Positions 1-64,000 of a stretch of 64,000 bases of DNA are shown piece after piece. This DNA is from Synechococcus sp. KORDI-49 (GTDB taxonomy: Bacteria > Cyanobacteriota > Cyanobacteriia > PCC-6307 > Cyanobiaceae): positions 65,163 to 129,162 of the forward strand of contig NZ_CP006270.1 of NCBI RefSeq assembly GCF_000737575.1, in the 5' to 3' direction. The translations under genes were made by a program, and so were the position numbers. Below the pieces are notes generated by a model. The model was not told the DNA's origin. It did no database searches and saw only the letters and a list, made by a program, of their open reading frames with translations. The number at the start of each line of letters is the position of its first letter. Within the stretch, counting starts at the first letter, position 1.

Positions 1-1
1 G

Positions 2-1198
2 GGTGGCGTGATGGGAACCCTCAGTCAGCTGCCTGCCCTGATCCAGGGAACGCAGCCGATGGAGCTTTCGCTGGCCGTGATCACCCTGGCCATCCTCTGG
101 TTCACACCATCGGCTCTGAAGAAGGTCTGCCCGCCACAGCTGCTGGCACTGGTGGTCGGCACCTTGCTGGCGGTTTCCGTGTTCAGCGGGGCAGGTCTGC
201 GGACGATTCCGTCCTTCTCCGCCGAGTTCCCCTCACTCAGCATGCCGGACTTCTCCGGTGGTCAGATCCGGATGATGGTGGTGAACGCCGCCGTGCTGGG
301 GATGCTCGGCTGCATCGATGCTCTGCTCACGTCGGTGGTGGCCGACAGCCTCACCCGCACCGAACACGATTCCAACAAGGAACTGATCGGCCAGGGCCTG
401 GCCAACGTCGCGTCCGGTCTGTTCGGTGCTCTGCCGGGTGCGGGAGCCACGATGGGCACCGTGGTCAATATTCAGGCCGGTGGCCGCACGGCACTCTCCG
501 GTGTGATCCGAGCCGTTGTGCTGATGCTCGTGGTGCTGCTGGCAGCCCCCCTGGCCTCGATGATCCCTCTGGCGGTGCTGGCCGGCATCGCTCTGAAGGT
601 CGGCATCGACATCATTGACTGGGAATTTCTGAAGCGGGCGCATCACCTTTCCCCCAAGGCGGCTGTGATCACCTACGGCGTGATTGTGCTCACCGTTCTG
701 GTGGATCTGATCACAGCGGTCGGCATCGGGGTGTTCGTGGCCAATGTGCTCACCATTGATCGGATGAGTGCGCTGCAGTCCAAGAAGGTGAAGACGATCA
801 GCACAACGGACGACGACGTCGAGCTCAGCGAGGAGGAGCAGTCCCTGCTGGATCAGGCCGCTGGCAAGGTGCTTCTGTTCCAGTTGGCCGGTCCGATGAT
901 CTTCGGTGTCGCGAAGGCCATCTCGAGGGAACACAACGCCATCGGTAATTGTCAGGCTGTTGTGTTTGATCTTTCGGAGGTCTCCCATCTCGGTGTCACG
1001 GCCGCGATCGCGCTGGAGAATGCGGTGAAGGAGGCCATGGAAGTGGGGCGTCAGGTGTTCATGGTGGGAGCGACCGGCAGTACAGCGAACCGCCTCCGCA
1101 AGCTGAAGCTTCTCGAACGTCTGCCGGAGCGCCACATCACCAGTGACCGTCTGCAGGCCCTCCAGCTCGCCGTGGCGGAACTGACGCCCAATGCCTGA
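2..1198 (+). CDS. SulP family anion permease with C-terminal STAS domain (5' end outside window)
   Basis: The reading frame is open from the first bases, so only the C-terminal ~399 residues are present. Hydrophobic segments fill roughly the first 240 residues, including a long stretch near bases 510-610. A hydrophilic linker rich in Ser, Asp and Glu follows (bases 780-850), then a cytosolic STAS domain to the end. This order is the SulP layout of inner-membrane anion transporters. In marine cyanobacteria the likeliest member is BicA, the low-affinity sodium-dependent bicarbonate transporter that feeds the carboxysome. Sulfate or another anion cannot be excluded without the N-terminal half. 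Its stop codon overlaps the start of pyrC by 8 bases, suggesting co-transcription. Confidence 0.85.
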   Translation, partial: GGVMGTLSQLPALIQGTQPMELSLAVITLAILWFTPSALKKVCPPQLLALVVGTLLAVSVFSGAGLRTIPSFSAEFPSLSMPDFSGGQIRMMVVNAAVLGMLGCIDALLTSVVADSLTRTEHDSNKELIGQGLANVASGLFGALPGAGATMGTVVNIQAGGRTALSGVIRAVVLMLVVLLAAPLASMIPLAVLAGIALKVGIDIIDWEFLKRAHHLSPKAAVITYGVIVLTVLVDLITAVGIGVFVANVLTIDRMSALQSKKVKTISTTDDDVELSEEEQSLLDQAAGKVLLFQLAGPMIFGVAKAISREHNAIGNCQAVVFDLSEVSHLGVTAAIALENAVKEAMEVGRQVFMVGATGSTANRLRKLKLLERLPERHITSDRLQALQLAVAELTPNA

Positions 1199-2252
1199 TC
1201 GGATCACACTCGCCGCACCCGATGACTGGCATGTCCATCTTCGGGATGGCGAGATGCTCGAACGGGTGGTGGGCCACACGGCCAGGGCCTTCCGGCGCGC
1301 CATCGTGATGCCGAATCTGCGGCCGCCGGTGACGACCGTGGCGGCTGCTGCTGCCTACCGCGACAGAATTCTGGCGGCCTGTTCCGACAGCACTGGATTC
1401 AGGCCCCTGATGACGGCCTACCTCACCGATGATTTCGACCCTGCTGAGCTGGAGCAGGGGTTCCGATCCGGGGTGTTCACCGCCGCGAAGCTCTACCCCG
1501 CCAATGCGACCACCAATTCCGCCGCCGGGGTGACCGATCTGGACCGCATCGCAGCTGTGCTGAGCTGCATGCAGCGCATCGGCATGCCCCTGCTGATTCA
1601 CGGGGAAGTCACCGATCCCGATGTGGATGTCTTCGATCGTGAGGCGGTGTTCATCGAACGCCATCTGAAGGGGCTGCGGCAGCGTTATCCCGAGCTGCGC
1701 ATTGTGCTGGAGCACATCACGACCGAGCAGGCCGTTGATTTCGTTGGATCAGCCGACCGTCACCTCGCCGCCACGATCACCCCTCACCACCTGCACATCA
1801 ACCGCAACGCGATGTTCGCCGGTGGCCTGCGCAGCGATTTCTTCTGTCTTCCCGTCGCCAAACGTGAACGCCATCGTCTGGCGCTTCGACAGGCGGCTGT
1901 GAGCGGTGATCCCCGCTTCTTCCTGGGCACGGATTCAGCTCCGCACCCACGCTCCGGAAAGGAGACCGCCTGCGGATGCGCCGGCATCTTCAACGCTCCC
2001 CACGCACTGGAGAGCTACGCCGAGGTGTTTGATCAGGAGCAGGCGATGGACCGTCTGGAGGGGTTCGCCAGCCTGCATGGGCCTGCCTTCTACGGACTGC
2101 CGGTCAATCAGGAGCGGGTGACGCTGGTCCGACGCGATCAGCTGGTACCAGCCGCTGTGGAAGGGCTCGTGCCGTTCCATGCGGGGGACGTGCTGTCGTG
2201 GCGTCTGATGACCGGACCTGAATCGGCAGGACAGGGAGAAGGGTCTCGCTAG
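1191..2252 (+). CDS. pyrC: Dihydroorotase (pyrC)
   Basis: A 353-residue amidohydrolase that cyclises N-carbamoyl-aspartate to dihydroorotate, the third step of pyrimidine synthesis. The zinc-binding HVH motif is at residues 14-16, with the substrate-binding Arg two residues later. A Lys in AAKLYPA near residue 100 is the expected carboxylated metal bridge. GTDSAPH near residue 240 carries the catalytic Asp. The length and the short N terminus fit the single-domain E. coli-type (class II) enzyme. The ATG start overlaps the upstream transporter stop by 8 bases. Confidence 0.95.
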   Translation: MPDRITLAAPDDWHVHLRDGEMLERVVGHTARAFRRAIVMPNLRPPVTTVAAAAAYRDRILAACSDSTGFRPLMTAYLTDDFDPAELEQGFRSGVFTAAKLYPANATTNSAAGVTDLDRIAAVLSCMQRIGMPLLIHGEVTDPDVDVFDREAVFIERHLKGLRQRYPELRIVLEHITTEQAVDFVGSADRHLAATITPHHLHINRNAMFAGGLRSDFFCLPVAKRERHRLALRQAAVSGDPRFFLGTDSAPHPRSGKETACGCAGIFNAPHALESYAEVFDQEQAMDRLEGFASLHGPAFYGLPVNQERVTLVRRDQLVPAAVEGLVPFHAGDVLSWRLMTGPESAGQGEGSR

Positions 2253-2277
2253 CGTCGGTTCATGCGGGAGTGACGTC

Positions 2278-2583
2278 ATGCATCTGCTCAAGTTCAGCTC
2301 CGAGGACTGCGGAACCTGTCATCGGATGAGTCATTACGACGCCAAGGTGAGCGAGGAGCTCGGCTGCAGCTTCGTCACGGTGATGCTCCAGGACACCGAG
2401 ACCTACCGGAAATATCGCAAGGTTCTGCTGGCTCAGTACCCCAACAAGGAGGGCATGGGCTGGCCGACCTATTTGCTGGTTTCCGATCCGGAGGGTGCGT
2501 TCACCATCCACGGTGAAATCAAAGGCGGCATGCAGAAGGGTGAGTTCCGCGAGAAGCTGACGGCTCTGCTGCCCAGCGCCTAG
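2278..2583 (+). CDS. Thioredoxin-family protein
   Basis: A 101-residue protein with a CGTC motif close to the N terminus (residues 11-14), followed by a helix and a cis-Pro-type WPTY segment near residue 62, as in the thioredoxin fold. It lacks a signal peptide, so it is probably a cytosolic thiol-disulfide protein. The active site CGTC differs from the usual CGPC, so it may be a specialised redox partner rather than a general thioredoxin. It starts 25 bases after pyrC and could share its transcript. Confidence 0.8.
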   Translation: MHLLKFSSEDCGTCHRMSHYDAKVSEELGCSFVTVMLQDTETYRKYRKVLLAQYPNKEGMGWPTYLLVSDPEGAFTIHGEIKGGMQKGEFREKLTALLPSA

Positions 2584-2648
2584 CGGCGGCGAATGGACCG
2601 TTCCGACGGTTGGTTCCCCGGAGATCCCAGTTCTGAACTGTCACCGAG

Positions 2649-2734
2649 TGGGGGCAGGGGGACTTGAACCCCCACAGGCCTTGCGGCCCAAGCGATTTTA
2701 AGTCGCGTGCGTCTACCGATTCCGCCATGCCCCC
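2649..2734 (-). tRNA. tRNA-Leu(UAA), intronless
   Basis: The reverse strand folds into an 86-nt cloverleaf. The acceptor arms GGGGGCA and TGCCCCC pair, the anticodon loop CTTAAAA gives anticodon UAA, a long class II variable arm (GGGCCGCAAGGCC region) marks Leu, and the T arm reads GGGGGTTCAAGTCCCCC. The 3' CCA is not encoded. Many cyanobacteria interrupt this tRNA with a group I intron inside the anticodon loop. Here the loop is contiguous. Confidence 0.96.
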
Positions 2735-2756
2735 ATGCAGGACATCCTAGATTTCG

Positions 2757-3026
2757 GTGAACGAATGGATGGCCTTGGACCTCCTGTCGCTGCCTGGCAG
2801 CCTCTCTCAGGACACGCTGCTCGTGATCGGAGCCTACGGAGCTCTGGCAGGGCTCTACCTTCTGGTGGTGCCGCTTGCTCTGTTCCTCTGGATGAACAAG
2901 CGCTGGCACCAGATGGGAAAGATCGAACGATTGGTCGTCTACGGGATGGTGTTTCTCTTCTTCCCGGGAATGATCGTCTTTGCTCCATTCCTGAATCTGC
3001 GCATGAGCGGACAGGGAGAGGCCTGA
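2757..3026 (+). CDS. ndhL: NAD(P)H-quinone oxidoreductase subunit L (NdhL)
   Basis: A small membrane protein with two predicted transmembrane helices, one around [20 protein letters not shown] and one around [17 protein letters not shown], matching the NdhL subunit of thylakoid NDH-1. That complex supports cyclic electron flow, respiration and CO2 uptake. The GTG at 2757 gives 89 residues; the in-frame ATG at 2769 gives 85 and is an equally acceptable start. Neither has a strong ribosome-binding site. It sits directly upstream of a DUF3007 gene and trpA. Confidence 0.9.
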
Positions 3027-3027
3027 G

Positions 3028-3369
3028 GTGACCAGAGGCAGGGTTCTGCTGATCGGTCTGGCCGTGCTGGCTCTCGGTGGGGTGGGATTACTGGGATTCC
3101 GCGCCGCGGGGTTGGAAGGTTTTTCCGCAGGCATCGCGGCTCAGGCTCTGCTCGTGATGATCGTGATCATCTGGACAGGCTCCTATCTGTTCCGAGTGGT
3201 GACAGGAAACATGACATTCATGGAGCAGCGTCGTCGTTATCGGGCCGTGTACGACGAGCAGACGACCCAGGATCTGGAAGCCCGTTTTGATGCGCTGCCT
3301 GAGGCGGAACAGCAGGAGCTGCTCCGCCGGATCGGGGCCGATGAGGACAAGTCGACGGCCGACTCATAG
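3028..3369 (+). CDS. DUF3007 membrane protein
   Basis: A 113-residue protein with an N-terminal transmembrane segment (residues ~5-25) and a second one (~38-58), followed by a charged C-terminal region with an acidic tail. The sequence and size fit the cyanobacterial/plastid DUF3007 family, whose function is not known to me. It begins one base after the ndhL stop, so the two are almost certainly co-translated. A role near NDH-1 or thylakoid assembly is inference from that linkage only. Confidence 0.8.
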
Positions 3370-3398
3370 GCTCGTTGGGTTTCATCCCGGTCGTCCAG

Positions 3399-4214
3399 AT
3401 GGAGAGTCTCAGCCAGCAGACATCCCGCATCGCTCAGCGTTTCGCGCAGCTTCAGAGCGAGGGACGCATGGCTGTGATGCCTTTTCTGATGGCAGGTGAT
3501 CCTGATCTGGCGACCACCAGCTCGGTGCTCATGCAGCTGCAGAGGGAGGGGGCCGACATCGTTGAACTGGGCATCCCCTACAGCGATCCACTTGCCGATG
3601 GCCCGGTGATTCAGGCGGCTGCAGCCCGTGCACTCTCCGGTGGCACATCACCGGCCGGTGTTCTTGAAATGTTGAGCTCCCTGAAGGGGGAACTCACCAT
3701 CCCTGTGATTCTGTTCACCTACAGCAATCCACTCCTGAACATGGGCATGGAGCGCTTCTGTGAGCAGGCAGCGCAGGCAGGAGCTGCGGGTCTTGTGGTT
3801 CCGGATCTTCCTCTCGAGGAGGCCGAGAAGCTGTCACCGGTGGCAGCCGGTTTCGGTCTGGATCTTGTGCTGCTCGTGGCACCGACGACGCCGGAGGAGC
3901 GCATGATGCGCATCGCTCAGCGCAGTCGCGGTTTCACTTACCTCGTCAGTGTCACAGGTGTCACCGGCGAGCGCAGCCGGATGGAAACCAGAGTCGAGGG
4001 GCTCGTCAAGAAGCTGAAGGAATCCTCCCCTGTTCCTGTCGCTGTGGGATTCGGGATCTCAGGGGCTGAACAGGTTCGACAGGTGCGTAGTTGGGGTGCC
4101 GATGGTGCCATCGTCGGCAGTGCACTTGTGAAGCGTATGGCAGCTGCAGCTGAGGCCGAGGTGGCTCAGCAGGCCGGAGAATTCTGCCGGGAGTTGAGGC
4201 AGGCAGCCGATTGA
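3399..4214 (+). CDS. trpA: Tryptophan synthase alpha chain
   Basis: A 271-residue TIM-barrel enzyme that cleaves indole-3-glycerol phosphate to indole and glyceraldehyde 3-phosphate for the beta subunit. The conserved segments are visible: [11 protein letters not shown] near the N terminus, [14 protein letters not shown] with the catalytic Glu and Asp, [21 protein letters not shown] and [11 protein letters not shown]. The ATG at 3399 was preferred over an upstream TTG at 3375. It is the last gene of the ndhL-DUF3007-trpA run; no trpB is nearby. Confidence 0.95.
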
Positions 4215-4256
4215 TCGAGCACCCACCACCTTCCTTCGCTTCTCTCGGAGAAAAGA

Positions 4257-4281
4257 AAAAGCCCCGGTTTTCACCGGGGCA
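4257..4281 (-). terminator. Intrinsic terminator of cyAbrB
   Basis: An 8-bp perfect stem (4262-4269 with 4274-4281, GC rich) with a 4-nt loop is followed, on the minus strand, by a run of T. It lies 36 bases past the stop of the minus-strand cyAbrB gene. Because the T run is only on that side, it serves the minus strand rather than trpA. Confidence 0.85.
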
Positions 4282-4317
4282 GTTGGGGTCTGGCCGTTTC
4301 CCCTGAGGAGCTTTGGA

Positions 4318-4689
4318 TCACTCTTCCTCTTCGTCACCGCCACCGACGGGGACGAGGCGGATCTGCTTGCGACCAAGCTTGATTTCAAATTCGTCGCCGG
4401 GCTTGAGTTCGAGCAGAGCGGTGTAGGCCTTGCCGATCAGCAGGTTGCCGTTGCCCTGAACTGTGGCGACGTAGCTCAGTTTGCGGCCACCTTTGCCGAT
4501 ACCACCGATGCCGGTGGTTCCAAGGCTGACTCCCTTTGCTTCGAGAAGTGCTTCGTAGAAGGCTGTGAAGTTCAGACGGTCGCCACCATCCTTTTTGTTG
4601 GTGACATAGCCACAGGCGCGAACCAGATCTGACTTGCTGACATCACCCAGCTCCTTGACTTTGTTGAGAAGGTCGCTTCCGGTGAGCAT
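4318..4689 (-). CDS. cyAbrB transcriptional regulator
   Basis: A 123-residue protein of the cyanobacterial AbrB-like family. The N-terminal half is a helical, Lys-rich segment (DLVRACGYVTNKKDG). The C-terminal half holds the AbrB-like swapped-hairpin DNA-binding region (GNLLIGKAYTALLELKPGD, then a basic strand GRKQIRLVP). An acidic GGGDEEEE tail ends it. Members bind DNA broadly and tune carbon, nitrogen and stress genes in cyanobacteria. It is monocistronic with its own terminator and is divergent from the YciI-like gene. Confidence 0.88.
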   Translation of the reverse strand: MLTGSDLLNKVKELGDVSKSDLVRACGYVTNKKDGGDRLNFTAFYEALLEAKGVSLGTTGIGGIGKGGRKLSYVATVQGNGNLLIGKAYTALLELKPGDEFEIKLGRKQIRLVPVGGGDEEEE

Positions 4690-4785
4690 TGGTTTCTGTA
4701 GGTATCAACATTCTCAACATAGCGTTTGGTGACGCCGCCGTGCCATCCTTTTCGAGGGAAAGTTCTTTCCGATCCTTATTTCGTC

Positions 4786-5055
4786 ATGGCGCGTTTTGTT
4801 CTGTGGGGTACTTACTGCTCTGATGCTCTCGAAAAGCGCACTCCATTCCGGGAAGAGCATCTCTCGAGACTGCAGTCTCTCAAGCAGCAAGGCACTCTGA
4901 TCACCCTCGGACCCACAGAAGGCAGCACCCATGTGTTCGGAATCTTCGAGGCAGAGAACCTTGCCACCGTGCAAGAGCTCGTGAAGCAGGACATCTATTG
5001 GACGCAGGGAATCTGGACGTCTGTCGAGGTCTATCCCTGGATCCAGGCGTTCTGA
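4786..5055 (+). CDS. YciI-like protein
   Basis: An 89-residue ferredoxin-like fold protein of the YciI family. It has a conserved N-terminal strand (MARFVLWGTY), a TPFREEHL segment with the family His, a GPTEGSTHVFGIFEA core and a DIYW segment with the family Asp. Function is unknown; relatives are dimeric and some act as small hydrolases or dehalogenase-like enzymes. The ATG at 4786 fits the family N terminus better than codons further upstream. The 3' end overlaps the convergent cytochrome gene by 25 bases. Confidence 0.8.
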   Translation: MARFVLWGTYCSDALEKRTPFREEHLSRLQSLKQQGTLITLGPTEGSTHVFGIFEAENLATVQELVKQDIYWTQGIWTSVEVYPWIQAF

Positions 5056-5411
5056 GCCTGTTCCCAGATCCAGTCCGCCACAGCAACATCTCCGCCTGTT
5101 CCGAGCACCTGCTCATATCCACTCATCTGCCCGATCCCCTCGCGTGCAATCGCAGCGATCGCTTCCGGTGAGGCGATGCCGCGTTTCTCCAGAGCGTTCA
5201 TCCGCAGAGTTTTGCCTCGCCGGATGATGTTGCCTCCATGGATGTGGCAGGCGGCGCAGTGCTGCTCAAACAGAACAGCGCCCCTGCCGCTGATGTCTGC
5301 GGCAAGGGCGCTGTTGGGGCTGAGGCTGATGACCAGGATCGCTACCAGCAGACAGGTAAGGGTCCTTCTCAGGCTTCGGGCGATGGGATGAATCCTGGGT
5401 TGAATGTTCAA
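5031..5411 (-). CDS. Cytochrome c6-like monohaem protein
   Basis: A 126-residue precursor with a long basic and hydrophobic N terminus ending in SALAA near residue 38, consistent with export to the lumen or periplasm. The haem motif is CAACH (Cys52, Cys55, His56), followed by a GGNIIRRGKTLR segment like that in cytochrome c6. Met96 in GQMSGY is the probable axial ligand. It is more divergent than the petJ protein near 16.2 kb and has an unusual Trp-rich C terminus, so it may be a c6-type paralogue with a different partner. The only start in frame is TTG at 5411. Confidence 0.82.
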   Translation of the reverse strand: MNIQPRIHPIARSLRRTLTCLLVAILVISLSPNSALAADISGRGAVLFEQHCAACHIHGGNIIRRGKTLRMNALEKRGIASPEAIAAIAREGIGQMSGYEQVLGTGGDVAVADWIWEQAQNAWIQG

Positions 5412-5434
5412 CCGTCGATCAGCTGTTCGATCGT

Positions 5435-5668
5435 TCAGTTTGCAGCAGGGCTGATCTGAGAGCGTCTGTAGCGCTGAACCAGCTCTTCGGGAGAGCGGTA
5501 GCTCTGAGGCAGAGATGTGTGCAGCCGCTGCAGATAGTCCCAGCAGATGGTGCGACGGATGGAGTCCAGTTCGCGTCCGTCGGCGACAAGCCGTCTCAGG
5601 GCCTGGCAGTAGGTGGAGAATCCTGCTTCCAGATCTCCGATGGTGAGCACCTTGGTGGCTGTCGGCAT
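5435..5668 (-). CDS. Hypothetical protein, 77 residues
   Basis: A short soluble, helix-rich protein (TYCQALRRLVADGRELDSIR, WDYLQRLHTSLP, SPEELVQRYRR) with an ATG start. No family is recognised. It ends 23 bases before the cytochrome c6-like gene on the same strand, so they may share a transcript. The coding call rests on codon pattern and tight spacing. Confidence 0.6.
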   Translation of the reverse strand: MPTATKVLTIGDLEAGFSTYCQALRRLVADGRELDSIRRTICWDYLQRLHTSLPQSYRSPEELVQRYRRSQISPAAN

Positions 5669-5761
5669 GAGCAGGAAGATCAGCAGGTCCTGACTTTCGG
5701 ACTCAGCCTGTCCTTCCGTCTGTTGCCAGGATCACTGATGCAGCGGGGAAGGTCCCTGGTC

Positions 5762-6286
5762 ATGGCCGAACAGGATCTGCTCCTTTTCCTTGACAAAGTC
5801 GCCCAGCTTCAGAAGCTAGTGAGTTGTCTGGAAACGGATCAGGAGCGTCGTCAGTCCCTGGCCGGGTGCTCTGATCACAACCAGGTGGTGGCCTTGGCCC
5901 GCTCCTGGGGATTCGAGATCGGACGGCGCTGGGGAGAACCCTCCACGGCCGGCGACATTCTCTGTGCGGACAACATCTTCCGCGGGCCTCTGCCGGCTCC
6001 CGGCCATGACCATGCGGACACGCTGGCTGAAGGGGCTGCCTGGCGGCTGATGCTGATCAGGTCAAACGCCAGCTGTGCTTCTGACGGTGAGTGGATCGAT
6101 TCAACCGAAAGCCTCTGGATGCTTCTGTTGCGGGGTAGCGCCCGTTTGCAGCTGAGGGATCCGGAGGATGTGGCTGATCTCAGCGCCGGAGATCATCTGA
6201 TGATTCCATCCCATCGCCGATACCGTCTTCAGCGGACGGATCCACCGCCCGGAACGCTCCGGCTGGAGTTGCATTGGCGCGCTTGA
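5762..6286 (+). CDS. Nif11-domain protein fused to a cupin
   Basis: A 174-residue protein in two parts. Residues ~1-55 (LLLFLDKVAQLQKLVSCL ... AGCSDHNQVVALARSWGFEI) match the Nif11 leader-like domain. Residues ~85-174 look like a cupin: LLLRGSARLQL, LSAGDHLMIPSHRRYRLQ and a closing LRLELHW strand. Nif11 domains are best known as leader peptides for ribosomally made peptides, but here the domain precedes a small-molecule or metal-binding barrel, so it is probably not a precursor peptide. A GGGGAAGG ribosome site lies ~10 bases before ATG 5762. The 3' end overlaps the convergent gene by 107 bases. Confidence 0.75.
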   Translation: MAEQDLLLFLDKVAQLQKLVSCLETDQERRQSLAGCSDHNQVVALARSWGFEIGRRWGEPSTAGDILCADNIFRGPLPAPGHDHADTLAEGAAWRLMLIRSNASCASDGEWIDSTESLWMLLLRGSARLQLRDPEDVADLSAGDHLMIPSHRRYRLQRTDPPPGTLRLELHWRA

Positions 6287-6701
6287 TCAGCCAGTAGGCC
6301 GCCGACAACGACACCACGGCGATCCCGAGACCGACCAGCAGCTGCGGTTTGTTCTCGGCCCCGGAAGGAAGCACGATCACCTTGCGGGCCACGGCTGTCA
6401 GCGCAGTGACCAGCACCAGTTCAATCTGAACCACGTGCCGACGCAGGTAGCTGGTGATGTTCTGCAGAACCTCCAGGGCGATCAGCACGGTGAGCAGGTC
6501 ACCGAGCACCTTGATCAGGTCGTTGCCCAGCCAGGTGGCCTGGGCTCCCATCAGCAGCTTGGCGCCGAGCGAGAGAATCAGCTGGACGATGGCCGCCAGA
6601 ATGACGACGGTTGTGATCACCGCGAGAATTCTGGCGACCCGGCGCTCGCCGGCGTCGACCAGTGCCAGAAAGGTCAGTCCCTTGGGAAGGGAGGGTTTCA
6701 C
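6180..6701 (-). CDS. PsiE-like (phosphate-starvation-inducible E family) membrane protein
   Basis: A 173-residue protein with four predicted transmembrane helices: ILAVITTVVILAAIVQLILS, VLGDLLTVLIALEVLQ, IELVLVTALTAVARKVIVL and LLVGLGIAVVSLSAAYWLI. This fits the PsiE family, whose biochemical role is not established. The GTG start at 6701 lies eight bases after the upstream small secreted gene, on the same strand. The last ~35 residues form a hydrophilic tail encoded antisense to the cupin gene. Confidence 0.78.
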   Translation of the reverse strand: MKPSLPKGLTFLALVDAGERRVARILAVITTVVILAAIVQLILSLGAKLLMGAQATWLGNDLIKVLGDLLTVLIALEVLQNITSYLRRHVVQIELVLVTALTAVARKVIVLPSGAENKPQLLVGLGIAVVSLSAAYWLIKRANATPAGAFRAVDPSAEDGIGDGMESSDDLRR

Positions 6702-6709
6702 AGGGCTGC

Positions 6710-6946
6710 TCAGTCGTTGAAGGGGTTGTAATACGGACGGGCCGGCGTGTTGCTGGCTGGGTTGACGATCTCCGTGTCACAGGTGATCGAGCCGTCCGCG
6801 CCGGTGACACAGTTCTTGGGCACCACGGTGCTCTGCTTGCCAGCCTTGCTGCCTGGGCTCAGCACCCAGCCTTCGCTCTGGGCATGGGCACTCATCGGAA
6901 GCATCAGCAGGAGACCGATGCCGGCCATCCGTTTCAGCAGAGTCAT
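6710..6946 (-). CDS. Small secreted protein, 78 residues
   Basis: The ATG at 6946 gives MTLLKRMAGIGLLLMLPMSA followed by HAQ, a clear signal peptide. The mature ~55 residues carry two Cys (KNCVTGADGSITC) that could form a disulfide and a Pro/Tyr-rich C terminus (ARPYYNPFND). No function is recognised. It is followed eight bases later by the PsiE-like gene. Upstream in-frame codons would disrupt the signal peptide and were rejected. Confidence 0.72.
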   Translation of the reverse strand: MTLLKRMAGIGLLLMLPMSAHAQSEGWVLSPGSKAGKQSTVVPKNCVTGADGSITCDTEIVNPASNTPARPYYNPFND

Positions 6947-6986
6947 CACTCCATGGTTCAGAGCCACCACTCTGCCGCCCATGGCG

Positions 6987-7301
6987 TCAGCTGGGGCAGT
7001 CCTGTCGGATTTCCTGCAGAAGCAGATCCAGCTGTCCGAATGGATCCGTCTGCGTTTCCGGGTCAGCATCGGCGCTCACCTCACCGTGCCATTCGGCTTC
7101 CACCCGGCAGAGACGGGTCGCCAGACCGGCCAGCCCGTTCAGTCGATGTTCCCGCTCGAGCACCTCCAGGATGGACGGCATGCGGGTCGACAGAGCGCGA
7201 AGACTGCGGCGCAGATCGGCCTGGGTTCTGCCCTGCTGCTTGAGCCAGTCCTTGAGCAGGTGGGTCAGCTCTGTTTCGAAGGAAGGTGTCCAGGCAGACA
7301 T
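6987..7301 (-). CDS. Hypothetical protein, 104 residues
   Basis: A soluble, mostly helical, charged protein with an ATG start (SFETELTHLLKDWLKQQGR, LRALSTRMPSILEVLEREH) and an acidic C terminus. No domain is recognised. It lies between the DUF1232 gene and the small secreted gene, all on the minus strand with short gaps, suggesting one transcript. Confidence 0.6.
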   Translation of the reverse strand: MSAWTPSFETELTHLLKDWLKQQGRTQADLRRSLRALSTRMPSILEVLEREHRLNGLAGLATRLCRVEAEWHGEVSADADPETQTDPFGQLDLLLQEIRQDCPS

Positions 7302-7312
7302 CGGGAAGCGGA

Positions 7313-7675
7313 TCAGCGCGTGAGGGGGAACCAGCGATCCAGTCTGCGCTGAGCTCGACGGCTGATGTCCGGTGTGATGTGATTCCGCCAGATTCCCACC
7401 ATCGCGGTCAGGGCGACGAGATCGTCACTGAATCCGGCCACCGGCAGCAGGTCGGGAATCAGATCCGCCGGCATCAGGAGATAACTGAGGGCCGCCAGCA
7501 TCGTGAAACGCACCGGTGAGGGGGTGGCGTCATCCAGGAGAAGTTCAAGAGCTTCCAGGGCCGGTGTCGCGACGGTGCGACCTGTTCGTCGCAGCAGAGA
7601 GCGCAGCAGGCCTTCATCGATCACCTCGCTGTCCACAACATCCGCTTCCACCGTCACGTCCGCCGCCTTGTCCAC
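7313..7675 (-). CDS. DUF1232 (YkvA-type) membrane protein
   Basis: A 120-residue protein with the DUF1232 signature: a hydrophobic LAALSYLLMPADLIPDLLPV hairpin, then GFSDDLVALTAMV. Family members are small membrane-associated proteins of unknown role. The start is GTG at 7675, and an acidic N terminus precedes the domain. It lies 69 bases after the sigma factor gene on the same strand. Confidence 0.82.
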   Translation of the reverse strand: MDKAADVTVEADVVDSEVIDEGLLRSLLRRTGRTVATPALEALELLLDDATPSPVRFTMLAALSYLLMPADLIPDLLPVAGFSDDLVALTAMVGIWRNHITPDISRRAQRRLDRWFPLTR

Positions 7676-7744
7676 GAACCCTCCTTCACGTCACTTGCAC
7701 TGTTGCGCGCCGCGCCGTCTTTGGCGATGGGGTCGCCCTCACCC

Positions 7745-8674
7745 TCAGAGTGCGGATTCCACGAGACCGCTCTGAATGCCCGTCTTGCGGAGCTTGCGCA
7801 GGGCCCGCTGCACGACCTGCCGGCAGTACTCCCGAGAGCAGTTCATGTGACGGGCCACCTCGGCAAGGGTGCGCCACTCGTTGGAGCCGTCGAGGCCGAA
7901 ACGCAGGGTCACCACCGTCCGTTCCTTCGGGGTGAGGTTGGCTTTGCTCAGCAGAGTCCAGACCGAAGCGGAGCGTTCGGCGATCTCCGCGCGTTCCATC
8001 GGGGGAAGTTCATCGCTGGGCAACACGTCGACCAGCTCCGAGGGGTCTGATTTCGACTTGACCACTCCCTGCAGGCTCACGGTGACGCTGCGCAGTTCGC
8101 AGGCGAGCAGATCCTCGACTTCGGCCACAGGGATCGCCATGAATTCAGACAGCTGTTCGGTCGTTGGGGTGAGACCGTTGCGCTGCATCAGGCGTGCTTT
8201 GGCGGCACGCAGTTTGGTCAGTTTTTCGTTGACGTTGACCGGGATCCTGATCGTTCTGCTCTGCGTCGACAGCGCTCGGTTCAGGCCCTGGCGAATCCAC
8301 CAGTAGGCATAGGTGGAGAAGCGATGTCCGCGGGTTGGATCGTATTTCTCAACGGCGCGGGTGAGCCCGAGGGTGCCTTCCTGGATCAGATCAAGCAGAT
8401 CAAGGCCTTTGCCCTGGTAGCGCTTGGCCAGATTGACAACCAGACGCAGATTGGAGGTGATCATTTGATTTTTCGCACGCTCGCCGCGGCGAATCACCAC
8501 TTTTTCTTCATCGTTGTAGTCGCATGCTGGCCCGGATCCGCCTGCAAGATGACAACGTTCAGTGATGGCAACCATCGCCTGAACCTTTCTCCCCATCATC
8601 AGTTCCTGTTCCGGGGTCAGCAGCTGGTGGCGGCCGATTTCTCCAAGAAAAGCACTTAGTGAGCTCACCATCAT
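7745..8674 (-). CDS. Group 2 RNA polymerase sigma-70 factor
   Basis: A 309-residue sigma factor from ATG 8674 (a TTG at 8689 would add five residues). Region 1.2/2.1 begins at FLGEIGRHQLL. Region 2 contains NLRLVVNLAKRYQGKGLDLL, DLIQEGTLGLTRAVEKYDP and FSTYAYWWIRQ. Region 3 follows, and region 4 has the helix-turn-helix LAEVARHMNCSREYCRQVVQ. No region 1.1 is present, as in non-essential group 2 factors that respond to stress, light or nutrients. The insert between regions 1.2 and 2 (CHLAGGSGPACDY) is unusual. The promoter region is AT-rich and shared with the divergent DUF2214 gene. Confidence 0.92.
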   Translation of the reverse strand: MMVSSLSAFLGEIGRHQLLTPEQELMMGRKVQAMVAITERCHLAGGSGPACDYNDEEKVVIRRGERAKNQMITSNLRLVVNLAKRYQGKGLDLLDLIQEGTLGLTRAVEKYDPTRGHRFSTYAYWWIRQGLNRALSTQSRTIRIPVNVNEKLTKLRAAKARLMQRNGLTPTTEQLSEFMAIPVAEVEDLLACELRSVTVSLQGVVKSKSDPSELVDVLPSDELPPMERAEIAERSASVWTLLSKANLTPKERTVVTLRFGLDGSNEWRTLAEVARHMNCSREYCRQVVQRALRKLRKTGIQSGLVESAL

Positions 8675-8848
8675 GACGCGATCACTCAATTGAACTTAGA
8701 ACCAAAGTGTTTTCATTTGGTGGGTGTAATAAAGACTGCGGAATTCACTTTTTATCCATAGTTAAAGTGTTTCTTCTTCTTGCTGAAGATAATCAGCAGT
8801 TGTGAGGCTGTATGCCGCTAGGGTCGCGCCGTTGTCGTCCCTGTTTTC
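8675..8848. other. AT-rich divergent intergenic region
   Basis: About 170 bases between the sigma factor and DUF2214 genes, clearly richer in A+T than the flanks. AAAGTGTTT occurs at both 8704 and 8764. This is where promoters for both genes must lie, but no confident -10/-35 pair was assigned. Confidence 0.5.
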
Positions 8849-9340
8849 ATGACACTGGCGGTCGCGCTCACAACGGATGTCGCCAAAAATGCTGGCGTCG
8901 CCTACGTCCATTACCTCAGCTTCATGGTCTGCTTCGGCGCTCTCGTGCTGGAGAGGCGTCTGATCAAGGCGAATCCCGACCGTGGCGAGGCCACGGCCAT
9001 GGTGATCACCGACATCGTTTACGGCATTGCAGCGTTGGCTCTCCTGGTGAGCGGCATCCTGCGGGTGATCCACTTCGGGCAGGGTTCAGCCTTCTACACG
9101 GAGAATCCACTGTTCTGGTGGAAGGTCGGCATTTACCTCTCCGTCGGTGCGCTGTCGCTGTATCCGACCATCACCTACATCCTCTGGGCGATCCCACTGC
9201 GCAAGGGTGAACTTCCCAAGGTGAGCGAGGCTCTGGCCGGACGCCTGAGCTGGATCATCAACATCGAGTTGCTCGGCTTCGCCTCCATCCCGATGCTGGC
9301 CACGCTGATGGCCCGAGGGGTTGGCCTGCCGGCGGCCTGA
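8849..9340 (+). CDS. DUF2214 integral membrane protein
   Basis: A 163-residue protein with four predicted helices: AYVHYLSFMVCFGALVLERR, AMVITDIVYGIAALALLVSG, WWKVGIYLSVGALSLYPTI and IINIELLGFASIPMLATLM. The pattern and the conserved His/Tyr near the first helix fit DUF2214, a family without an assigned function. The ATG start is used; the TGA shares its A with the ATG of the next gene. Confidence 0.82.
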   Translation: MTLAVALTTDVAKNAGVAYVHYLSFMVCFGALVLERRLIKANPDRGEATAMVITDIVYGIAALALLVSGILRVIHFGQGSAFYTENPLFWWKVGIYLSVGALSLYPTITYILWAIPLRKGELPKVSEALAGRLSWIINIELLGFASIPMLATLMARGVGLPAA

Positions 9341-9972
9341 TGCAGGCTGAGCCCTGTCCTCCCGCTGCTGAGATCCGCCTTCTGAAGCAGCCTCTGCAGG
9401 CTCAGTCACGGGAGGGTGAGGCGCCTGGTTACGCCAAGCGCCTCGCCACCACGGCCTTTGGCCTGCCGAGTCTCCCCCGCTGGTGCCTCTGGATCGAACC
9501 GGTCCCTGACCCCGCGGACCGCTGGAGTGTGCGCTGGCGTCGCGCTGTCGACACCGCACTCTCCCGTTGGCGTCAGCAGGTTCCTGTGGTGCTGGTGGAT
9601 CAGCCTGAGCGTGCGCAGATCCGCATCCTTCGCCAGCGACCTCCACGGCGTCGCACCGACACCGGATGGAGAGCCAGCAACGGACGCAGCGTGCTGCGGC
9701 TGGCGGAACTCAACCGTGCCGGCCAGCGCCGCCGGGAACCGCTGGTTGAGCTGCTGATTTCGCCGGAGCTTCGTGCCCAGGCGCTGGAGGCCACGGCTCT
9801 GCATGAGCTCGGCCATGCCTTCGGGCTCTGGGGCCACAGCGATGATTCCCTTGATGCCCTGGCTGTGCATCAAGGAGCCGATCCGGTGCTCACGCCCAGC
9901 GATCGCGATCGTCAGACCCTGTCTTGGGTGCGGACTCAGCCCAACCGCTTCGGCCCGATCACCGGCCAGTGA
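9340..9972 (+). CDS. Putative zinc metalloprotease (HExxH)
   Basis: A 210-residue protein with the motif HELGHAFGLWGHSDD near residue 153, giving an HExxH zinc site plus a downstream His as in metzincin-like peptidases. The preceding region is Arg-rich and contains WRASNGRSVLRLAEL. No signal peptide is evident. It is translationally coupled to the DUF2214 gene (ATG overlaps TGA) and its stop abuts that of the convergent hisIE. The substrate is unknown. Confidence 0.75.
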   Translation: MQAEPCPPAAEIRLLKQPLQAQSREGEAPGYAKRLATTAFGLPSLPRWCLWIEPVPDPADRWSVRWRRAVDTALSRWRQQVPVVLVDQPERAQIRILRQRPPRRRTDTGWRASNGRSVLRLAELNRAGQRRREPLVELLISPELRAQALEATALHELGHAFGLWGHSDDSLDALAVHQGADPVLTPSDRDRQTLSWVRTQPNRFGPITGQ

Positions 9973-10641
9973 TCAAGGGCGGCGCGGAGCTCCACGCCGC
10001 GCCGCCAGCACCTCCTGCACCTCCCGCCAGCTGACGCCGTGGTGAGCCAGGGCCACCTGGATATGAAAGATCAGATCGGCGGCTTCACCGGCGATCTCCT
10101 CGCGCACATCGTCCTTGCAGGCCATGACGAACTCAGCGCTTTCCTCGCCGATCTTCTTGAGGATCCGGTTGTCACCGCCACTCAGAAGCTTGTTCGTGTA
10201 GCTGCCCTCCTCCGGTTGGCTCTGCCGGCCACGGATCACCCGATACAGCTCCGTGCAGGCATCCGCTGGAGGCGGCAGGGCGTCGCTGCCTCCGTCGCTG
10301 CGGGTGTCGCCGGCCTCGTAGAAACAGCTTCGGGCCCCGGTGTGACAGGCCACATCTCCGGTCTGTTCAATGCTCAGCAGCAGCACGTCGGCGTCGCAGT
10401 CGTACCGAAGGCCCCGCAGGATCTGGGTGTGGCCGCTGGTGGCTCCCTTGTGCCAGAGCTCGGCGCGGGACCGGCTCCAGTAGTGCACCTCTCCGCTGCG
10501 CAGGGTGTGCTCGATCGACTCCCGGTTCATCCAGGCCACCATGAGAACGGCTCCGTCAAGCCAGTCCTGCGCGACAGCTGGCAGCAAGCCGGCGTCGTTA
10601 AAACGGAGTTGGTTGATGAAGGCGGGGCTGGAGGGCTGCAT
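9973..10641 (-). CDS. hisIE: Bifunctional phosphoribosyl-AMP cyclohydrolase / phosphoribosyl-ATP pyrophosphatase
   Basis: A 222-residue fusion catalysing steps 2 and 3 of histidine synthesis. The N-terminal HisI part has [28 protein letters not shown] and the metal-binding segment [10 protein letters not shown] followed by [10 protein letters not shown]. The C-terminal HisE part starts near residue 135 (LYRVIRGRQ) and has [15 protein letters not shown] and a [10 protein letters not shown] segment. The order and length are those of standard HisIE proteins. Confidence 0.95.
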
Positions 10642-10701
10642 CAGGCCTCATGCTTCAAGCACTGTTCCGATCTTCCTGCAGCGTCCTCCCTCATTTGATT
10701 T

Positions 10702-11187
10702 GTGCTGACCCCTCCCTCCCGTCACGTCTGCAGCAAGCGGTTCGAGGGGTATCCCTGCTGTCATCGGCAATGGCGTCATCCGGGCCATTGCCGCTTCGTT
10801 CACGGTTACAGCCGCAGTTTCACGCTCTGGTTCGCGGCCCGTCAGCTCGATGTCTGCGGTTTTGTGGTGGATTTCTCGGGCCTGAAAGGCTTTGAGCAGC
10901 GCCTGCGTGATCACTTTGACCACACTTTCCTCGTCAACGAAGACGATCCGTTGCTGGAGGAATGGCAGCGCCTGCACGAGCTCGGCGCTCTTGATCTGCG
11001 TGTGATGACGAACGTTGGGATGGAAACCACCGCGGAACTGGTCTGGAGCTGGGCCAATCAGCTGCTTCAGGAACGTGATCTGGGCCGCACCTGCTGCTGG
11101 GCGGTGGAGGCGCGTGAGAACGAACGCAATGCCGCCACCTACAGCTCTGTTCCGGAATGGTTTGGGAATGAATCCACTCAGCTATAA
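10702..11187 (+). CDS. 6-carboxytetrahydropterin synthase / PTPS-like protein
   Basis: A 161-residue T-fold protein. The first part has SKRFEGYPCCHRQWRHPGHC and VHGYSRSF, with His residues placed like the zinc ligands of the PTPS/QueD family. Next come FVVDFSGLKG and FDHTFLVNEDDP, then a catalytic Glu in TNVGMETTAELV. QueD relatives make the 6-carboxytetrahydropterin used for queuosine. The HGYSRSF segment diverges from the usual HGHNY, so the exact reaction is uncertain. The start is GTG at 10702. Confidence 0.75.
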   Translation: MLTPPSRHVCSKRFEGYPCCHRQWRHPGHCRFVHGYSRSFTLWFAARQLDVCGFVVDFSGLKGFEQRLRDHFDHTFLVNEDDPLLEEWQRLHELGALDLRVMTNVGMETTAELVWSWANQLLQERDLGRTCCWAVEARENERNAATYSSVPEWFGNESTQL

Positions 11188-11189
11188 CG

Positions 11190-11345
11190 AAGTGCTCGGT
11201 TCCAGCAGAGATCAGCTGTTGGAGGTAACGGGGAAAGACCGGTGAAAATCCGGCGCTGTCCCGCAGCTGTGAAGCGATTCCATCGGTCAGTCCGGCCGAT
11301 CCGTCGTCAGTCAGAACGCCCGCCGACTTCTTCATCGACGAGGAT
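11190..11345 (+). promoter_or_regulatory. Cobalamin riboswitch
   Basis: The leader between the PTPS-like gene and hupE carries the conserved core: GGGGAAAGACCGGTGAAAAT, then CCGGCGCTGTCCCGCAGCTG, and a B12-box-like AGTCAGAACGCCCGCC at 11309-11324. It is the only sequence before the start of the HupE/UreJ gene, so adenosylcobalamin binding should repress that transporter. Confidence 0.9.
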
Positions 11346-11353
11346 CGAACACG

Positions 11354-11980
11354 ATGCATTCCAACCAGATGATCCGCAGGGCTGGGCCCTGTCTGGGGCT
11401 GTCGCTGCTGTCTCTGCTCGCCGCGACTCCCGCCCTGGCCCATCACCCCTTCGGCATGCCGGAGGGATCCGGAATCACCGCCTGGCAGGGCGTGATCAGC
11501 GGGATCGGTCACCCTCTGCTGGGGCCCGACCATCTGTTGTTTCTGCTGGCCATCGCTCTTGTGGGTCTGCGTCAGCCCCGTCGCTGGGTGCTTCCGCTGC
11601 TGGCTCTGGGCCTGGGCGGCAGTCTCGTTTCCCAGTTGGTTCCTCTGCCGTCAGCGCTTGAGACCGCCGCGGAGGCCTGCGTCTCCCTCACTCTCGTGCT
11701 CGAAGGTCTGGTGATCCTCGGACGCCTGCCGGTGTGGCTGCTGCTGCCGGCCATCAGCCTGCACGGATACCTGCTGGGCGGAGCTGTGATCGGCGCTGAG
11801 CCGGCTCCGCTGTTCGCCTATGGCCTCGGGCTGCTGATCGGTCAGGGTGTGCTGCTGCTGGCCGTCACCGGTGTCTCCAGCCGTCTGCTGGAGGGGGTCG
11901 GCAGCAACGGGCGCCAGATCGCCGCCGGTGTCTGGATCGGCATCGGCGCCGCCTTCACCTGGTCGCTGCTTGTTCCCTGA
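11354..11980 (+). CDS. HupE/UreJ family transporter, probable B12-regulated cobalt uptake
   Basis: A 208-residue membrane protein with an N-terminal signal sequence ending near ALAHHPFG and about six helices. The first His-rich segment reads GIGHPLLGPDHLLFLLA, the metal-binding signature of HupE/UreJ. Members carry nickel or cobalt. The cobalamin riboswitch immediately upstream argues for cobalt, because repression by the end product fits supply of the metal for B12. Substrate assignment is inference from regulation. Confidence 0.85.
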   Translation: MHSNQMIRRAGPCLGLSLLSLLAATPALAHHPFGMPEGSGITAWQGVISGIGHPLLGPDHLLFLLAIALVGLRQPRRWVLPLLALGLGGSLVSQLVPLPSALETAAEACVSLTLVLEGLVILGRLPVWLLLPAISLHGYLLGGAVIGAEPAPLFAYGLGLLIGQGVLLLAVTGVSSRLLEGVGSNGRQIAAGVWIGIGAAFTWSLLVP

Positions 11981-11987
11981 GCGCAGA

Positions 11988-14591
11988 TCAGCTGAGCACC
12001 AATCGCTCGGCTTCGACCCCGGCCGCCTCGACCTCCACGGAGATCCGTTGGCCTTCGCTGAAGCGTCCCCCGAGGATGGCCTTGGCGATCGGGGTCTCCA
12101 GTTCCCGCTGAATCGCCCGCTTCAGAGGTCTCGCCCCGTACACCGGGTCGTAACCGACATTGGCGAGCCAGTCCGAGGCGCTTTCGCTTAGCTGCAGGTC
12201 CAGCTTGCGCTCCTCCAGGCGCTGTCGCAGCCGTTCCACCTGCAGGCTCACGATCTGGCGGAGTTCCTGCCGGTCGAGGCTGCGGAAGATGATCTGATCG
12301 TCCAGACGGTTGAGGAACTCAGGTCGGAAGTGGCCGCGCAGGGCCTCATTCACCCGTCGTTCCATCTCTCCGTGCTGATCCGGGTTCCCGGCCAGCTCCA
12401 GGATCGATTGGCTGCCGATGTTGCTGGTGAGGATCAGCACCGTGTTGGTGAAGTCCACCGTGCGTCCCTGACCGTCGGTGACCCGCCCGTCATCAAGGAT
12501 CTGCAGCATCACGTTGAACACGTCGGGGTGAGCCTTCTCCACCTCGTCGAAGAGGATCACCGCGTAGGGCCTGCGGCGAACCGCTTCCGTGAGCTGACCA
12601 CCCGCCTCATAGCCCACGTAGCCCGGAGGTGCGCCGATCAGACGGCTCACGGTGTGCTTCTCCATGTACTCCGACATGTCGATGCGCACCATCGCGTCGT
12701 CACTGTCGAAAAGACGGTTGGCCAGGGCTTTCGACAGTTCCGTCTTGCCGACTCCGGTGGGACCGAGGAACAGGAAGCTGGCGATCGGACGGTTGGGGTC
12801 GCTGAGGCCTGCCCGGGACCGCTGGATCGCATCAGCCACGGCGGTCACAGCCTCGTCCTGCCCGATGACGCGCTGATGCAGGTCGTCCTCGAGCTGGAGC
12901 AGCTTCTCCATCTCGCTCTGCACCAGGCGTGCCACGGGAATGCCGGTCCACTTGGCGATCACTTCAGCGATGTCGTCCTCGCTCACCTCTTCACGCAGCA
13001 GGGTCTTCTCACCCGCCTCGTCTCCGGAGAGCTGAAGTTCCTTCTCCTGCAGCTGTTTCTGGAGACCGGCCAGGGTGCCGTACTCGAGTTCCGCGGCCTT
13101 GTTGAGGTCGTAGCTGCGTTTGGCCTGCTCCACCTGAAGCTGCACCCGTTCGATCTCCTCCTTCAGGGCAGAGAGGTCGTCGATGGCGCCTTTCTCCTGC
13201 TGCCATTGCGCATTGAGCGTGCTCTGCTGCTCGCTCAGTTCCGCCAGCTCACGCTCGAGGCGCTGCAGACGTTCCTGGCTGGCACTGTCGGATTCCCGAC
13301 CGAGGGAGAGCTTCTCCATCTCCAGCTGCAGGATCTTCCGGTCGATCTCATCGATCTCCTCCGGTTTGGAGGTGATCTCCATCTTGAGGCGGGCGGCGGA
13401 CTCGTCCACCAGATCAATGGCCTTGTCCGGCAGGAAGCGGTCCGCGATGTAGCGGCTGCTCAGCACCGCGGCTGCCACCAGGGCGCTGTCGGCGATGCGC
13501 ACGCCGTGGTGCACCTCGTAGCGCTCCTTGAGTCCCCTGAGGATCGAGATGGTGTCCTCCACGGTGGGCTGATCCACCAGCACCTGCTGGAACCGACGCT
13601 CGAGGGCTGGATCCTTCTCGATGTGCTGGCGGTGTTCATCCAGGGTCGTCGCTCCGATGCAGCGCAGTTCTCCGCGGGCCAGCATTGGCTTCAGCAGGTT
13701 GCTGGCATCCATGGCCCCGCCGCTGGCTCCGGCTCCCACCACGGTGTGGATCTCATCGATGAACAGCACGATCTGGCCCTCGGAGGCGGTGACCTCCTTG
13801 AGCACGGCCTTGAGCCGCTCCTCGAATTCACCGCGGTATTTCGCACCGGCGATCAGGGATCCCATGTCGAGGGCGATGAGCTGCCGGTTCTGCAGGGCTG
13901 AGGGAACATCGCCGTTGACGATGCGCTGGGCCAGTCCCTCCACGATCGCCGTCTTGCCGACGCCTGGTTCACCGATCAGCACAGGGTTGTTCTTGGTGCG
14001 TCGGCTGAGGATCTGAATGGTGCGCCGGATTTCGTCATCGCGACCGATCACCGGGTCGAGCTTGCCGTCGCGGGCCGCTGCCGTGAGGTCACGGCCGTAT
14101 TTCTCGAGGGATTCGTAGGTCCCCTCCGGATTCTGGTCGGTCACCGACTGATTGCCCCGCACGGCTGTGATCGCTTCTTTCAGCTTGGCGGCGTCCACCC
14201 CCGCCTGGTTGAGCAGCTGGCGGCCGCAGCGGTCATCCTCGGTGAGAGCGAGCAGCAGATGTTCGATCGAGATGTAGCTGTCGCCGAAGCTGTTGCGCTG
14301 GGATTCAGCCCGATCCAGCACTCCGTTCACCCCGCGGCCGAGAAAGACCGATTCCGGTCGGGAGTTCATGCTCGGCTGCCGCTTCAGGTAGGCCTGCACG
14401 GATGTTTCGAAGCCGCTGGGGTCGACACCGGCTTTTTGAAGGATGCGACCGGCCAGGCCGTTCTGCTGCAGCAGGGCGAGCAGCAGGTGCTCGCTCTCCA
14501 GCTGTTGATGGCGAGCCGACTGGGCCAGTTGCTGGGCAGCGACAACGGCGGCCCAGGCTTTTTCCGTGAACTGTTCCGCCGTGGGTTGCAT
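11988..14591 (-). CDS. clpB: ATP-dependent disaggregase ClpB
   Basis: A full-length 867-residue Hsp100 chaperone that resolves aggregates together with DnaK. It has an N-terminal Clp_N double repeat (residues ~1-145), NBD1 with Walker [10 protein letters not shown] and Walker B VLFIDEIH, and a coiled-coil middle domain (~400-530, rich in Glu, Gln and Leu). NBD2 has GPTGVGKTE and [12 protein letters not shown]. It ends in a C-terminal D2-small domain ([15 protein letters not shown]). The ATG start is at 14591. The gene is convergent with hupE, only 7 bases apart. Confidence 0.97.
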
Positions 14592-14737
14592 AGGGAAGTG
14601 ATCCCGAACTGAGCAAACCGTATGGCGATCCCGCTGCGATCTGGGGCGGCAAACCGAAGGCTCCGGTGGGGCCCTTTCGCCAGCGGGCGGTGAACCGGAA
14701 TCGGTTTTTAGAGTTCGCCGAACCTTTCAGCGTCGGA

Positions 14738-14935
14738 ATGGTCGATCAGCAGCTTGTGGAGACCCTCGTGCAGAAGGGTCTGGAGCTCGCCGCCAGTGCC
14801 GGCGGCGAGCTGGAACGCAGCTGCTGGATGGTGGTCCATGAGCACCATCACGGCGTCAAGCCGACGGAGTACGACATCCGCGAGATCGATGAGCAGCTGT
14901 ATCTGGAGGTGCTGAAGCTGGCCAGGCAGGCCTGA
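14738..14935 (+). CDS. Hypothetical protein, 65 residues
   Basis: A small acidic protein from ATG 14738 (MVDQQLVETLVQKGLELAAS) with a His cluster HEHHHG and an acidic, helical C terminus. No family is recognised. The frame stays open upstream to a stop at about 14591, and a GTG at 14666 could give an 89-residue form, so the start is uncertain. Confidence 0.65.
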   Translation: MVDQQLVETLVQKGLELAASAGGELERSCWMVVHEHHHGVKPTEYDIREIDEQLYLEVLKLARQA

Positions 14936-14940
14936 GCCGT

Positions 14941-15801
14941 TCAGGGGCGGGTGCGCTGGGCCAGTGCCGCCGCTTCGGCGGCACAGTCCCGGCTGGGGGG
15001 CAGGCCCTTGGCTTTGGCGGCATTCACTTCGGCCTTCGCAGCGATGAAATCAGCCTCGAATTCAGCATTGGTATGCAGAAGGGCCACAGCGGCGGCGCCC
15101 ATCAGCTGCCCGTTCATCACATCACTGGCCCAGTGCACGTTGCAGAGGTGGCGACTCTCCCCGTACGCCAGACCTCGAGCCAGGATTTCATTGCGGCGCT
15201 GCGGCACCATCTCGCTGAGGATCAGGGCCCAGGCCCAGCCCACAGCGGTGTGACCGGATGGGTAGGACGGATCCGTGGTCAGCTTCGCCTGGTCTTCAGG
15301 CGAACAGATCGGTTTCCCGTTCACAAGGAATGGGCGCTTCCTGCCGTAGTGGTTCTTGGCTTTGTAGGTGGAGAGACCTGCATCGGTGAGCGTTCGGCGC
15401 AGCAGCATCACCAGCGTTGGTGTGGCCTCTTCGCTGATGGGGGCGCCGATGGCGCAGGAGAAGGTGCTGGCTGCCTGAGGGAATCCAAGGTCTGCATCGG
15501 CAGCCGCGAGGTTCCAGCGCGGTGTGCCGGGCAGAGGGAAGCTTCTGCGGGAGACCGTGTCATCAAGGGCATGCTCCGGCTGGCCGAGTTGCGGCGGCGG
15601 CGGAAGCAGCTGCAGGCTGTCCGGCATGGCGTTATCCGGCAGGTATCCCTTGAGCAGTCCCTTGTGGATTTCGGGAACATCTGCACTGGCGATCAGGCAG
15701 TCCGAGCCGGATGGGGCGGCCAGAGCTCTCCGGGGTGGCAGCCCCACGACCACCAGGAGAAGGGCGACGGGAAGGCCCGCCAGGAGGTTGAGCTTGTGCA
15801 T
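14941..15801 (-). CDS. Secreted class A acid phosphatase (PAP2 superfamily)
   Basis: A 286-residue exported enzyme. A signal peptide covers residues 1-28 (LPVALLLVVVGLPPRRALA). The full class A signature is present: KNHYGRKRP (K-x6-RP), PSYPSGH, and SRHLCNVHWASD (SR-x5-H-x3-D). The His residues are the nucleophile and acid/base. It probably releases phosphate from organic phosphates in the periplasm, useful in phosphate-poor seawater. An Ala-rich C terminus follows the domain. The ATG start is used. Confidence 0.9.
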   Translation of the reverse strand: MHKLNLLAGLPVALLLVVVGLPPRRALAAPSGSDCLIASADVPEIHKGLLKGYLPDNAMPDSLQLLPPPPQLGQPEHALDDTVSRRSFPLPGTPRWNLAAADADLGFPQAASTFSCAIGAPISEEATPTLVMLLRRTLTDAGLSTYKAKNHYGRKRPFLVNGKPICSPEDQAKLTTDPSYPSGHTAVGWAWALILSEMVPQRRNEILARGLAYGESRHLCNVHWASDVMNGQLMGAAAVALLHTNAEFEADFIAAKAEVNAAKAKGLPPSRDCAAEAAALAQRTRP

Positions 15802-15848
15802 GCTGAACGAGACCTACACGTCCTTTAGCAACGGACAGATGATCCGGA

Positions 15849-16073
15849 TCAGCCGGAGATGTGGAAGTGCCGTTTCACGGCACTGCGATCGAACCAGTCG
15901 CTGATTCGGGTGTCCTCGGCATCGTGCAGGAGATCGAGCTTCCGCACTTGAAAGCCGTTGCTGGTGGCCAGCTCGATCAGGGCATCATCCGTGCCACAGG
16001 ACTGAACGGCCTGGCGCAGTCGCGGGCTGCGCTCCACCGCATGCAGAAAGTCCTTCAGGGCTTCGCGACTCAC
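15849..16073 (-). CDS. Nif11-domain protein overlapping petJ
   Basis: A 74-residue protein consisting essentially of one Nif11 domain (LKDFLHAVERSPRLRQAVQS, ALIELATSNGFQV). It has no C-terminal double-Gly cleavage motif and no Cys-rich core, so it does not look like a lanthipeptide precursor. Its ATG overlaps the petJ stop by four bases (ATGA), so it is translated with cytochrome c6. The C terminus is His/Lys rich. Confidence 0.8.
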   Translation of the reverse strand: MSREALKDFLHAVERSPRLRQAVQSCGTDDALIELATSNGFQVRKLDLLHDAEDTRISDWFDRSAVKRHFHISG

Positions 16074-16423
16074 CAGCCCAGCTCGGCCTGCTGCTCCACA
16101 TAGGTGGCAACAGCAATGATGTCGTCCTCGCTCAACTCGCCGGCGTAGGCCGGCATCGCGTTCTTGCCGTCTTCGATGGAGTGTTCGATCGCTTCCAGCG
16201 GATCCTGTTGGTAGGCCTCGAGATGGGAATTGAGATCGCGCATCTTGAGGGTGCGACTGGCGCGGATCACATTGCCCCCGCCCATGTGACAGGCGGCGCA
16301 GTTACTGGAGAAGATCTGCTCACCGCGTTCGAGGTCTGTGCTGATCGCGAAGGCCGGCCCCTGGGGGGCCATCACGACGATCAGAGCGAGCAGCAAGGTG
16401 AGCAGGCCTGCGATGCGAGCCAT
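16070..16423 (-). CDS. petJ: Cytochrome c6
   Basis: A 117-residue precursor of the soluble lumenal electron carrier between cytochrome b6f and photosystem I, which substitutes for plastocyanin. The signal peptide runs to about residue 26 (APQGPAFA). The haem motif is CAACH (Cys42, Cys45, His46), followed by GGGNVIRASRTL. The axial Met is Met90 in KNAMPAY. The C-terminal helix DIIAVATYVEQQA is standard. The gene lies just downstream of petE on the same strand, with a terminator-like hairpin between them. Confidence 0.95.
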   Translation of the reverse strand: MARIAGLLTLLLALIVVMAPQGPAFAISTDLERGEQIFSSNCAACHMGGGNVIRASRTLKMRDLNSHLEAYQQDPLEAIEHSIEDGKNAMPAYAGELSEDDIIAVATYVEQQAELGW

Positions 16424-16470
16424 TCAATCTCAATGGTTCACCCCAAACTATCCAGCGGAGGGATCAAATG

Positions 16471-16514
16471 AAAGAACCCCGAACCCCTCCGTTCTGGAGA
16501 GATTCGGGGTTTTC
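16471..16514 (-). terminator. Terminator-like hairpin between petE and petJ
   Basis: A 9-bp perfect stem (16475-16483 with 16503-16511, AACCCCGAA against TTCGGGGTT) encloses a 19-nt loop that could pair further. The minus-strand exit is only weakly U-rich. Its place 44 bases after the petE stop suggests it separates petE from petJ transcription. Confidence 0.7.
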
Positions 16515-16554
16515 GAGCTGGTTTGGTGTCAGCGAGGTGTGATCGCTGAATCGA

Positions 16555-16914
16555 TCACTCGACGATCACCTTGCCGACCATGCCGGCTCCGCGGTGGGGC
16601 TCGCAGTAGTAGTCGAAGGTGCCGGCCTCGCTGAAGGTCTCTTCCCAGGATTCACCGGGTGCGAAAGCCAGGTCGGAGTGGCTGTACTCGTCGTGGCCAT
16701 CGAAGACGGCGTTGTGAGGAGCCAGCTTGTTGTTGATGAACTTGACGGTGTCACCGGCCTTGATGGTCACGGTGGCGGGCTCAAAGGCGAGCATGCCGGC
16801 ATCGGTACCCAGCTTGACCTCGACGGTGGAGGCCTGGGCGCTGCCGACGTTCAGGCCGATCAGCATCAGGAGGGCACAGCAAGCAGCTGCGAAGGTGCGA
16901 ATGACAGACCGCAT
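16555..16914 (-). CDS. petE: Plastocyanin
   Basis: A 119-residue precursor of the copper electron carrier of the thylakoid lumen. The signal peptide ends near residue 28 (NVGSAQA). All four copper ligands are present: His67 (APHNAVF), Cys104 and His107 (YYCEPHRG) and Met112. The fold-defining [20 protein letters not shown] strand is intact. Being next to petJ, the pair offers copper- or iron-based transfer to photosystem I. Confidence 0.96.
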
Positions 16915-16932
16915 TGGCTGAAGAAACGATGG

Positions 16933-17940
16933 TCAGACTTTACGCGTGGCTCTCGGTTTGCCGCGGTTTGGGAGGCCTGAATCGCTAAGAACTGTTTCCA
17001 GGGTGGCGGCATGACTGGTCCCGCCGAAGCGCTCGGGTGCGCTCACGGGGTCGTGAATGAAGTGGCGCTGACGAATGCTGAAGCGATCCCAGGCATTCAC
17101 TTCGATCGGCAGCACACGGATGAGCGTTTCGATCAGCCATGGCCAGAGCGGAATGCCCGGCGTCCGGCCCACCCCACGCCAGCGGCACATCGTGGCCACC
17201 GCAGCGTCCACGGAGATGGCCCGCTGCCCCATCACGATCCGGCGCAGAGCGCCCTGTCCGGGCTCACGGTTCGCTTCATGGGCGCGTGTGGCGAACTGGC
17301 CGCAGATCCGGGCAATGTCCTCGGCATGGATGAAGTGGAAGCTGGCGTCAGCCCGCAGCCATCGGGCCAGCCAGAGCCAGCGGCTGGCCTCCGCCAGCCC
17401 TTCGGTGAGGTAACTGGTGGGGAAGGGGCTGGTGCCATCCACCCGACCACCGAAGACCAGGGTGGGAAAGACGGCGATGATCCGTGACGCCAGGGGGTGC
17501 TGCTCCAGGTCCTCGAGACAGCGGGCTTTGGTCTGGATGTACTCGGTGCCGTAGGCAAGAGCTTCAGGCAGCGGTCGCAGATGGCGATCGAGGATGCTGG
17601 CGGTGGAGAAGTAGATGACCTGCTCAATCACCGTCGGGTCGAGCAGCTGCAGCATCCGCTTCACCGCCACGACATTCACTTGTTCGGCCCGCTCCGGATC
17701 GCCCCAGGCGGTGGCGGTGTGAATCACTCGGTTCACCGTCGACAACTCCGCCGCGAAGCGATCGGTCTCGCGCAGATCTCCCACCAGCAGCCGGATCCTT
17801 GGATGATCGGCCGCAACCGCGGTGAGCTTGGAGGGATCCCTCAGCCAGAGGAGCAGCTCCGCGTCGGAGTGCTCCAGAAGCCAGCGCGAGACGTATTGGC
17901 CAACGCAGCCGCTGGCTCCGGTGACCAGGATCCGGGTCAA
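16933..17940 (-). CDS. NAD(P)-dependent epimerase/dehydratase (extended SDR)
   Basis: A 335-residue Rossmann-fold protein. The nucleotide motif [11 protein letters not shown] is at residues 7-17 and a DLRETD turn follows near residue 57. [15 protein letters not shown] segment supplies the Tyr-x3-Lys catalytic pair as Y-x-x-x-K. The later [15 protein letters not shown] is typical of atypical or extended SDR proteins acting on sugars or isoprenoids; the substrate is unknown. The start is TTG at 17938-17940, overlapping the hemE stop by four bases, so it is coupled to hemE. Confidence 0.8.
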
Positions 17941-18995
17941 GCGGCTGCCCCGATGCGCTCCATCACGGATTTGCCGGCCTCGAAGAAGGCACGGCCGTTC
18001 TCCTCAGGCGTCCCCGGCAGGATGCCGTGGCCAAGGTTGAGGATGTGGCGGCGACCGCGGGCCTTGCTCACGCAGTCATCGATGCGGGCCTGGATCGCCT
18101 CCGGTGTCCCGAACAGCAGGCCGGGATCGACGTTGCCCTGAACGCCGATGTGCTCCGGCAGACGCGCAAGGGCTTCACCCATGTCCACCGTCCAGTCGAG
18201 GGAAATGATGTCCACACCGGTGGTGGCCATCCGCTCGATCACGCCGGCACTGCCGGAGATGTAGAGGATGAACGGTGTATCGGGGTGGGTCTGCTTGACC
18301 AGATCCACAACTTTCTTCTGATACGGCGCGGCGAACGTGTCGTAATCGGCGGGGCTGAGCTGACCGGCCCAGGAGTCGAACATCTGAACCACCTGGGCGC
18401 CGGAATCGATCTGGTAGCGGAGATAGCTGGCGATCGACTCGGCGAAGTGGTCCAGCAGTCTGTGGAGCAGCGCGGGTTCCTGGAACGCCATCGCCTTGAT
18501 CACGGCGTAGTTCTTGCTGCTCTTGCCTTCCACCACGTAGGCGGCCAGGGTCCAGGGGGCGCCCACGAAGCCGAGCACGGCAGCCCGGTTGCCGACGCTC
18601 TCCCGCAGCCGACCGAGTACCTGGCCCACGAAGGGCATGCTCTCGCCGGGGATCAGGGGCTTCAGGGCCTCCACCTGGGACAGGTTGCGGATCGGGTCAT
18701 TGATCTGCGGCCCCTTGCTCTCCACGATGTCGAAGTCGATCCCCATGCCCGGCAGCGGCGTGAGGATGTCGGAGAACAGAATCACTCCATCGGGCTGGAA
18801 GGCCTCGAACGGCTGCATGGAGATCTCGTAGGAGAGATCGGGGTTCTCCGAGCGTTCCCGGAAGCTGGGATGACGGTCGCGAAGGTCCCGGTAGACCTTC
18901 ATGTAGCGGCCTGCCTGACGCATCATCCAGACCGGAGGACGCTCCACTGATTCACCGCGCGCGGCACGCAGCAGCAGGGGCAGGGAGTCACTCAT
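17937..18995 (-). CDS. hemE: Uroporphyrinogen decarboxylase
   Basis: A 352-residue enzyme converting uroporphyrinogen III to coproporphyrinogen III in haem and chlorophyll synthesis. Conserved segments are [14 protein letters not shown] near the N terminus, [12 protein letters not shown] with the catalytic Asp earlier in the loop, [23 protein letters not shown] and [10 protein letters not shown]. The ATG at 18995 gives the usual [11 protein letters not shown] start; upstream codons were not used. It is coupled to the downstream SDR gene. Confidence 0.96.
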
Positions 18996-19044
18996 CCGGG
19001 TCTGGGGATCAAGCCGGCAACCTACCTGAGCTGGTGCGTCAACT

Positions 19045-21339
19045 TCACATGGCGTTGTTCTTCTCAGCGAGCAGGCTGCGTTTGGGGTCATGGCGGAAGA
19101 CCATGACGCTCAGCGGCGGCAGGCAGAGATCCAGAGCATTCTCATAGCTGTGGATGTTGCATGCCTCGGTGAATTTGCCGCCCATGTTCCCGAGATTGCT
19201 GCCTCCGTAACGCGCCGCATCACTGTTGAAGATCTCTTCGTAGAAGCCATCCACCGGCACACCGACGCGGTAGTTGGAGTGACTCGACGGCGTGAAGTTC
19301 GCCACCACCACCAACCAGCTTCCGCCCGTGCTTTCGCGACGCATGAAACTGATCACGGAGTGGCGATTGTCGTTGCAGTCGATCCACTGGAATCCGTACT
19401 GGTCGAAGTCGTCTCTCCAGAGAGAAGGTTCTGATTTGTAGAGAACATTCAGATCGTCGACGAGACGCTGGATGCCCTGGTGGGCGTCGTAGTTGAGCAG
19501 GTCCCACTGCAGATCCCCCCAGACATTCCATTCAGCGCGCTGCCCGAATTCCATCCCCATGAAGATGGTTTTCTTGCCTGGGTGCGTCCACATGTACGCG
19601 AGAAGAGCTCTGGTGTTGGCATATTTCTGCCAGTCATCTCCAGGCATCTTGTGCAGGAGATGGCTCTTTCCATGCACCACTTCATCATGGCTGAGCGCCA
19701 GCATGAAGTTCTCCGTGTAGGTGTACCAGATGGAGAAGGTGATGTTGTTCTGGTGGAACTGGCGGAACCAGGGATCCAGCTCGAAGTAATCGAGCATGTC
19801 GTGCATCCAGCCCATGTTCCACTTCAGGTTGAATCCCAGCCCGCCGATGTCGGTGGGTTGCGTCACCATCGGCCAGGTGGTGGATTCCTCGGCGATGGAG
19901 AGTGCCCCGGGGAAATGCTGGAACAGGACATGGTTGGCCTGTTGCAGGAAGCGCACGGCTTCGGTGTTCTCACGGCCGCCATGTTCGTTGGCAAGCCATT
20001 CACCGTCTGGACGCAGATAGTCGCGATAGAGCATCGAGGCGACCGCGTCGACGCGGATGCCGTCGATATGGAACTGCTCGAACCAGAACACCAGGTTGGC
20101 AACCAGGAAGTTGCGCACCTCGTTGCGGCTGTAGTTGAAGATCAGCGTTCCCCATTCCTTGTGTTCGCCGATGCGCGGATCGCCGTGTTCATAGAGATGG
20201 GTGCCATCGAAGAAAGCCAGTCCATGGCTGTCCTTGGGGAAATGCCCCGGTACCCAGTCGATGATCACGCCGATGCCTTCCGCGTGACAGCGATCCACGA
20301 AGGCCCGGAACTCGTCCGGGGTGCCGTAGCGGCTGGTGGGCGCATACCAGCCGGTCACCTGGTAACCCCAGGAACCATCGAAGGGATGCTCGGTGATCGG
20401 CATCAGTTCGATATGGGTGAAACCGCGGGCCTTGACGTACGGAATCAGGCGATCGGCCAGTTCGGCGTAGGTGAGCAGGCGTGCGCCTGGCTTCATGTCG
20501 GCGGCAGGCACCGGAGCGCGCGGTGTGCCGTCCGGCTGGATCCAGGGCTCGTCGGCTGAAGCGTGGATCCAGCTGCCGAGATGCATCTCGTAGACGGAGA
20601 TCGGCTGGTCCAGGGCATTGCTGCTGTCGCGCTGGCGCATCCATTCGCCATCCGCCCAGCTGTAGCCGCTCAGGTGGGCCACAACGGAACTGTTCTCCGG
20701 GCGGACCTGGTGCTGGAAGCCGTAGGGATCGGCCTTCTGGTAGCAGTGCCCCTCCTGCGTCCGGATCTCGTATTTGTAGAGGGAGCCCTCGGGCAGCCCG
20801 GGGATGAACAGTTCCCAGATGCCGCCGAGGCGTTGCTGCATGGGATGGTGACGCCCGTCCCAGGAATTGAGATCCCCGAGGATCGACACGCTCATGGCGT
20901 GAGGAGCCCAGAGGCAGAACATCACGCCGCTGACGCCATCCCGTTCGGTGACATGAGCACCCATCCGTTCCCAGATGTGGTGATGGTTGCCCTGGGCAAA
21001 GAGATGGCGGTCCATCTCACCCATCCATTCACCCCGGAAGGCCCAGGGGTCGTGCTGTTCATGGGTGATGCCGCCGCGAAGCACCCGAACCCGGTAGTCG
21101 CTGCCGGGGTTCTCGCTCAGCTTGGCCTCGAACACCCAGGGGTGATGGGGCGACTGCATCGGAAGCTGCTGATCGCCCAGCAGCAGGGTCACGGTCTCGG
21201 CTTCCGGCATCCAGACCCGGACGATCCAGTCACCCTCCAGGGGTTGGGGGCCGAGCACCGCGAAGGGATGATCGTGGCGGCAGTTCGCCAGTCGTTCGCC
21301 GTCCTGAACCATCCAGTCGAGGACTGCCGCGCCACCCAT
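19045..21339 (-). CDS. glgB: 1,4-alpha-glucan branching enzyme
   Basis: A 764-residue GH13 enzyme that makes alpha-1,6 branches in glycogen. An N-terminal CBM48 pair covers residues ~20-220. The catalytic barrel contains [25 protein letters not shown] (Asp nucleophile), a Glu acid in [10 protein letters not shown] and [12 protein letters not shown] (transition-state Asp). A C-terminal all-beta domain ends the protein. The ATG at 21339 was chosen because longer forms overlap the neighbouring DUF3887 gene. Confidence 0.96.
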
Positions 21340-21400
21340 GAGAGACCTGAGAAGTGGGCGCGATGTTAAGCGGATTTCATCAGCAGGGATCGCGGTCGGA

Positions 21401-22096
21401 TCAGACGAACTCCTCGGAGATGTCGACGTTGATGATCCGTCCACTGCCGTCAAAGATGACGAACAGATTGGACGTTGTGTTCATGAACTCGACCGCCACG
21501 AGCACGAGCTGCTGCTCTCCACCCTGATTGGCGATCACCGCGTCCTTCACCTGGCGGAATCCGCCGGACACCTTCTGGAGTTTGGTCCACTTGCGCTCCA
21601 GGTCACCCGGTGCCAGCTCGCTCTGCATGTCGAGCGAGAGCTTCGAGCGGGCAACGACCCAGCGACCGGCTGCCAGGTCCTTCACGAAATCCAGAGCCGT
21701 CGCTTCGAGACCCTCGATCTGGCCTGCCCATTTCCAGGCCAGCAGTTTGCCGTCGTCATCCAGCATCAGCAGGATGGGCTTTTCACCGTCAGCCGTGCTC
21801 ACAACGGCATCCACCGTGGTGGTGCGGTAACCGGGGGTCACCCCGATCACCTTGGTCGAGAGGATCGCCTTGCGACTGTCCAGTCGCTTCTGGATGGTCG
21901 CCACGTCGATGCTGCTGCGGACGCTCTCGGCCAAATTGCTGTGAATCACGGCAGCCTGACGCTCTTTCAGGGCCTGGAGAAGCAGTTCTGTTGCGGCCGT
22001 CGACTGAGCAGGCGTCAACTCCGTCTTGTTGGTCTGCTGGGCGGCAACGGGAGCAGCGGCGACGATCGTGGCCAGCAGGCCGGCTAGCAGGTTCAC
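21401..22096 (-). CDS. Secreted DUF3887-type protein
   Basis: A 231-residue protein with an N-terminal signal peptide ([18 protein letters not shown]). An N-terminal helical part is followed by a DUF3887-like, NTF2-like region ([20 protein letters not shown] ... [15 protein letters not shown]). Function is unknown; the fold usually binds small ligands. The start is GTG at 22096. It lies between glgB and the CocE-like hydrolase on the same strand. Confidence 0.75.
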
Positions 22097-22106
22097 ATCG
22101 TTGATA

Positions 22107-23714
22107 TCAGTCGGTGATCACTCTGCCGGAGTCGAACGGAATCAGCGACAGGTGTGAGCCGGCAAGCTCGAGTGTCATGGTCACGACCCGATGTCGGCTG
22201 CCGGGGGGGCCACTGGCGACCTCGGGTGTTCCCGGATTGACCCCCACGGCTGGCCAGGCTGCGCCGGCGATCGAGAGCCGCAGTCGGTCGCCGGGATGCA
22301 GGGTCGCCAGCAGCGGTTGCAGCGGAATCCGGCGCTGTGAGCAGAGCAGGGCCGGTTCGCCGGTCACTCTCAGCACTCCGGTGCTGAGCTGTTGCACCTG
22401 GGAGCTCCCCCGGGGAATCCTGGACAGGGCGACACAGAGATCAAACCCGGGTTGATCCGCAGAAGCATCCAGGGTCAGAACCGGTTGCCCCTGCAGCTGA
22501 ACAGGCTGCCCGACCTCGCCGCCGGTGAAGGTGGCCACATCCGCGCGTTGATCGATCGCACTGCGCTCGGCCGGACCTGGATCCGGACTCAGGTGCCCTC
22601 CGATGGCCGGCACGGGCCGCCACGGGTCATGAACGATGGTCACGGTGCCCTGTCCGGGTTCCTGTGCTTTCAGAGTGCCGCTCTCCGGATCGATGCTGGT
22701 CAGTCCATCTCCCTGCAACCGCCAGGAATGCTGCGTGGCACAGAGGGACTCCTGCCATTCGTGACGGGTCAGATCCCAGAACCGTGGCGAGGCCGCTGAT
22801 GTCGGGGTGTCGGTTGAGAGCTTGAGGTGGCGATCGAAGAAGTGCAGCATCAGCCTCTGAGACTGAGGCCACCACTGCAGGTGACTGGCGGGACCGATGT
22901 GCAGCTCGGGATCGCCGCCAGCAGCCGTGCTGCGCTGCCAGAGGTCGAGGATTCCCAGAAGATGCGGGTCCCACCAGCCCCCCAGCAGCAGCATCGGTCG
23001 CTGCAGCCAAGTCAGCGGGGCGGTGTGAACCGTCCAGGCGTCGGGAGTGAGCGGATCCTGCTGGAACCAGCGGCAGGCCATCCCGTCCGGATCGTGACGT
23101 TCGAGCAGGGTGCGGCCCTCCCGCAGATAGCTGCCCTGCTCAAGGCTGCGTCGGAGTGTCAGCCACGCCTCTTCATCGCCCTTCCGGCGTGCCTGAAGGG
23201 CGGCCAGCTGCAGGCCCCAACCCAGTCCGAGATGCCACCAGTGGGCGCCACCCTCGCTGCACCAGTGCTGCCGTTCATCCAGACCGGCCATGGCGGGCGC
23301 CAGGCACTCCGGCGGCGGCGCATCGTCTGGTGCCAGCAGCTGGGTCACTCCCTGATACGAGAAGCCGTAGCAGCCGAGGAGCCCGTTGCACTCGGGCAGC
23401 GCGCGCACCCAGGCGTGGGTTTCGGCCGTGTCTGAGGCCTCCTGCCCGAATCCTCCGAAACGTCCCTCGGAATCCCCCTGGCCGCGCACGTCCTGAACGA
23501 CCACCAGATAGCCCTGCTCCGCCCACCAGCGGGGGTGGGCGTAGGTCACGGTCGAGGCGATCGCTCGTCCGTAGGGCTGGCGCATCAACAGTGCTGGCCA
23601 GGGTCCCCCATGGCGGGGGTACCAGAGGTGTGAGCGCAGTCGCACCCCGTCGCTGAGCGTCAGCTCGGCCTCACGTTCGGCGACTGGGATCAGCTCAGCG
23701 CCCTCAGCGGACAT
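22107..23714 (-). CDS. CocE/NonD family alpha/beta hydrolase
   Basis: A 535-residue enzyme with the X-Pro dipeptidyl-peptidase S15 layout. The N-terminal hydrolase domain contains LVVVQDVRGQGDSEG and the nucleophile elbow CYGFSYQGV (Ser near residue 116). A C-terminal jelly-roll domain (residues ~330-535) carries GQPVLTLDASADQPGFDL and LHPGDRLRLSIAG. Relatives cleave esters or amides; the substrate is unknown. The ATG start at 23714 overlaps the upstream small gene by 11 bases. Confidence 0.85.
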   Translation of the reverse strand: MSAEGAELIPVAEREAELTLSDGVRLRSHLWYPRHGGPWPALLMRQPYGRAIASTVTYAHPRWWAEQGYLVVVQDVRGQGDSEGRFGGFGQEASDTAETHAWVRALPECNGLLGCYGFSYQGVTQLLAPDDAPPPECLAPAMAGLDERQHWCSEGGAHWWHLGLGWGLQLAALQARRKGDEEAWLTLRRSLEQGSYLREGRTLLERHDPDGMACRWFQQDPLTPDAWTVHTAPLTWLQRPMLLLGGWWDPHLLGILDLWQRSTAAGGDPELHIGPASHLQWWPQSQRLMLHFFDRHLKLSTDTPTSAASPRFWDLTRHEWQESLCATQHSWRLQGDGLTSIDPESGTLKAQEPGQGTVTIVHDPWRPVPAIGGHLSPDPGPAERSAIDQRADVATFTGGEVGQPVQLQGQPVLTLDASADQPGFDLCVALSRIPRGSSQVQQLSTGVLRVTGEPALLCSQRRIPLQPLLATLHPGDRLRLSIAGAAWPAVGVNPGTPEVASGPPGSRHRVVTMTLELAGSHLSLIPFDSGRVITD

Positions 23715-23970
23715 CCGGACAGGTCATCCCCACGACATAGGTGATCAGCACTTCGGCATCTGTCGTGGAGAGGTTTCTCTGGCTCGCGATCAGCCGGGTG
23801 GTTTCACTGGAGTAGGCGGATTGGCCGTTACCGTTCAGCCTGCGGAAGGAACTGCAGAGGGCACTGGCTTCTGAGGGGTTGCGCTTGACGCTGTTGAGCA
23901 GTTCCGATTCGGCGGCAACGGGAGAAACTCCCACCACGGCCAGGACGATCCAGCGCATCAAACCGCTCAT
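23704..23970 (-). CDS. Small secreted protein, 88 residues
   Basis: ATG 23970 gives MSGLMRWIVLAVVGVSPVAA, a signal peptide, followed by a helical mature part with two Cys (ALCSSFRRLNG and GMTCPDVR). No family is recognised. It overlaps the start of the CocE-like gene by 11 bases and is likely coupled to it. A longer frame upstream lacks coding character. Confidence 0.6.
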   Translation of the reverse strand: MSGLMRWIVLAVVGVSPVAAESELLNSVKRNPSEASALCSSFRRLNGNGQSAYSSETTRLIASQRNLSTTDAEVLITYVVGMTCPDVR

Positions 23971-24031
23971 CAGCAGGTTCGTGTTTGATCCTTCATACGC
24001 AGTGGATCGATGGGCCGGGTGAGCGGAGCGG

Positions 24032-24445
24032 TCAGTTCCTGAGTTGCCTGGCCTGCTGAATCCACGCTTTTGCCATCGGGAGATCCACCGATCCCGGCCG
24101 GGCGATGCCAAGGCTGCGCTGCAGTCGACCGGTCTGTCGCACGAGCTGTTCCGGTGTGCAGTCAGCGAGTGCTCTGCGGCTGGCGATGCCGGCGTGCATC
24201 AGCAGGGCCGCATCCTGGGGCGCCAGATCCAGTTCGCAGACCAGGGTCGCGATGCCCCGCAGCCGGTTCAGGTTGCGGGGGGAGGAGCGGCCGCCGCGCA
24301 CAAGCCGGCTCAGTTGCAGGTCATCGAGGTCACGCAGGGCTTCCCAGCAGCGGATTCCCGCTTTTTCCAGATCGATGCGCTCCTGCCGGAAGGACTGAGG
24401 CAGATCGTTCCATTCCCGTGGATGGCCTTGATCGCCGCCGCTCAT
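24032..24445 (-). CDS. DUF4332-type helix-hairpin-helix protein
   Basis: A 137-residue protein of repeated helical hairpins (AGIRCWEALRDLDDLQLSRL, LLMHAGIASRRALADCTPEQ). The layout resembles the DUF4332 family, related to helix-hairpin-helix DNA-binding repeats, but no biochemical role is established. Its ATG overlaps the stop of the ycf51 gene by four bases, so they are one translation unit. Confidence 0.75.
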   Translation of the reverse strand: MSGGDQGHPREWNDLPQSFRQERIDLEKAGIRCWEALRDLDDLQLSRLVRGGRSSPRNLNRLRGIATLVCELDLAPQDAALLMHAGIASRRALADCTPEQLVRQTGRLQRSLGIARPGSVDLPMAKAWIQQARQLRN

Positions 24446-24894
24446 CGGGGCGGGGCCTGACGGAAATCACGAACGATCTCTCCCAGGATCACCGGCCGGC
24501 TGCGTCCGTCCCCATCCGGTTGCAACGCCCGAAGCCGCACCTGGACCGTGCGGCTGCTGCGGCCTGCGCCGCGCAGGTTGCCCGCCAGCTGCTCGAGCGT
24601 CGGCGTCACTGCGGACATCGGCATCTCCGCTGGTGCCTGGGCGACCACCAGGGCTTCACCGTTGTCGAACACAATCGGCACCCGCACGGCTCCTTCGATG
24701 CGGACCGGTGGGGAGTAGCTCACCGCGAAGGCCCAGCAGCTCACCGACAGCAGCAGCGTGAAGCTGCTCACGCCCACCAGGCGAAAGCGCAGTCCCCAGC
24801 CGGCAACGAAGGCCACCACCGTCAGCAGCCCCAGCGCCAGGCCTGACCAGCCCAGCCAGGGCGCTGCGGTGAGCAAGAGCTGATCGAGGGCCAT
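24442..24894 (-). CDS. ycf51: Ycf51 (DUF2518) membrane protein
   Basis: A 150-residue protein with two N-terminal helices (WSGLALGLLTVVAFVAGWGL and GVSSFTLLLSVSCWAFAVSY) and a soluble beta-rich C-terminal domain. This matches Ycf51, conserved in cyanobacteria and some plastids with unknown function. It is divergent from tamB. Confidence 0.8.
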   Translation of the reverse strand: MALDQLLLTAAPWLGWSGLALGLLTVVAFVAGWGLRFRLVGVSSFTLLLSVSCWAFAVSYSPPVRIEGAVRVPIVFDNGEALVVAQAPAEMPMSAVTPTLEQLAGNLRGAGRSSRTVQVRLRALQPDGDGRSRPVILGEIVRDFRQAPPR

Positions 24895-24960
24895 GGGATC
24901 TGGTCTACCGCAGGGGACCTCCTTATATTGCGCGGGCTTCGGGGGACGACGTCGCGGTCG

Positions 24961-27900
24961 ATGGGTGAAACGCGGCGGATCCCATGGTCAGGACGACGAC
25001 TCTCCGCTGGTCTGTTGATCACCGGAGGTGTGGTGGCGGGCTGCTGGGGCCTCGATCGGGCTGCTGCGGATCTGGTGGCCCGGCTAACCCCGTCACTGGA
25101 AACCTCGATCAGTCGCCCGCTCGGGCACCCGATCGAACTTGGTGAGTACCGCGGGCTGCTGCCCTGGGGAGTGGCCATCGGTCGTTCGCGGATTCTCCCT
25201 GCGGAGCAGGACCGCTCCCAGGTGTCCGTCAGCGGCCTCACCATCCGCTTCGACCCGATCGCCAGCCTGCGTCACTGGAAGCCTGTGCTCAGGCTGCACC
25301 TGCAGGGGGCGGTGGCACGCCTGTCGCGCAATGCGGCAGGTGATTACTGGATTCTGGGTCGCGGTCTGCCCGGATCGCAACCGCCCCGTCTCGACCTGCG
25401 TTACAGCCTCGGTCCAGCGGCAAGGATCGAACTGGCTCCATCGGGGCAGACGCTGCTCGTGGGCGGTCGCTTCTCCCAGAACCTCGATGCGCGGACGTTC
25501 AGCACGGCGTTACGACTGGGCTGGAGCGATCAGAAGGGCGGCCTGCGGCTCGAAGGGCGTGGCCGCTGGGATCGTTCCCGGCTCGATCTGCATGGCCGGA
25601 TGGACGGGTTGGCGCTGGACCGGCTGGCGGCGTTGGTGTCCCCCCGGGACAATCTCCGCATCAGCGGTCTTCTGGATGGCGATCTGCGCCTCCAATGGCG
25701 TCAGGGGCGTCCGGCGTGTCGCGGCAGCCTGCGGTTGCGTGAGCTGGAGGTGCGCAGCGTATCCCTCCCCGATCCCCTCACCACCCCCCAGTTGGCACTG
25801 GGCTGCAGGGATCGCACCGTGTCCATCGCGCGGAGTCGCATCAGCTCCGGGGACTGGACCCTGGATGCCGTCGGAGATGTGATCCTGCAGCGCTCCCTGG
25901 ATCTGCGTCTGCGGGCGCAGCGGAAGGGGCACGACGATGACCTCGACATTCGGATGGATGGTCCCTGGGCCGCCCCGCGCTGGCGCTTGGCGGGGCAGCT
26001 GGACCTCCCCGAGCAGGTGGATCTCGAGGGGCCTCTTCAGATCAAGGCGCAGCTGCGCATGCCCTGGACGGATCCTGCCGCTCCACGGGTCGAGGTGGAG
26101 GACCTGCAGCTGCAGGCGCCCGGTGCTCGGTTGCGGCTGGCGGGTTCCGCTTACCCCAGGCTGGATCTGACCAGTCGAGAGCTGGCGCTGACTCCCGAGC
26201 TCTGGAAGGACAATCCTTCGCTGGTGAAGACGCTCGGGCCCGAGAGTGCTGTCAACGGTGGATTCCGGCTCTCAGGCACCCTGCAGAAGCCAGAGCTCGC
26301 CGTCGATCTGCGGATGCGGGCCGGTGCCTCCAGGCTCCATCTCGTGGGCGATGCCTACCCCCGTCTGAACCTGATCAGCCAGGACCTGAGCCTGGCTCCG
26401 CCGCTGTGGAGCGCTGTCCCGGCGTTGCGGACGTCCCTCGGGCAAACCGGGACGATCTCGGGGAAGCTGATGGCGACGGGTCCACTGGCTGCCCCTGCTT
26501 TCTCGCTGGAGCTGCAGCAAGGCGGCAATCCGTTCCTGGAGCGCTGGAATCTGAAGGCGGGCTGGTCCGCGGCCTCGTCGCTGCTGGTGCTCGACCGCTT
26601 CAACAGCCCGCTGCTTGATGGTTCCGGCCAACTGCCCCTCGCGCTGGGGGCCAACGGGCTGGAGACCGGCGCGCTTCAGGCCGGTCTGAACCTGAAGCCT
26701 CTGGTTCTGGATCGGTTCAGCGACCTGGCCGGTGTGTCCCTGGGGGGGACGATCGCAGCCAGGGGGCGGCTTCAGGGGCCGCTGGACACGCTGCGGCCTG
26801 ATCTGGCGCTGGAACTGACGAACCCGCGGGTCGGTGCTCTGCAGCTGGCGGAGCGCTGGAAGGGGCGGATGCAAGGCGCCCAGGGCCAGGACCTGACCCT
26901 GGCCCTGGAGTCCCGTGCTCATTCCGGCAGCCTGCGCGCCACCCTCGGCTCCGATGGCTGGCCCCGACGCGTGCAGGTGCAACGGGAGGACGGTGCCCTT
27001 GAGCTCCAGGCTCAGGGCGGAGAGCGTCGCTACCGCTGGAATGCCGAGGGGTTCCCCCTCGATGGTCTGCAGGTGATCCTGGCGGCCCAGTCCCGGTCCG
27101 AGGGCCTCTCCGGCCGCCTAGACGGCAGTGGGGAACTGAGGGTCAGTCCGTTTCTCCTCAGCGGCAGCCTCAGCCTCGATCAGCCCACGGCCTTCGGCGT
27201 CAACTTCGCTGCTGCCAACTTGAGCGGACGTCTGGCGGAGGGGGCATTCCAGCTTCAGGGTGACCTGCAGCCTCCGGAAGGTCAGGTCGGCTTCACCGCA
27301 ACCGGACGACTGGGTGGAGCCCTCAGCAGCAGGGCCGACGCGGAGGGACTGAGCGTGCCGTGGCTCGTCAATCTGGCCCGTCAGCTCCGCAACAAGGACC
27401 CCCTCGATGAGCTTGAGCGCGGCCGGGCCGAGGATCTCGGTCGCCTGGTGATCAACACCTTCGGCGGCAGTCTGGACGGTCAGCTGAAGGCACTGGCCCT
27501 GTCGCGGCAGGCGCTGCTGGACTACGAGCGGGATCATCCGCAGCAGGGCATCGATCCCTCTGACCTGCGTGGGCGTGTGGATGGCACCGCCATCCTCAAC
27601 GGCCCGGATCTGGCCGGCCTGAACCTGGATCTCCAGGCCCGTGGTCACCTCTGGCTCGACGGCGCGGATCGGGATCTGGCCTTGCAGCTGGAGCCGTTCG
27701 TGGCATCAATCCAGGGGCCCCTGCGTGCAGGAGAAGGACGCTTTCAGCTGCTGCATCTGCCCTTTTCACTGCTGGCCCTGTTCGGTCCACTGCCCTCGAC
27801 GCTGCGGGGTGCACTGGGTGTTTCGGGCCGTTATCGCCTGGATGCGCGCGGCGGTCCGCTCATCGATGCCGAGCTGGCACTGGAACAGGCTGCGCTCGGG

Positions 27901-29613
27901 GACAGTGCGTTGCGGTTGGAGCGCCGCAGCATCGTTCTCAACGGCGACGCGCTCAACCTGGATCTGGCCTTGCGCGCCAGCAAGGCCGGGGAGTCGATCA
28001 CGATCGTGGGTGCGGTGCCGCTGCAGGCCTCTTCGCCGCTCGATGTGCAGATTGAGAGCCATGGGGATGCCCTGAATTTCTTGACCGCCCTGTCCGGCGA
28101 CTCCGTGGAGTTGAAGCGTGGCGCCATGGATCTGCGGCTGATGCTGCGCGGAACCCTTGAGCAGCCCCAGGCCAACGGCTTCCTGGTGATGGACAACCTG
28201 GATCTGAGGATCCGCGATCAGCAGCTGCGTCGCCTGCGGGCTTCGGTCCTGTTTGATTTCAACCGGCTCGAGATTCAGTCCCTGGAGGCGCAGCTGGCCT
28301 CGGGAGGTGAGCTGCGCGGCAGTGGTTCGATCGGTCTGTTCGACCCGGTGGACGAACCGGATCCGCTCACGCTGGAACTCGTCAAGGCACGCATCGAGCA
28401 GGAGGCTCTGCAGGTGGTGGCCGACGCCAAGGTGACGCTCAGCGGTGTGATCAGCCGACCGGTGATCAGCGGTGAGATCAGCCTGGATCAGGGAGGGATC
28501 CGTCCCCGTGGAGGTCTGCTGTCGCGGCTGCGCCCGGGAAGGGCTCTCCCATCCACGCTTTCACCGGGAATTCAGGATGCCAGCAGTGTTGTGGCGCCTG
28601 TTCAGCTCAACACGCTGATGCAGGAGAAGTGGGATTTCCAGGAGCCGCTTGTGCTGTTCGGCCCCGGCGTGCCCGTGGCGGCCCCGGATCAACTCAACGC
28701 TCTGCTGCCGAATCTGCCGGCGATTCAGTTCCGCAATCTGCGGCTGCGTCTGGGACCGAATCTGTCCGTGGACATGCCTCCCCTGGTGAGCTTCCGCGGC
28801 GGCGGACAGCTGCTGCTGAACGGTCCACTCGATCCCTCCCTGAAGGTGCGTGGCCTGATCCGCCTCAACAGCGGGCGCATCAGCCTCTTCTCCTCCACCT
28901 TCCGGCTGGACCACCGTGCCCCGAACGTCGCGGTGTTCACGCCGGCCCTGGGACTGGTTCCCTTCGTTGACATCGCCATGAAGTCGCGCATCTCTGATTC
29001 GGTTGGTCTGAGCACCATCGGGAGTTCTGAGTCGGGCAGCATCTTTGAGGAATCTCAGCTCGGGGCCCTGGATGCCGTCAGCAGTGTCAGCGGAGGCAAT
29101 TTCCAGCTGATACGGGTCACGGTCGAGGCCATCGGACCGGCGAATCGCCTCAGGGAAAATCTTGTCCTGCGCAGTTCGCCACGCCTGTCTCAGTCTCAGC
29201 TGCTGGCGCTGATCGGCGGCAACTCCCTGACCATGCTCTCCGGTGGGGGCGCCAGTGCTGCCCTGGCCACCGTGCTCGGCCAGTCCCTGCTGTCTCCGGT
29301 GCTGGGCACCCTCACCGACGCCATGGGACAGCGGTTGCAGGTGGCGCTCTACCCCACGTACGTCACGCCGGAGGTGAAAACGGAGGACGACCGCACCTCC
29401 GGTCGTGTTCCTCCCACCTTCGCGCTGATGACGGAGTTCGGCGTCGACATCACGGATCGCTTCGATGTCTCCGTGCTGGCGGCTCCCAACAACACCGATG
29501 TGCCACCGAAGGCCAGCGTCAGCTATCAGATCTCACCGAGCACCAGCATCTCCGGCGCGGTGGATGTCAACGGCACCTGGCAGAGCCAGTTGCAGGTGTT
29601 CTTCCGGTTCTGA
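24961..29613 (+). CDS. TamB-like translocation and assembly module protein
   Basis: A 1550-residue protein with one N-terminal membrane helix (AGLLITGGVVAGCWGL), a very long repetitive beta-rich middle, and the C-terminal TamB/DUF490 domain (residues ~1150-1550). The repeats include LRLAGSAYPRLDLTSRELAL and LHLVGDAYPRLNLISQDLSL. The protein should span the periplasm between inner and outer membranes and help outer-membrane protein insertion or lipid transport. ATG 24961 was preferred over TTG 24928. It heads a run of closely spaced plus-strand genes. Confidence 0.88.
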   Translation: MGETRRIPWSGRRLSAGLLITGGVVAGCWGLDRAAADLVARLTPSLETSISRPLGHPIELGEYRGLLPWGVAIGRSRILPAEQDRSQVSVSGLTIRFDPIASLRHWKPVLRLHLQGAVARLSRNAAGDYWILGRGLPGSQPPRLDLRYSLGPAARIELAPSGQTLLVGGRFSQNLDARTFSTALRLGWSDQKGGLRLEGRGRWDRSRLDLHGRMDGLALDRLAALVSPRDNLRISGLLDGDLRLQWRQGRPACRGSLRLRELEVRSVSLPDPLTTPQLALGCRDRTVSIARSRISSGDWTLDAVGDVILQRSLDLRLRAQRKGHDDDLDIRMDGPWAAPRWRLAGQLDLPEQVDLEGPLQIKAQLRMPWTDPAAPRVEVEDLQLQAPGARLRLAGSAYPRLDLTSRELALTPELWKDNPSLVKTLGPESAVNGGFRLSGTLQKPELAVDLRMRAGASRLHLVGDAYPRLNLISQDLSLAPPLWSAVPALRTSLGQTGTISGKLMATGPLAAPAFSLELQQGGNPFLERWNLKAGWSAASSLLVLDRFNSPLLDGSGQLPLALGANGLETGALQAGLNLKPLVLDRFSDLAGVSLGGTIAARGRLQGPLDTLRPDLALELTNPRVGALQLAERWKGRMQGAQGQDLTLALESRAHSGSLRATLGSDGWPRRVQVQREDGALELQAQGGERRYRWNAEGFPLDGLQVILAAQSRSEGLSGRLDGSGELRVSPFLLSGSLSLDQPTAFGVNFAAANLSGRLAEGAFQLQGDLQPPEGQVGFTATGRLGGALSSRADAEGLSVPWLVNLARQLRNKDPLDELERGRAEDLGRLVINTFGGSLDGQLKALALSRQALLDYERDHPQQGIDPSDLRGRVDGTAILNGPDLAGLNLDLQARGHLWLDGADRDLALQLEPFVASIQGPLRAGEGRFQLLHLPFSLLALFGPLPSTLRGALGVSGRYRLDARGGPLIDAELALEQAALGDSALRLERRSIVLNGDALNLDLALRASKAGESITIVGAVPLQASSPLDVQIESHGDALNFLTALSGDSVELKRGAMDLRLMLRGTLEQPQANGFLVMDNLDLRIRDQQLRRLRASVLFDFNRLEIQSLEAQLASGGELRGSGSIGLFDPVDEPDPLTLELVKARIEQEALQVVADAKVTLSGVISRPVISGEISLDQGGIRPRGGLLSRLRPGRALPSTLSPGIQDASSVVAPVQLNTLMQEKWDFQEPLVLFGPGVPVAAPDQLNALLPNLPAIQFRNLRLRLGPNLSVDMPPLVSFRGGGQLLLNGPLDPSLKVRGLIRLNSGRISLFSSTFRLDHRAPNVAVFTPALGLVPFVDIAMKSRISDSVGLSTIGSSESGSIFEESQLGALDAVSSVSGGNFQLIRVTVEAIGPANRLRENLVLRSSPRLSQSQLLALIGGNSLTMLSGGGASAALATVLGQSLLSPVLGTLTDAMGQRLQVALYPTYVTPEVKTEDDRTSGRVPPTFALMTEFGVDITDRFDVSVLAAPNNTDVPPKASVSYQISPSTSISGAVDVNGTWQSQLQVFFRF

Positions 29614-29616
29614 ACG

Positions 29617-30546
29617 ATGACCAGCGACGCTTCCGGACACAGCAGTTCCCAGGTGATCGGCATCGATCTCGGTGGGACGGCGATCAAGTTGGCCCGCTTC
29701 AGTCGCAGCGGCGATCTGCTGGCGGAAGCCCAGTTGCCTACACCCCAGCCAGCGGTGCCGGGGGCCGTCACCATGGCCTTGTGCGAGGCGGTGGAGGAGC
29801 TCGATCCACAGCGGCTCGCCGCTGTGGTGGGCATCGGTCTGCCGGGGCCGATGGATGCCGCGGCCCGGGTGGCCCGGGTGTGCATCAATCTCCCCGGCTG
29901 GGAGGAGGTGCCGCTGGCGGACTGGCTGGAGCCGCGACTGGAGCGCCGGGTGACCCTTGCCAACGACGGCAATTGCGCCGTGGTGGGGGAGGCCTGGCGC
30001 GGTGCGGCACAAGGCTATGGGGATGTCGTTCTCCTCACGCTGGGGACGGGGGTTGGGGGCGGAGTTCTGCTCAATGGATCCCTGTTCACCGGTCACAACG
30101 GTGCGGCAGCCGAGCCGGGCTTGATCGGGGTGGATCCGGAGGGTCCCGCCTGCAACAGCGGCAACCGCGGATCCCTCGAGCAGTTCGCCAGCATCGGGGC
30201 CCTGCGACGGCTGAGTGAACGGGAGCCCCGCGAACTGGGTCGTGCGGCGGCGGCGGGGGATCCGGAAGCCCTCGCGGTCTGGGACCGCTACGGCTCCAGC
30301 CTCGGTGTCGGGATCACATCACTGGTGTACATGTTCACGCCTCAGCTGGTGCTCCTGGGGGGCGGTCTGGCCGGAGCCGCACCGCATTTCCTTCCCGCGC
30401 TGAGACGCGAGGTGGAATCCAGGGTTCAGGCCGTGTCCCGCGAGGGGCTGAGGATCGAGGCCTGTGCCCTCGGCAATGGTGCCGGACGCCTCGGTGCGGC
30501 ACGACTCGCCCTGCAACGGCTGGGCGGGATGATGAGCGACAGCTGA
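29617..30546 (+). CDS. ROK family sugar kinase (glucokinase-like)
   Basis: A 309-residue protein starting three bases after the tamB stop. The ATP-binding loop is IGIDLGGTAIKLA, the catalytic Asp lies in LANDGNCAVVGEA, and LTLGTGVGGGVLLNG follows. The usual ROK zinc cluster (CxCGxxGCxE) is replaced by CNSGNRGSLEQ, which keeps one Cys and the Glu. Activity on glucose or another hexose is likely but unproven. A second, unrelated glucokinase gene lies near 38 kb. Confidence 0.85.
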   Translation: MTSDASGHSSSQVIGIDLGGTAIKLARFSRSGDLLAEAQLPTPQPAVPGAVTMALCEAVEELDPQRLAAVVGIGLPGPMDAAARVARVCINLPGWEEVPLADWLEPRLERRVTLANDGNCAVVGEAWRGAAQGYGDVVLLTLGTGVGGGVLLNGSLFTGHNGAAAEPGLIGVDPEGPACNSGNRGSLEQFASIGALRRLSEREPRELGRAAAAGDPEALAVWDRYGSSLGVGITSLVYMFTPQLVLLGGGLAGAAPHFLPALRREVESRVQAVSREGLRIEACALGNGAGRLGAARLALQRLGGMMSDS

Positions 30547-30558
30547 CTCTGATCCGCC

Positions 30559-31866
30559 ATGACCACCGTCCCCGAGCCTTCTGCGGAGCTGCTGCAGCGG
30601 GCGGCTGCCGTGCGTCTGGCGGCCGTGGACCTGGGACAGACCGATGACGGCCAGCGGGCCGCGGCACTCCAGGCCATGGCGGATGCCCTGGACGATCGGG
30701 CCGCGGCGATCGTGGCGGCCAACCGCGAGGATCTGGAGCGCTCAGCCGCTGAGGGACTGGCGCCGGCCCTGATGGCGCGCCTCAAGCTTGATGCCACGAA
30801 GCTGGCCGGGGCGATCGAAGGAGTGCGCAAGGTGGCGGCCCTGGAGGACCCGCTCGGCCGCAGGCAGCTTCATCGCGAGTTGGATCAGGGGCTTGTGCTG
30901 GAGCGGATCACCGTTCCGCTGGGGGTGGTGGGCGTCATCTTCGAGGCCAGGCCGGATGCCGTCATGCAGATCGCCTCACTGGCGATCCGCTCGGGAAACG
31001 GTGCCATCCTCAAAGGCGGCAGCGAGGCGCGCTGCACCAACGAGGCCGTGATGGAGGCCCTGAAGCACGGGCTGAGCAGCAGTGACGTGTCGGCTGATGC
31101 CCTGACGCTGCTCACCACCCGCCAGGAGAGCCTGGCGCTGCTGCGCCTCGATGGGTTGGTGGATCTGATCATTCCGCGCGGCAGCAATGAGCTGGTCCGT
31201 TTCATCCAGGACAACACCCGGATTCCAGTGCTCGGCCATGCCGATGGCATCTGCCATCTTTACGTCGATGCAGCGGCCGATGTGGCCCAGGCACTGCGGG
31301 TGGCCATCGACAGCAAGACGCAGTACCCGGCCGCCTGCAACGCCATCGAGACCCTGCTGGTGCACGAGGCGATCGCGCCGGCGTTTCTGGCCGAAGCGGT
31401 CCCGGCCTTTCGGGATGCCGGTGTGACCCTGCGGGGAGATGCTGCCAGTCAGGCTCTCGGCGTGGAGGCGGCCGCCAGTGAGGAGGACTGGCGCACGGAA
31501 TATCTCGATCTGGTGCTCGCGGTGCGGGTGGTTCCCGACATGGACTCCGCCATGGAGCACATCCGTCGCTTCGGCTCGCGCCACACCGAGGCGATCGTCA
31601 CCGGTGATGCGGCGGTCGCCGACCGGTTCCTGGCGGCAGTGGACAGTTCCGGTGTGTATCACAACTGCTCCACGCGCTTCGCCGATGGTTTCCGTTACGG
31701 CTTCGGAGCCGAGGTGGGCATCAGCACCCAGACGCTTCCTCCGCGCGGCCCCGTCGGTCTTGAGGGTCTGGTGACCTATCGCTACCGCCTGCGGGGAGAC
31801 GGTCACATCGCCGCGGACTTCTCCTCCGGTGCCCGCCAGTTCAGCCACAGCGACCTGCCCCTTTGA
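30559..31866 (+). CDS. proA: Gamma-glutamyl phosphate reductase
   Basis: A 435-residue aldehyde-dehydrogenase-fold enzyme, the second step of proline synthesis. The cofactor region [20 protein letters not shown] and the loop [14 protein letters not shown] are intact. The catalytic Cys is in [14 protein letters not shown]. The C-terminal [14 protein letters not shown] with [13 protein letters not shown] is the ProA signature. Its TGA overlaps the folB start by three bases. Confidence 0.96.
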
Positions 31867-32246
31867 CTGATCTCGATGCCCTTCACATCCGTGAGCTGAG
31901 GCTCTGGGCCCACGTTGGGGTGCTGGAGCACGAGCGTCGCGATGGGCAATGGTTCCGCCTCGACATCACGCTGTCTCTCGATCTGAGCCGCCCCGCAGCC
32001 GATGACGATCTCAGCGGCAGCGTGGATTACAACCGCACGATCGCTGCACTGCAGGAGCTGGCCGCAGGTCTGCGCTGCCTGACGATCGAGCACTTCAGTG
32101 AGCAGGTGCTGGATCGGCTGGAGAGCCTTCACGGCCCGCTGCCCGTCTGGCTGCGGCTCTGCAAGTGCGCTCCTCCCGTCTCCGGTTTCGATGGCTGGGT
32201 TGCCGTGGAGCGCGTCCGTCACGGGGCATCCCGACCGACGGCATGA
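31863..32246 (+). CDS. folB: Dihydroneopterin aldolase
   Basis: A 127-residue T-fold enzyme of folate synthesis, converting dihydroneopterin to 6-hydroxymethyl-dihydropterin. It shows [20 protein letters not shown] with the substrate Glu, [15 protein letters not shown] and [17 protein letters not shown] at 31863 overlapping the proA stop is the best start; no ATG is available nearby. Its stop overlaps the next ATG (ATGA). Confidence 0.92.
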
Positions 32247-32839
32247 GTGCGTCTCCGCCCCTGGTGCTGATGCATGGTCTCTGGGACACCCCGCGGTTGT
32301 TCCGGCGGTTGATTCAGGCCCTCGATCAACCGGAGCGGCCGCTGCTGGCCCCCCATCTTCCCCACGGTCTGGGTCATGTCCCGTTGCGCGTTCTGGCTGG
32401 CCGTCTGGACCGGCAGATCCGGGAACGGTTCGGGGATGACACGCCGATCGATCTGCTCGGTTTCTCGATGGGGGGCGTGATCAGTCGCATCTGGCTGCAG
32501 GAGCTCGCCGGCGCCCAGCGAACGCGCCGCTTCTTCAGTGTCGGCAGCCCCCAGAACGGCACCCTGGCCGCGATGGCGGTGCCGCGGCCGCTGCTGGCGG
32601 GTGCGGCAGACATGAAGATCGGCAGTGATCTGCTGCGGGACCTGAACCGTGATCCCCAGGCCCTGGCGGCGGTGTCCTGCCGCAGCTACACCTGCCGCTG
32701 GGATCTGATGGTGTGTCCCGGATGGTGGGCCGTGCTTCCGCAGGGGAGCCGTTGTGAACTGCCGGTCTGGACCCACCAGCAGATGATCTCCCATCCCGAT
32801 GCCCTGCGCATCCTGCGGAGGGATCTGCGCCTGCCCTGA
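32243..32839 (+). CDS. Lipase-like alpha/beta hydrolase
   Basis: A 198-residue protein from ATG 32243. The oxyanion-hole segment LVLMHGLWDTPRLF is at the N terminus. The nucleophile elbow GFSMGGVIS follows near residue 75, and a late His in WTHQQMISHPD completes a plausible triad. This is the layout of small bacterial lipases or acyltransferases. It closes the tamB-ROK-proA-folB run and is convergent with the M3 peptidase. Confidence 0.8.
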   Translation: MSASPPLVLMHGLWDTPRLFRRLIQALDQPERPLLAPHLPHGLGHVPLRVLAGRLDRQIRERFGDDTPIDLLGFSMGGVISRIWLQELAGAQRTRRFFSVGSPQNGTLAAMAVPRPLLAGAADMKIGSDLLRDLNRDPQALAAVSCRSYTCRWDLMVCPGWWAVLPQGSRCELPVWTHQQMISHPDALRILRRDLRLP

Positions 32840-32842
32840 GGT

Positions 32843-34945
32843 TCAGGCGGCCTGGAGGCCGGAGTGACGGATCAGGGCGGCGGTGCTGGCGGAACGTCCC
32901 CGGAAGGCCTGGAACACCTCGGCAGGTGCACGGCTGCCACCGAGGCTCAGCACGGTGTCGCGGAAGCGGGCCCCAGTGGCCCGCACCTGCTGCTCCTGAT
33001 CGAGACCGACCTCCTCGAAGGCGGCGAAGGCATCAGCGCTGAGCACCTCGGCCCACTTGTAGGAGTAGTACCCGGCGGCGTAGCCACCGGCGAAGATGTG
33101 GCCGAAGGCGCAGAGGAACTGATCCTCCGGAATCGGCGCGATCACGGTGGTGGTCTCGGCGATCGAACGGCGCAGCTCGTCGGGGCTTGTGCCCGAGGCT
33201 GGAGTCCAGCTGCTGTGCAGGCGCAGATCGGTTAGGGCGAAATGCACCTGGCGCAGGGTTGCGAGCCCGGCGTTGAACGTGCGGCTGAGCAGCAGTTTTC
33301 TGTATTCCTCTTCAGGCAGTGGTTCGCCGGTCTGCCAGTGCCGGGCCATGCCCATCAGGGTGGAGCGATCCAGGCACCAGTTCTCCATGAACTGGCTTGG
33401 CAGTTCAACGGCATCCCACTCGACATTGTTGATGCCCGCTGCCTCCGGCTCCTCCACGGTGGTGAGCATGTGCTGGAGTCCGTGGCCGAATTCGTGGAAG
33501 AGGGTCTCGACCTCCTCGAAACTCATCAGGCTTGGGGCCTCACCCACCGGGGGGGTCTGGTTGCAGATGAGGTAGGCCACCGGCAGCACCGGCTCGCCAT
33601 CCGCTGACCGGCTGCGTCCGAGACACTCATCCATCCAGGCTCCACCGCGTTTGCTGGCGGGACGGCTGAAGGGGTCGAGATAGAAGGCCGCAACCGGCGC
33701 TCCGTCACGACCGTGCACGCGGAAATAGCGCACGTCCGGATGCCAGATGGGTGCGTCTCCATCGGCGGCCCGGATCTCCACATCGAACAGGCGGTTGCAG
33801 AGTCCGAACAGACCCTCGAGCACCTGAGGCAGGGGGAACCAGGGGCGAAGCGCCTCCTGGTCGAGATCGAAGCGTTCACGACGCAGCTGTTCGGACCAGT
33901 AGGGCACGTCCCAGGCGGCGAGCGTCTCCGCTTCGGCAGCTCCCTGGCGTGCTGCGCAGGCTTTCAGTTCCGCCAGCTCCCGTTCCGCTGCAGGGAAGGC
34001 TGCCGCGCGCAGCTCTTCGAGCAGCGCTTCCACGGCGTCGACATCGTCCGCCATCTTCGCGGCCAGGCTGACGTCGGCCCAGTGGCGATAGCCGAGGCGT
34101 TCAGCCTGTTCCGTCCGGAGGCTGAGGATCTCCTCGATCAGTGCACGGTTGTCGAGGTCTCCATCGCTGGCCCGGCTGACGTGGGCGCGATAGACGGTTT
34201 CGCGCAGGTCACGGTTCTCAGCGTGAGTCAGGAACGGCAGATAGCGGGGCATGTCGAGTCCCAGCAACCAGGGGCCGGAGGAGGCCGTGGCATCGGTTTC
34301 CCCAGCCTCTCTGGCCGCGGCCGCCAGGGCATCCAGGGCCCGTGGCGGTAAGCCGGCCACCTGCTCGGGATCCCTGAGCATCAGGGTCCATTGCTGGGTG
34401 GCATCCAGCACGTGATTGCTGAACTGGGTGGATAACGCTGCCAGGCGCTCACTGGACGTGTTGAAGGCGGACTGCACATCCGGCGCAAGGCCGACACCGC
34501 GGTGGCGCATCGAGAGCAGTTCCGCCGCGAGGATCCGTTGCCTTGTCTCGCTCAGGGGCTCCGCCGGTTGGTCGCGCAGCCGTTGCAGCGCCCGATGCAG
34601 CACCTGACTCTGGCCGAGTCGGTTGCCGAGACGAACGACTTCGGGCTGTTGAGCAGCGTGAGCTTCCCGCAGATCCTTGGAATTGCAGACCCCGTTGAGG
34701 TGGGACACAACGCCCCAGCTCCAGCGCAGCCGTTCGCCGATCCGTTGCATCGGGATCATCACGGCATCCCAGGGCAGGGGAGCATCGCTGTTCAGGGCTT
34801 GATCCAGCGACTGTTCCAGGGCGCTGAACTCGTCGTTGAGCGCTTTGAGCAGAGCCGGAACATCGCGGCTCACCATCTCAGGGTTGATGGCGCTGTACTG
34901 AGGAAGGCCTTCCCCGCGCAGCAGAGGAGAGAGTGTCGCGGTCAT
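32843..34945 (-). CDS. prlC: M3 family oligopeptidase (PrlC/oligopeptidase A type)
   Basis: A 700-residue cytosolic zinc peptidase that degrades short peptides, including cleaved signal peptides. The zinc motif HEFGHGLQHML lies near residue 480 with a second-sphere Glu in NNVEWDAVELPSQFME. ASKRGGAWMDE and the late YYSYKWAEVLSADAF are M3 hallmarks. The ATG start is separated by one base from the upstream ndhD stop on the same strand. Confidence 0.92.
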   Translation of the reverse strand: MTATLSPLLRGEGLPQYSAINPEMVSRDVPALLKALNDEFSALEQSLDQALNSDAPLPWDAVMIPMQRIGERLRWSWGVVSHLNGVCNSKDLREAHAAQQPEVVRLGNRLGQSQVLHRALQRLRDQPAEPLSETRQRILAAELLSMRHRGVGLAPDVQSAFNTSSERLAALSTQFSNHVLDATQQWTLMLRDPEQVAGLPPRALDALAAAAREAGETDATASSGPWLLGLDMPRYLPFLTHAENRDLRETVYRAHVSRASDGDLDNRALIEEILSLRTEQAERLGYRHWADVSLAAKMADDVDAVEALLEELRAAAFPAAERELAELKACAARQGAAEAETLAAWDVPYWSEQLRRERFDLDQEALRPWFPLPQVLEGLFGLCNRLFDVEIRAADGDAPIWHPDVRYFRVHGRDGAPVAAFYLDPFSRPASKRGGAWMDECLGRSRSADGEPVLPVAYLICNQTPPVGEAPSLMSFEEVETLFHEFGHGLQHMLTTVEEPEAAGINNVEWDAVELPSQFMENWCLDRSTLMGMARHWQTGEPLPEEEYRKLLLSRTFNAGLATLRQVHFALTDLRLHSSWTPASGTSPDELRRSIAETTTVIAPIPEDQFLCAFGHIFAGGYAAGYYSYKWAEVLSADAFAAFEEVGLDQEQQVRATGARFRDTVLSLGGSRAPAEVFQAFRGRSASTAALIRHSGLQAA

Positions 34946-34946
34946 A

Positions 34947-36518
34947 TCAGCCGAGGGGGAGACGGTTGATCAGGGCCATCAGGCTGAGACTGCTCAGCTG
35001 GTTGGCCAGAGCATCGGTGGAGGCTTCGTAGAGATCCATGGCCACCCGTGGCCAGATGCCGATCACGAGGGTGGGCACCAGCAGGCTGAGACCGATCACC
35101 AGCTCGCGGGGATGCATGTCCTCCACACTCGCCAGTGCCGGGATCCTCGGACCGAAGAAGACCCGCCGGCACATCGAGAGCAGGTAGATGGGCGTCAGCA
35201 CGAGCCCGATGGCCGCCATCAGCACGGTGATGGCTCGGAACAGGGACGTGAAGTTCTCCTGGCTGGTGATGCCGAGGAACACGGTGATCTCGCTGATGAA
35301 CCCGCTCATGCCTGGCAGGGCGAGCGACGCTAGCGAGCTGGCCAGAAAGAAGGCGAAGGTGATCGGCAGTGCCTTGGCAAGGCCTCCCATGTTGGGAATC
35401 GACAGCGTCTTGGTGCGTTCGTAGAAAACGCCGGTCACGAAGAACATCGCTGCGGCGATCAGACCGTGACTCACCATCTGGAGCATCGCTCCGCTGACGC
35501 CGAGAGCATTGACGGCCCCGATGCCGAGGAGAACGAAGCCCATGTGGCTCACCGAGCTGCAGGCGATCCGCCGTTTGACGTTGTCCTGAGCGAAGGCGTT
35601 CAGGGCTCCGTAAATGATGTTGACGATGCCGATGATCACCAGCGCGGGGGCGAGGGTGAGGTGGGCGTCCGGAAGCATCTGGACGTTGAACCGCAGCAGC
35701 GCGTAGCCACCCATCTTCAACAGCACTCCGGCCAGCAGCATCGACACCGGCGCATTCGCCTCGCCATGGGCATCGGGAAGCCAGGTGTGCAGAGGGAACA
35801 TCGGCAGTTTCACGCCGAAACCCACCAGGAAGCCGAGGTAGCAGAGCAATCCGAAGCTGCCGCCGGGGGAGCGGGCCGCCAGCTCGGTGAGATTCAGGGT
35901 GAACTCGTCTCCGGAGAGGGCGAGGGCCAGGCCGCTGATCAGGATCAGCAGCGATGCAAGCGCTGTGTAGAGGATGAATTTCGTGGCCGCGTATTGCCGG
36001 TTCTGCCCTCCCCAGATGGCGATCAGGAGGTAAACCGGGACCAGCTCGAGTTCCCAGGCCAGGAAGAACAGCAGGAAATCCTGGGACAGAAAGACAATGC
36101 CCTGGGCTGATGCCTGCACCAGCAGCAGGGCGAAATACAGGCGCGATTTCTGCTCCACAGACCAGCTGGCCGCGACGGACAGCAGGGTGACGAGACCGCT
36201 GAGCACCACGAGGGGGGCGGACAGACCATCGGCCCCGAGGGACCATTCCAGGCCGATCACGGGCAACCAGTTGACCCGCTCCACCAGTTGAAGGCCGTCG
36301 ATGGAGGGATCGAAACGGGTGGCGAAAACCACCAGCATCAGCAGCAGATCGACCAGAAGCACCGCCAGGGCCAGGTTTCGCGGCCATGGAGACGGTCGAT
36401 CGTCATCCCCGGGAAGCAGGGGCATGAACAGGGCACCGGCGGCCGGTAACAGGACGATCAGGGAGAGCCAGGGAAACGTCGCTTCGGATGTGGCGGCTTG
36501 CGCTAGCCCAACGTCCAT
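34947..36518 (-). CDS. ndhD: NAD(P)H-quinone oxidoreductase chain 4 (NdhD)
   Basis: A 523-residue proton-pumping subunit of thylakoid NDH-1 with about 14 helices. Key segments are [16 protein letters not shown] (the conserved Glu), [32 protein letters not shown] with a conserved Lys, and [13 protein letters not shown]. The [14 protein letters not shown] stretch resembles the NdhD1/D2 respiratory-cyclic type more than the CO2-uptake types, from memory of the families. The ATG start is at 36518. Confidence 0.93.
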
Positions 36519-36575
36519 CCCGTGTCCGCAATCTTTAACAAACCTAACAGGGCTGGATCAGTGATTTGGGTACAA

Positions 36576-37523
36576 CTACCCATCTTCTGCCGGCTGCCAG
36601 TGGCTGCCGGCGGTCTGGAGGTTCAGCACCGGAGCGCGGCTGGCCACGCCTGCCGCCTCCCAGGCTTTCACCATGGCCCGGCTGACGGCGTTGCCGCAGT
36701 CCTCGGAGCAGAGCGCCAGAACGCTGGGGCCGGCGCCGCTGATGGCGCACCCCCAGGCGCCCGCCTCGAGCGCCGCCGCCTTTACCTGGTCGCCACCCTT
36801 GATCAGCCGCCAGCGGTAGGGCTCGTGCAGCCGGTCGTGCATGCCATCGGCGATCAGATCGCCGTTGCCGGTGCGCAGTCCCTGCAGCAACAGGGTGAGT
36901 GCCCCCAGGTTCACGACGGCATCGCTGACGGGGATCGCTTTCGGCATGGCGCGACGCGCCTCGCTGGTGCTCAGACGGATCGAGGGGATCGCGACCACCG
37001 CTTTCACCGTGCTGATCCATTCGCAGCGCACCACCCGCCAACGCTGAGAGGCCGCCTTCGCGGTCATGCAGAGCCCCCCTAGCAGGGAAGGAACCACATT
37101 GTCCGGATGTCCCTCGATGTCGATGGCCAGCTCCAGCAGTTTCTCCTTGCTGAGCGGTTCACCCACCAGGGCATTTGCACCCATCAGCCCGGCCACGATC
37201 GCCGTGGCACTGCTTCCCAGCCCCCGCGCCGGCGGCACCGCGAGACGCACCCGGGCTTCCAGGGCGACCGGTTCCATGTCAGCGGCTTTCCAGACGCGCT
37301 GGGCGGCTCGGTACACGAGGTTGTCGGGCCCACCGCGCAGATGGCTGCCCTCCGTGCCCTCGATGATCAGCTCGAAGCGTTCCCCATTGCCCTCGATGCG
37401 TCGCATCGCGAAGCGGTTGTTCAGATCAAGGGCCGCGCCGAGGCAGTCGAAGCCCGGACCGAGGTTGGCGGTGGTCGCCGGGACGTCCACCACCACTTTC
37501 TGACCGATGCGCGGCTGCGCCAT
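36576..37523 (-). CDS. thrB: Homoserine kinase
   Basis: A 315-residue GHMP kinase phosphorylating homoserine for threonine synthesis. The N-terminal VPATTANLGPGFDCLGAAL, the ATP loop PPARGLGSSATAIVAG and the C-terminal GCAISGAGPSVLAL define it. It is followed by no other threonine gene here. It shares strand and close spacing with glk. Confidence 0.95.
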   Translation of the reverse strand: MAQPRIGQKVVVDVPATTANLGPGFDCLGAALDLNNRFAMRRIEGNGERFELIIEGTEGSHLRGGPDNLVYRAAQRVWKAADMEPVALEARVRLAVPPARGLGSSATAIVAGLMGANALVGEPLSKEKLLELAIDIEGHPDNVVPSLLGGLCMTAKAASQRWRVVRCEWISTVKAVVAIPSIRLSTSEARRAMPKAIPVSDAVVNLGALTLLLQGLRTGNGDLIADGMHDRLHEPYRWRLIKGGDQVKAAALEAGAWGCAISGAGPSVLALCSEDCGNAVSRAMVKAWEAAGVASRAPVLNLQTAGSHWQPAEDG

Positions 37524-37537
37524 CCCAGCTGAACTGC

Positions 37538-38572
37538 TCAGGACAGTGTCCCACTCGACTCAGCGAGCATCCGGGCCCGGCAGGCAGAGCTGAACAATCC
37601 GGCATCCGGATCGACCACGGCGGTCACCTGCAGACCGTCGATGAACTCCCGGAAGCGGCCCTTGTCCCGCATCGCCTCGAGGAAGGTGGCTGACCGCAGA
37701 CCCGCCAGCTGCTTCGCTGCGGTGCCGCCTCCCACCCAAAGGCCTCCGGTGCAGAGCTCCTGCAGAGCCAGGTCGCCGGCGGCGGCGCCATAGGCGGAGA
37801 GCCAAAGCTGCTCGGCATGGATCATCAGCGGATCCCCGGCGGCTGCCGCATGGCTGGCCTGCGCTGGAAGATCGCTGGCCATGTTGCGGCGCCAGGCCTC
37901 ACCGATCGCTCGCAGCGGATGGTTGGCAGCCTCCGGTTTCTGCAGCAACCAGTGGGCGATATGTCCAAGGCCGGTGCCGCTGACGATCCGCTCCACCGAC
38001 AGCCGATCCAGGTTGAGGTCCTGCTTGAGCCAGCAGGCGAGCTGCCATTCCTCCTCCGTGCGGGGAGCGAACTCGCGATGGCCGCCCTCACTGGCCAGAG
38101 CCATCAGCCCATGGCTCCCGTGCACCCCCCTGGCCATGCCGAGGCCTGTTCCCGCTCCGAGAATCGCCACCGGTCCGGCGTCGCGTGTGCCCTCCTGCAG
38201 CACCACCTGCTGCTCGGCATCGAAATGGGGCAGGCCGTAGATCAGAACGGCGAAATCGTTCACCAGTTCCAGCTGGTTCATGGCCGCGGCCTCGGCCAGG
38301 GCCCTCTCCTCCAGTTGCCAGGGGAGGTTGGTGATCCTGGCGCTGTGGTTGCGCACAGGCCCTGCCACGGCGATGCAGCCATGCGTGGGTGCTGCGATGC
38401 CCTCCGGCCGGTTGTTGAGGAAGGCCTGGAGCATCGGTTCCAGCGATGGCCATTCGCTGGATGCGAAACGGTGCTGACGCAGAACCTGGAGGCCTGAGCC
38501 ATCGAGGCCGTACAGGGCAAGGAGGGTCTTCGTTCCCCCCATGTCCCCCGCCAGAAGAGTGGTGGCGGCCAT
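37538..38572 (-). CDS. glk: Glucokinase (Glk family)
   Basis: A 344-residue hexokinase-fold enzyme from ATG 38572. The phosphate loop is LLAGDMGGTKTLLALY, the catalytic Asp lies in LELVNDFAVLIYGLPH, and AILGAGTGLGMARGV follows. The length and motifs match the bacterial Glk family, distinct from ROK. It feeds free glucose, for example from glycogen, into glucose 6-phosphate. A longer N-terminal extension was rejected as non-coding. Confidence 0.9.
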   Translation of the reverse strand: MAATTLLAGDMGGTKTLLALYGLDGSGLQVLRQHRFASSEWPSLEPMLQAFLNNRPEGIAAPTHGCIAVAGPVRNHSARITNLPWQLEERALAEAAAMNQLELVNDFAVLIYGLPHFDAEQQVVLQEGTRDAGPVAILGAGTGLGMARGVHGSHGLMALASEGGHREFAPRTEEEWQLACWLKQDLNLDRLSVERIVSGTGLGHIAHWLLQKPEAANHPLRAIGEAWRRNMASDLPAQASHAAAAGDPLMIHAEQLWLSAYGAAAGDLALQELCTGGLWVGGGTAAKQLAGLRSATFLEAMRDKGRFREFIDGLQVTAVVDPDAGLFSSACRARMLAESSGTLS

Positions 38573-38645
38573 GTGACGCTCCGACGCTGTCTGCTTCAGG
38601 CTGCTTCTGATGTCGTCTGCCGTAAAGGCCGGAGACCGGCGGGGT

Positions 38646-39038
38646 TCAGAAAAAGTCGAGCGGCAGCGGTCCCCAGGTGGTGCTGGGCTGGCTCTCATCG
38701 TCGCCGTGACCACTGATCAGGATCCCTTCCCCGAGGCCGTGTTCGATGCGGATCCGGATCGTGCCCCCTTTCTGGTTGGCCTTCAGAAAAACCGGCCCGC
38801 TCTCCTCGGTTGTGTCGACAAGGTCGAGAGGATCCCAGCCCTGGCTGCTCTCCAGAGCGCGCAGCGTCTTGAGCGCCATCTCGGCGGAGGGCGCCATCAC
38901 GCCAACGGTGAACCAGCTGGCCTGGCTCATGGCGGTGGCGAGTTCGGCCCGGAGCCGATCGGCTGCGGCGGGGCTCAGCTCCGGTGCCCCCCGCAACCGG
39001 GCCAGGTCACTCAGCTGGGTGATGCCGGGATCGCTCAT
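38646..39038 (-). CDS. DUF1824 family protein
   Basis: A 130-residue soluble protein with helical N-terminal half (LSPAAADRLRAELATAMSQA) and a beta-rich second half (FLKANQKGGTIRIRIEHGLG, GILISGHGDD). It fits the cyanobacterial DUF1824 family, whose role is unknown to me. Its ATG overlaps the thrS stop by four bases, so it is translated with thrS. Confidence 0.78.
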   Translation of the reverse strand: MSDPGITQLSDLARLRGAPELSPAAADRLRAELATAMSQASWFTVGVMAPSAEMALKTLRALESSQGWDPLDLVDTTEESGPVFLKANQKGGTIRIRIEHGLGEGILISGHGDDESQPSTTWGPLPLDFF

Positions 39039-40870
39039 GGCTTCAGTTCCAGGCCTGCCAGCCGCTGGGCATTCGCCACCTGTGCAGCGGTGAGCAGATC
39101 GGCCACTGGCTTCTCCCCCAGATCCCCGTCGCGGCGGCTGCGCAGGCTCACGGCACTCCGTTCGGCCTCTTTGGCACCGATCACGGCCAGAACAGGGATC
39201 TTCATCTGTTCGCCGCTGCGGATCAGCTTTCCGAGGCGGTCGCCGCTGCGGTCGACGGTGGCGCGCACTCCGGCCTGGGTCAGCTGCTCCAGCAGCTGTT
39301 CGGCATAGGGCTGCACCTCGTCGGTGACCGGCAGCAGCCGCACCTGCTCGGGAGCCAGCCAGAAGGGGTAATCACCGGCATAGTTCTCGGTCATGATCCC
39401 GAAGAACCGTTCCAGGGAGCCGAAGATGGCGCGGTGGATCATGATCGGTCTCTGCTTGCTGCCATCCGCGGCGATGTAGTCGAGCTTGAACCGCTCCGGC
39501 AGGTTGAAATCCAGCTGGATGGTGGAGCACTGCCACATCCGGCCGATGGCGTCTTCGATCTTCAGGTCGATCTTGGGGCCGTAGAAGGCGCCGCCCCCTT
39601 CATCGATCTTGTAGGCCCAGCCCTTGCGTTCGAGGGCTTCGATCAGGCCGTTGGTGGCCAGATCCCAGACGGCGTCATCGCCGATCGATTTCTCCGGACG
39701 GGTGGAGAGGTTGATCTCGTAATTGCTGAAGTCGAAGGTGGAGAGGATCCGTTCGGTGAGGTCCAGGATGCGCAGGATTTCATCGCTGATCTGCTCCGGC
39801 AGGCAGAACACGTGGGCGTCGTCCTGGGTGAACCCCCGCACACGCATCAGGCCGTGCATCACCCCAGGCCGTTCGTAGCGGTACACGGTTCCCAGCTCGG
39901 CCCAGCGGATCGGCAGTTCCCGGTAGCTGCGCAGCTTGCTGGCGTAGGTGAGCACGTGGAAGGGGCAGTTCATCGGCTTGAGCTGGTACTCCCGCTCGTC
40001 CACCTGCATCGGGCCGAACATGCTCTCGGCGTAGAAATCGAGGTGGCCGGAGGTCTTCCAGAGGCTGATGTCGGCCACATGGGGCGTGTAGAGCAGCTCG
40101 TAGCCGCCTTCGAAATGCGCCTGGCGCCAGAACTCCTCGATCAGCAGACGCATGCGGGCGCCGCGGGGGTGCCAGAACACCAGACCGGCTCCGGCTTCAT
40201 CCTCGATCGAGAACAGATCGAGATCCTTGCCGATGCGCCGGTGGTCGCGGCGCAGGGCCTCTTCCTTGCGACGTTTGTGTTCCGTCAGCTGCTCCGGTGT
40301 TTCCCAGGCGGTTCCGTAGATCCGCTGCAGCTGGGCTCTGGTTTCGTCGCCGCGCCAGTAGGCGCCGGCAACACTTTCGAGCTCGAAGGCCTTCGGGTTG
40401 AGCTGTCCTGTGTGCTCCACATGGGGCCCTGCGCAGAGATCCCACCACTCCTCCCCGAGGGTGTAGAGGGTGATCGGCTCCTGCAGTCCTTCGAGGATTT
40501 CGAGCTTGTAAGGCTCGTTCTGAGTCTTGATCTTGGCCTCAGCGTCTGACCTGCTCACCTCGACGCGCTCAAGGGGGAGCTTCTTGTTGATGATCTTGAT
40601 CATCCCTTTCTTGATCGCCTTCAGATCGGCTTCCGTGAAGGGATCCGGGTTGTCGAAGTCGTAGTAGAAGCCTGTTTCGGTCCAGGGGCCGATGGTCACG
40701 CGGGCCTGGGGAAAGAGCTGCTGCACCGCCATGGCCATCACATGGCTCATCGAGTGGCGGATCTTCAGCAGCTGCTCGTTCTCGCTGGTCTTGGGCAGAA
40801 CCACCGGAGCTGAGGGGGCTGGGGTGGTTGCTGCAGCGCTGCTCACCGGTTCCTGGTCAGGGCCCGCCAT
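39035..40870 (-). CDS. thrS: Threonyl-tRNA synthetase
   Basis: A 611-residue class II synthetase from ATG 40870. The editing domain has HSMSHVMAMAV (HxxxH) and a CAGPHVEHTG segment with the third metal ligand. The catalytic core carries MNCPFHVLTY, RYERPGVMHGLMRVRGFTQDDAHVF and FGSLERFFG. The C-terminal anticodon-binding domain is complete. The N-terminal TGS domain of the E. coli enzyme is absent, leaving only a short Ala/Pro-rich lead. Confidence 0.95.
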   Translation of the reverse strand: MAGPDQEPVSSAAATTPAPSAPVVLPKTSENEQLLKIRHSMSHVMAMAVQQLFPQARVTIGPWTETGFYYDFDNPDPFTEADLKAIKKGMIKIINKKLPLERVEVSRSDAEAKIKTQNEPYKLEILEGLQEPITLYTLGEEWWDLCAGPHVEHTGQLNPKAFELESVAGAYWRGDETRAQLQRIYGTAWETPEQLTEHKRRKEEALRRDHRRIGKDLDLFSIEDEAGAGLVFWHPRGARMRLLIEEFWRQAHFEGGYELLYTPHVADISLWKTSGHLDFYAESMFGPMQVDEREYQLKPMNCPFHVLTYASKLRSYRELPIRWAELGTVYRYERPGVMHGLMRVRGFTQDDAHVFCLPEQISDEILRILDLTERILSTFDFSNYEINLSTRPEKSIGDDAVWDLATNGLIEALERKGWAYKIDEGGGAFYGPKIDLKIEDAIGRMWQCSTIQLDFNLPERFKLDYIAADGSKQRPIMIHRAIFGSLERFFGIMTENYAGDYPFWLAPEQVRLLPVTDEVQPYAEQLLEQLTQAGVRATVDRSGDRLGKLIRSGEQMKIPVLAVIGAKEAERSAVSLRSRRDGDLGEKPVADLLTAAQVANAQRLAGLELKP

Positions 40871-40896
40871 CCTATGAGCGAGTTGCGGTTCAGTCT

Positions 40897-41238
40897 GTGA
40901 TCGACAGCGATGGTTCCGGTCCGCCATCGGAGGCCGGAACCCTGATGACATCGCTGCTGGAGTCCTTGCTGGCGGACTTCGATCACTGGTTCAGCCGCGG
41001 GGATGAGCTGCTCAGCCGATGTCCGGATTCGGTGATGTCGGCCGCTGAACGGCAGCAGCTGGCGGAGCGACTGGAGGACGGCAGACGCCGTCTTGTCGCC
41101 ACCCGGGCTCTGATGACCGCCACCGATCAACCGGTGGCGGTTTCTCTGGATGCCATGACCTCCTGGCACGGACTCGTCACCGAGGTCTGGAGTCTGTCGG
41201 CCCGGATCAGGCGCCGAGGTGACGTTTCAGGTCCCTGA
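40897..41238 (+). CDS. DUF2605 family protein
   Basis: A 113-residue soluble helical protein of the DUF2605 type (SLLESLLADFDHWFSRGDEL, ERLEDGRRRLVATRALM, a Trp near the C terminus). No function is known. The GTG at 40897 gives the acidic lead expected before the domain; ATG 40945 is an alternative. It is divergent from thrS. Its last 32 bases overlap the convergent muramidase gene. Confidence 0.72.
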   Translation: MIDSDGSGPPSEAGTLMTSLLESLLADFDHWFSRGDELLSRCPDSVMSAAERQQLAERLEDGRRRLVATRALMTATDQPVAVSLDAMTSWHGLVTEVWSLSARIRRRGDVSGP

Positions 41239-41881
41239 GGTTGCTGCTGTAGAAGCGGGCCAGTTCCTGATGGCTCTTCACCGGTTGTCCGTAGGCGCTG
41301 CGACCGGCCCTGGTGGGGAACGAGGCCCACTCCGGTGCGAGCTGCGCCATGGCCTTGGGGGTCAGACCGCTTCGATCGATCTCCTGGAGAGCGCCGCGGC
41401 GTTTGACCAGGTGAAGTGCTGCCTGGTCCTGATGCTTCGGTTCAAAGCTGTTCAGCTTCAGCTCCTTGGCCACCCCTTTCCAGGTGGTCGGCAGGAACTG
41501 GTAGGCACCGGCGGCTGCGCTGGAGTAGCGCTTCTTCACCACCGTCTCGGGATGACGGGAGAGATCCTTGAACTTCCCACCGCCGTACATGATCTGGTAG
41601 CCCTGGTCTTCACCGTCCTTCCAGGTGCCCTCGGCGTAGCGGATCGTGTTCAGCAGGGCCCGGCGCTGCGGGGTGAGTTCGTAGGGACCGTTCTCCCTCA
41701 CGTTGGCCAGGAGCGATCGGTTGGATGCGGCAGAGGCGGATGACGGCTGCAGGGAAGCAGGCGAGAACGAGACCTTGGAGAGGGGTGCTCCGGAGCAGAA
41801 CAGAAGAGACAGGCAGGCGACACTCGCCAGCAACGGACGGCTGTTCTGTTGCAGATCTTCGAAGCGAAAAGGCCGCTGCAC
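41207..41881 (-). CDS. GH104 muramidase / lambda endolysin-like protein
   Basis: A 224-residue protein with an N-terminal hydrophobic segment (PLLASVACLSLLFCSG) with a Cys that could be a lipid anchor or signal, followed by a Ser-rich linker. The catalytic region shows LLNTIRYAEGTW with the candidate Glu, YQIMYGGGKFKDLSRHP, then AAGAYQFLPTTWKGVAKEL, the signature of GH104 endolysins. It could remodel peptidoglycan. The start is GTG at 41881. A phage-derived fold in a cellular context is plausible; no other phage gene is nearby. Confidence 0.8.
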   Translation of the reverse strand: MQRPFRFEDLQQNSRPLLASVACLSLLFCSGAPLSKVSFSPASLQPSSASAASNRSLLANVRENGPYELTPQRRALLNTIRYAEGTWKDGEDQGYQIMYGGGKFKDLSRHPETVVKKRYSSAAAGAYQFLPTTWKGVAKELKLNSFEPKHQDQAALHLVKRRGALQEIDRSGLTPKAMAQLAPEWASFPTRAGRSAYGQPVKSHQELARFYSSNLRDLKRHLGA

Positions 41882-42113
41882 GCAGTGAAATCAAGTGGAC
41901 GGTCACCTTGCTGGACACGAGGCGGTTGCGCGAGATCGGCCCTGGTGGGGTTGACGCTGACCTTGAAATATGTGTAGGCGGGTGGACGCTGGCTCCGGGA
42001 CTCGCGAGACTCGCCTGGCGGCGGCTGGTCCGGGGCTGTTGCGGGGGTGATTCCGCGCAGTGCCGTCTTGGGCAGCTCTGATCAGTCCGGCTTATCAATG
42101 CTGCGGATCCCGA
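41882..42113. other. Intergenic region between muramidase and trpS
   Basis: The largest gap in the window (232 bases). It must hold the minus-strand promoter of the muramidase gene and the 3' end of the trpS transcript. No confident hairpin with a T run, tRNA or conserved ORF was seen. Confidence 0.5.
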
Positions 42114-43127
42114 TCAGCCCGGAGTCGCGAAGCCGAGGGCATCGCGCACTCTGGAGAGGGTTGCATTGGCCACGCTTTCAGCCTTGTGCCGACCGTTCTT
42201 GAGCACCTGCTCAAGCTCCTTGCGGTCCTCCATCAGCAGGTGGTAACGCGCCTGGATCGGCTCCAGCGCAGCCACGGTGGCCTCCGCCAGGAGTGGTTTG
42301 AACTGACCCCATCCCATGTCGGCGCATTCCGCCGCGGCCTGCTCCCGACCCTTGCCGCTGAGGATGGCGTAGAGGCTGAGGAGATTGTCTGTTTCCGGTC
42401 TCTCCGGGTTGCCGAATTCCAGGCCTCTCTCCGGGTCGGTCTTCGCCCGCTTGATCTTCTTGGTGATCAGCTCCGGTGGATCCAGCAGGGTGATGCGGCT
42501 GCCCTCGTTGGGGTCGCTCTTGCTCATCTTGCTGCGCCCGTCGGTGAGGCTCATCACCCGGGCCCCTTCCTTGAGGATCATCGGCTGGGGAACCTTGAGG
42601 ACCGGATGGTCCTCACTGCCGAAGCGGGCATTGATGCGTTGCTGGGCGATGTCACGGGCCAGTTCCAGATGCTGCTTCTGGTCTTCACCAACTGGCACCA
42701 GATCGGCGTCGTAGAGAAGGATGTCCGCTGCCATCAGCACCGGATAGTCGAGCAGGCCGACGGAGACGTTGTCGCCCTGTTTCACCGCCTTCTCCTTGAA
42801 CTGGATCATCCGTTCCAGCCAGTTCAGAGGGGTGACGCAGTTGAGCAGCCAGCAGAGCTCGCTGTGGGCCGCCACCTGGCTCTGGATGAAGATGGCGCAG
42901 CGCTCCGGATCCATCCCGCAGGCGAGATAGAGGGCGGCGGTGCCGAGGGAGTGCTCCGCGAGCTTCGCCGGGTCATGGGGGACGGTGATCGCGTGCAGAT
43001 CAACCACACACACATAGGTGTCGTGGGTGTTCTGCAGATCGACCCAGTTACGGATCGCCCCCAGCCAGTTGCCCAGATGCAGGGCACCGGTTGGCTGGAC
43101 ACCGGAGAGAACCCGGGGGCGTGGCAT
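42114..43127 (-). CDS. trpS: Tryptophanyl-tRNA synthetase
   Basis: A 337-residue class I synthetase. SGVQPTGALHLGNWLGAIRN carries the HIGH-type motif and GRSKMSKSDP the KMSKS motif. LLDYPVLMAADILLYDADLV and VGEDQKQHLELARDIA line the active site. It is full length and starts three bases after the RGG-rich gene's stop, so they are probably one transcript. Confidence 0.96.
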   Translation of the reverse strand: MPRPRVLSGVQPTGALHLGNWLGAIRNWVDLQNTHDTYVCVVDLHAITVPHDPAKLAEHSLGTAALYLACGMDPERCAIFIQSQVAAHSELCWLLNCVTPLNWLERMIQFKEKAVKQGDNVSVGLLDYPVLMAADILLYDADLVPVGEDQKQHLELARDIAQQRINARFGSEDHPVLKVPQPMILKEGARVMSLTDGRSKMSKSDPNEGSRITLLDPPELITKKIKRAKTDPERGLEFGNPERPETDNLLSLYAILSGKGREQAAAECADMGWGQFKPLLAEATVAALEPIQARYHLLMEDRKELEQVLKNGRHKAESVANATLSRVRDALGFATPG

Positions 43128-43130
43128 CGA

Positions 43131-43748
43131 TCAGGCCTCGGCTTCGGCGGTCTTGGTGGTCTCCTGGTCAGTGGTCTCCGGGTCAGTGGACTCCTGGTCG
43201 GTGGACTCAACGGCCGCCTCGCTCCCGGTCTCGGCCAGGGGTTCAGCCTCGGCATCCGGTGCGGTCTCCGGCTCTGGCTCCGGTGCAGGCTCCGGTTCCG
43301 GCTCTGGAGGCTGGGGCTTGGAGGGGCGGGCGAAGGGATCGGGACGGGACCCGCGTCCACCGCCACCGGAGCGCTCATCGTCGAAGCGACGACCGCGACC
43401 GCCGCCATCCTTCCCGCCGCCATCGCGCCGGCCACCCCGTGCTCCCTGGGAGCGCTGCTGCTCCACCAGTTCACCGAGCTGGCCGTCTTCGAGCATCTGG
43501 CCGAGGGTGCGCACGGCGAAGCCGAGCACCGCAACGGTGGAGCGCAGATTGAAGGCTTCCTGGAGCGCCCGCGCGGAGCGCATCTCGTTGTCGCTCAGGC
43601 GGATGCGGAAACCACCACCTTCGCGGTTCCCGCCGGATGGGCGGCCGCCCCGGTTGCCTCCACGGCCGCCTTCACCCCGGAAGCCCTCACGGCCTCCGTC
43701 ACCCTGACCTCCCTGCTGCTGGGGATCGCTGCCGTACGAATCGCTCAT
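43131..43748 (-). CDS. RGG-rich protein with acidic repetitive tail
   Basis: A 205-residue protein with three zones. Residues ~1-45 are Gly/Arg rich (GRGGNRGGRPSGGNREGGG). A compact central block (~46-100) reads FRIRLSDNEMRSARALQEAF ... FAVRTLGQMLEDGQLGELVE. A second Gly/Arg zone follows (~105-140). The last ~65 residues are Pro/Glu and Thr/Asp/Glu repeats (EPEPEPAPEPEPE, STDQESTDPETTDQETT). RGG zones commonly bind RNA. No enzyme motif is present; the central block is the only likely folded part. Confidence 0.75.
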   Translation of the reverse strand: MSDSYGSDPQQQGGQGDGGREGFRGEGGRGGNRGGRPSGGNREGGGFRIRLSDNEMRSARALQEAFNLRSTVAVLGFAVRTLGQMLEDGQLGELVEQQRSQGARGGRRDGGGKDGGGRGRRFDDERSGGGGRGSRPDPFARPSKPQPPEPEPEPAPEPEPETAPDAEAEPLAETGSEAAVESTDQESTDPETTDQETTKTAEAEA

Positions 43749-43764
43749 GGCCTGCGGCCTGGAA

Positions 43765-44292
43765 TCAGGCGCAAGTGTGCCGCATCGTCGGTGTGCTGTC
43801 AGAAACCCAGCACAGCTTGTGTCGCTCGCGACTGCCTGCGCGCGCCAGCACCAGCATCGGCACCGCGGTGTCCCCGGCTTCGAACATCTCCCTGTAGCGA
43901 CTCAGCAGATCCAGGTATCGCGTGGTGGTCCAGCCATGTCGGCAGGTGTCCTGACTGACCCAGAAGCCCTTGAGGGCGCGTTGGCAGTCTTCCGTCCCGA
44001 ATTCGAGCCAGCAGCGCTGCTGGGCCTGAAGCGGGGAATCTCCCGTGCTCAGGAGCTCCCTGTACCGGATCAGTTCCGGGGCGTCGCCGCCGCCATCGGG
44101 TGGGAGCCAGCGTTGCAGCTGATCCAGTCGGATGCGCGACAGCCGCAGCCAGCAGCGGTCGTGCAGCAGAACCGGCAGTCTCCAGCTCCAGGAGCGCGCC
44201 TGGCGCACTTCCTCCAGCACCCCAAAGAGGGCCAGACGCTGGCGTGCGGTGAGGCTGCCCAGGCGATCGATGCTGATCGGCCCGTCAGCCAT
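43765..44292 (-). CDS. Hypothetical protein, 175 residues
   Basis: A soluble, Arg/Trp-rich protein from ATG 44292 (ADGPISIDRLGSLTARQRLA). It includes DQLQRWLPPDGGGDAPELIR and a TTRYLDLLSRYREMF helix. Six or so Trp residues are spread through it. No family is recognised. Its start overlaps the 3' end of the cation efflux gene by eight bases, so it is probably co-expressed with it. Confidence 0.65.
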   Translation of the reverse strand: MADGPISIDRLGSLTARQRLALFGVLEEVRQARSWSWRLPVLLHDRCWLRLSRIRLDQLQRWLPPDGGGDAPELIRYRELLSTGDSPLQAQQRCWLEFGTEDCQRALKGFWVSQDTCRHGWTTTRYLDLLSRYREMFEAGDTAVPMLVLARAGSRERHKLCWVSDSTPTMRHTCA

Positions 44293-45223
44293 GGGTGCCG
44301 GTGTAGGTGATGCCCTCTTCCACGTAGTCCTTCGGTTCGAGATGAATCGTGCATCGCACAGGGCCGAAGCTCCGATCGAGGCGTTCCTCCACCAGCTCGG
44401 TGATGCTGTGCGCCGTGGCCAGGTCATCGGCCTCAACCACCATGTGCATGTCGATGAACACCTGCTGCCCAAGCACGCCGCGGCTGGCGATGTCGTGGCA
44501 GTTGATCACACCGGGCACCCCCATCGCCTCGGCGTGGATCGCCTCCGGTGCGATGGCGATGTGATCCACAAGCCAGGGCAGGGTGCGGCGCAGGACCTGC
44601 CAGCAGACCCGGATCAGCAGCAGCGCCATGGGGATCGCCAGTGCGACGTCCAGCCAGCTCACCTTCAGCCAGAGGGCTCCGGCCATGCCCACCAGCACGA
44701 CCACGGTGGTCCACACGTCACTGGCGGCGTGCTGGGCATCGGCTTTGAGAAGGGCGCTGTCGAGCCGCCGCCCTTCGTTGTGCTCGTAACCGGCCAGAAG
44801 CAGATTGAGTCCGAGCACCAGCAGCAGCAGCAGCAGCTCCTGGCCCGTCACGCGGATGGCGGGCAGACCCTCCAGAACCCGTTCGCCAGACCTCAGCAGG
44901 ATCTCCAGGGCCGTGAACAGGATGAATCCCGCGATGCCGAGGGCGCCGATCGCTTCGTACTTGTGATGTCCGTACGGGTGATCACGGTCGGGTCTGGGGT
45001 CGGAGAGGTTGTTCGTGATCAGGCCGGTCAGGCTCGAGAGAGCGTCGGTGGCGCTGTGCATGGCATCGGCGATCACGGCGAGGGAGCCGCTGACCAGGCC
45101 GACGGTCAGCTTCAGCAGCGACATCGAGATGTTGAGGGCCAGGGCAACGGTGAGCACGCGCCGGACATTGTTGCGACGGTCGCCTCCTCGTCCCGTGACG
45201 ATCCGTCCGTTACTGGTGGCCAT
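44285..45223 (-). CDS. Cation diffusion facilitator (zinc/cobalt/iron efflux)
   Basis: A 312-residue CDF transporter with six predicted helices. The paired metal sites are visible as IADAMHSATDALSSL in TM2 and DAQHAASDVWTT in TM5. A His-rich loop follows TM2/TM3 (DRDHPYGHHKYE). The C-terminal cytosolic domain (CHDIASRGVLGQQVFIDMHM) is the CDF dimer domain. It exports a divalent metal from the cytosol; the identity is not determinable here. Confidence 0.92.
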   Translation of the reverse strand: MATSNGRIVTGRGGDRRNNVRRVLTVALALNISMSLLKLTVGLVSGSLAVIADAMHSATDALSSLTGLITNNLSDPRPDRDHPYGHHKYEAIGALGIAGFILFTALEILLRSGERVLEGLPAIRVTGQELLLLLLVLGLNLLLAGYEHNEGRRLDSALLKADAQHAASDVWTTVVVLVGMAGALWLKVSWLDVALAIPMALLLIRVCWQVLRRTLPWLVDHIAIAPEAIHAEAMGVPGVINCHDIASRGVLGQQVFIDMHMVVEADDLATAHSITELVEERLDRSFGPVRCTIHLEPKDYVEEGITYTGTHG

Positions 45224-45336
45224 GCATCAGCGCGTTCCGTCCCTTCACGGTATGGAGAACTCAGCGGTCTGACCGGTGTTCCTGGTCGCATGCTGGAGGT
45301 TGAGCTAAGACGACGATTGCCCCTGAGGTCTGCTGC

Positions 45337-46653
45337 GTGAATCCCCCGGTCCCGCTGGCGAAGCTTCTCCCGGTGCCCAAGGACCTCACCGGCAGGCTCG
45401 CTCTGGCTGGCGGTGGACTGTTTCTGGGGCAGTGGTTTCTCGGTGATCTGCTGCACGTCCCCGGTGGTGGCCTCGGCGTGCTGCTCACCGGCGCCGGGGT
45501 CTGGTGGCTCAGCCGCGGGTCGACGCCTCCCCGCTTTCAGGAACCCGCCTCCCTTCAGGGCTGGATCGCCCGCTGCAGGGAGGTTCTGGATCAGTTCGAA
45601 ACGCTGGAGCCCGACGGTGGTGTCCGACGTCAGCAGCTCGATGCGGTGGTCCAGCGTTCGGGTCCGCAACGGCTGGCGCTGGTGTGCGTCGATCCGGCGA
45701 CCTGCCCGCAGCAGGGGGAGCTCGAACAGGCCCTGGCCGGTGCGGCCCCGCTGACGTTGTCCGTGGCGCGTCCCCTGGCCAGTGCGGAGGGGGCCAGAAC
45801 CTGGCCGACGGTGCTTCAAGAGCAGGAGCTGATCCTGTTCAGCCTTGCGGCACCGCTGCTGGCGGAGGACCTTCTCTGGATCCAGCAGTTGCCGGAGGAT
45901 CAGCCGACGTGGCTGCTGGTGCGGAGCACGGCCGGGGAGAGTGATCGGCACTGCAGCGAGTCCCTGTTGGCTCAGCTCCCCGCCCGCTGGGTGGATCGCG
46001 TGCTGGTCCAGCGGCCGGATGGCCTGTTGCGGGATGTCCTTCAGCCCCTGCGCCGTCAGCTGGGAGCACCGATCCGCAACCTTCAGGACACCCGTCAGCG
46101 CCTGCTGAGGGGCCTGCATCAGCAGTGGCAGGCTGACCTTGAGCAGGTGCGTCGCCGTCGCTTCCAGGCGCTGCAGCAGCGGACCCAGTGGATCGTGGCG
46201 GCTTCCGTGCTGGCATCCCCCCTGCCCAGCCTTGATCTGCTGGCGGTGGCGGTGGCCAACGGTCTGATGCTGCGTGAGATGGGCACGTTGTGGGGCACGG
46301 ATCTGCAGCCGGATGTGTTGCGGGAGGCTGCCGGTCAGCTCGCCCGAGCCGCCCTCGCTCAGGGGGTGGTGGAGTGGAGCAGCCAGATGCTGCTGGGGCT
46401 GGCGAAGCTGGATGGCGGCAGCTGGCTGGTGGCGGGCACGATGCAGGCGATCAGCGCTGCCTACCTCACCCGCGTCGTGGGGCGTTCCATGGCGGACTGG
46501 CTGGCGTTGAATGCAGGGGTGGATGCACTGGATCTGGAGCGGCTCAAGCGGGAGGCGCCGGTTCTGGTGGCGAAGGCTGCCGAACAGGAACGATTGGACT
46601 GGGGAGGATTCATGAAGCAATCCCAGCAGTGGCTACTTCACGCAACTTCATGA
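45337..46653 (+). CDS. DUF697 membrane protein with degenerate GTPase region
   Basis: A 438-residue protein with an N-terminal hydrophobic segment (GGLGVLLTGAGVWWLS). The central region resembles a GTPase fold but has no GxxxxGKS loop; LALVCVDPATCPQQGELEQA stands where it would lie. The C-terminal DUF697 region has helices such as LDLLAVAVANGLMLREMGTL and LVAGTMQAISAAYLTRVVG. Relatives are membrane-associated GTPases of unknown role. The start is GTG at 45337. It ends 143 bases before psbA. Confidence 0.75.
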   Translation: MNPPVPLAKLLPVPKDLTGRLALAGGGLFLGQWFLGDLLHVPGGGLGVLLTGAGVWWLSRGSTPPRFQEPASLQGWIARCREVLDQFETLEPDGGVRRQQLDAVVQRSGPQRLALVCVDPATCPQQGELEQALAGAAPLTLSVARPLASAEGARTWPTVLQEQELILFSLAAPLLAEDLLWIQQLPEDQPTWLLVRSTAGESDRHCSESLLAQLPARWVDRVLVQRPDGLLRDVLQPLRRQLGAPIRNLQDTRQRLLRGLHQQWQADLEQVRRRRFQALQQRTQWIVAASVLASPLPSLDLLAVAVANGLMLREMGTLWGTDLQPDVLREAAGQLARAALAQGVVEWSSQMLLGLAKLDGGSWLVAGTMQAISAAYLTRVVGRSMADWLALNAGVDALDLERLKREAPVLVAKAAEQERLDWGGFMKQSQQWLLHATS

Positions 46654-46678
46654 CGCCTTCATGAAGTGCTTCATGAAG
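46646..46678. repeat. TTCATGA palindrome array upstream of psbA
   Basis: Two perfect 10-bp palindromes CTTCATGAAG lie at 46657-46666 and 46669-46678, with a third, imperfect copy (ACTTCATGAC) at 46646-46655. Spacing is 11-12 bases, about one helical turn. The array runs from the last codons of the DUF697 gene up to the putative psbA -35 box, a typical place for a dimeric regulator. Confidence 0.7.
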
Positions 46679-46707
46679 TTGAATTGAGACCTGCGTCGGA
46701 ATATTTA
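46679..46707 (+). promoter_or_regulatory. Putative psbA promoter
   Basis: TTGAAT (46679-46684) and TATTTA (46702-46707) are separated by 17 bases, a good sigma-70 fit. They start directly after the palindrome array and imply a transcript start near 46714 and a leader of about 80 bases. Confidence 0.55.
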
Positions 46708-46746
46708 ATCGCCGTGTAATAAGTGCGGCACTCCATAGGCTTTTCA

Positions 46747-46773
46747 CAACCTTCCCTTCTTTCAGGGGGGTTG
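46747..46773 (+). promoter_or_regulatory. psbA leader stem-loop
   Basis: CAACCTTCC (46747-46755) can pair with GGGGGGTTG (46765-46773) through nine pairs including two G-U. The stem lies 22 bases before the psbA ATG, and there is no clear Shine-Dalgarno sequence after it. A role in translation or stability is inference. Confidence 0.5.
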
Positions 46774-46795
46774 TTTCCGTCTTCATTTCTCTCTC

Positions 46796-47872
46796 ATGTC
46801 CACCGCCATCCGCAGCGGACGCCAGAGCAACTGGGAAGCCTTCTGTCAGTGGGTGACCGACACCAACAACCGCGTTTACGTGGGTTGGTTCGGCGTGCTG
46901 ATGATTCCCTGTCTTCTGGCAGCCACCATCTGCTTCATCATCGCCTTCATCGCCGCTCCCCCGGTTGATATCGACGGCATCCGCGAGCCTGTCGCCGGCT
47001 CCTTCCTCTACGGCAACAACATCATCTCCGGTGCTGTTGTTCCCTCCTCCAACGCCATCGGCCTGCACTTCTATCCCATCTGGGAAGCTGCATCCCTCGA
47101 TGAGTGGCTGTACAACGGCGGCCCTTATCAGCTGGTTTGTTTCCACTTCCTGATCGGCATCTCCGCCTACATGGGTCGCCAGTGGGAACTCTCCTACCGC
47201 CTGGGCATGCGCCCCTGGATCTGCGTGGCCTACAGCGCTCCGCTGTCAGCTGCCTTCGCTGTGTTCCTGGTCTACCCCTTCGGTCAGGGCTCCTTCTCCG
47301 ACGGCATGCCCCTGGGCATCTCCGGCACCTTCAACTTCATGTTGGTGTTCCAGGCCGAGCACAACATCTTGATGCACCCCTTCCACATGCTGGGCGTCGC
47401 AGGTGTGTTCGGTGGATCCCTGTTCTCCGCCATGCACGGCTCCCTGGTGACCTCCTCCCTGGTGCGTGAAACCACCGAGACCGAGTCCCAGAACTACGGC
47501 TACAAGTTCGGCCAAGAGGAAGAGACCTACAACATCGTGGCTGCCCACGGTTACTTCGGTCGCCTGATCTTCCAATACGCCTCCTTCAACAACAGCCGTA
47601 GCCTTCACTTCTTCCTGGCTGCCTGGCCTGTTGTCGGCATCTGGTTCACGTCCATGGGCGTGTCAACCATGGCCTTCAACCTGAACGGCTTCAACTTCAA
47701 CCAGTCCATCCTTGATGGTCAGGGCCGCGTTGTGAACACCTGGGCCGACATGATCAACCGTGCCGGCCTCGGCATGGAAGTGATGCACGAGCGCAACGCT
47801 CACAACTTCCCCCTCGACCTGGCAACTGTTGAGTCCACTCCTGTGGCTCTGCAGGCACCTGCCATCGGTTGA
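46796..47872 (+). CDS. psbA: Photosystem II D1 protein, D1:1 (Q130) form
   Basis: A 358-residue D1 reaction-centre protein. It binds the photosystem II chlorophylls, QB and the manganese cluster. Five helices are intact and [29 protein letters not shown] are typical. The C-terminal extension after the processing Ala is present. At the position equivalent to residue 130 it has Gln (YMGRQWELS), the mark of the low-light D1:1 type, not the Glu of D1:2. Cys and Ser at other spots (GISAYMG) also fit D1:1. Confidence 0.97.
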
Positions 47873-47932
47873 TCTGGAATCAACCTGTTCCTTCTGGAAC
47901 AGACCAAACGATTCAGATCAACTGAATCGGAA

Positions 47933-47961
47933 AGCCCTCACCGCAAGGTGGGGGCTTTTTG
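47933..47961 (+). terminator. Intrinsic terminator of psbA
   Basis: A stem AGCCCTCACC (47933-47942) with GGTGGGGGCT (47947-47956), a GCAA tetraloop and one internal mismatch, is followed by five T. It lies ~60 bases after the psbA stop. Confidence 0.9.
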
Positions 47962-48071
47962 TGTGCTGAAGCGCTTCTCCGTGGTCCTCGATCTGGTGAA
48001 GGCATTTCTGGTTCCCAGCTTCATCAGACAGATCAGAATCGGTTGCTGCCCCCTCCTCTGGTGTCCTTGAT

Positions 48072-48248
48072 TCAGGCGGCTTCGGGGCACCAGCCGATCT
48101 TCAGTTCCAGACGGGGCAGCCACTGATGGCAGCGGTGGTTGAGATGGTGGCCCTGAGGAATCGTGGAGGCGTGCAGCTCGCAGGCGGGGTGCGTGGTGCC
48201 GTCATCGTCTGTCTGATGCCGGAAGCACTGGCAGGTGATGCAGGTCAT
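48072..48248 (-). CDS. Small Cys/His-rich protein, 58 residues
   Basis: ATG 48248 starts MTCITCQCF, giving a CxxCxC cluster, followed by HPACELHAS, GHHLNHRC and a final GWCPEAA. Six Cys and five His in 58 residues suggest a metal-bound mini-domain, most likely zinc. I recall similar short proteins in marine picocyanobacteria but no function. The codon pattern and compact motif order support a real gene. Confidence 0.7.
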   Translation of the reverse strand: MTCITCQCFRHQTDDDGTTHPACELHASTIPQGHHLNHRCHQWLPRLELKIGWCPEAA

Positions 48249-48357
48249 CAGTGACCGGCTGGGTCGCAGAACAGACCTCTCCATGGGGGGCGCCATGCTC
48301 GACTCGAGTCAGTACATCTGTACTATACCGAGGCTGGTGCGGATGTCGAGCTGCTGT

Positions 48358-49026
48358 TCAGCCTGTGATCGGTTCGGCCATATCAGGGCCGACGAGTTCC
48401 GGATCGAACAGTGTGGCGACGGTGATGTCCTGATCTCCGAAGAGCTGGGTGGATTGCCCCGGCACGAAGCCGATGTCGGTCCACGAGCAGGTGCTGCACT
48501 GGATGTCGCTGGCGCCGTTGTATCCCGGGATGCCGCTGTCGGGTTTTGTGGTGAACTCCGGCAGCTGGCTGGTCGACGTGATCTCCGCTTCGCTGGAGAT
48601 CACGTCGTCGGGGAAGTCTTCCGGCCTGCAGTCGGCGAATGCATCACTCCAGAAACCTTTCTTCTTGTCGATGGCGCGTTGCTGGAGCCTTTCCAGCTTC
48701 TTGAGTCTGGATGGGCTGATGTCTTCAAGGCGAGCCAGGTTCACCTGTGCATAGCCTCGCTTGATCAATTTCTTGGCGATATCTCCCTGGAAGATGACGT
48801 CCGATGTCGCATTGCCCTGATCATCCAGATCCTTGAGGTTGAGTTCAACGTCTGAGCCCTTCGGCAGCAGGCCGGTGAGGATGTCGCGAAAGCGCTCATC
48901 GCAGTTCCCGTTGGCACTGATGGCCGACGTGATGCCGGCGATCTGCACCTTTACCTTTCCGATGGTCTTGTCTTTGATGACGAATGTGTCACCGCTGATA
49001 ACTCGTCTGACGGTGAATGTGTCCAT
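48358..49026 (-). CDS. Staphylococcal-nuclease-like (SNase fold) protein, degenerate
   Basis: A 222-residue protein whose first ~130 residues follow the thermonuclease fold: TVRRVISGDTFVIKDK, VKVQIAGITSA, LIKRGYAQVNLA and KKKGFWSDAF. The catalytic Arg and Glu expected in the VxLxGIDxPE-type strand are missing, so nuclease activity is doubtful. The last ~80 residues are acidic with CSTCSW. Base composition looks more A+T rich than neighbours. Horizontal origin is possible. Confidence 0.75.
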   Translation of the reverse strand: MDTFTVRRVISGDTFVIKDKTIGKVKVQIAGITSAISANGNCDERFRDILTGLLPKGSDVELNLKDLDDQGNATSDVIFQGDIAKKLIKRGYAQVNLARLEDISPSRLKKLERLQQRAIDKKKGFWSDAFADCRPEDFPDDVISSEAEITSTSQLPEFTTKPDSGIPGYNGASDIQCSTCSWTDIGFVPGQSTQLFGDQDITVATLFDPELVGPDMAEPITG

Positions 49027-49159
49027 GCTTATTGATGATTAATCGGAAGTGATGTCATCTCTTCGCTGACTGTAAGCGATCAATTCTTGCCCTGACCCGC
49101 AGTTGAGTCGCAGCTGTGTAAGTCAGGAGACTTCAGGATGGGGGTCGGAGAATCGACCG

Positions 49160-49357
49160 ATGACCGACCAGCCCCCCACGCTTCAGTTCGATCTGGATAT
49201 CGCGGCCATTCGCCTGCTTCACCGCTCGGTGGATTTCTATCTGCAGAAATGGCCTGGCGGACCGGATCCCGTGGAGCAGCAGGATCTGCAGCGTCTGCGG
49301 ACCCTGTTGTATGCCGCATTGCTGGAGTTCTCCCTGGATCAGGAGGGTGAGCGCTGA
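49160..49357 (+). CDS. Hypothetical protein, 65 residues
   Basis: A small soluble helical protein from ATG 49160 (FDLDIAAIRLLHRSVDFYLQ, QDLQRLRTLLYAALLEFSLD). No family is recognised. The amphipathic pattern supports coding. It is divergent from the SNase-like gene. Confidence 0.7.
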   Translation: MTDQPPTLQFDLDIAAIRLLHRSVDFYLQKWPGGPDPVEQQDLQRLRTLLYAALLEFSLDQEGER

Positions 49358-49447
49358 TCGGCGGCATGCCGTTTCTCAAGGCTTGTGACTGGCGGATGCT
49401 CTCCTGTCGCCGGAGGGCTTACAACGGTTTCAAGGCGCTGGGTTGTG

Positions 49448-49621
49448 ATGGTGAACGAACAGGACGGCCCCGGAACGAGCAGGACCTGGGATGCCGTGGA
49501 TGCCTGGTTTGAGTGCATCACCCGCTGTCCTGTGGATGGCGACGATGACTGCATCAGCAGCTGCATGCGCCACCATCTGGGGGATGAGCAGGAGCTGTGG
49601 CGCAGCAGTCTCTGCCTGTGA
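49448..49621 (+). CDS. Small Cys-containing protein, 57 residues
   Basis: From ATG 49448. The segment WFECITRCPVDGDDDCISSC gives a C-x3-C-x7-C-x3-C pattern, suitable for a helical hairpin with two disulfides. A final Cys lies at the C terminus. Function unknown. It overlaps the next gene by 25 bases. Confidence 0.6.
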   Translation: MVNEQDGPGTSRTWDAVDAWFECITRCPVDGDDDCISSCMRHHLGDEQELWRSSLCL

Positions 49622-49782
49622 TCGTCGGACTGCTGCTGGTGGTGCTGGTGGTGCTGGTCTCCCTTCTGGGCTGGCGCTGGAATCAGCTGGAGGTGGCCCA
49701 GACCAGCCGTGCCGGTCGCCGCATGGTGAAACGGATGCGCGGCAGGTCCGGCCGGCGTCGGTTGCATCAGCGGGCGCTCTGA
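49597..49782 (+). CDS. Small single-helix membrane protein, 61 residues
   Basis: A GTG start at 49597 gives one transmembrane segment (PVIVGLLLVVLVVLVSLLGW) then a strongly basic tail (MVKRMRGRSGRRRLHQR). It overlaps the upstream gene by 25 bases and the convergent DUF924 remnant by 16 bases. No family is recognised. Confidence 0.6.
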   Translation: MAQQSLPVIVGLLLVVLVVLVSLLGWRWNQLEVAQTSRAGRRMVKRMRGRSGRRRLHQRAL

Positions 49783-50335
49783 GCTGATCTCTTCTGTTGA
49801 AGATGCTGCAGCTCAGCGGGCGTTGAGCTGCGCTTCAGGGCGCTGTTTCGGTGCGGGAAGCGCCCGAAGCGTCGGATGATCTCCCTGTGCCGCAAGGCTA
49901 CGGCGTGGGTGCGTGGATCGGTCCATCGTTCGAACAGGCTCAGCGCCTGGGTCTGCACGGCGAGGTCCTCGCTGTGAAGCCTGGCATCAACCAGAACTGA
50001 CGCCGGGCACGCTGCTCTTCCTGTTGAAGCCAGCCATGGCTTTCGGCCAGCAGGCTGAGTTGCAGAGCCTGGCTGTCTCCGGCATAGGCCGCCGCCTTGC
50101 CGCGCCAGATGTGCCTTGGGAACTGATCGAGCAGCAGCACGAGGGCCAGGGCTGTCTGTGGTTCCTGATGCCAGTCCTGGCAGTCTCCGTCGATCGCCTG
50201 CTGCACCGCGGCACCGAACCGGCTGCGGATGACGCTGTCCATCCCAGGATCTGCTTGAAACCACTGGATCGGACGGCACTCCTGAAACCAGAAGTTCAGG
50301 ATCACGTCGGCCTGAGCCGGGGAGCCGGAGGCCAA
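49767..50335 (-). pseudogene. DUF924 family protein, interrupted by a frameshift
   Basis: Two overlapping frames together spell one DUF924 protein. The first (TTG 50335 to about 49985) has ILNFWFQECRPIQWF, LLLDQFPRHIWRG and RARRQFWLMP. The second, shifted by one base, continues with LHSEDLAVQTQALSLFERW, RHREIIRRFGRFPHRN and the STPAELQHL end. A one-base deletion near 49982-49986 explains it. If real, the read-through product is a 131-residue truncation; a sequencing error is also possible. Confidence 0.8.
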
Positions 50336-50342
50336 TCCGAGC

Positions 50343-50525
50343 TCAGGCGGAGGGCAGCCGGCACCCCAGCTGAATGCTGCCCTCGTCCATCAGTCGCCCG
50401 AGCCGCTGGGCCACCGCCTCCTCCGTGCGGTTGAAGTCATCCTGATGACACGTCACCCAGGCCACCTCCCCCTTGGTGATCACGCCGGAGGCCATGGCTT
50501 CCAGGAACAGTTCGCCGAGGCTCAT
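50343..50525 (-). CDS. Small protein, 60 residues, paralogue of the gene at 56530
   Basis: From ATG 50525 (MSLGELFLEAMASGVIT). It aligns without gaps to the plus-strand gene at 56530, sharing MSL, VIT, a DDF-x-RTE core and RL near the end. The 60 residues are predicted helical, with no catalytic motif. Function unknown. It lies seven bases from the DUF924 remnant on the same strand. Confidence 0.72.
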   Translation of the reverse strand: MSLGELFLEAMASGVITKGEVAWVTCHQDDFNRTEEAVAQRLGRLMDEGSIQLGCRLPSA

Positions 50526-50592
50526 CAACCTGTTGCAGGTGCATGCAGGTTCGACATGGCGGTGCCTGATTGCAGCGTCTGCTCACCTTTCT

Positions 50593-51276
50593 TCATGCCA
50601 GGGGCCAGTAGCCCCAGGCCAGTTTCCTGGAACAGACAATTCCGAAGAATTCCGTTCGGTAGGCATCAATGATTTCCCTGTAATCCTCGCGTCTGAAAAT
50701 CATCAGACTTTCCAGGTTGTTGCGTGCTCCCCAGGAGCAGTTGTAGGTGCCAACGATCAGGCTCAGTTCCCCGTTCTGGTTGTGACGGAAGGGACGACCG
50801 CGACCGATGAAGAATTTGTGGTGCATCAGCCCCAGATCGCTTCCCGACTGCTTGCTGCCCTTCACGAGGATGATCCCGGGAAGCCGCTTGTCCTGCCGAT
50901 GGTCATCGCTGTGAATGCGATCCAGCAGCTGGTCGAACTCCGGAAAGGTGGCCTGGCCGGTGAGGGTGAAATAAAGCTTGCCGATATTCAGTTCGCCGCC
51001 TCCACGGCTGCGTTCCGAGTGTCTGGACTGCCGGCTCGTCTGTTTCAGGCAGTCCTCGATCGCCTGGGTGTAGGAGACGCCGGGTGGTTCCGGCAGCTGG
51101 TCATGGCGGCAGGAAATGCGTGGATACCACTTCTCCACGACGTCGCGCCACTTGGCCTCCTGGCCATGGAGGGCCCGAGGCTCCTCTCGCATCCAGTCGG
51201 TGACAGGCACGGTCACCATGCAGTTGCGTTGCTTGTCGGCCAGGGCCCTGAGGATGTCGTCATCCCAGAGATGCAT
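50593..51276 (-). CDS. PLD-like protein with a single HKD-type motif
   Basis: A 227-residue protein. The region LMHHKFFIGRG, followed by LIVGTYNCSWGARNNLESLM, is a phospholipase-D-superfamily active-site half. The first half motif expected in two-domain members is not seen. The frame stays open upstream for another ~110 bases without a normal start, so a longer ancestor may have lost its N terminus. The substrate could be lipid or nucleic acid. Confidence 0.65.
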   Translation of the reverse strand: MHLWDDDILRALADKQRNCMVTVPVTDWMREEPRALHGQEAKWRDVVEKWYPRISCRHDQLPEPPGVSYTQAIEDCLKQTSRQSRHSERSRGGGELNIGKLYFTLTGQATFPEFDQLLDRIHSDDHRQDKRLPGIILVKGSKQSGSDLGLMHHKFFIGRGRPFRHNQNGELSLIVGTYNCSWGARNNLESLMIFRREDYREIIDAYRTEFFGIVCSRKLAWGYWPLA

Positions 51277-51384
51277 CTGGCAGCCGTAGATCAGCTGCTG
51301 TTGAGAGTTCTGATCTATCTCCCCTGCTGGTTGATCGGACGCTGGCTTTCGCGCTGATGCTGCACTGTTGGTCTCTGTTTCTCA

Positions 51385-51921
51385 TCAGGCTTCAGTCGTC
51401 GCGTCATCTGTTCCCTGATTGAGCGCTGTTCCCTCGAGGGCCTGGCGGATCTGATCCTGCAGGCCCCCGCGGCTGGGATCCAGTGGATGCAGGGCTGCAA
51501 AGCCTTCCGACAGCGTCGGAGAGGCCTGCGGGTCTGAAAGTGTGGCGGCGAACCGACGGATCACCTCCTCCGGCACCAGGCGGGTGCGGCGTCGATTCCA
51601 GACCAGACAGATGCTGAGCGGCGTCTGCATCCACCAGCCCACCCAGTGCACCTCGGCAGGCAGGCCGGATGCGTGGATCAACCGCCGCCTCCAGCGGCGG
51701 CGGGCGTGGGTGGCATCGATCAAAACGGGTCGCCCGGCTTCGACGGACTCCTGGATCCTGCTGTGCAGCACGCGTTCAAGGACGGGCCAGGGACCCTGAA
51801 TCGCCGCATCTCCCCACAGCTCCTCACGCAGCACATCCGTTGACAGAACCAGGGCCTGCAGCTGTGCTGCCAGCTCTTGAGCGGTGGTGGATTTGCCGCT
51901 GGCCGGAGGACCGATCAGCAT
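51385..51921 (-). CDS. P-loop ATPase/kinase (AAA_33 / zeta-toxin-like)
   Basis: A 178-residue protein with a Walker A loop GPPASGKST at residues 4-12, LSTDVLREELWGD near residue 37 and VLIDATHARRRWRRRL with the Walker-B-like Asp. These motifs define small kinases that phosphorylate RNA ends, sugars or cell-wall precursors. No antitoxin is beside it, so a toxin role is unsupported. The ATG start is at 51921; a 54-residue gene lies just upstream. Confidence 0.75.
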   Translation of the reverse strand: MLIGPPASGKSTTAQELAAQLQALVLSTDVLREELWGDAAIQGPWPVLERVLHSRIQESVEAGRPVLIDATHARRRWRRRLIHASGLPAEVHWVGWWMQTPLSICLVWNRRRTRLVPEEVIRRFAATLSDPQASPTLSEGFAALHPLDPSRGGLQDQIRQALEGTALNQGTDDATTEA

Positions 51922-51938
51922 GTGGCAGTGCAGGGGTT

Positions 51939-52103
51939 TCAGTCCGGAAGAAGGTCGGATGAAAGAACAGCTGCGAGGTAGGCAGCCATTTCGGATTCCG
52001 GTTTCAGATTGAAGCGTTCAGCAGCCTGTTCATTGAGCCACTGCTCGGCTTCAGCATCGCGATCGTCGATCCATGCGATGACTTTGTCGAGTTCGTGGTC
52101 CAT
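51939..52103 (-). CDS. Small acidic protein, 54 residues
   Basis: ATG 52103 gives MDHELDKVIAWIDDRDAEAE, then QWLNEQAAERFNLKPESEMA and a short hydrophobic end. The composition is coherent, acidic and helical. It ends 17 bases before the P-loop kinase gene on the same strand, so the two probably share a message. No family is recognised. Confidence 0.65.
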   Translation of the reverse strand: MDHELDKVIAWIDDRDAEAEQWLNEQAAERFNLKPESEMAAYLAAVLSSDLLPD

Positions 52104-52159
52104 CAGAACTGGCGGAATTAAATCATCATGCCTTGATTTTTACTTTGATGCGGTCACTG

Positions 52160-52594
52160 TCAAGACACGAATCGTTTGTAGATCCAGCGCACGAATGGCC
52201 CCAGAACAGGGACAGGGCCGAAGGTCGGACCCACGAAATCGAAGTAGTCCCTGTGATTGGTGATGCGTCCATCGCTCCCGAAAACGAGCCTTGTTGCACC
52301 CGGGTAGATGAATTCGATCCCTTTGATCTTCAGGCCCATGCGCCATTCCACGAAAGCCACTTCACCGTTGAGAGCCACGCTCTCTGTTTCCAGGAACACA
52401 TCGTCACACCGCTTCATCAGGCCGTCCTGGGCGCGGATGTATGCATCGACACCTTTTTGTTCCTGAGTTGGGTCGATAAACAGAACGTCTTCGGCGTAGA
52501 CCGCTTTCCATTGCTCCGGGGTGGGGCCGGGAGTTCCGTAAGGCTTGCTGAACAGTCGACGCAGGTCGTCACTGTTGAGGGGAGGCGTCAGCAT
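52160..52594 (-). CDS. NTF2-like (SnoaL-type) protein
   Basis: A 144-residue cone-shaped-barrel protein. AVYAEDVLFIDPTQEQKGVD carries the typical Asp-Pro, followed by AFVEWRMGLKI and ITNHRDYFDFVG. NTF2-like proteins bind or isomerise small hydrophobic ligands. The ATG start is three bases after the DUF481 stop, so these are co-transcribed. Confidence 0.78.
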   Translation of the reverse strand: MLTPPLNSDDLRRLFSKPYGTPGPTPEQWKAVYAEDVLFIDPTQEQKGVDAYIRAQDGLMKRCDDVFLETESVALNGEVAFVEWRMGLKIKGIEFIYPGATRLVFGSDGRITNHRDYFDFVGPTFGPVPVLGPFVRWIYKRFVS

Positions 52595-52597
52595 GAT

Positions 52598-53512
52598 TCA
52601 GAACTCGATTCCGACTTGACCGTTGACGGTGTTGTCGATCTCCGGCTTGGCGATGCTGTTGTAAGTGGAGAGGAATTGCAAGGAGGTGAACATGCCGCTG
52701 GTGATGGACGGGAAATATTTGATGGTGGCGCCGAAGCTGTTGGTGGGTTTCAACTCCGAGGCGGCAAGGGCCGAGAAGTTGTTGTCGAGACTGATGCGGA
52801 AGGATGGATTCGGTGTCCAGTCCAGCTCTGTGGTGAAGCTGGCTCCGGGGTAGGTCCGGCCACAGGCTGAGTCGGTGTCACAGTCGCTCCCTCCGTTGCC
52901 CCATTGAAAGGAGGGGCCGAAAGAAAGCGTCAGCTGGGTGGATGGGGTGTTGATCAGTGGAACTCCGAGCCCGACGGCCCCTTTCACCGTGTTGACGCTG
53001 GCCTCGTTCGTGGCGTTGTAGTGGTAGTCGGCGAATGTGACCAGCGAGATGCCTCGGCTGAGTCGTCGGTCGTAACGGACGGTCGCGGAGCCCTTGTCGG
53101 TCTGCACCTTGAAGGGCTCATTCCCGTCCCGGGTGGTGTTGTAGTTGTATCCCCCTTTCAGGCTGAGTTTGTCGCCGTCTTTTTTGTAAGTCGATGTTGC
53201 TGCGAATGTGGCCGTGACGTCGTCATTCCCATCCTTGTTGTTCCCGATCACTCCTGCGGAGATCGAGGATTTCCAGGCAGGGGGTGTCGGCTCGGGTCGG
53301 ATGGCATCCCGGCTCACCTCCAGGCGGCCGAGCTGAGGATGCATCACCACCTTCCGCTCGTCCGTGCTCTCATCCGGCACCAATTCAGCGTTGATGGTGT
53401 CGCCGTTCTTCAGGGTGAGTCGAATGGTTTCAGCCTTGACGGCCCTTCCGTCGGGCAGCGTCAGAAACAGCGCCAGAAACAGTGGGGCTGCAAGGGCGTG
53501 ATGGATGGCCAT
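52598..53512 (-). CDS. DUF481 outer-membrane beta-barrel-like protein
   Basis: A 304-residue exported protein. The signal peptide is at residues ~1-28 (APLFLALFLTLPDGRAVKA). An SH3-like strand follows (LKNGDTINAELVPDES) and then repeated amphipathic strands, as in DUF481 proteins thought to be outer-membrane barrels (YNYNTTRDGNEPF, GISLVTFADYHYN). The ATG at 53512 is used; a longer frame upstream was rejected. It is coupled to a 41-residue membrane protein upstream. Confidence 0.8.
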   Translation of the reverse strand: MAIHHALAAPLFLALFLTLPDGRAVKAETIRLTLKNGDTINAELVPDESTDERKVVMHPQLGRLEVSRDAIRPEPTPPAWKSSISAGVIGNNKDGNDDVTATFAATSTYKKDGDKLSLKGGYNYNTTRDGNEPFKVQTDKGSATVRYDRRLSRGISLVTFADYHYNATNEASVNTVKGAVGLGVPLINTPSTQLTLSFGPSFQWGNGGSDCDTDSACGRTYPGASFTTELDWTPNPSFRISLDNNFSALAASELKPTNSFGATIKYFPSITSGMFTSLQFLSTYNSIAKPEIDNTVNGQVGIEF

Positions 53513-53637
53513 CAACTGAAGAATCCCTTGGACTGGAGCCATAGTCCGACGGCGATCAGTGGTCCAAAACCAGCGACCAAAAGGGTGATCTTCAGCCGAA
53601 GCGGAGAGACTTGATTCTTGTTCTGCCGCAACGGCAT
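53512..53637 (-). CDS. Tiny membrane protein, 41 residues
   Basis: ATG 53637 gives a basic N terminus (MPLRQNKNQVSPLRLK) and one helix (ITLLVAGFGPLIAVGLWLQS). Its TGA overlaps the DUF481 ATG by one base (TGATG), typical of translational coupling. It could assist or anchor the DUF481 protein; that is inference. Confidence 0.55.
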   Translation of the reverse strand: MPLRQNKNQVSPLRLKITLLVAGFGPLIAVGLWLQSKGFFS

Positions 53638-53737
53638 GGCGACCGATCGAATGAGTCGGTTGATTATCTCCCCGGCGGGCCATAAGCCTGTGCTCTGTTG
53701 AACATCACACGTCTTGACCATTGCTCTATAACGGGTC

Positions 53738-53780
53738 TGTAGCAACCGCTACACAACGTTCACTCCGCTACACAGCGGAG
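53738..53780. repeat. Two adjacent inverted repeats upstream of DUF4278 gene
   Basis: TGTAGC-4 nt-GCTACA (53738-53753) is followed ten bases later by CTCCGCT-4 nt-AGCGGAG (53763-53780). Both are perfect. They lie 56-98 bases before the DUF4278 ATG and could be operator or leader hairpins. Confidence 0.5.
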
Positions 53781-53835
53781 CGCAGTTCGACCGGCGCCAT
53801 GGAACGGGGACGCCGGCCAATCTCGGACGCGACCC

Positions 53836-54054
53836 ATGACCACGCTTCTTTATCGCGGCCAGGCTTACGAGCAGGCCGTATCAGTTCAATCCCAGCAGCT
53901 CCGTTACGACCGCGGCGTGTACGGCGCCCGTCAGGACGCGGCGCGCTCCTCCCGCACGCTCACCTATCGAGGGTGTGGGTACAGCGCCAGCAATGGCCCT
54001 GCTGATCAGAAGTCAGGCAACTTCCGCTACCGCGGGGTCTCCTACAGCCTCTGA
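53836..54054 (+). CDS. DUF4278 protein
   Basis: A 72-residue protein with short repeats of the DUF4278 type: LLYRGQAY at the start, LRYDRGVY, LTYRGCGY and FRYRGVSY at the end. These are cyanobacterial motifs with unknown function. The ATG start is at 53836. Two inverted repeats precede it. Confidence 0.78.
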   Translation: MTTLLYRGQAYEQAVSVQSQQLRYDRGVYGARQDAARSSRTLTYRGCGYSASNGPADQKSGNFRYRGVSYSL

Positions 54055-54062
54055 ACTCGGTC

Positions 54063-54332
54063 TCAGAGCTCGAACTCCTCTTCAAATTCCACAATCAGGC
54101 CCTTGTAAAGCGCGAGGAGGCCTTCGGTCTCCTCGCAGAACCCGTCTGTGGTGTATTTCGCCACGAGGTTCACAACGGCTGAACGGATCTGCCCGAAGGC
54201 TTCCAGATATTCACCCTGGATGTCGTCGTCCCGGATGTCATGGATCAGAGCCATGATCAATTCGATCTTGCGCTTGGCGGCGGCCATCTCGGCCTCCATC
54301 TCCTTGCTGAGCTTGCGGCGCTTCCTCGGCAT
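54063..54332 (-). CDS. Hypothetical protein, 89 residues
   Basis: ATG 54332 gives a basic start (MPRKRRKLSKEMEAEMAAAK) and an acidic end (IVEFEEEFEL). The middle is helical (LIMALIHDIRDDDIQGEYLE, FGQIRSAVVNLVAKY). A GTG six bases upstream is possible. No family is recognised. It is convergent with the DUF4278 gene. Confidence 0.65.
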   Translation of the reverse strand: MPRKRRKLSKEMEAEMAAAKRKIELIMALIHDIRDDDIQGEYLEAFGQIRSAVVNLVAKYTTDGFCEETEGLLALYKGLIVEFEEEFEL

Positions 54333-54375
54333 CCCCACGTCCTGTCCGGGCTGAGACTACGGGAGGCACTGCGTT

Positions 54376-54903
54376 TCAGGGGGCATCCTCGCCAAGGAGG
54401 TAATCGAACTTTCCGATCGGCACGCCGTTGTGGCGAAGGATGGCGAAGGCGGTGGTCACATGGAAATAGGCATTGGGAAGCACGAAGGAGCGCAGGAAGT
54501 CCTCCCCCTCGAACACCCGCTCGCCTCCCCCCATGCTTCCTGGGATGGGCAGTCGGATCTCGCGGTCTTCGGCCCCATCAAGTTCCGCCGCTGTGATGCT
54601 CTCCATGAAGTCGATGCTTCGTGCGATCCGTTCCAGCAATTGGCTCAGCTCCGTCTCGTTGTCTTCCATCACGGGAGCCTCCCGTCCGGAGAGACGGGCC
54701 ACGCCCCGCCGGGAGATGTCCGTGCTGATCTGCACCTGACGGGTGAGATCGAACATGTCGGGGTAAAGGCGGCTGGAGAGAAGCACGGCCATCGGGAACC
54801 CCGAGGCCTCCGCGTGACGTCCGGCCCGCCTGAGCAGGTGGCTCAGATTGTTCAGATTGCGCACCAGCGGAGGAACCAGAGCGGAGTGAAAGGAGCGAGA
54901 CAC
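54376..54903 (-). CDS. DUF1993 protein
   Basis: A 175-residue four-helix protein from GTG 54903, with LVPPLVRNLNNLSHLLRRAG, LLSSRLYPDMFDLTRQVQIS and EDNETELSQLLERI as in DUF1993 of the DinB-like superfamily. It ends with AYFHVTTAFAILRHNGVPIG. Function unknown. A GTG at 54969 would extend it by 22 residues but would overlap the divergent gene. Confidence 0.8.
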   Translation of the reverse strand: MSRSFHSALVPPLVRNLNNLSHLLRRAGRHAEASGFPMAVLLSSRLYPDMFDLTRQVQISTDISRRGVARLSGREAPVMEDNETELSQLLERIARSIDFMESITAAELDGAEDREIRLPIPGSMGGGERVFEGEDFLRSFVLPNAYFHVTTAFAILRHNGVPIGKFDYLLGEDAP

Positions 54904-54958
54904 GGATGTCTGGAGCTGGTGCTGCTTCTTTAGCCTTTCGCCAGTCGCTTCGGCCAGC

Positions 54959-55189
54959 GTGAACTCCACCTTTCGCGGTATCGCCTATGTCTCGGTCTGG
55001 GTGGTGATCTGGGGCACGGTTGCGTCACTGATGGACTGGATGCTGCTCACAGGCGAGGTCTACGAAACCGGTACGACCGGTCAGGCCATCACCTTCATCG
55101 CCTACGGGGCAGCCACCGCGGTGCTGGCGACCCGTTTTGCCGGACGTTTTCTGGCGACAGATTCCTCAGAGACTCCGGATCAGCAGTGA
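54959..55189 (+). CDS. Small membrane protein, 76 residues
   Basis: A GTG start at 54959 gives two predicted helices (AYVSVWVVIWGTVASLMDWM and GQAITFIAYGAATAVLATRF) with a polar tail (TDSSETPDQQ). Function unknown. Its 3' end overlaps the convergent TauE/SafE gene by 24 bases. It is divergent from DUF1993. Confidence 0.68.
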   Translation: MNSTFRGIAYVSVWVVIWGTVASLMDWMLLTGEVYETGTTGQAITFIAYGAATAVLATRFAGRFLATDSSETPDQQ

Positions 55190-55936
55190 AACGCCCATCA
55201 GCAGGGCCAGCAGCTCGAAGGCGCGTTTCACCATGCGGCTGCCCCGCTTCAGGGACAGGTGCGCTCCGAGGTATCCACCGATCAACGACCCGGCGATCAG
55301 TGCCGGCAGCCAGTCCCAGCGGATCTCCCCGCTGATGCCCAGCACGAGGGCTCCGGTGCCGTTCCAGCCAAGGCCCACCAGGATCAGCGTGTGGGCCACC
55401 GCGCGGGTGTAACTCAGTCCGAACCAGCGCACGAGCCAGATGGTCACGAACAGTCCGGTGCCGGAGGTCAGTGATCCATTCAGGATTCCGATTCCGAAGA
55501 GCACCGCGGCCCCGACGGCGATCGTTGAACGGGTCCAAGCCGTCGGCCGGTCCTCACGGCCCAGCTCAGGTCGGCGGGCCGAATAGAACCCCAGTCCGAG
55601 GGTGAGGAGTGCGAGGGCAGCCGAGGCCAAGCGATCCGGCAGGGCCAGGACGGCACTGGCACCGATCCACACCCCGGGAAGTCCTGCCAGCAACACGAGG
55701 CCTGACAGCTGCGGATCGAGACTGCTGGCCCGCCAGTGACGTCCGGCGGCACCGATTCCCAGGGCCACGCTGGCCAGCTTGTGCGTCGCCAGGGCTGTGG
55801 CGAAAGGCAGGCCCAGCAGGATCAGAGCCGGCAGCTGCACCAGTCCGGCTCCGCCGCCGGCAAACGCCGACATCGCGTTGGCGATCACGGCGATCAGGCC
55901 GAGCCCCAGGAACATCAGCAGGGATTCCAGGCTCAT
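55166..55936 (-). CDS. TauE/SafE family permease
   Basis: A 256-residue membrane protein with about eight helices. The family signature GLIAVIANAMSAFAGGGAGL with a Gly-rich loop is at the N terminus. The second half repeats it as GIGILNGSLTSGTGLFVTIW. Members export sulfite, sulfoacetate or related anions; the substrate is unknown. ATG 55936 was chosen because upstream sequence lacks hydrophobic or conserved character. Confidence 0.85.
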   Translation of the reverse strand: MSLESLLMFLGLGLIAVIANAMSAFAGGGAGLVQLPALILLGLPFATALATHKLASVALGIGAAGRHWRASSLDPQLSGLVLLAGLPGVWIGASAVLALPDRLASAALALLTLGLGFYSARRPELGREDRPTAWTRSTIAVGAAVLFGIGILNGSLTSGTGLFVTIWLVRWFGLSYTRAVAHTLILVGLGWNGTGALVLGISGEIRWDWLPALIAGSLIGGYLGAHLSLKRGSRMVKRAFELLALLMGVSLLIRSL

Positions 55937-55952
55937 CGGGATGCGGCGGCGG

Positions 55953-56450
55953 TCATCCGCTCGTGAGGAAGGCGATCGGTACCGAGAAGGTGACGATGGC
56001 GTGAGGTTCTCCGGGAAGAATCGCCACACAGGCCACTTCGCGATCGCTGAGCGCCTCCCGCGAGGTCATCACGAAATCCGTGGCGTCTTCGATGCTCCAC
56101 ATCGGTGCTTCGCCGCGGCGGCGTTCGTCCTTGTAGGCCTGCCAGACCTCTTCGAAGGCTTCGGATTCCGGCCCTGAGTTGGATTCGTTCAGGGCCTGAT
56201 CCACACCGACGGCCTCCATGCGTTCGAAGAAGCGCCGCATCAGCGGATGGCCGATGGTGGCGGATGCCCGCACCACCGAGTTGATCGTTCCGATGGCGGT
56301 GACGGTCAGTTTCGGGGTGCTGCGCCGGGCATCGATCACACCCACCGGCACGTTGAGATCCCAGGTGGTGAGGGCACTGACACGGCAGGCCAGGTCGAAG
56401 AGACCGAGGCCGCACTCCTTGATGAGGCTCTGAATCCGCTGGGGGTGCAT
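55953..56450 (-). CDS. Hypothetical protein, 165 residues
   Basis: A soluble protein starting MHPQRIQSLIKECGLGLFDL. It has TVTAIGTINSVVRASATIGH, a charged stretch (EEVWQAYKDERRRGEAP) and a closing hydrophobic strand set (ACVAILPGEPHAIVTFSVPI). No family is recognised. It precedes the TauE/SafE gene on the same strand by 16 bases. Confidence 0.65.
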   Translation of the reverse strand: MHPQRIQSLIKECGLGLFDLACRVSALTTWDLNVPVGVIDARRSTPKLTVTAIGTINSVVRASATIGHPLMRRFFERMEAVGVDQALNESNSGPESEAFEEVWQAYKDERRRGEAPMWSIEDATDFVMTSREALSDREVACVAILPGEPHAIVTFSVPIAFLTSG

Positions 56451-56529
56451 ACCGCTTCCGTCCGTGTCGAAGGACGCCTCCGTTTCCCGACCACTGTTGC
56501 CAGGATTGTGCCCTGTTGACGTCGGAACG

Positions 56530-56700
56530 ATGTCCCTGGTTCAGATCTATCTGGATGCCGTCACCCATCAGGTGATCACCAGTGAGGAGCTGGCCTACGT
56601 CGCCGGAAACCATGACGACTTCGATCGAACGGAGCAGAAGCTCACCGCCAGGCTCGAACAGCTGATCAGTGCCGGCAACATCAGCGTCGGGTCTCGCTGA
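56530..56700 (+). CDS. Small protein, 56 residues, paralogue of the gene at 50343
   Basis: ATG 56530 gives MSLVQIYLDAVTHQVITSEE, then AYVAGNHDDFDRTEQKL and a RLEQLISAGNISVG end. The match to the 50343 gene runs end to end without gaps. It lies 17 bases before the AllA-like gene and may be co-transcribed. Confidence 0.75.
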   Translation: MSLVQIYLDAVTHQVITSEELAYVAGNHDDFDRTEQKLTARLEQLISAGNISVGSR

Positions 56701-56717
56701 GGATCCGCATCGATCCG

Positions 56718-57194
56718 ATGACCGATGTGATCAAGCCGATCCGACCGCAGGACTCCCGGTTCTCGGCGTGTGGAACCCTGCTTCTGCCTCAGGACGATCC
56801 AGCCAGATTCGGTCCGGAGGATGCCGATCTTCATTTCGACCCCGACGGCCAACCGCGCTTTTATCTGATGCGTCTGAGGCGTCGCCCTCCCATGGTGGCG
56901 GCGATGACCTGCCATTTCCGCGTCAGTCAGTGCCTCGGATCCGCTGATGCCGAGCCCTGGTGGCTGGCGGTCGCTCCGCATGAAGCCGGCACCGCCGGGC
57001 TCAGCTCCGACTCTGTTCTGCTGCTGAAACTGCTCCCGGGTGAGGGCATCAAGCTGCATCCGGGTACCTGGCATGCGGGACCTTATGTGTCGAAGCCGTC
57101 GGCCCTGTTCTTCAACCTTGAATTAAGGACCACCAACGACGACGACCACAACTGCCGATCCCTGGATCATCCCCTTCCGCTTGCCTTGATCTGA
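56718..57194 (+). CDS. Ureidoglycolate lyase family protein (AllA-like)
   Basis: A 158-residue cupin-like protein. The C-terminal signature GEGIKLHPGTWHAGPY with the catalytic His and LFFNLELRTTNDDDHN is that of ureidoglycolate lyases. The N-terminal FYLMRLRRRPPMV and CHFRVSQCLG strands fit. It would release urea and glyoxylate from ureidoglycolate in purine degradation, but no other allantoin gene is visible. The ATG start is at 56718. Confidence 0.8.
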   Translation: MTDVIKPIRPQDSRFSACGTLLLPQDDPARFGPEDADLHFDPDGQPRFYLMRLRRRPPMVAAMTCHFRVSQCLGSADAEPWWLAVAPHEAGTAGLSSDSVLLLKLLPGEGIKLHPGTWHAGPYVSKPSALFFNLELRTTNDDDHNCRSLDHPLPLALI

Positions 57195-57204
57195 GGGCTG
57201 TTCA

Positions 57205-57232
57205 CACCTGCTGAACGGCGGCTCAGCAGGTG
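57205..57232. terminator. Bidirectional hairpin between convergent genes
   Basis: CACCTGCTGA (57205-57214) pairs perfectly with TCAGCAGGTG (57223-57232) across an 8-nt loop. It lies 11 bases past the AllA-like stop and includes the stop codon of the opposite gene. No T run follows either side, so termination is plausible but not certain. Confidence 0.6.
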
Positions 57233-57459
57233 GGGGAGCTGAAGATCCTCACGATGCGGTTGGGGTGGTCCTTGATGTAGTTGTTGAATTCGATGGCGAG
57301 CAACCGAGCCTGAAAGGCATCAGAGGCGTAGAAACAGTTTTCGAGGGTGCTGTTGTCAGACGTCCGGTAAAGGACGGTGTAAGGCCTGCGATCGGTCACG
57401 GACGCGACGCGAAGGACACGCCCAACATGGCCCACCACAGGCTCGCGGCGCCGCATCAT
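57223..57459 (-). CDS. Hypothetical protein, 78 residues
   Basis: ATG 57459 (a GTG at 57471 is also in frame) gives MMRRREPVVGHVGRVLRVAS, then PYTVLYRTSDNSTLENCFYA and an EFNNYIKDHPNRIVRI end. Soluble, no family recognised. It is convergent with the AllA-like gene. Confidence 0.65.
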   Translation of the reverse strand: MMRRREPVVGHVGRVLRVASVTDRRPYTVLYRTSDNSTLENCFYASDAFQARLLAIEFNNYIKDHPNRIVRIFSSPTC

Positions 57460-57635
57460 TTGCTGAAGCACTGACCTCAGCTGTTCATCAGCCGAAAATC
57501 AATTGGCGCATGCTGGCGAGAAAGCGATGCAATCCTGCTTTCCGTCTGCGAAAGATGATGCGCTCAGCATTGCTGTTCATGATCTCGAAGCCGCCTTGGG
57601 AGTGTTGATAGGCGGTTCAGGATCGTTCGTCAATA

Positions 57636-57794
57636 TCAGGGCAGGGCCACCACACCTGACCAGCTCTGCAGCACGTCAGGAGCCCCCTGGGTGAGTGCCG
57701 ATACGGCGGTCGCCGAGCCGATGGCGATACCGACGATGAGCCCAATCCCGAACAGGATTGTGCCCGTCAGCAGCGATCGTTCCGTGAAATGCAT
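57636..57794 (-). CDS. Small single-helix membrane protein, 52 residues
   Basis: ATG 57794 gives MHFTERSLLTGTILFGIGLI, continuing to GIAIGSATAVSALTQ and a short C terminus with two Val-Val pairs. The first ~32 residues form one transmembrane helix. Its coherent layout supports a real gene. Function unknown. Confidence 0.6.
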   Translation of the reverse strand: MHFTERSLLTGTILFGIGLIVGIAIGSATAVSALTQGAPDVLQSWSGVVALP

Positions 57795-57981
57795 GAACGC
57801 TTTTCTTTGTCAATCAGACGATCGCCCCTGATGGCTCTTCTGACCACCAATGCGTCACATGACTTTGATCAGAGACGATTGCGAATGCTGATGTGTTGTT
57901 TTTCCAATAAAGGTAGAAATACCCGCTGATCCGGTCCGCCTTCGCTCGCTAACAAGCGGAGGAGAGGTTTCGACCGGAAGC

Positions 57982-58200
57982 ATGAAAACCATCGACGACC
58001 ACATCCAGAAGGATCAGGAGGAATTCCTGAAGGCCCTCGCCGATCACAACGACGGCAAGGTGCGCCACCTGACCGAGGAGCTGCAGTGGCTGCTCGATCA
58101 CAAGCGTGCTTTCCCCGAGGACAAGCACGATCCTTCCCCGCTCGAGCTGTTCTGCGAGCAGAACCCCGACGAACCCGAATGCCTCGTGTATGACGACTGA
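57982..58200 (+). CDS. CP12 family protein lacking the N-terminal Cys pair
   Basis: A 72-residue, very acidic, probably disordered protein. The C-terminal CP12 element is intact: DPSPLELFCEQNPDEPECLVY, with Cys58 and Cys67, the pair that binds GAPDH. The N-terminal Cys pair used for PRK is absent. CP12 lowers Calvin-cycle flux in the dark by linking GAPDH and PRK; this shortened form may bind GAPDH only. It overlaps the DoxX gene by 11 bases. Confidence 0.85.
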   Translation: MKTIDDHIQKDQEEFLKALADHNDGKVRHLTEELQWLLDHKRAFPEDKHDPSPLELFCEQNPDEPECLVYDD

Positions 58201-58555
58201 CCTGGTTGACAGGTTCGGTCGTCTGGCCCTGGCGGCGATGTTCATCAACGCCGTTCCAGGGAAACTGACTGACTTCGGCGGCACGGTGAGCCGCATCGCC
58301 GCCAAGGGCATTCCCGCTCCAGTGGGGGGTGCCCTGCTGGCAGCGGCGATCGTGCTCCTGATTCTCGGTTCGTTCTTTCTGGGGCTGGGGCGAGACACCC
58401 GTCTCGGTGCCTCGCTTCTGCTGATTTTTCTGGTGCCTACCACGCTGATCTTCCATGCAGCACCGATCGATGCTGGATTCATCCGCAATCTCTCCCTGAT
58501 CGGAGCCCTGCTGCTGGCGATCACCCGACCCGTACCCACGGCGGGCCGTCGTTAG
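58190..58555 (+). CDS. DoxX family membrane protein (coupled to CP12)
   Basis: A 121-residue protein from ATG 58190. It has four predicted helices with the DoxX opening FGRLALAAMFINAVPGKLTD, then ALLAAAIVLLILGSFFLGLG and LLLIFLVPTTLIFH. Function uncertain; DoxX proteins have been tied to thiol or quinone redox. It overlaps CP12 by 11 bases in another frame. Confidence 0.78.
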   Translation: MTTDLVDRFGRLALAAMFINAVPGKLTDFGGTVSRIAAKGIPAPVGGALLAAAIVLLILGSFFLGLGRDTRLGASLLLIFLVPTTLIFHAAPIDAGFIRNLSLIGALLLAITRPVPTAGRR

Positions 58556-58579
58556 GGTCTGGCCAGCGACAGCAGCAGC

Positions 58580-59242
58580 ATGCTCGGCACGGTGGCCGTG
58601 AGCGGAGCTTCCGGGCGGACCGGTTTCCGTGTGGCCGAAGAGGTGGTGCGTGCCGGAGGCCAGGCCAGGCTGCTGCTGCGACCAGCATCCACGCTGCCTG
58701 AATCCCTGGAGGCCTGTGAGCAGCATCGCCTCGATCTGACGGATGACGCGTCACTTGATCAGGCCTTGCGGGATGTGGATTCCCTGGTGATCGCCACAGG
58801 TGCTCGCCCCTCGATCGATCTGAGTGGTCCGATGCGTGTGGATGCCTGGGGCGTGAGGCGCCAGGTGGAGAGTTGCCGTCGTGTCGGAGTCTCCCGTGTG
58901 GTGCTGGTCAGTTCCCTCTGTGCCGGCCGCTGGCGGCATCCCCTCAACCTGTTCGGTCTGATCCTGGTCTGGAAGCGTGTCGGCGAACGTGCGCTTGAAA
59001 CCAGTGGTCTGGATTGGACTGTGATCCGACCCGGCGGTCTCTCGGAGCGTGATCAGGATCTGGAGCGCGAGGCCATTCGCTGGAGCGGGCCGGATCAACA
59101 GGAGAGTGATTCCATCCCCCGGCGGCTGGTGGCCCGTTGCTGTGTGGAGGCTCTGCAGACTCCGGCGTCGATCGGTCGCATCGTCGAGATCACCAGCAGT
59201 GAGGAACTCGAACCGGTGGCCATGGCCGATGCTCTCGCCTGA
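58580..59242 (+). CDS. NAD(P)-binding protein (atypical SDR)
   Basis: A 220-residue Rossmann protein. The motif SGASGRTGFRVAEEV is near the N terminus, DSLVIATGARPS marks the next strand, and DWTVIRPGGLSERD is typical of the NmrA/Ycf39-like SDR group. The classic Tyr-x3-Lys pair is not obvious, as expected for atypical members that sense or use NADP. The ATG start is at 58580. Confidence 0.8.
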   Translation: MLGTVAVSGASGRTGFRVAEEVVRAGGQARLLLRPASTLPESLEACEQHRLDLTDDASLDQALRDVDSLVIATGARPSIDLSGPMRVDAWGVRRQVESCRRVGVSRVVLVSSLCAGRWRHPLNLFGLILVWKRVGERALETSGLDWTVIRPGGLSERDQDLEREAIRWSGPDQQESDSIPRRLVARCCVEALQTPASIGRIVEITSSEELEPVAMADALA

Positions 59243-59311
59243 TCGTGTCTCAGGGGGCACCGCCCTTCGGATGCGGTTGCCACTAGAAAAACGGCGTCCC
59301 CAGGAGCTCCC

Positions 59312-59629
59312 GTGCAGTTTTTCGTTTGCGAAGCGCAGATTCCCTCTGAAACCCAGGACGAGGCCTACACCGCCTTCATCGAATACATGGAAGGTGGTGC
59401 TTCCGAAGACAGATTCGACGGCTTCGAGCTCGTGGCCAGGCTCCACATGCCGGAATCAGGTCGTGTGTGCATCATCTGCAAGGCGGCTGACGCCAAAGCG
59501 CTGTTCCGGCATTTCATGTTCTGGAGATCGATGTTCGGCATCGACATCGAGTACACACCGGCGCTGAGCTGTGGCGAGATGGTGGAGATGCAGAAAGAGC
59601 ACAACGCCAAGCTTGACGAGGTCGACTGA
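59312..59629 (+). CDS. DUF3303 protein
   Basis: A 105-residue ferredoxin-like-fold protein. It begins QFFVCEAQIPSETQDEAYTA and has SGRVCIICKAADAKALFRHF and WRSMFGIDIEYTPALSCGEM. The order matches DUF3303, of unknown role. The start is GTG at 59312, preceded by CAGGAG at a usable spacing. Confidence 0.75.
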   Translation: MQFFVCEAQIPSETQDEAYTAFIEYMEGGASEDRFDGFELVARLHMPESGRVCIICKAADAKALFRHFMFWRSMFGIDIEYTPALSCGEMVEMQKEHNAKLDEVD

Positions 59630-59693
59630 CCACGTCCCCCAGTCACCGACAGGGCTGGGTAGAAATGCTCAATTAAGGGGTTGAGCCACACTG

Positions 59694-59723
59694 CTTCACA
59701 TAAGTTTTTTAACCTATGTGAAG
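59694..59723. promoter_or_regulatory. Perfect inverted repeat upstream of DoxX gene
   Basis: CTTCACATA (59694-59702) and TATGTGAAG (59715-59723) are perfect 9-bp inverted arms around a T-rich 12-base centre. It ends 13 bases before the ATG, so a bound dimer or an RNA stem would block expression. The surrounding ~90 bases are AT-rich. Confidence 0.65.
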
Positions 59724-59736
59724 TGTTAACAGCCCA

Positions 59737-60237
59737 ATGATCCGCGCCGTCCTTACGCGCCCTTTCCTTGCTGATCTGGGTCTGCTTCTTCTGCGGGTGT
59801 TCACAGGCTCGCTTCTCATTCACCACGGTTACGAGAAGCTCGCCAACATCGAGAACTTCGCCGACGCCTTCGTGCGTCCCCTGCATCTCCCCTTCCCGAT
59901 CCTGCTGTCGTACGTGGCCGCATTCTCCGAAGTGATCGGCAGCTGGCTGCTGATCACGGGTCTGCTCACCCGCTTCGGGGCTCTGGCCGTCGCCGGAACG
60001 ATCAGCGTTGCCATCTACCACGCCATCATCACGGCTGGATTCAACATCTACCTGCTCGAGCTTCTCGGTCTGTATTTCGCGGCCGCCGTCGCCGTTCTGG
60101 CCTGTGGGCCTGGGATGCTTTCCATCGATGAGCTGATCGCCCGCCGGCTGGAGCCTGATTACACCGCCACGGCTGAATCTCTGGATGACCTGGTCTCCCG
60201 TACCCCCGGCCTGAGCGAAGTTCCTGTCAATCGTTGA
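59737..60237 (+). CDS. DoxX family membrane protein
   Basis: A 166-residue protein with four predicted helices: LADLGLLLLRVFTGSLLIHH, LLSYVAAFSEVIGSWLLITG, AVAGTISVAIYHAIITAGFN and LLELLGLYFAAAVAVLACG. The GYEKL and conserved His in helix 1 fit DoxX. Role unknown, possibly redox stress. The ATG start is at 59737. It ends 46 bases before an hli gene. Confidence 0.85.
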   Translation: MIRAVLTRPFLADLGLLLLRVFTGSLLIHHGYEKLANIENFADAFVRPLHLPFPILLSYVAAFSEVIGSWLLITGLLTRFGALAVAGTISVAIYHAIITAGFNIYLLELLGLYFAAAVAVLACGPGMLSIDELIARRLEPDYTATAESLDDLVSRTPGLSEVPVNR

Positions 60238-60261
60238 AGCGGGCTTCACGTCCTGTAACAT
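60234..60261 (+). promoter_or_regulatory. Putative hli promoter
   Basis: TTGAAG (60234-60239) and TAACAT (60256-60261) are spaced 16 bases apart, ahead of the hli gene. A GAAGGA ribosome site lies ~7 bases before the ATG. Confidence 0.5.
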
Positions 60262-60283
60262 TGCTTTACACGAAGGACCTGCC

Positions 60284-60487
60284 ATGTCCAACTCAGTCAC
60301 CCAGTCCAGCGATGCCTGGTATCAGGACGCTGCCAAGGCACAGATCCAGTCGGAGCGCATGGGACGAGCCGAATTGCTCAATGGCCGTGTCGCCATGCTG
60401 GGTTTCCTGATCGGTCTTATCACGGAATTCCTCACCGGCCATGGCATTGCCAGCCAGATCACGTTCGGCTTGTTCGGCCAGGCCTGA
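60284..60487 (+). CDS. hli: High-light-inducible protein (HLIP)
   Basis: A 67-residue thylakoid protein with one helix. The chlorophyll-binding motif AELLNGRVAMLGFLIGLITE (Glu30, Asn33, Arg35) is complete. It binds chlorophyll and carotenoid and protects photosystems under high light or nutrient stress. The ATG start is at 60284. Confidence 0.95.
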   Translation: MSNSVTQSSDAWYQDAAKAQIQSERMGRAELLNGRVAMLGFLIGLITEFLTGHGIASQITFGLFGQA

Positions 60488-60497
60488 ATCCACCGAA

Positions 60498-60512
60498 CTG
60501 TCACTGTGACAG
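60498..60512. repeat. Short palindrome after hli
   Basis: CTGTCAC-T-GTGACAG is a 15-base near-perfect palindrome ten bases after the hli stop. It could fold as a small hairpin or act as an operator for the downstream RNA. There is no T run. Confidence 0.4.
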
Positions 60513-60575
60513 TCGGCCCTCTTTCACCTGTGTTCTTCCGGTCGGACTCCCTGTGAGCCACCTTGTGACTGTGAG

Positions 60576-60648
60576 GACTTGATCAGGGTGGAAACAAGGT
60601 CACACGCCTGATCGGGAAAGACCCTGCCTTCGGCGGGGTCTTTTTTTT
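60576..60648 (+). ncRNA. Yfr2-like small RNA
   Basis: Two consecutive stem-loops. The first pairs GATCAGG (60581-60587) with CCTGATC (60607-60613) and exposes a 19-nt loop with TGGAAACA at 60589-60596. The second (60617-60643, GACCC and GGGTC arms) is followed by eight T and is a strong terminator. This order and the (C/T)GGAAACA loop are the defining features of the cyanobacterial Yfr2 family. The exact 5' end and promoter were not resolved. Its targets are largely unknown. Confidence 0.72.
60617..60648 (+). terminator. Intrinsic terminator of the Yfr2-like RNA
   Basis: AAAGACCCTGCC pairs with GGCGGGGTCTTT around a 3-nt loop, with one mismatch, followed by a T run to 60648. It is the 3' half of the small RNA. 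Confidence 0.9.
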
Positions 60649-60652
60649 GGGA

Positions 60653-60829
60653 TCACTGCCGGTTCATCGCGCTGAGCACCCACCAGATGATCAGCGCCAG
60701 GATCATCCAGGGAAGCAGAGTGCGCAGCAGCACCAGTCCGAAGAGCACCACCGCGGCGGATATGCCGACCTTGCGGGTGAGAGCTTTCGCCTCCGGGGTC
60801 ATGTAGCGCCAGCGAGGCAAGAGCGGCAT
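60653..60829 (-). CDS. Small membrane protein, 58 residues
   Basis: ATG 60829 gives MPLLPRWRYMTPEAKALTRK, then one or two helices (GISAAVVLFGLVLLRTLLPW, MILALIIWWVLS). It is separated by five bases from the DUF4177-like gene, same strand. Function unknown. Confidence 0.7.
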   Translation of the reverse strand: MPLLPRWRYMTPEAKALTRKVGISAAVVLFGLVLLRTLLPWMILALIIWWVLSAMNRQ

Positions 60830-60834
60830 GGGAT

Positions 60835-61071
60835 TCAGCGTGGACGCTTGAAGGTGTAGCAACCACCGTGGTAGCCGGTGAAGGGCTGGGCATAGGACAC
60901 CAGCTCCCAGCCTTGCTCTCCCAGTTCGTTCATCAGCCCCACCAGTGTGATCTCCCTCTGGGGATGGCTTCGGGAGATGAGTTGCTGCTCATCAAGCCAC
61001 AGCTCCTCGATCTCCCCGGTCCAGCTCTTGCCGCGCGGCACGAACCTCAACTGGGTGTATTCCCACTTCAT
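60835..61071 (-). CDS. DUF4177-like protein, 78 residues
   Basis: ATG 61071 begins MKWEYTQLRFVPRGKSW, the start typical of DUF4177-type small proteins, with MNELGEQGWELVSY and a C-terminal YTFKRPR. Soluble; role unknown. An ATG at 61131 could lengthen it, but the family start is at MKWEY. Confidence 0.72.
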   Translation of the reverse strand: MKWEYTQLRFVPRGKSWTGEIEELWLDEQQLISRSHPQREITLVGLMNELGEQGWELVSYAQPFTGYHGGCYTFKRPR

Positions 61072-61146
61072 CGGTGTGCCCAGCAGAGCGCCGAGATCAT
61101 AGGGGCCCTGCCGCAGCCAGAATCGGTGCATCACCACGATGTTCCG

Positions 61147-61302
61147 ATGAAAGAGGTCAGCCTTCTGGAGATGATCGGCCGCTCGCTGGCCAAGGTGGCG
61201 GCTGGGGCGGGGGTGGCAGCGCTGCTGCTGTGGCTGACCTACGTGATGCTCGACGTCGGGCACATGCAGTCAGGGTTCACCCTGCCGGAGTCCAGCTACT
61301 GA
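61147..61302 (+). CDS. Small membrane protein, 51 residues
   Basis: ATG 61147 gives MKEVSLLEMIGRSLAKVAAG and one transmembrane helix (GAGVAALLLWLTYVMLDVG). Its TGA overlaps the next ATG by one base, so the two are coupled. Confidence 0.65.
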   Translation: MKEVSLLEMIGRSLAKVAAGAGVAALLLWLTYVMLDVGHMQSGFTLPESSY

Positions 61303-61460
61303 TGCTGGCGTTGCTGCTCACAGGGGGGCTGTTCGCTGCGCTTCAGCTGTGGTGGATCGGGTCGCTTCTGCAACGCAACAGGCGCCGGCGCGGTGGAGAA
61401 CCACTGAGCAGTCAGGCCTTCCGCCGGGAGTTGGAGCGGATCTTCCACGAGAGCGCCTGA
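61302..61460 (+). CDS. Small membrane protein, 52 residues
   Basis: ATG 61302 gives one helix (LALLLTGGLFAALQLWWIGS) and a basic tail (LLQRNRRRRGG ... FRRELERIFHESA). Translationally coupled to the preceding 51-residue gene. Function unknown; it may form a pair with that protein. Confidence 0.65.
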   Translation: MLALLLTGGLFAALQLWWIGSLLQRNRRRRGGEPLSSQAFRRELERIFHESA

Positions 61461-61483
61461 ACGCTGCGATGGTCCGGAAGTTC

Positions 61484-62773
61484 TCAGCGCGGCGCTGAAC
61501 TCACCAGAAGTCCGTCCTTCGGCGAAGGGCTGGGGATCAGCTGAAGATCGAGATCCTGTCCGGGAACAAGGCTGAAGCGGACCCGCTTGAGCAGACCCAC
61601 CGTCATCAGACGGAGCTCCAGCTCCGCCAGGGCCTTGCCCAGACACACCCGTTCACCACCACCGAAGGGAAGCAGCATCTGCTGGGAGGACCCATCCAGG
61701 TGGCGCTGCGGCCGGAACGTCTCCAGGTCTCCGGCACCCTGACGGTTGGAGGCGGCCAGGGCGACCTGAATCACCCGTCCAGCAGGAATCTCCACATCCG
61801 CCAGGCCGATCGGTTCGATGGTCTGCCGGAAGAAACCACCCACCGGAGGGGTCATCCGCATCACTTCACTGCTGAGGGCCTGCAGCCGTGGCGCCCGGCT
61901 GGGATCGAAGGCTGAGGTGGGATCGCCCTGCGGTGGCCAGGTGAGTTGATCGAGTTCCTCATCCAGCCAGGGCATCAGTTCCTGATCCAGCAGCAGGGCC
62001 CGCATCAGGCAGCTCAGCGATGAGGCGGTGGTTTCATATCCGGCAAACAGCAGCAGCAGCAGCTGTTCAACGAGATCCTCATCCGTGAGTGGCAGGCCGG
62101 CTTCATCCAGGCCTCCGCTCAGCAGATCCAGGCCTCCCCTCCCGCCATCCGCTTCCTGAAGCACCGTCTGCAGGCGTTTCAGCAACCTGCTGCGTGCCGC
62201 CAGAGCCCTGGCGAAAGGACTGCCGGGAGCAGCCAGTGGAACGGAGAACAGCGCTTTCGTCCAGATCTCGAAGTCCGTGAACAGAGCATCGCGGTCGTCT
62301 TCGTCGAGACCGAGCACCGTGGTGGCGATCACCGCAAAGGCGAAGCGGCGCATGCGTTCGGCCAGAGGAACGGCCGTTTCCGACTGCAGCAGTTCGTCGG
62401 CCAGCCCGTCGACCATCGCCACGATCGATGGGCTGTAGCGCCGCAGGGCGGCGGAGGCGAACAGCTGACCCACCACGCGACGGCGCGCTTTGTGGGCGGC
62501 ACCGTTGCGGTTGGCCAGGGAACGGCTCCCAAGCAGCGTCTGGACGCTCTTCGGCCACCAGCCCTGAACGGCGTCGGATTGATCGAACAGATCACGGATC
62601 GCCTGCTCTCCCCGGATGAACACCAGTCGCTGACCGATCAGTGTCGTCTCAAAGACATCGCCGTATTCATGGAATCGTCGCGATGCGAAGTCCGGATCCC
62701 GGAAGAAGCCAAGCGCTTCAAGGATGCCGGTGACGGCGCCGGTTGTCGGGAGCGGACGAAGGGTTCCGGTCAC
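61484..62773 (-). CDS. Cytochrome P450
   Basis: A 429-residue monooxygenase from GTG 62773 (62833 is an alternative ATG but overlaps the neighbour). The I-helix segment LLLFAGYETTASSL, the K-helix ExxR in SSEVMRMTPP and the haem loop PFGGGERVCLGKALAELE with its Cys ligand are intact. It resembles cyanobacterial CYP120-type enzymes that act on retinoids or similar lipids; the substrate is not known. It starts seven bases after a membrane-protein gene. Confidence 0.92.
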   Translation of the reverse strand: MTGTLRPLPTTGAVTGILEALGFFRDPDFASRRFHEYGDVFETTLIGQRLVFIRGEQAIRDLFDQSDAVQGWWPKSVQTLLGSRSLANRNGAAHKARRRVVGQLFASAALRRYSPSIVAMVDGLADELLQSETAVPLAERMRRFAFAVIATTVLGLDEDDRDALFTDFEIWTKALFSVPLAAPGSPFARALAARSRLLKRLQTVLQEADGGRGGLDLLSGGLDEAGLPLTDEDLVEQLLLLLFAGYETTASSLSCLMRALLLDQELMPWLDEELDQLTWPPQGDPTSAFDPSRAPRLQALSSEVMRMTPPVGGFFRQTIEPIGLADVEIPAGRVIQVALAASNRQGAGDLETFRPQRHLDGSSQQMLLPFGGGERVCLGKALAELELRLMTVGLLKRVRFSLVPGQDLDLQLIPSPSPKDGLLVSSAPR

Positions 62774-62780
62774 AGAGCCA

Positions 62781-63464
62781 TCAGGTTCGGAACAGCTCTT
62801 CCACCATGCCTCGGTAGCCTTTGAGGGAGGCACCCGGGCGGCGTTTCCGTCTCACCAGCGTCTGACCGGGGAGCAGATGGTCCGGAGCGAAGGTGACCAG
62901 ATCGGGTGGTGAGGCACTCTCCTGTTCCTCAGCCAGTGACCGGGCGATCTCCTCGGCGGTGGTTGGCGTGACATCACGCTCCTCGACCATCGCCACCGCA
63001 GCGGGTTCGGGGTCGCGGATCGGGCTGGGAGCCATCGGACGCGCCGCTGTTCGCCCTGCTGACGGCCAGAGGAACAGCACACTGAAGGCGAGCGCCGCCA
63101 GAGACGTGATGGTGCCGGTCAGTCCAAGCGCCAGACCCTGAAAGTTCCAGAGCAGGCCTGATGCTGCGAGACCCAGGGTGCCGAACGTCGCCAGCAGGGA
63201 TCCGATCAGGGATGCTTCAGGGCGCTTCAGGCGGATCGGTTCAGACAGGGTTGGCTGGGTCTGCGGTTCGATCACCAGCACCGGCTCCGGGGGCAGGGGG
63301 CGCAGCAGCACAAGACTGATGGCGACGAGCACCAGGGAGGCGACGGTGCCGCCCAGTCCGTAGAAACGGCCCAGAAAGTTCCAGACGATGCCGGATCCGG
63401 CGATGCCAAGAACTCCGGCGGCGGAAAGAGCGATGCCCGCAAGCAGGCCGAGACGGGTCTTCAC
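62781..63464 (-). CDS. Membrane protein with internally duplicated helix pair
   Basis: A 227-residue protein. Two halves repeat the same unit: SGIVWNFLGRFYGLGGTVAS in the first and SGLLWNFQGLALGLTGTITS in the second, each within a hydrophobic hairpin. A charged ~80-residue tail follows. No family is recognised. It sits between the P450 gene and a small membrane protein gene. Confidence 0.7.
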   Translation of the reverse strand: MKTRLGLLAGIALSAAGVLGIAGSGIVWNFLGRFYGLGGTVASLVLVAISLVLLRPLPPEPVLVIEPQTQPTLSEPIRLKRPEASLIGSLLATFGTLGLAASGLLWNFQGLALGLTGTITSLAALAFSVLFLWPSAGRTAARPMAPSPIRDPEPAAVAMVEERDVTPTTAEEIARSLAEEQESASPPDLVTFAPDHLLPGQTLVRRKRRPGASLKGYRGMVEELFRT

Positions 63465-63468
63465 GGGT

Positions 63469-63708
63469 TCAGTTGCTGTTGGATCGGGTAGCGGCGTAGG
63501 CCACGGCGCCTCCGGCGATCACCGTGAGCAACCCGCTGGTCAGCAGGAATCCCACGAGCATGGCGAATCCGAGCACGCTTCCCAGCAGCGACATCTTGAG
63601 GCGAAGCAGTTTCGACTTCATCAGAAGCACGAGCAACAGCACCACCGTGGCCTTGAGACCGGCGATCTTGGCGGCGCTGATCGGGCAGAAGGGATTGGGA
63701 AGCAGCAT
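63469..63708 (-). CDS. Small membrane protein, 79 residues
   Basis: ATG 63708 gives two hydrophobic segments (LKATVVLLLVLLMKSKLL and GSVLGFAMLVGFLLTSGLLT) and a short AYAATRSNSN tail. It lies four bases before the duplicated membrane gene on the same strand. Function unknown. Confidence 0.65.
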   Translation of the reverse strand: MLLPNPFCPISAAKIAGLKATVVLLLVLLMKSKLLRLKMSLLGSVLGFAMLVGFLLTSGLLTVIAGGAVAYAATRSNSN

Positions 63709-63823
63709 CGATGGATCCCGGAGCGCCGTGAGTCTGGCGAAGGGGGACCATCAGCTGTGACGTTGAAGACGGTCAGCTGCGTCCTGATCTGGAACAGTGA
63801 GAGTGATCACCAGTAACGAAGCC

Positions 63824-64000
63824 GTGACCAGCTACCTGAACAGTGTTCGTGTGATCGTGAAGCAGGGCTGCGAAGAGCAGTACCTCGACAAGGTGCGTGC
63901 GTGGGTGCGTCCCGAGGGGATGACCTCAAACCACATGGCACGGATCGGAGAACGGCGGTATTGCTTCGTCGGCCTCTGGGACAGCGAGGACGCTCTGATG
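63824..64000 (+). CDS. Antibiotic-monooxygenase-like (ABM) protein, C terminus outside window
   Basis: A GTG at 63824 begins TSYLNSVRVIVKQGCEEQYL, then HMARIGERRYCFVGLWDSED, running off the window end. The ferredoxin-like pattern fits a small ABM-type protein. GTG codons at 63797 and 63803 are also in frame, so the start is uncertain. It is partial. Confidence 0.6.
   Translation, partial: MTSYLNSVRVIVKQGCEEQYLDKVRAWVRPEGMTSNHMARIGERRYCFVGLWDSEDALM

Follow-up and report, generated by a model that had tools for sequence, protein, structure and literature searches.

The locus

The window, a stretch of 64,000 nucleotides from Synechococcus sp. KORDI-49, carries on its forward strand a gene for a 438-residue protein of the DUF697 family (45337..46653; Pfam PF05128, E = 1.8e-31), followed on the same strand by a psbA gene for a D1 protein of 358 residues (46796..47872; PF00124, E = 5e-88). 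Residue 130 of this D1 is Gln, which makes it a D1:1 type by the residue-130 rule quoted in PMC3441193. Two more psbA copies, of the D1:2 type, are found elsewhere in the same genome.

Between the two genes lie three copies of a 10-bp word, all read on the forward strand. Copies 2 (46657..46666) and 3 (46669..46678) are identical, CTTCATGAAG, and copy 1 (46646..46655), CTTCATGACG, differs from them at a single position and contains the TGA stop codon of the DUF697 gene. The copies start 11 and then 12 bp apart, and a TTGAAT hexamer begins at 46679, directly after copy 3. The core of each copy is a nearly palindromic TTCATGAA. A slight asymmetry is seen when 174 copies from 58 unique arrays are compared, in that position 4 is kept at a frequency of 0.85 and its mirror position 7 at 0.94.

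The first-pass annotation had described a palindrome array with a spacing of 11 to 12 bases, and the array is real by the counts obtained here. With at most one mismatch, CTTCATGAAG occurs seven times in the window compared with 2.05 expected, a number reached in none of 100 shuffles, and the three-copy pattern with up to three mismatches has a single match in the window, compared with no match in 100 shuffles of it. A search of the complete genome, 2,585,813 bp long, places the exact 10-mer at seven sites. Two are the array copies; the other five are all found inside open frames with lengths from 186 to 890 codons. The array looks functional and is of an ordinary kind, that of a probable operator. 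As far as the searched literature goes, the motif itself appears to be new: we found no paper there that combines psbA, Synechococcus and CTTCATGAAG, and the matches listed for TTCATGAA with cyanobacteria include no title on psbA promoters.

Conservation of the array upstream of D1:1 genes

Seventeen arrays, 12 from the genus of the window and five from named contigs, served to build a profile, R1, so that recovery of those 17 is not independent evidence. The search with R1, at a cut-off of E = 0.001, covered 300 evenly drawn family genomes with a completeness of at least 80%. R1 matched 76 genomes in 8 of the 40 genera, and 224 genomes had no match. When the surroundings of all 76 matches were inspected, 72 proved to stand immediately before psbA; these belong to five genera (g1, g8, g24, g25 and g32). 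One more, from a sixth genus (G103, g20), follows the same upstream gene at the point where the contig ends, and that contig holds no psbA. The remaining three are away from psbA (G175 and G158 of g21, and G282 of g13). The three-copy arrays of the g21 genomes (loci L190 and L191 of G175 and G158) are flanked on one side by a gene that, by eye, resembles those for homoserine dehydrogenase and on the other by one that probably encodes a transporter lipoprotein.

Within the genus of the window the array was detected in 24 of 34 genomes (E = 1e-5 or better), and of the 19 genomes with a completeness of 90% or more, 18 have it upstream of psbA. This presence in close relatives speaks for the regulator site of the earlier reading. 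The exception, G029, is 98% complete and has the orthologous psbA copy beside a decayed array, which indicates that the element is dispensable in that genome. Among the loci compared, carriers with strain names are WH 5701, UW140, BSA11S, HJ21-Hayes, SynAce01 and BS301-5m-G53. RCC307 and GFB01, which have close psbA relatives, lack the array.

For the comparisons below we used 75 arrays, namely the 72 linked to psbA and three (from G015, G016 and G026) recovered in the search of the genus; left out were the duplicate loci L214 and L215, G103 with no psbA on its contig, and G175, G158 and G282, whose arrays are not at psbA. The psbA genes behind these arrays encode Gln at residue 130 in 60 cases and Glu in three, and 12 are too incomplete to be assigned. 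The three Glu130 genes (L132, L189 and L194, from G030, G209 and G242) are richer in D1:2-type residues than the two Gln130 genes with which they were compared, yet have a D1:1-type N-terminus. To judge from their sequences, they look like products of gene conversion by a D1:2 gene in which the promoter array was retained.

Separating D1:1 from D1:2 upstream regions, as the annotation had proposed, bears out the association, as the 14 D1:2-type regions compared contain no comparable array (scores of 14 to 19 out of 30; 12 of 700 shuffles reach 18). Five of the 14 (L009, L118, L124, L125 and L128) score 18 to 19 and hold a degenerate pair of words, for example CTTCACAACA and CTTCATAAAG, at a distance of 11 bp. 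Such a pair may represent a related but weak site in a subset of D1:2 promoters.

A fixed distance between the array and a downstream box

The copies are spaced 11/12 in 56 of the 75 arrays and 11/11 in 15; the other four show different values because the scoring picked a neighbouring repeat. Measured from the end of copy 3, a TA[GAC]nnT box, a pattern that we chose after viewing the alignments, follows at exactly 57 bp in 67 of the 75 arrays (63 directly, and four that read 68 and are shifted by one 11-bp repeat). Eight arrays have no box in the interval searched: SynAce01, in which it is 58 bp away, and seven of g24, which lack the TA and, by eye, read TCATnn at that place. With no box chosen beforehand, TA is found at offset 57 in 100% of the arrays of g1, 70% of g24, 100% of g25 and 100% of g8 (after re-registration). 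The next best TA offset reaches 26% on average, and when the sequences are anchored at the ATG instead, peaks do not exceed 21%. On either side of this fixed interval distances vary: from −19 to +80 bp between the upstream stop codon and the array, and from 48 to 104 bp between the box and the ATG, apart from a single value of 10 that probably reflects a mis-set start codon.

The intervening spacer (46679..46735 on the forward strand of the window) is thus nearly constant in length, at 57 bp, and variable in sequence. Mean identity between genera is 0.795 for the array and 0.352 for the spacer, compared with 0.257 for shuffled spacers. That the geometry is locked despite a diverged spacer fits an operator better than a terminator or a constraint on codons.

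The last of these alternatives would have the array arise by chance or from the codons that end the upstream gene, recently duplicated. The upstream stop falls in copy 1 in all 24 g1 arrays, in line with such an origin, but the array lies up to 80 bp past the stop in other genera, and arrays of different genera share both the spacing and the 57-bp distance. We consider this origin extremely improbable.

Alternatively, the array could be a Rho-independent terminator of the DUF697 gene, its palindromes being kept by folding of the RNA. The position of the DUF697 stop codon inside copy 1 is what one would expect of a terminator, the array RNA is predicted to fold at −20.4 kcal/mol (z = −3.0), and at least six of the next eight bases are T in 22 of the 75 arrays, 16 of these in g1. 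However, the T-run is absent from 53 of the 75, including the window, where the stable stem is present and is followed by only four T in eight bases. In addition, when the stem between copy 1 and copy 3 was scored in the 58 unique arrays among the 71 of regular spacing, 94 broken cells and 11 one-sided changes were counted versus six two-sided changes, and the constant distance is the one to the psbA box, whereas that to the upstream stop varies. The pair counts and T-runs led us to reject a terminator or hairpin as the main explanation, which we regard as very unlikely, although termination may be a side effect in part of g1.

A second block of similarity was noticed within the spacer at offsets 13 to 18 after the array. 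It resembles TGATTC in g1, is TGACTC in g24 and reads TGCGTC at the equivalent place in the window (46692-46697). It is possibly another protein site, near −55.

The probable psbA promoter

In the window, the TA at offset 57 belongs to TAGGCT (46736..46741, forward strand), within TCCATAGGCTT. This is likely the −10 element, with transcription starting near 46748, as judged from the comparative geometry; a start at that position would give psbA a leader of 48 nt. The array would then occupy about −102 to −70. The best match to TTGACA at spacers of 16 to 19 bp from the expected box has four of six bases in 17 arrays, three in 44, two in 12 and one in two (75 arrays, counted with the four in shifted register and the eight with no box, unadjusted). 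A −35 element that is poor in all 75 (at most four of six) fits an activator-dependent promoter.

This assignment departs from that of the first-pass annotation, which had the array abut the −35 box of a promoter TTGAAT-17-TATTTA with a start at 46714, 34 bp upstream of the start proposed here. According to the corresponding hypothesis, an operator abutting that −35 box, with a start near 46714, represses D1:1 in high light. Both hexamers are indeed present, 17 bp apart within the 57-bp interval, and D1:1 of WH7803 is repressed at noon (PMC3441193). The hexamers are not conserved, however: in the 24 arrays of the genus the place of the first hexamer reads TTTTTT in 13 and that of the second TGTTGA in 11, and over all 75 arrays the second hexamer has T at position 6 in 19 and A at position 2 in 22. 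A strict sigma-70 scan of 46500-46900 returned no promoter, and the box singled out by its constant distance lies 34 bp further downstream. We therefore regard the abutting operator as quite unlikely; the letters of the proposed promoter are there, but abutment of the array on its −35 box is not supported.

At the 5′ end of the psbA mRNA, as placed here, a hairpin is predicted (46748..46772, forward strand), and it persists in g1 and g8 even where the sequence changes. All 18 g8 sequences pair at all five positions, with one pair varying among G-C, A-T and G-T, and in g1 between 21 and 24 of the 24 sequences pair at each of eight positions, with changes on both sides. The consensus fold was not obtained in g24 and only in part in g25. 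A terminator-like site called at 46751-46770 is this same hairpin. Rfam gave no match to 46400-47000 at E values up to 1.

Comparison with known regulatory sites

RpaB is the usual activator of psbA in low light. In PCC 7942 and 6803 it activates the low-light D1 gene from an HLR1 site at about −66 to −45 (PMC13421787), the HLR1 consensus being KTTACAWW-N2-KTTACAWW. One hypothesis is that the array is a variant of HLR1. The biological logic would be the same, and in both elements tandem copies spaced by roughly a helical turn precede a low-light psbA gene, HLR1 being a tandem site of an OmpR-family regulator (PMC13421787). On the other hand, the array consists of a different motif in three copies with a period of 11/12 instead of 10, and it would lie further upstream than the activating position of HLR1. 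Scored for HLR1, the 75 arrays average 9.68 of 16, as compared with 9.90 for shuffles, so that a match to the HLR1 motif was rejected; D1:1 promoters score 10.77 versus 10.92 when shuffled. It is the 14 D1:2 upstream regions that exceed their shuffles (12.2 versus 10.5), all on the same strand. An HLR1 variant thus seems unlikely.

Other light or redox regulators of cyanobacterial genes are PedR, with the site RWWTRGGYNNYY, and Rre1, with the site GTNCGGK (both as given in PMC13421787). Compared by eye, neither consensus word is evidently like CTTCATGAAG.

There is a formal resemblance to the boxes of OmpR/PhoB-family activators. The E. coli Pho box, the TorR boxes and the PmrA box are short tandem words with a period of about 11 bp upstream of the promoter that is activated. 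The array likewise consists of direct repeats about 11 bp apart, but differs in that each copy has a nearly palindromic core and that the second step is mostly 12 bp.

Arrays elsewhere and a candidate regulator

When the genomes of the genus were searched with the two-copy pattern and with the profile, no second place common to more than three genomes was found among the matches listed. Those of the scattered matches that were inspected lie in open frames or between genes and occur in one to three genomes each. Either the regulator is nearly dedicated to psbA, or it has further sites that have degenerated beyond the reach of these searches. A single target per genome would be unusual for a regulator; degenerate sites elsewhere may have escaped.

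Two kinds of locus are exceptions, with gene names assigned by eye. At L096, L097 and L098 (G016, G017 and G031), CTTCATGAAG is repeated in 14-bp steps between a murA-like gene and an acetylornithine-type aminotransferase-like gene. At L155 and L225 (G031 and G015), a pair of TTCATGAA words 11 bp apart is found near a radical-SAM-like gene.

OmpR-family genes were collected from 18 chosen genomes, and 40 gene regions were read among the matches listed. At least 10 of the array genomes compared have an OmpR-type protein (L277:242-922) whose receiver domain is odd; by eye, the domain seems devoid of the usual acidic residues. At E = 1e-38 or better the protein occurs in 166 of the 300 family genomes, and by a hand count in 69 of the 76 with the array versus 97 of the 224 others. 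It is absent from the array genomes G010, G056 (99% complete), G103, G260, G264, G267 and G282. Since co-occurrence is confounded by descent, this protein is a weak lead to the regulator.

Discussion

The array, its conservation, its near-exclusive location before psbA and its fixed distance to the TA[GAC]nnT box are observations. The explanation we favor, and consider probable on these sequence comparisons, is that the three CTTCATGAAG words form a putative operator upstream of the D1:1 promoter, on which a sequence-specific DNA-binding protein would dock as two or three adjacent units, most likely to activate. The units would sit on one face of the helix, centred at about −97, −86 and −74, and the bound protein would contact RNA polymerase, most likely aiding initiation at a promoter that has a TAnnnT −10 element and a poor −35 element. 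Protein binding, the start site and activation over repression are inferred.

That the array serves the D1:1 gene as a regulator site with several copies is very probable from its sequence and distribution. This part of the previously proposed cooperative regulator site holds up, with the site present upstream of D1:1 in 18 of 19 genomes; the repressor role is not favored by the position. At about −102 to −70 the array would not abut −35 and would be placed like an activator site, a position that speaks for an activator no less than for a repressor.

Garczarek (2008) is said to deal with the psbA genes of WH7803. The high-light repression of D1:1 that the annotation mentions agrees with what is known of this strain, in which D1:1 (SynWH7803_0784) is repressed at noon and peaks at the light-dark transition (PMC3441193). 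The operator would take part both in the low-light expression of D1:1 and in its shutdown in high light, the array being a possible mediator. We found no cis-element assigned to the D1:1 shutdown in the literature searched, which does not establish its absence from print.

The exchange of D1:1 for D1:2 is the response of these cyanobacteria to high light and UV. One could envision, as a tentative proposal to which we give somewhat less than even weight, that in picocyanobacteria the array is a dedicated D1:1 operator with about one target per genome, recognized by a regulator other than RpaB, and that the exchange is set by the CTTCATGAAG array on D1:1 together with an HLR1-like site on D1:2. 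The promoter proposed here lies elsewhere than where others would clone it, and a site of fixed geometry before psbA in five genera provides a ready probe for pulling out the regulator.
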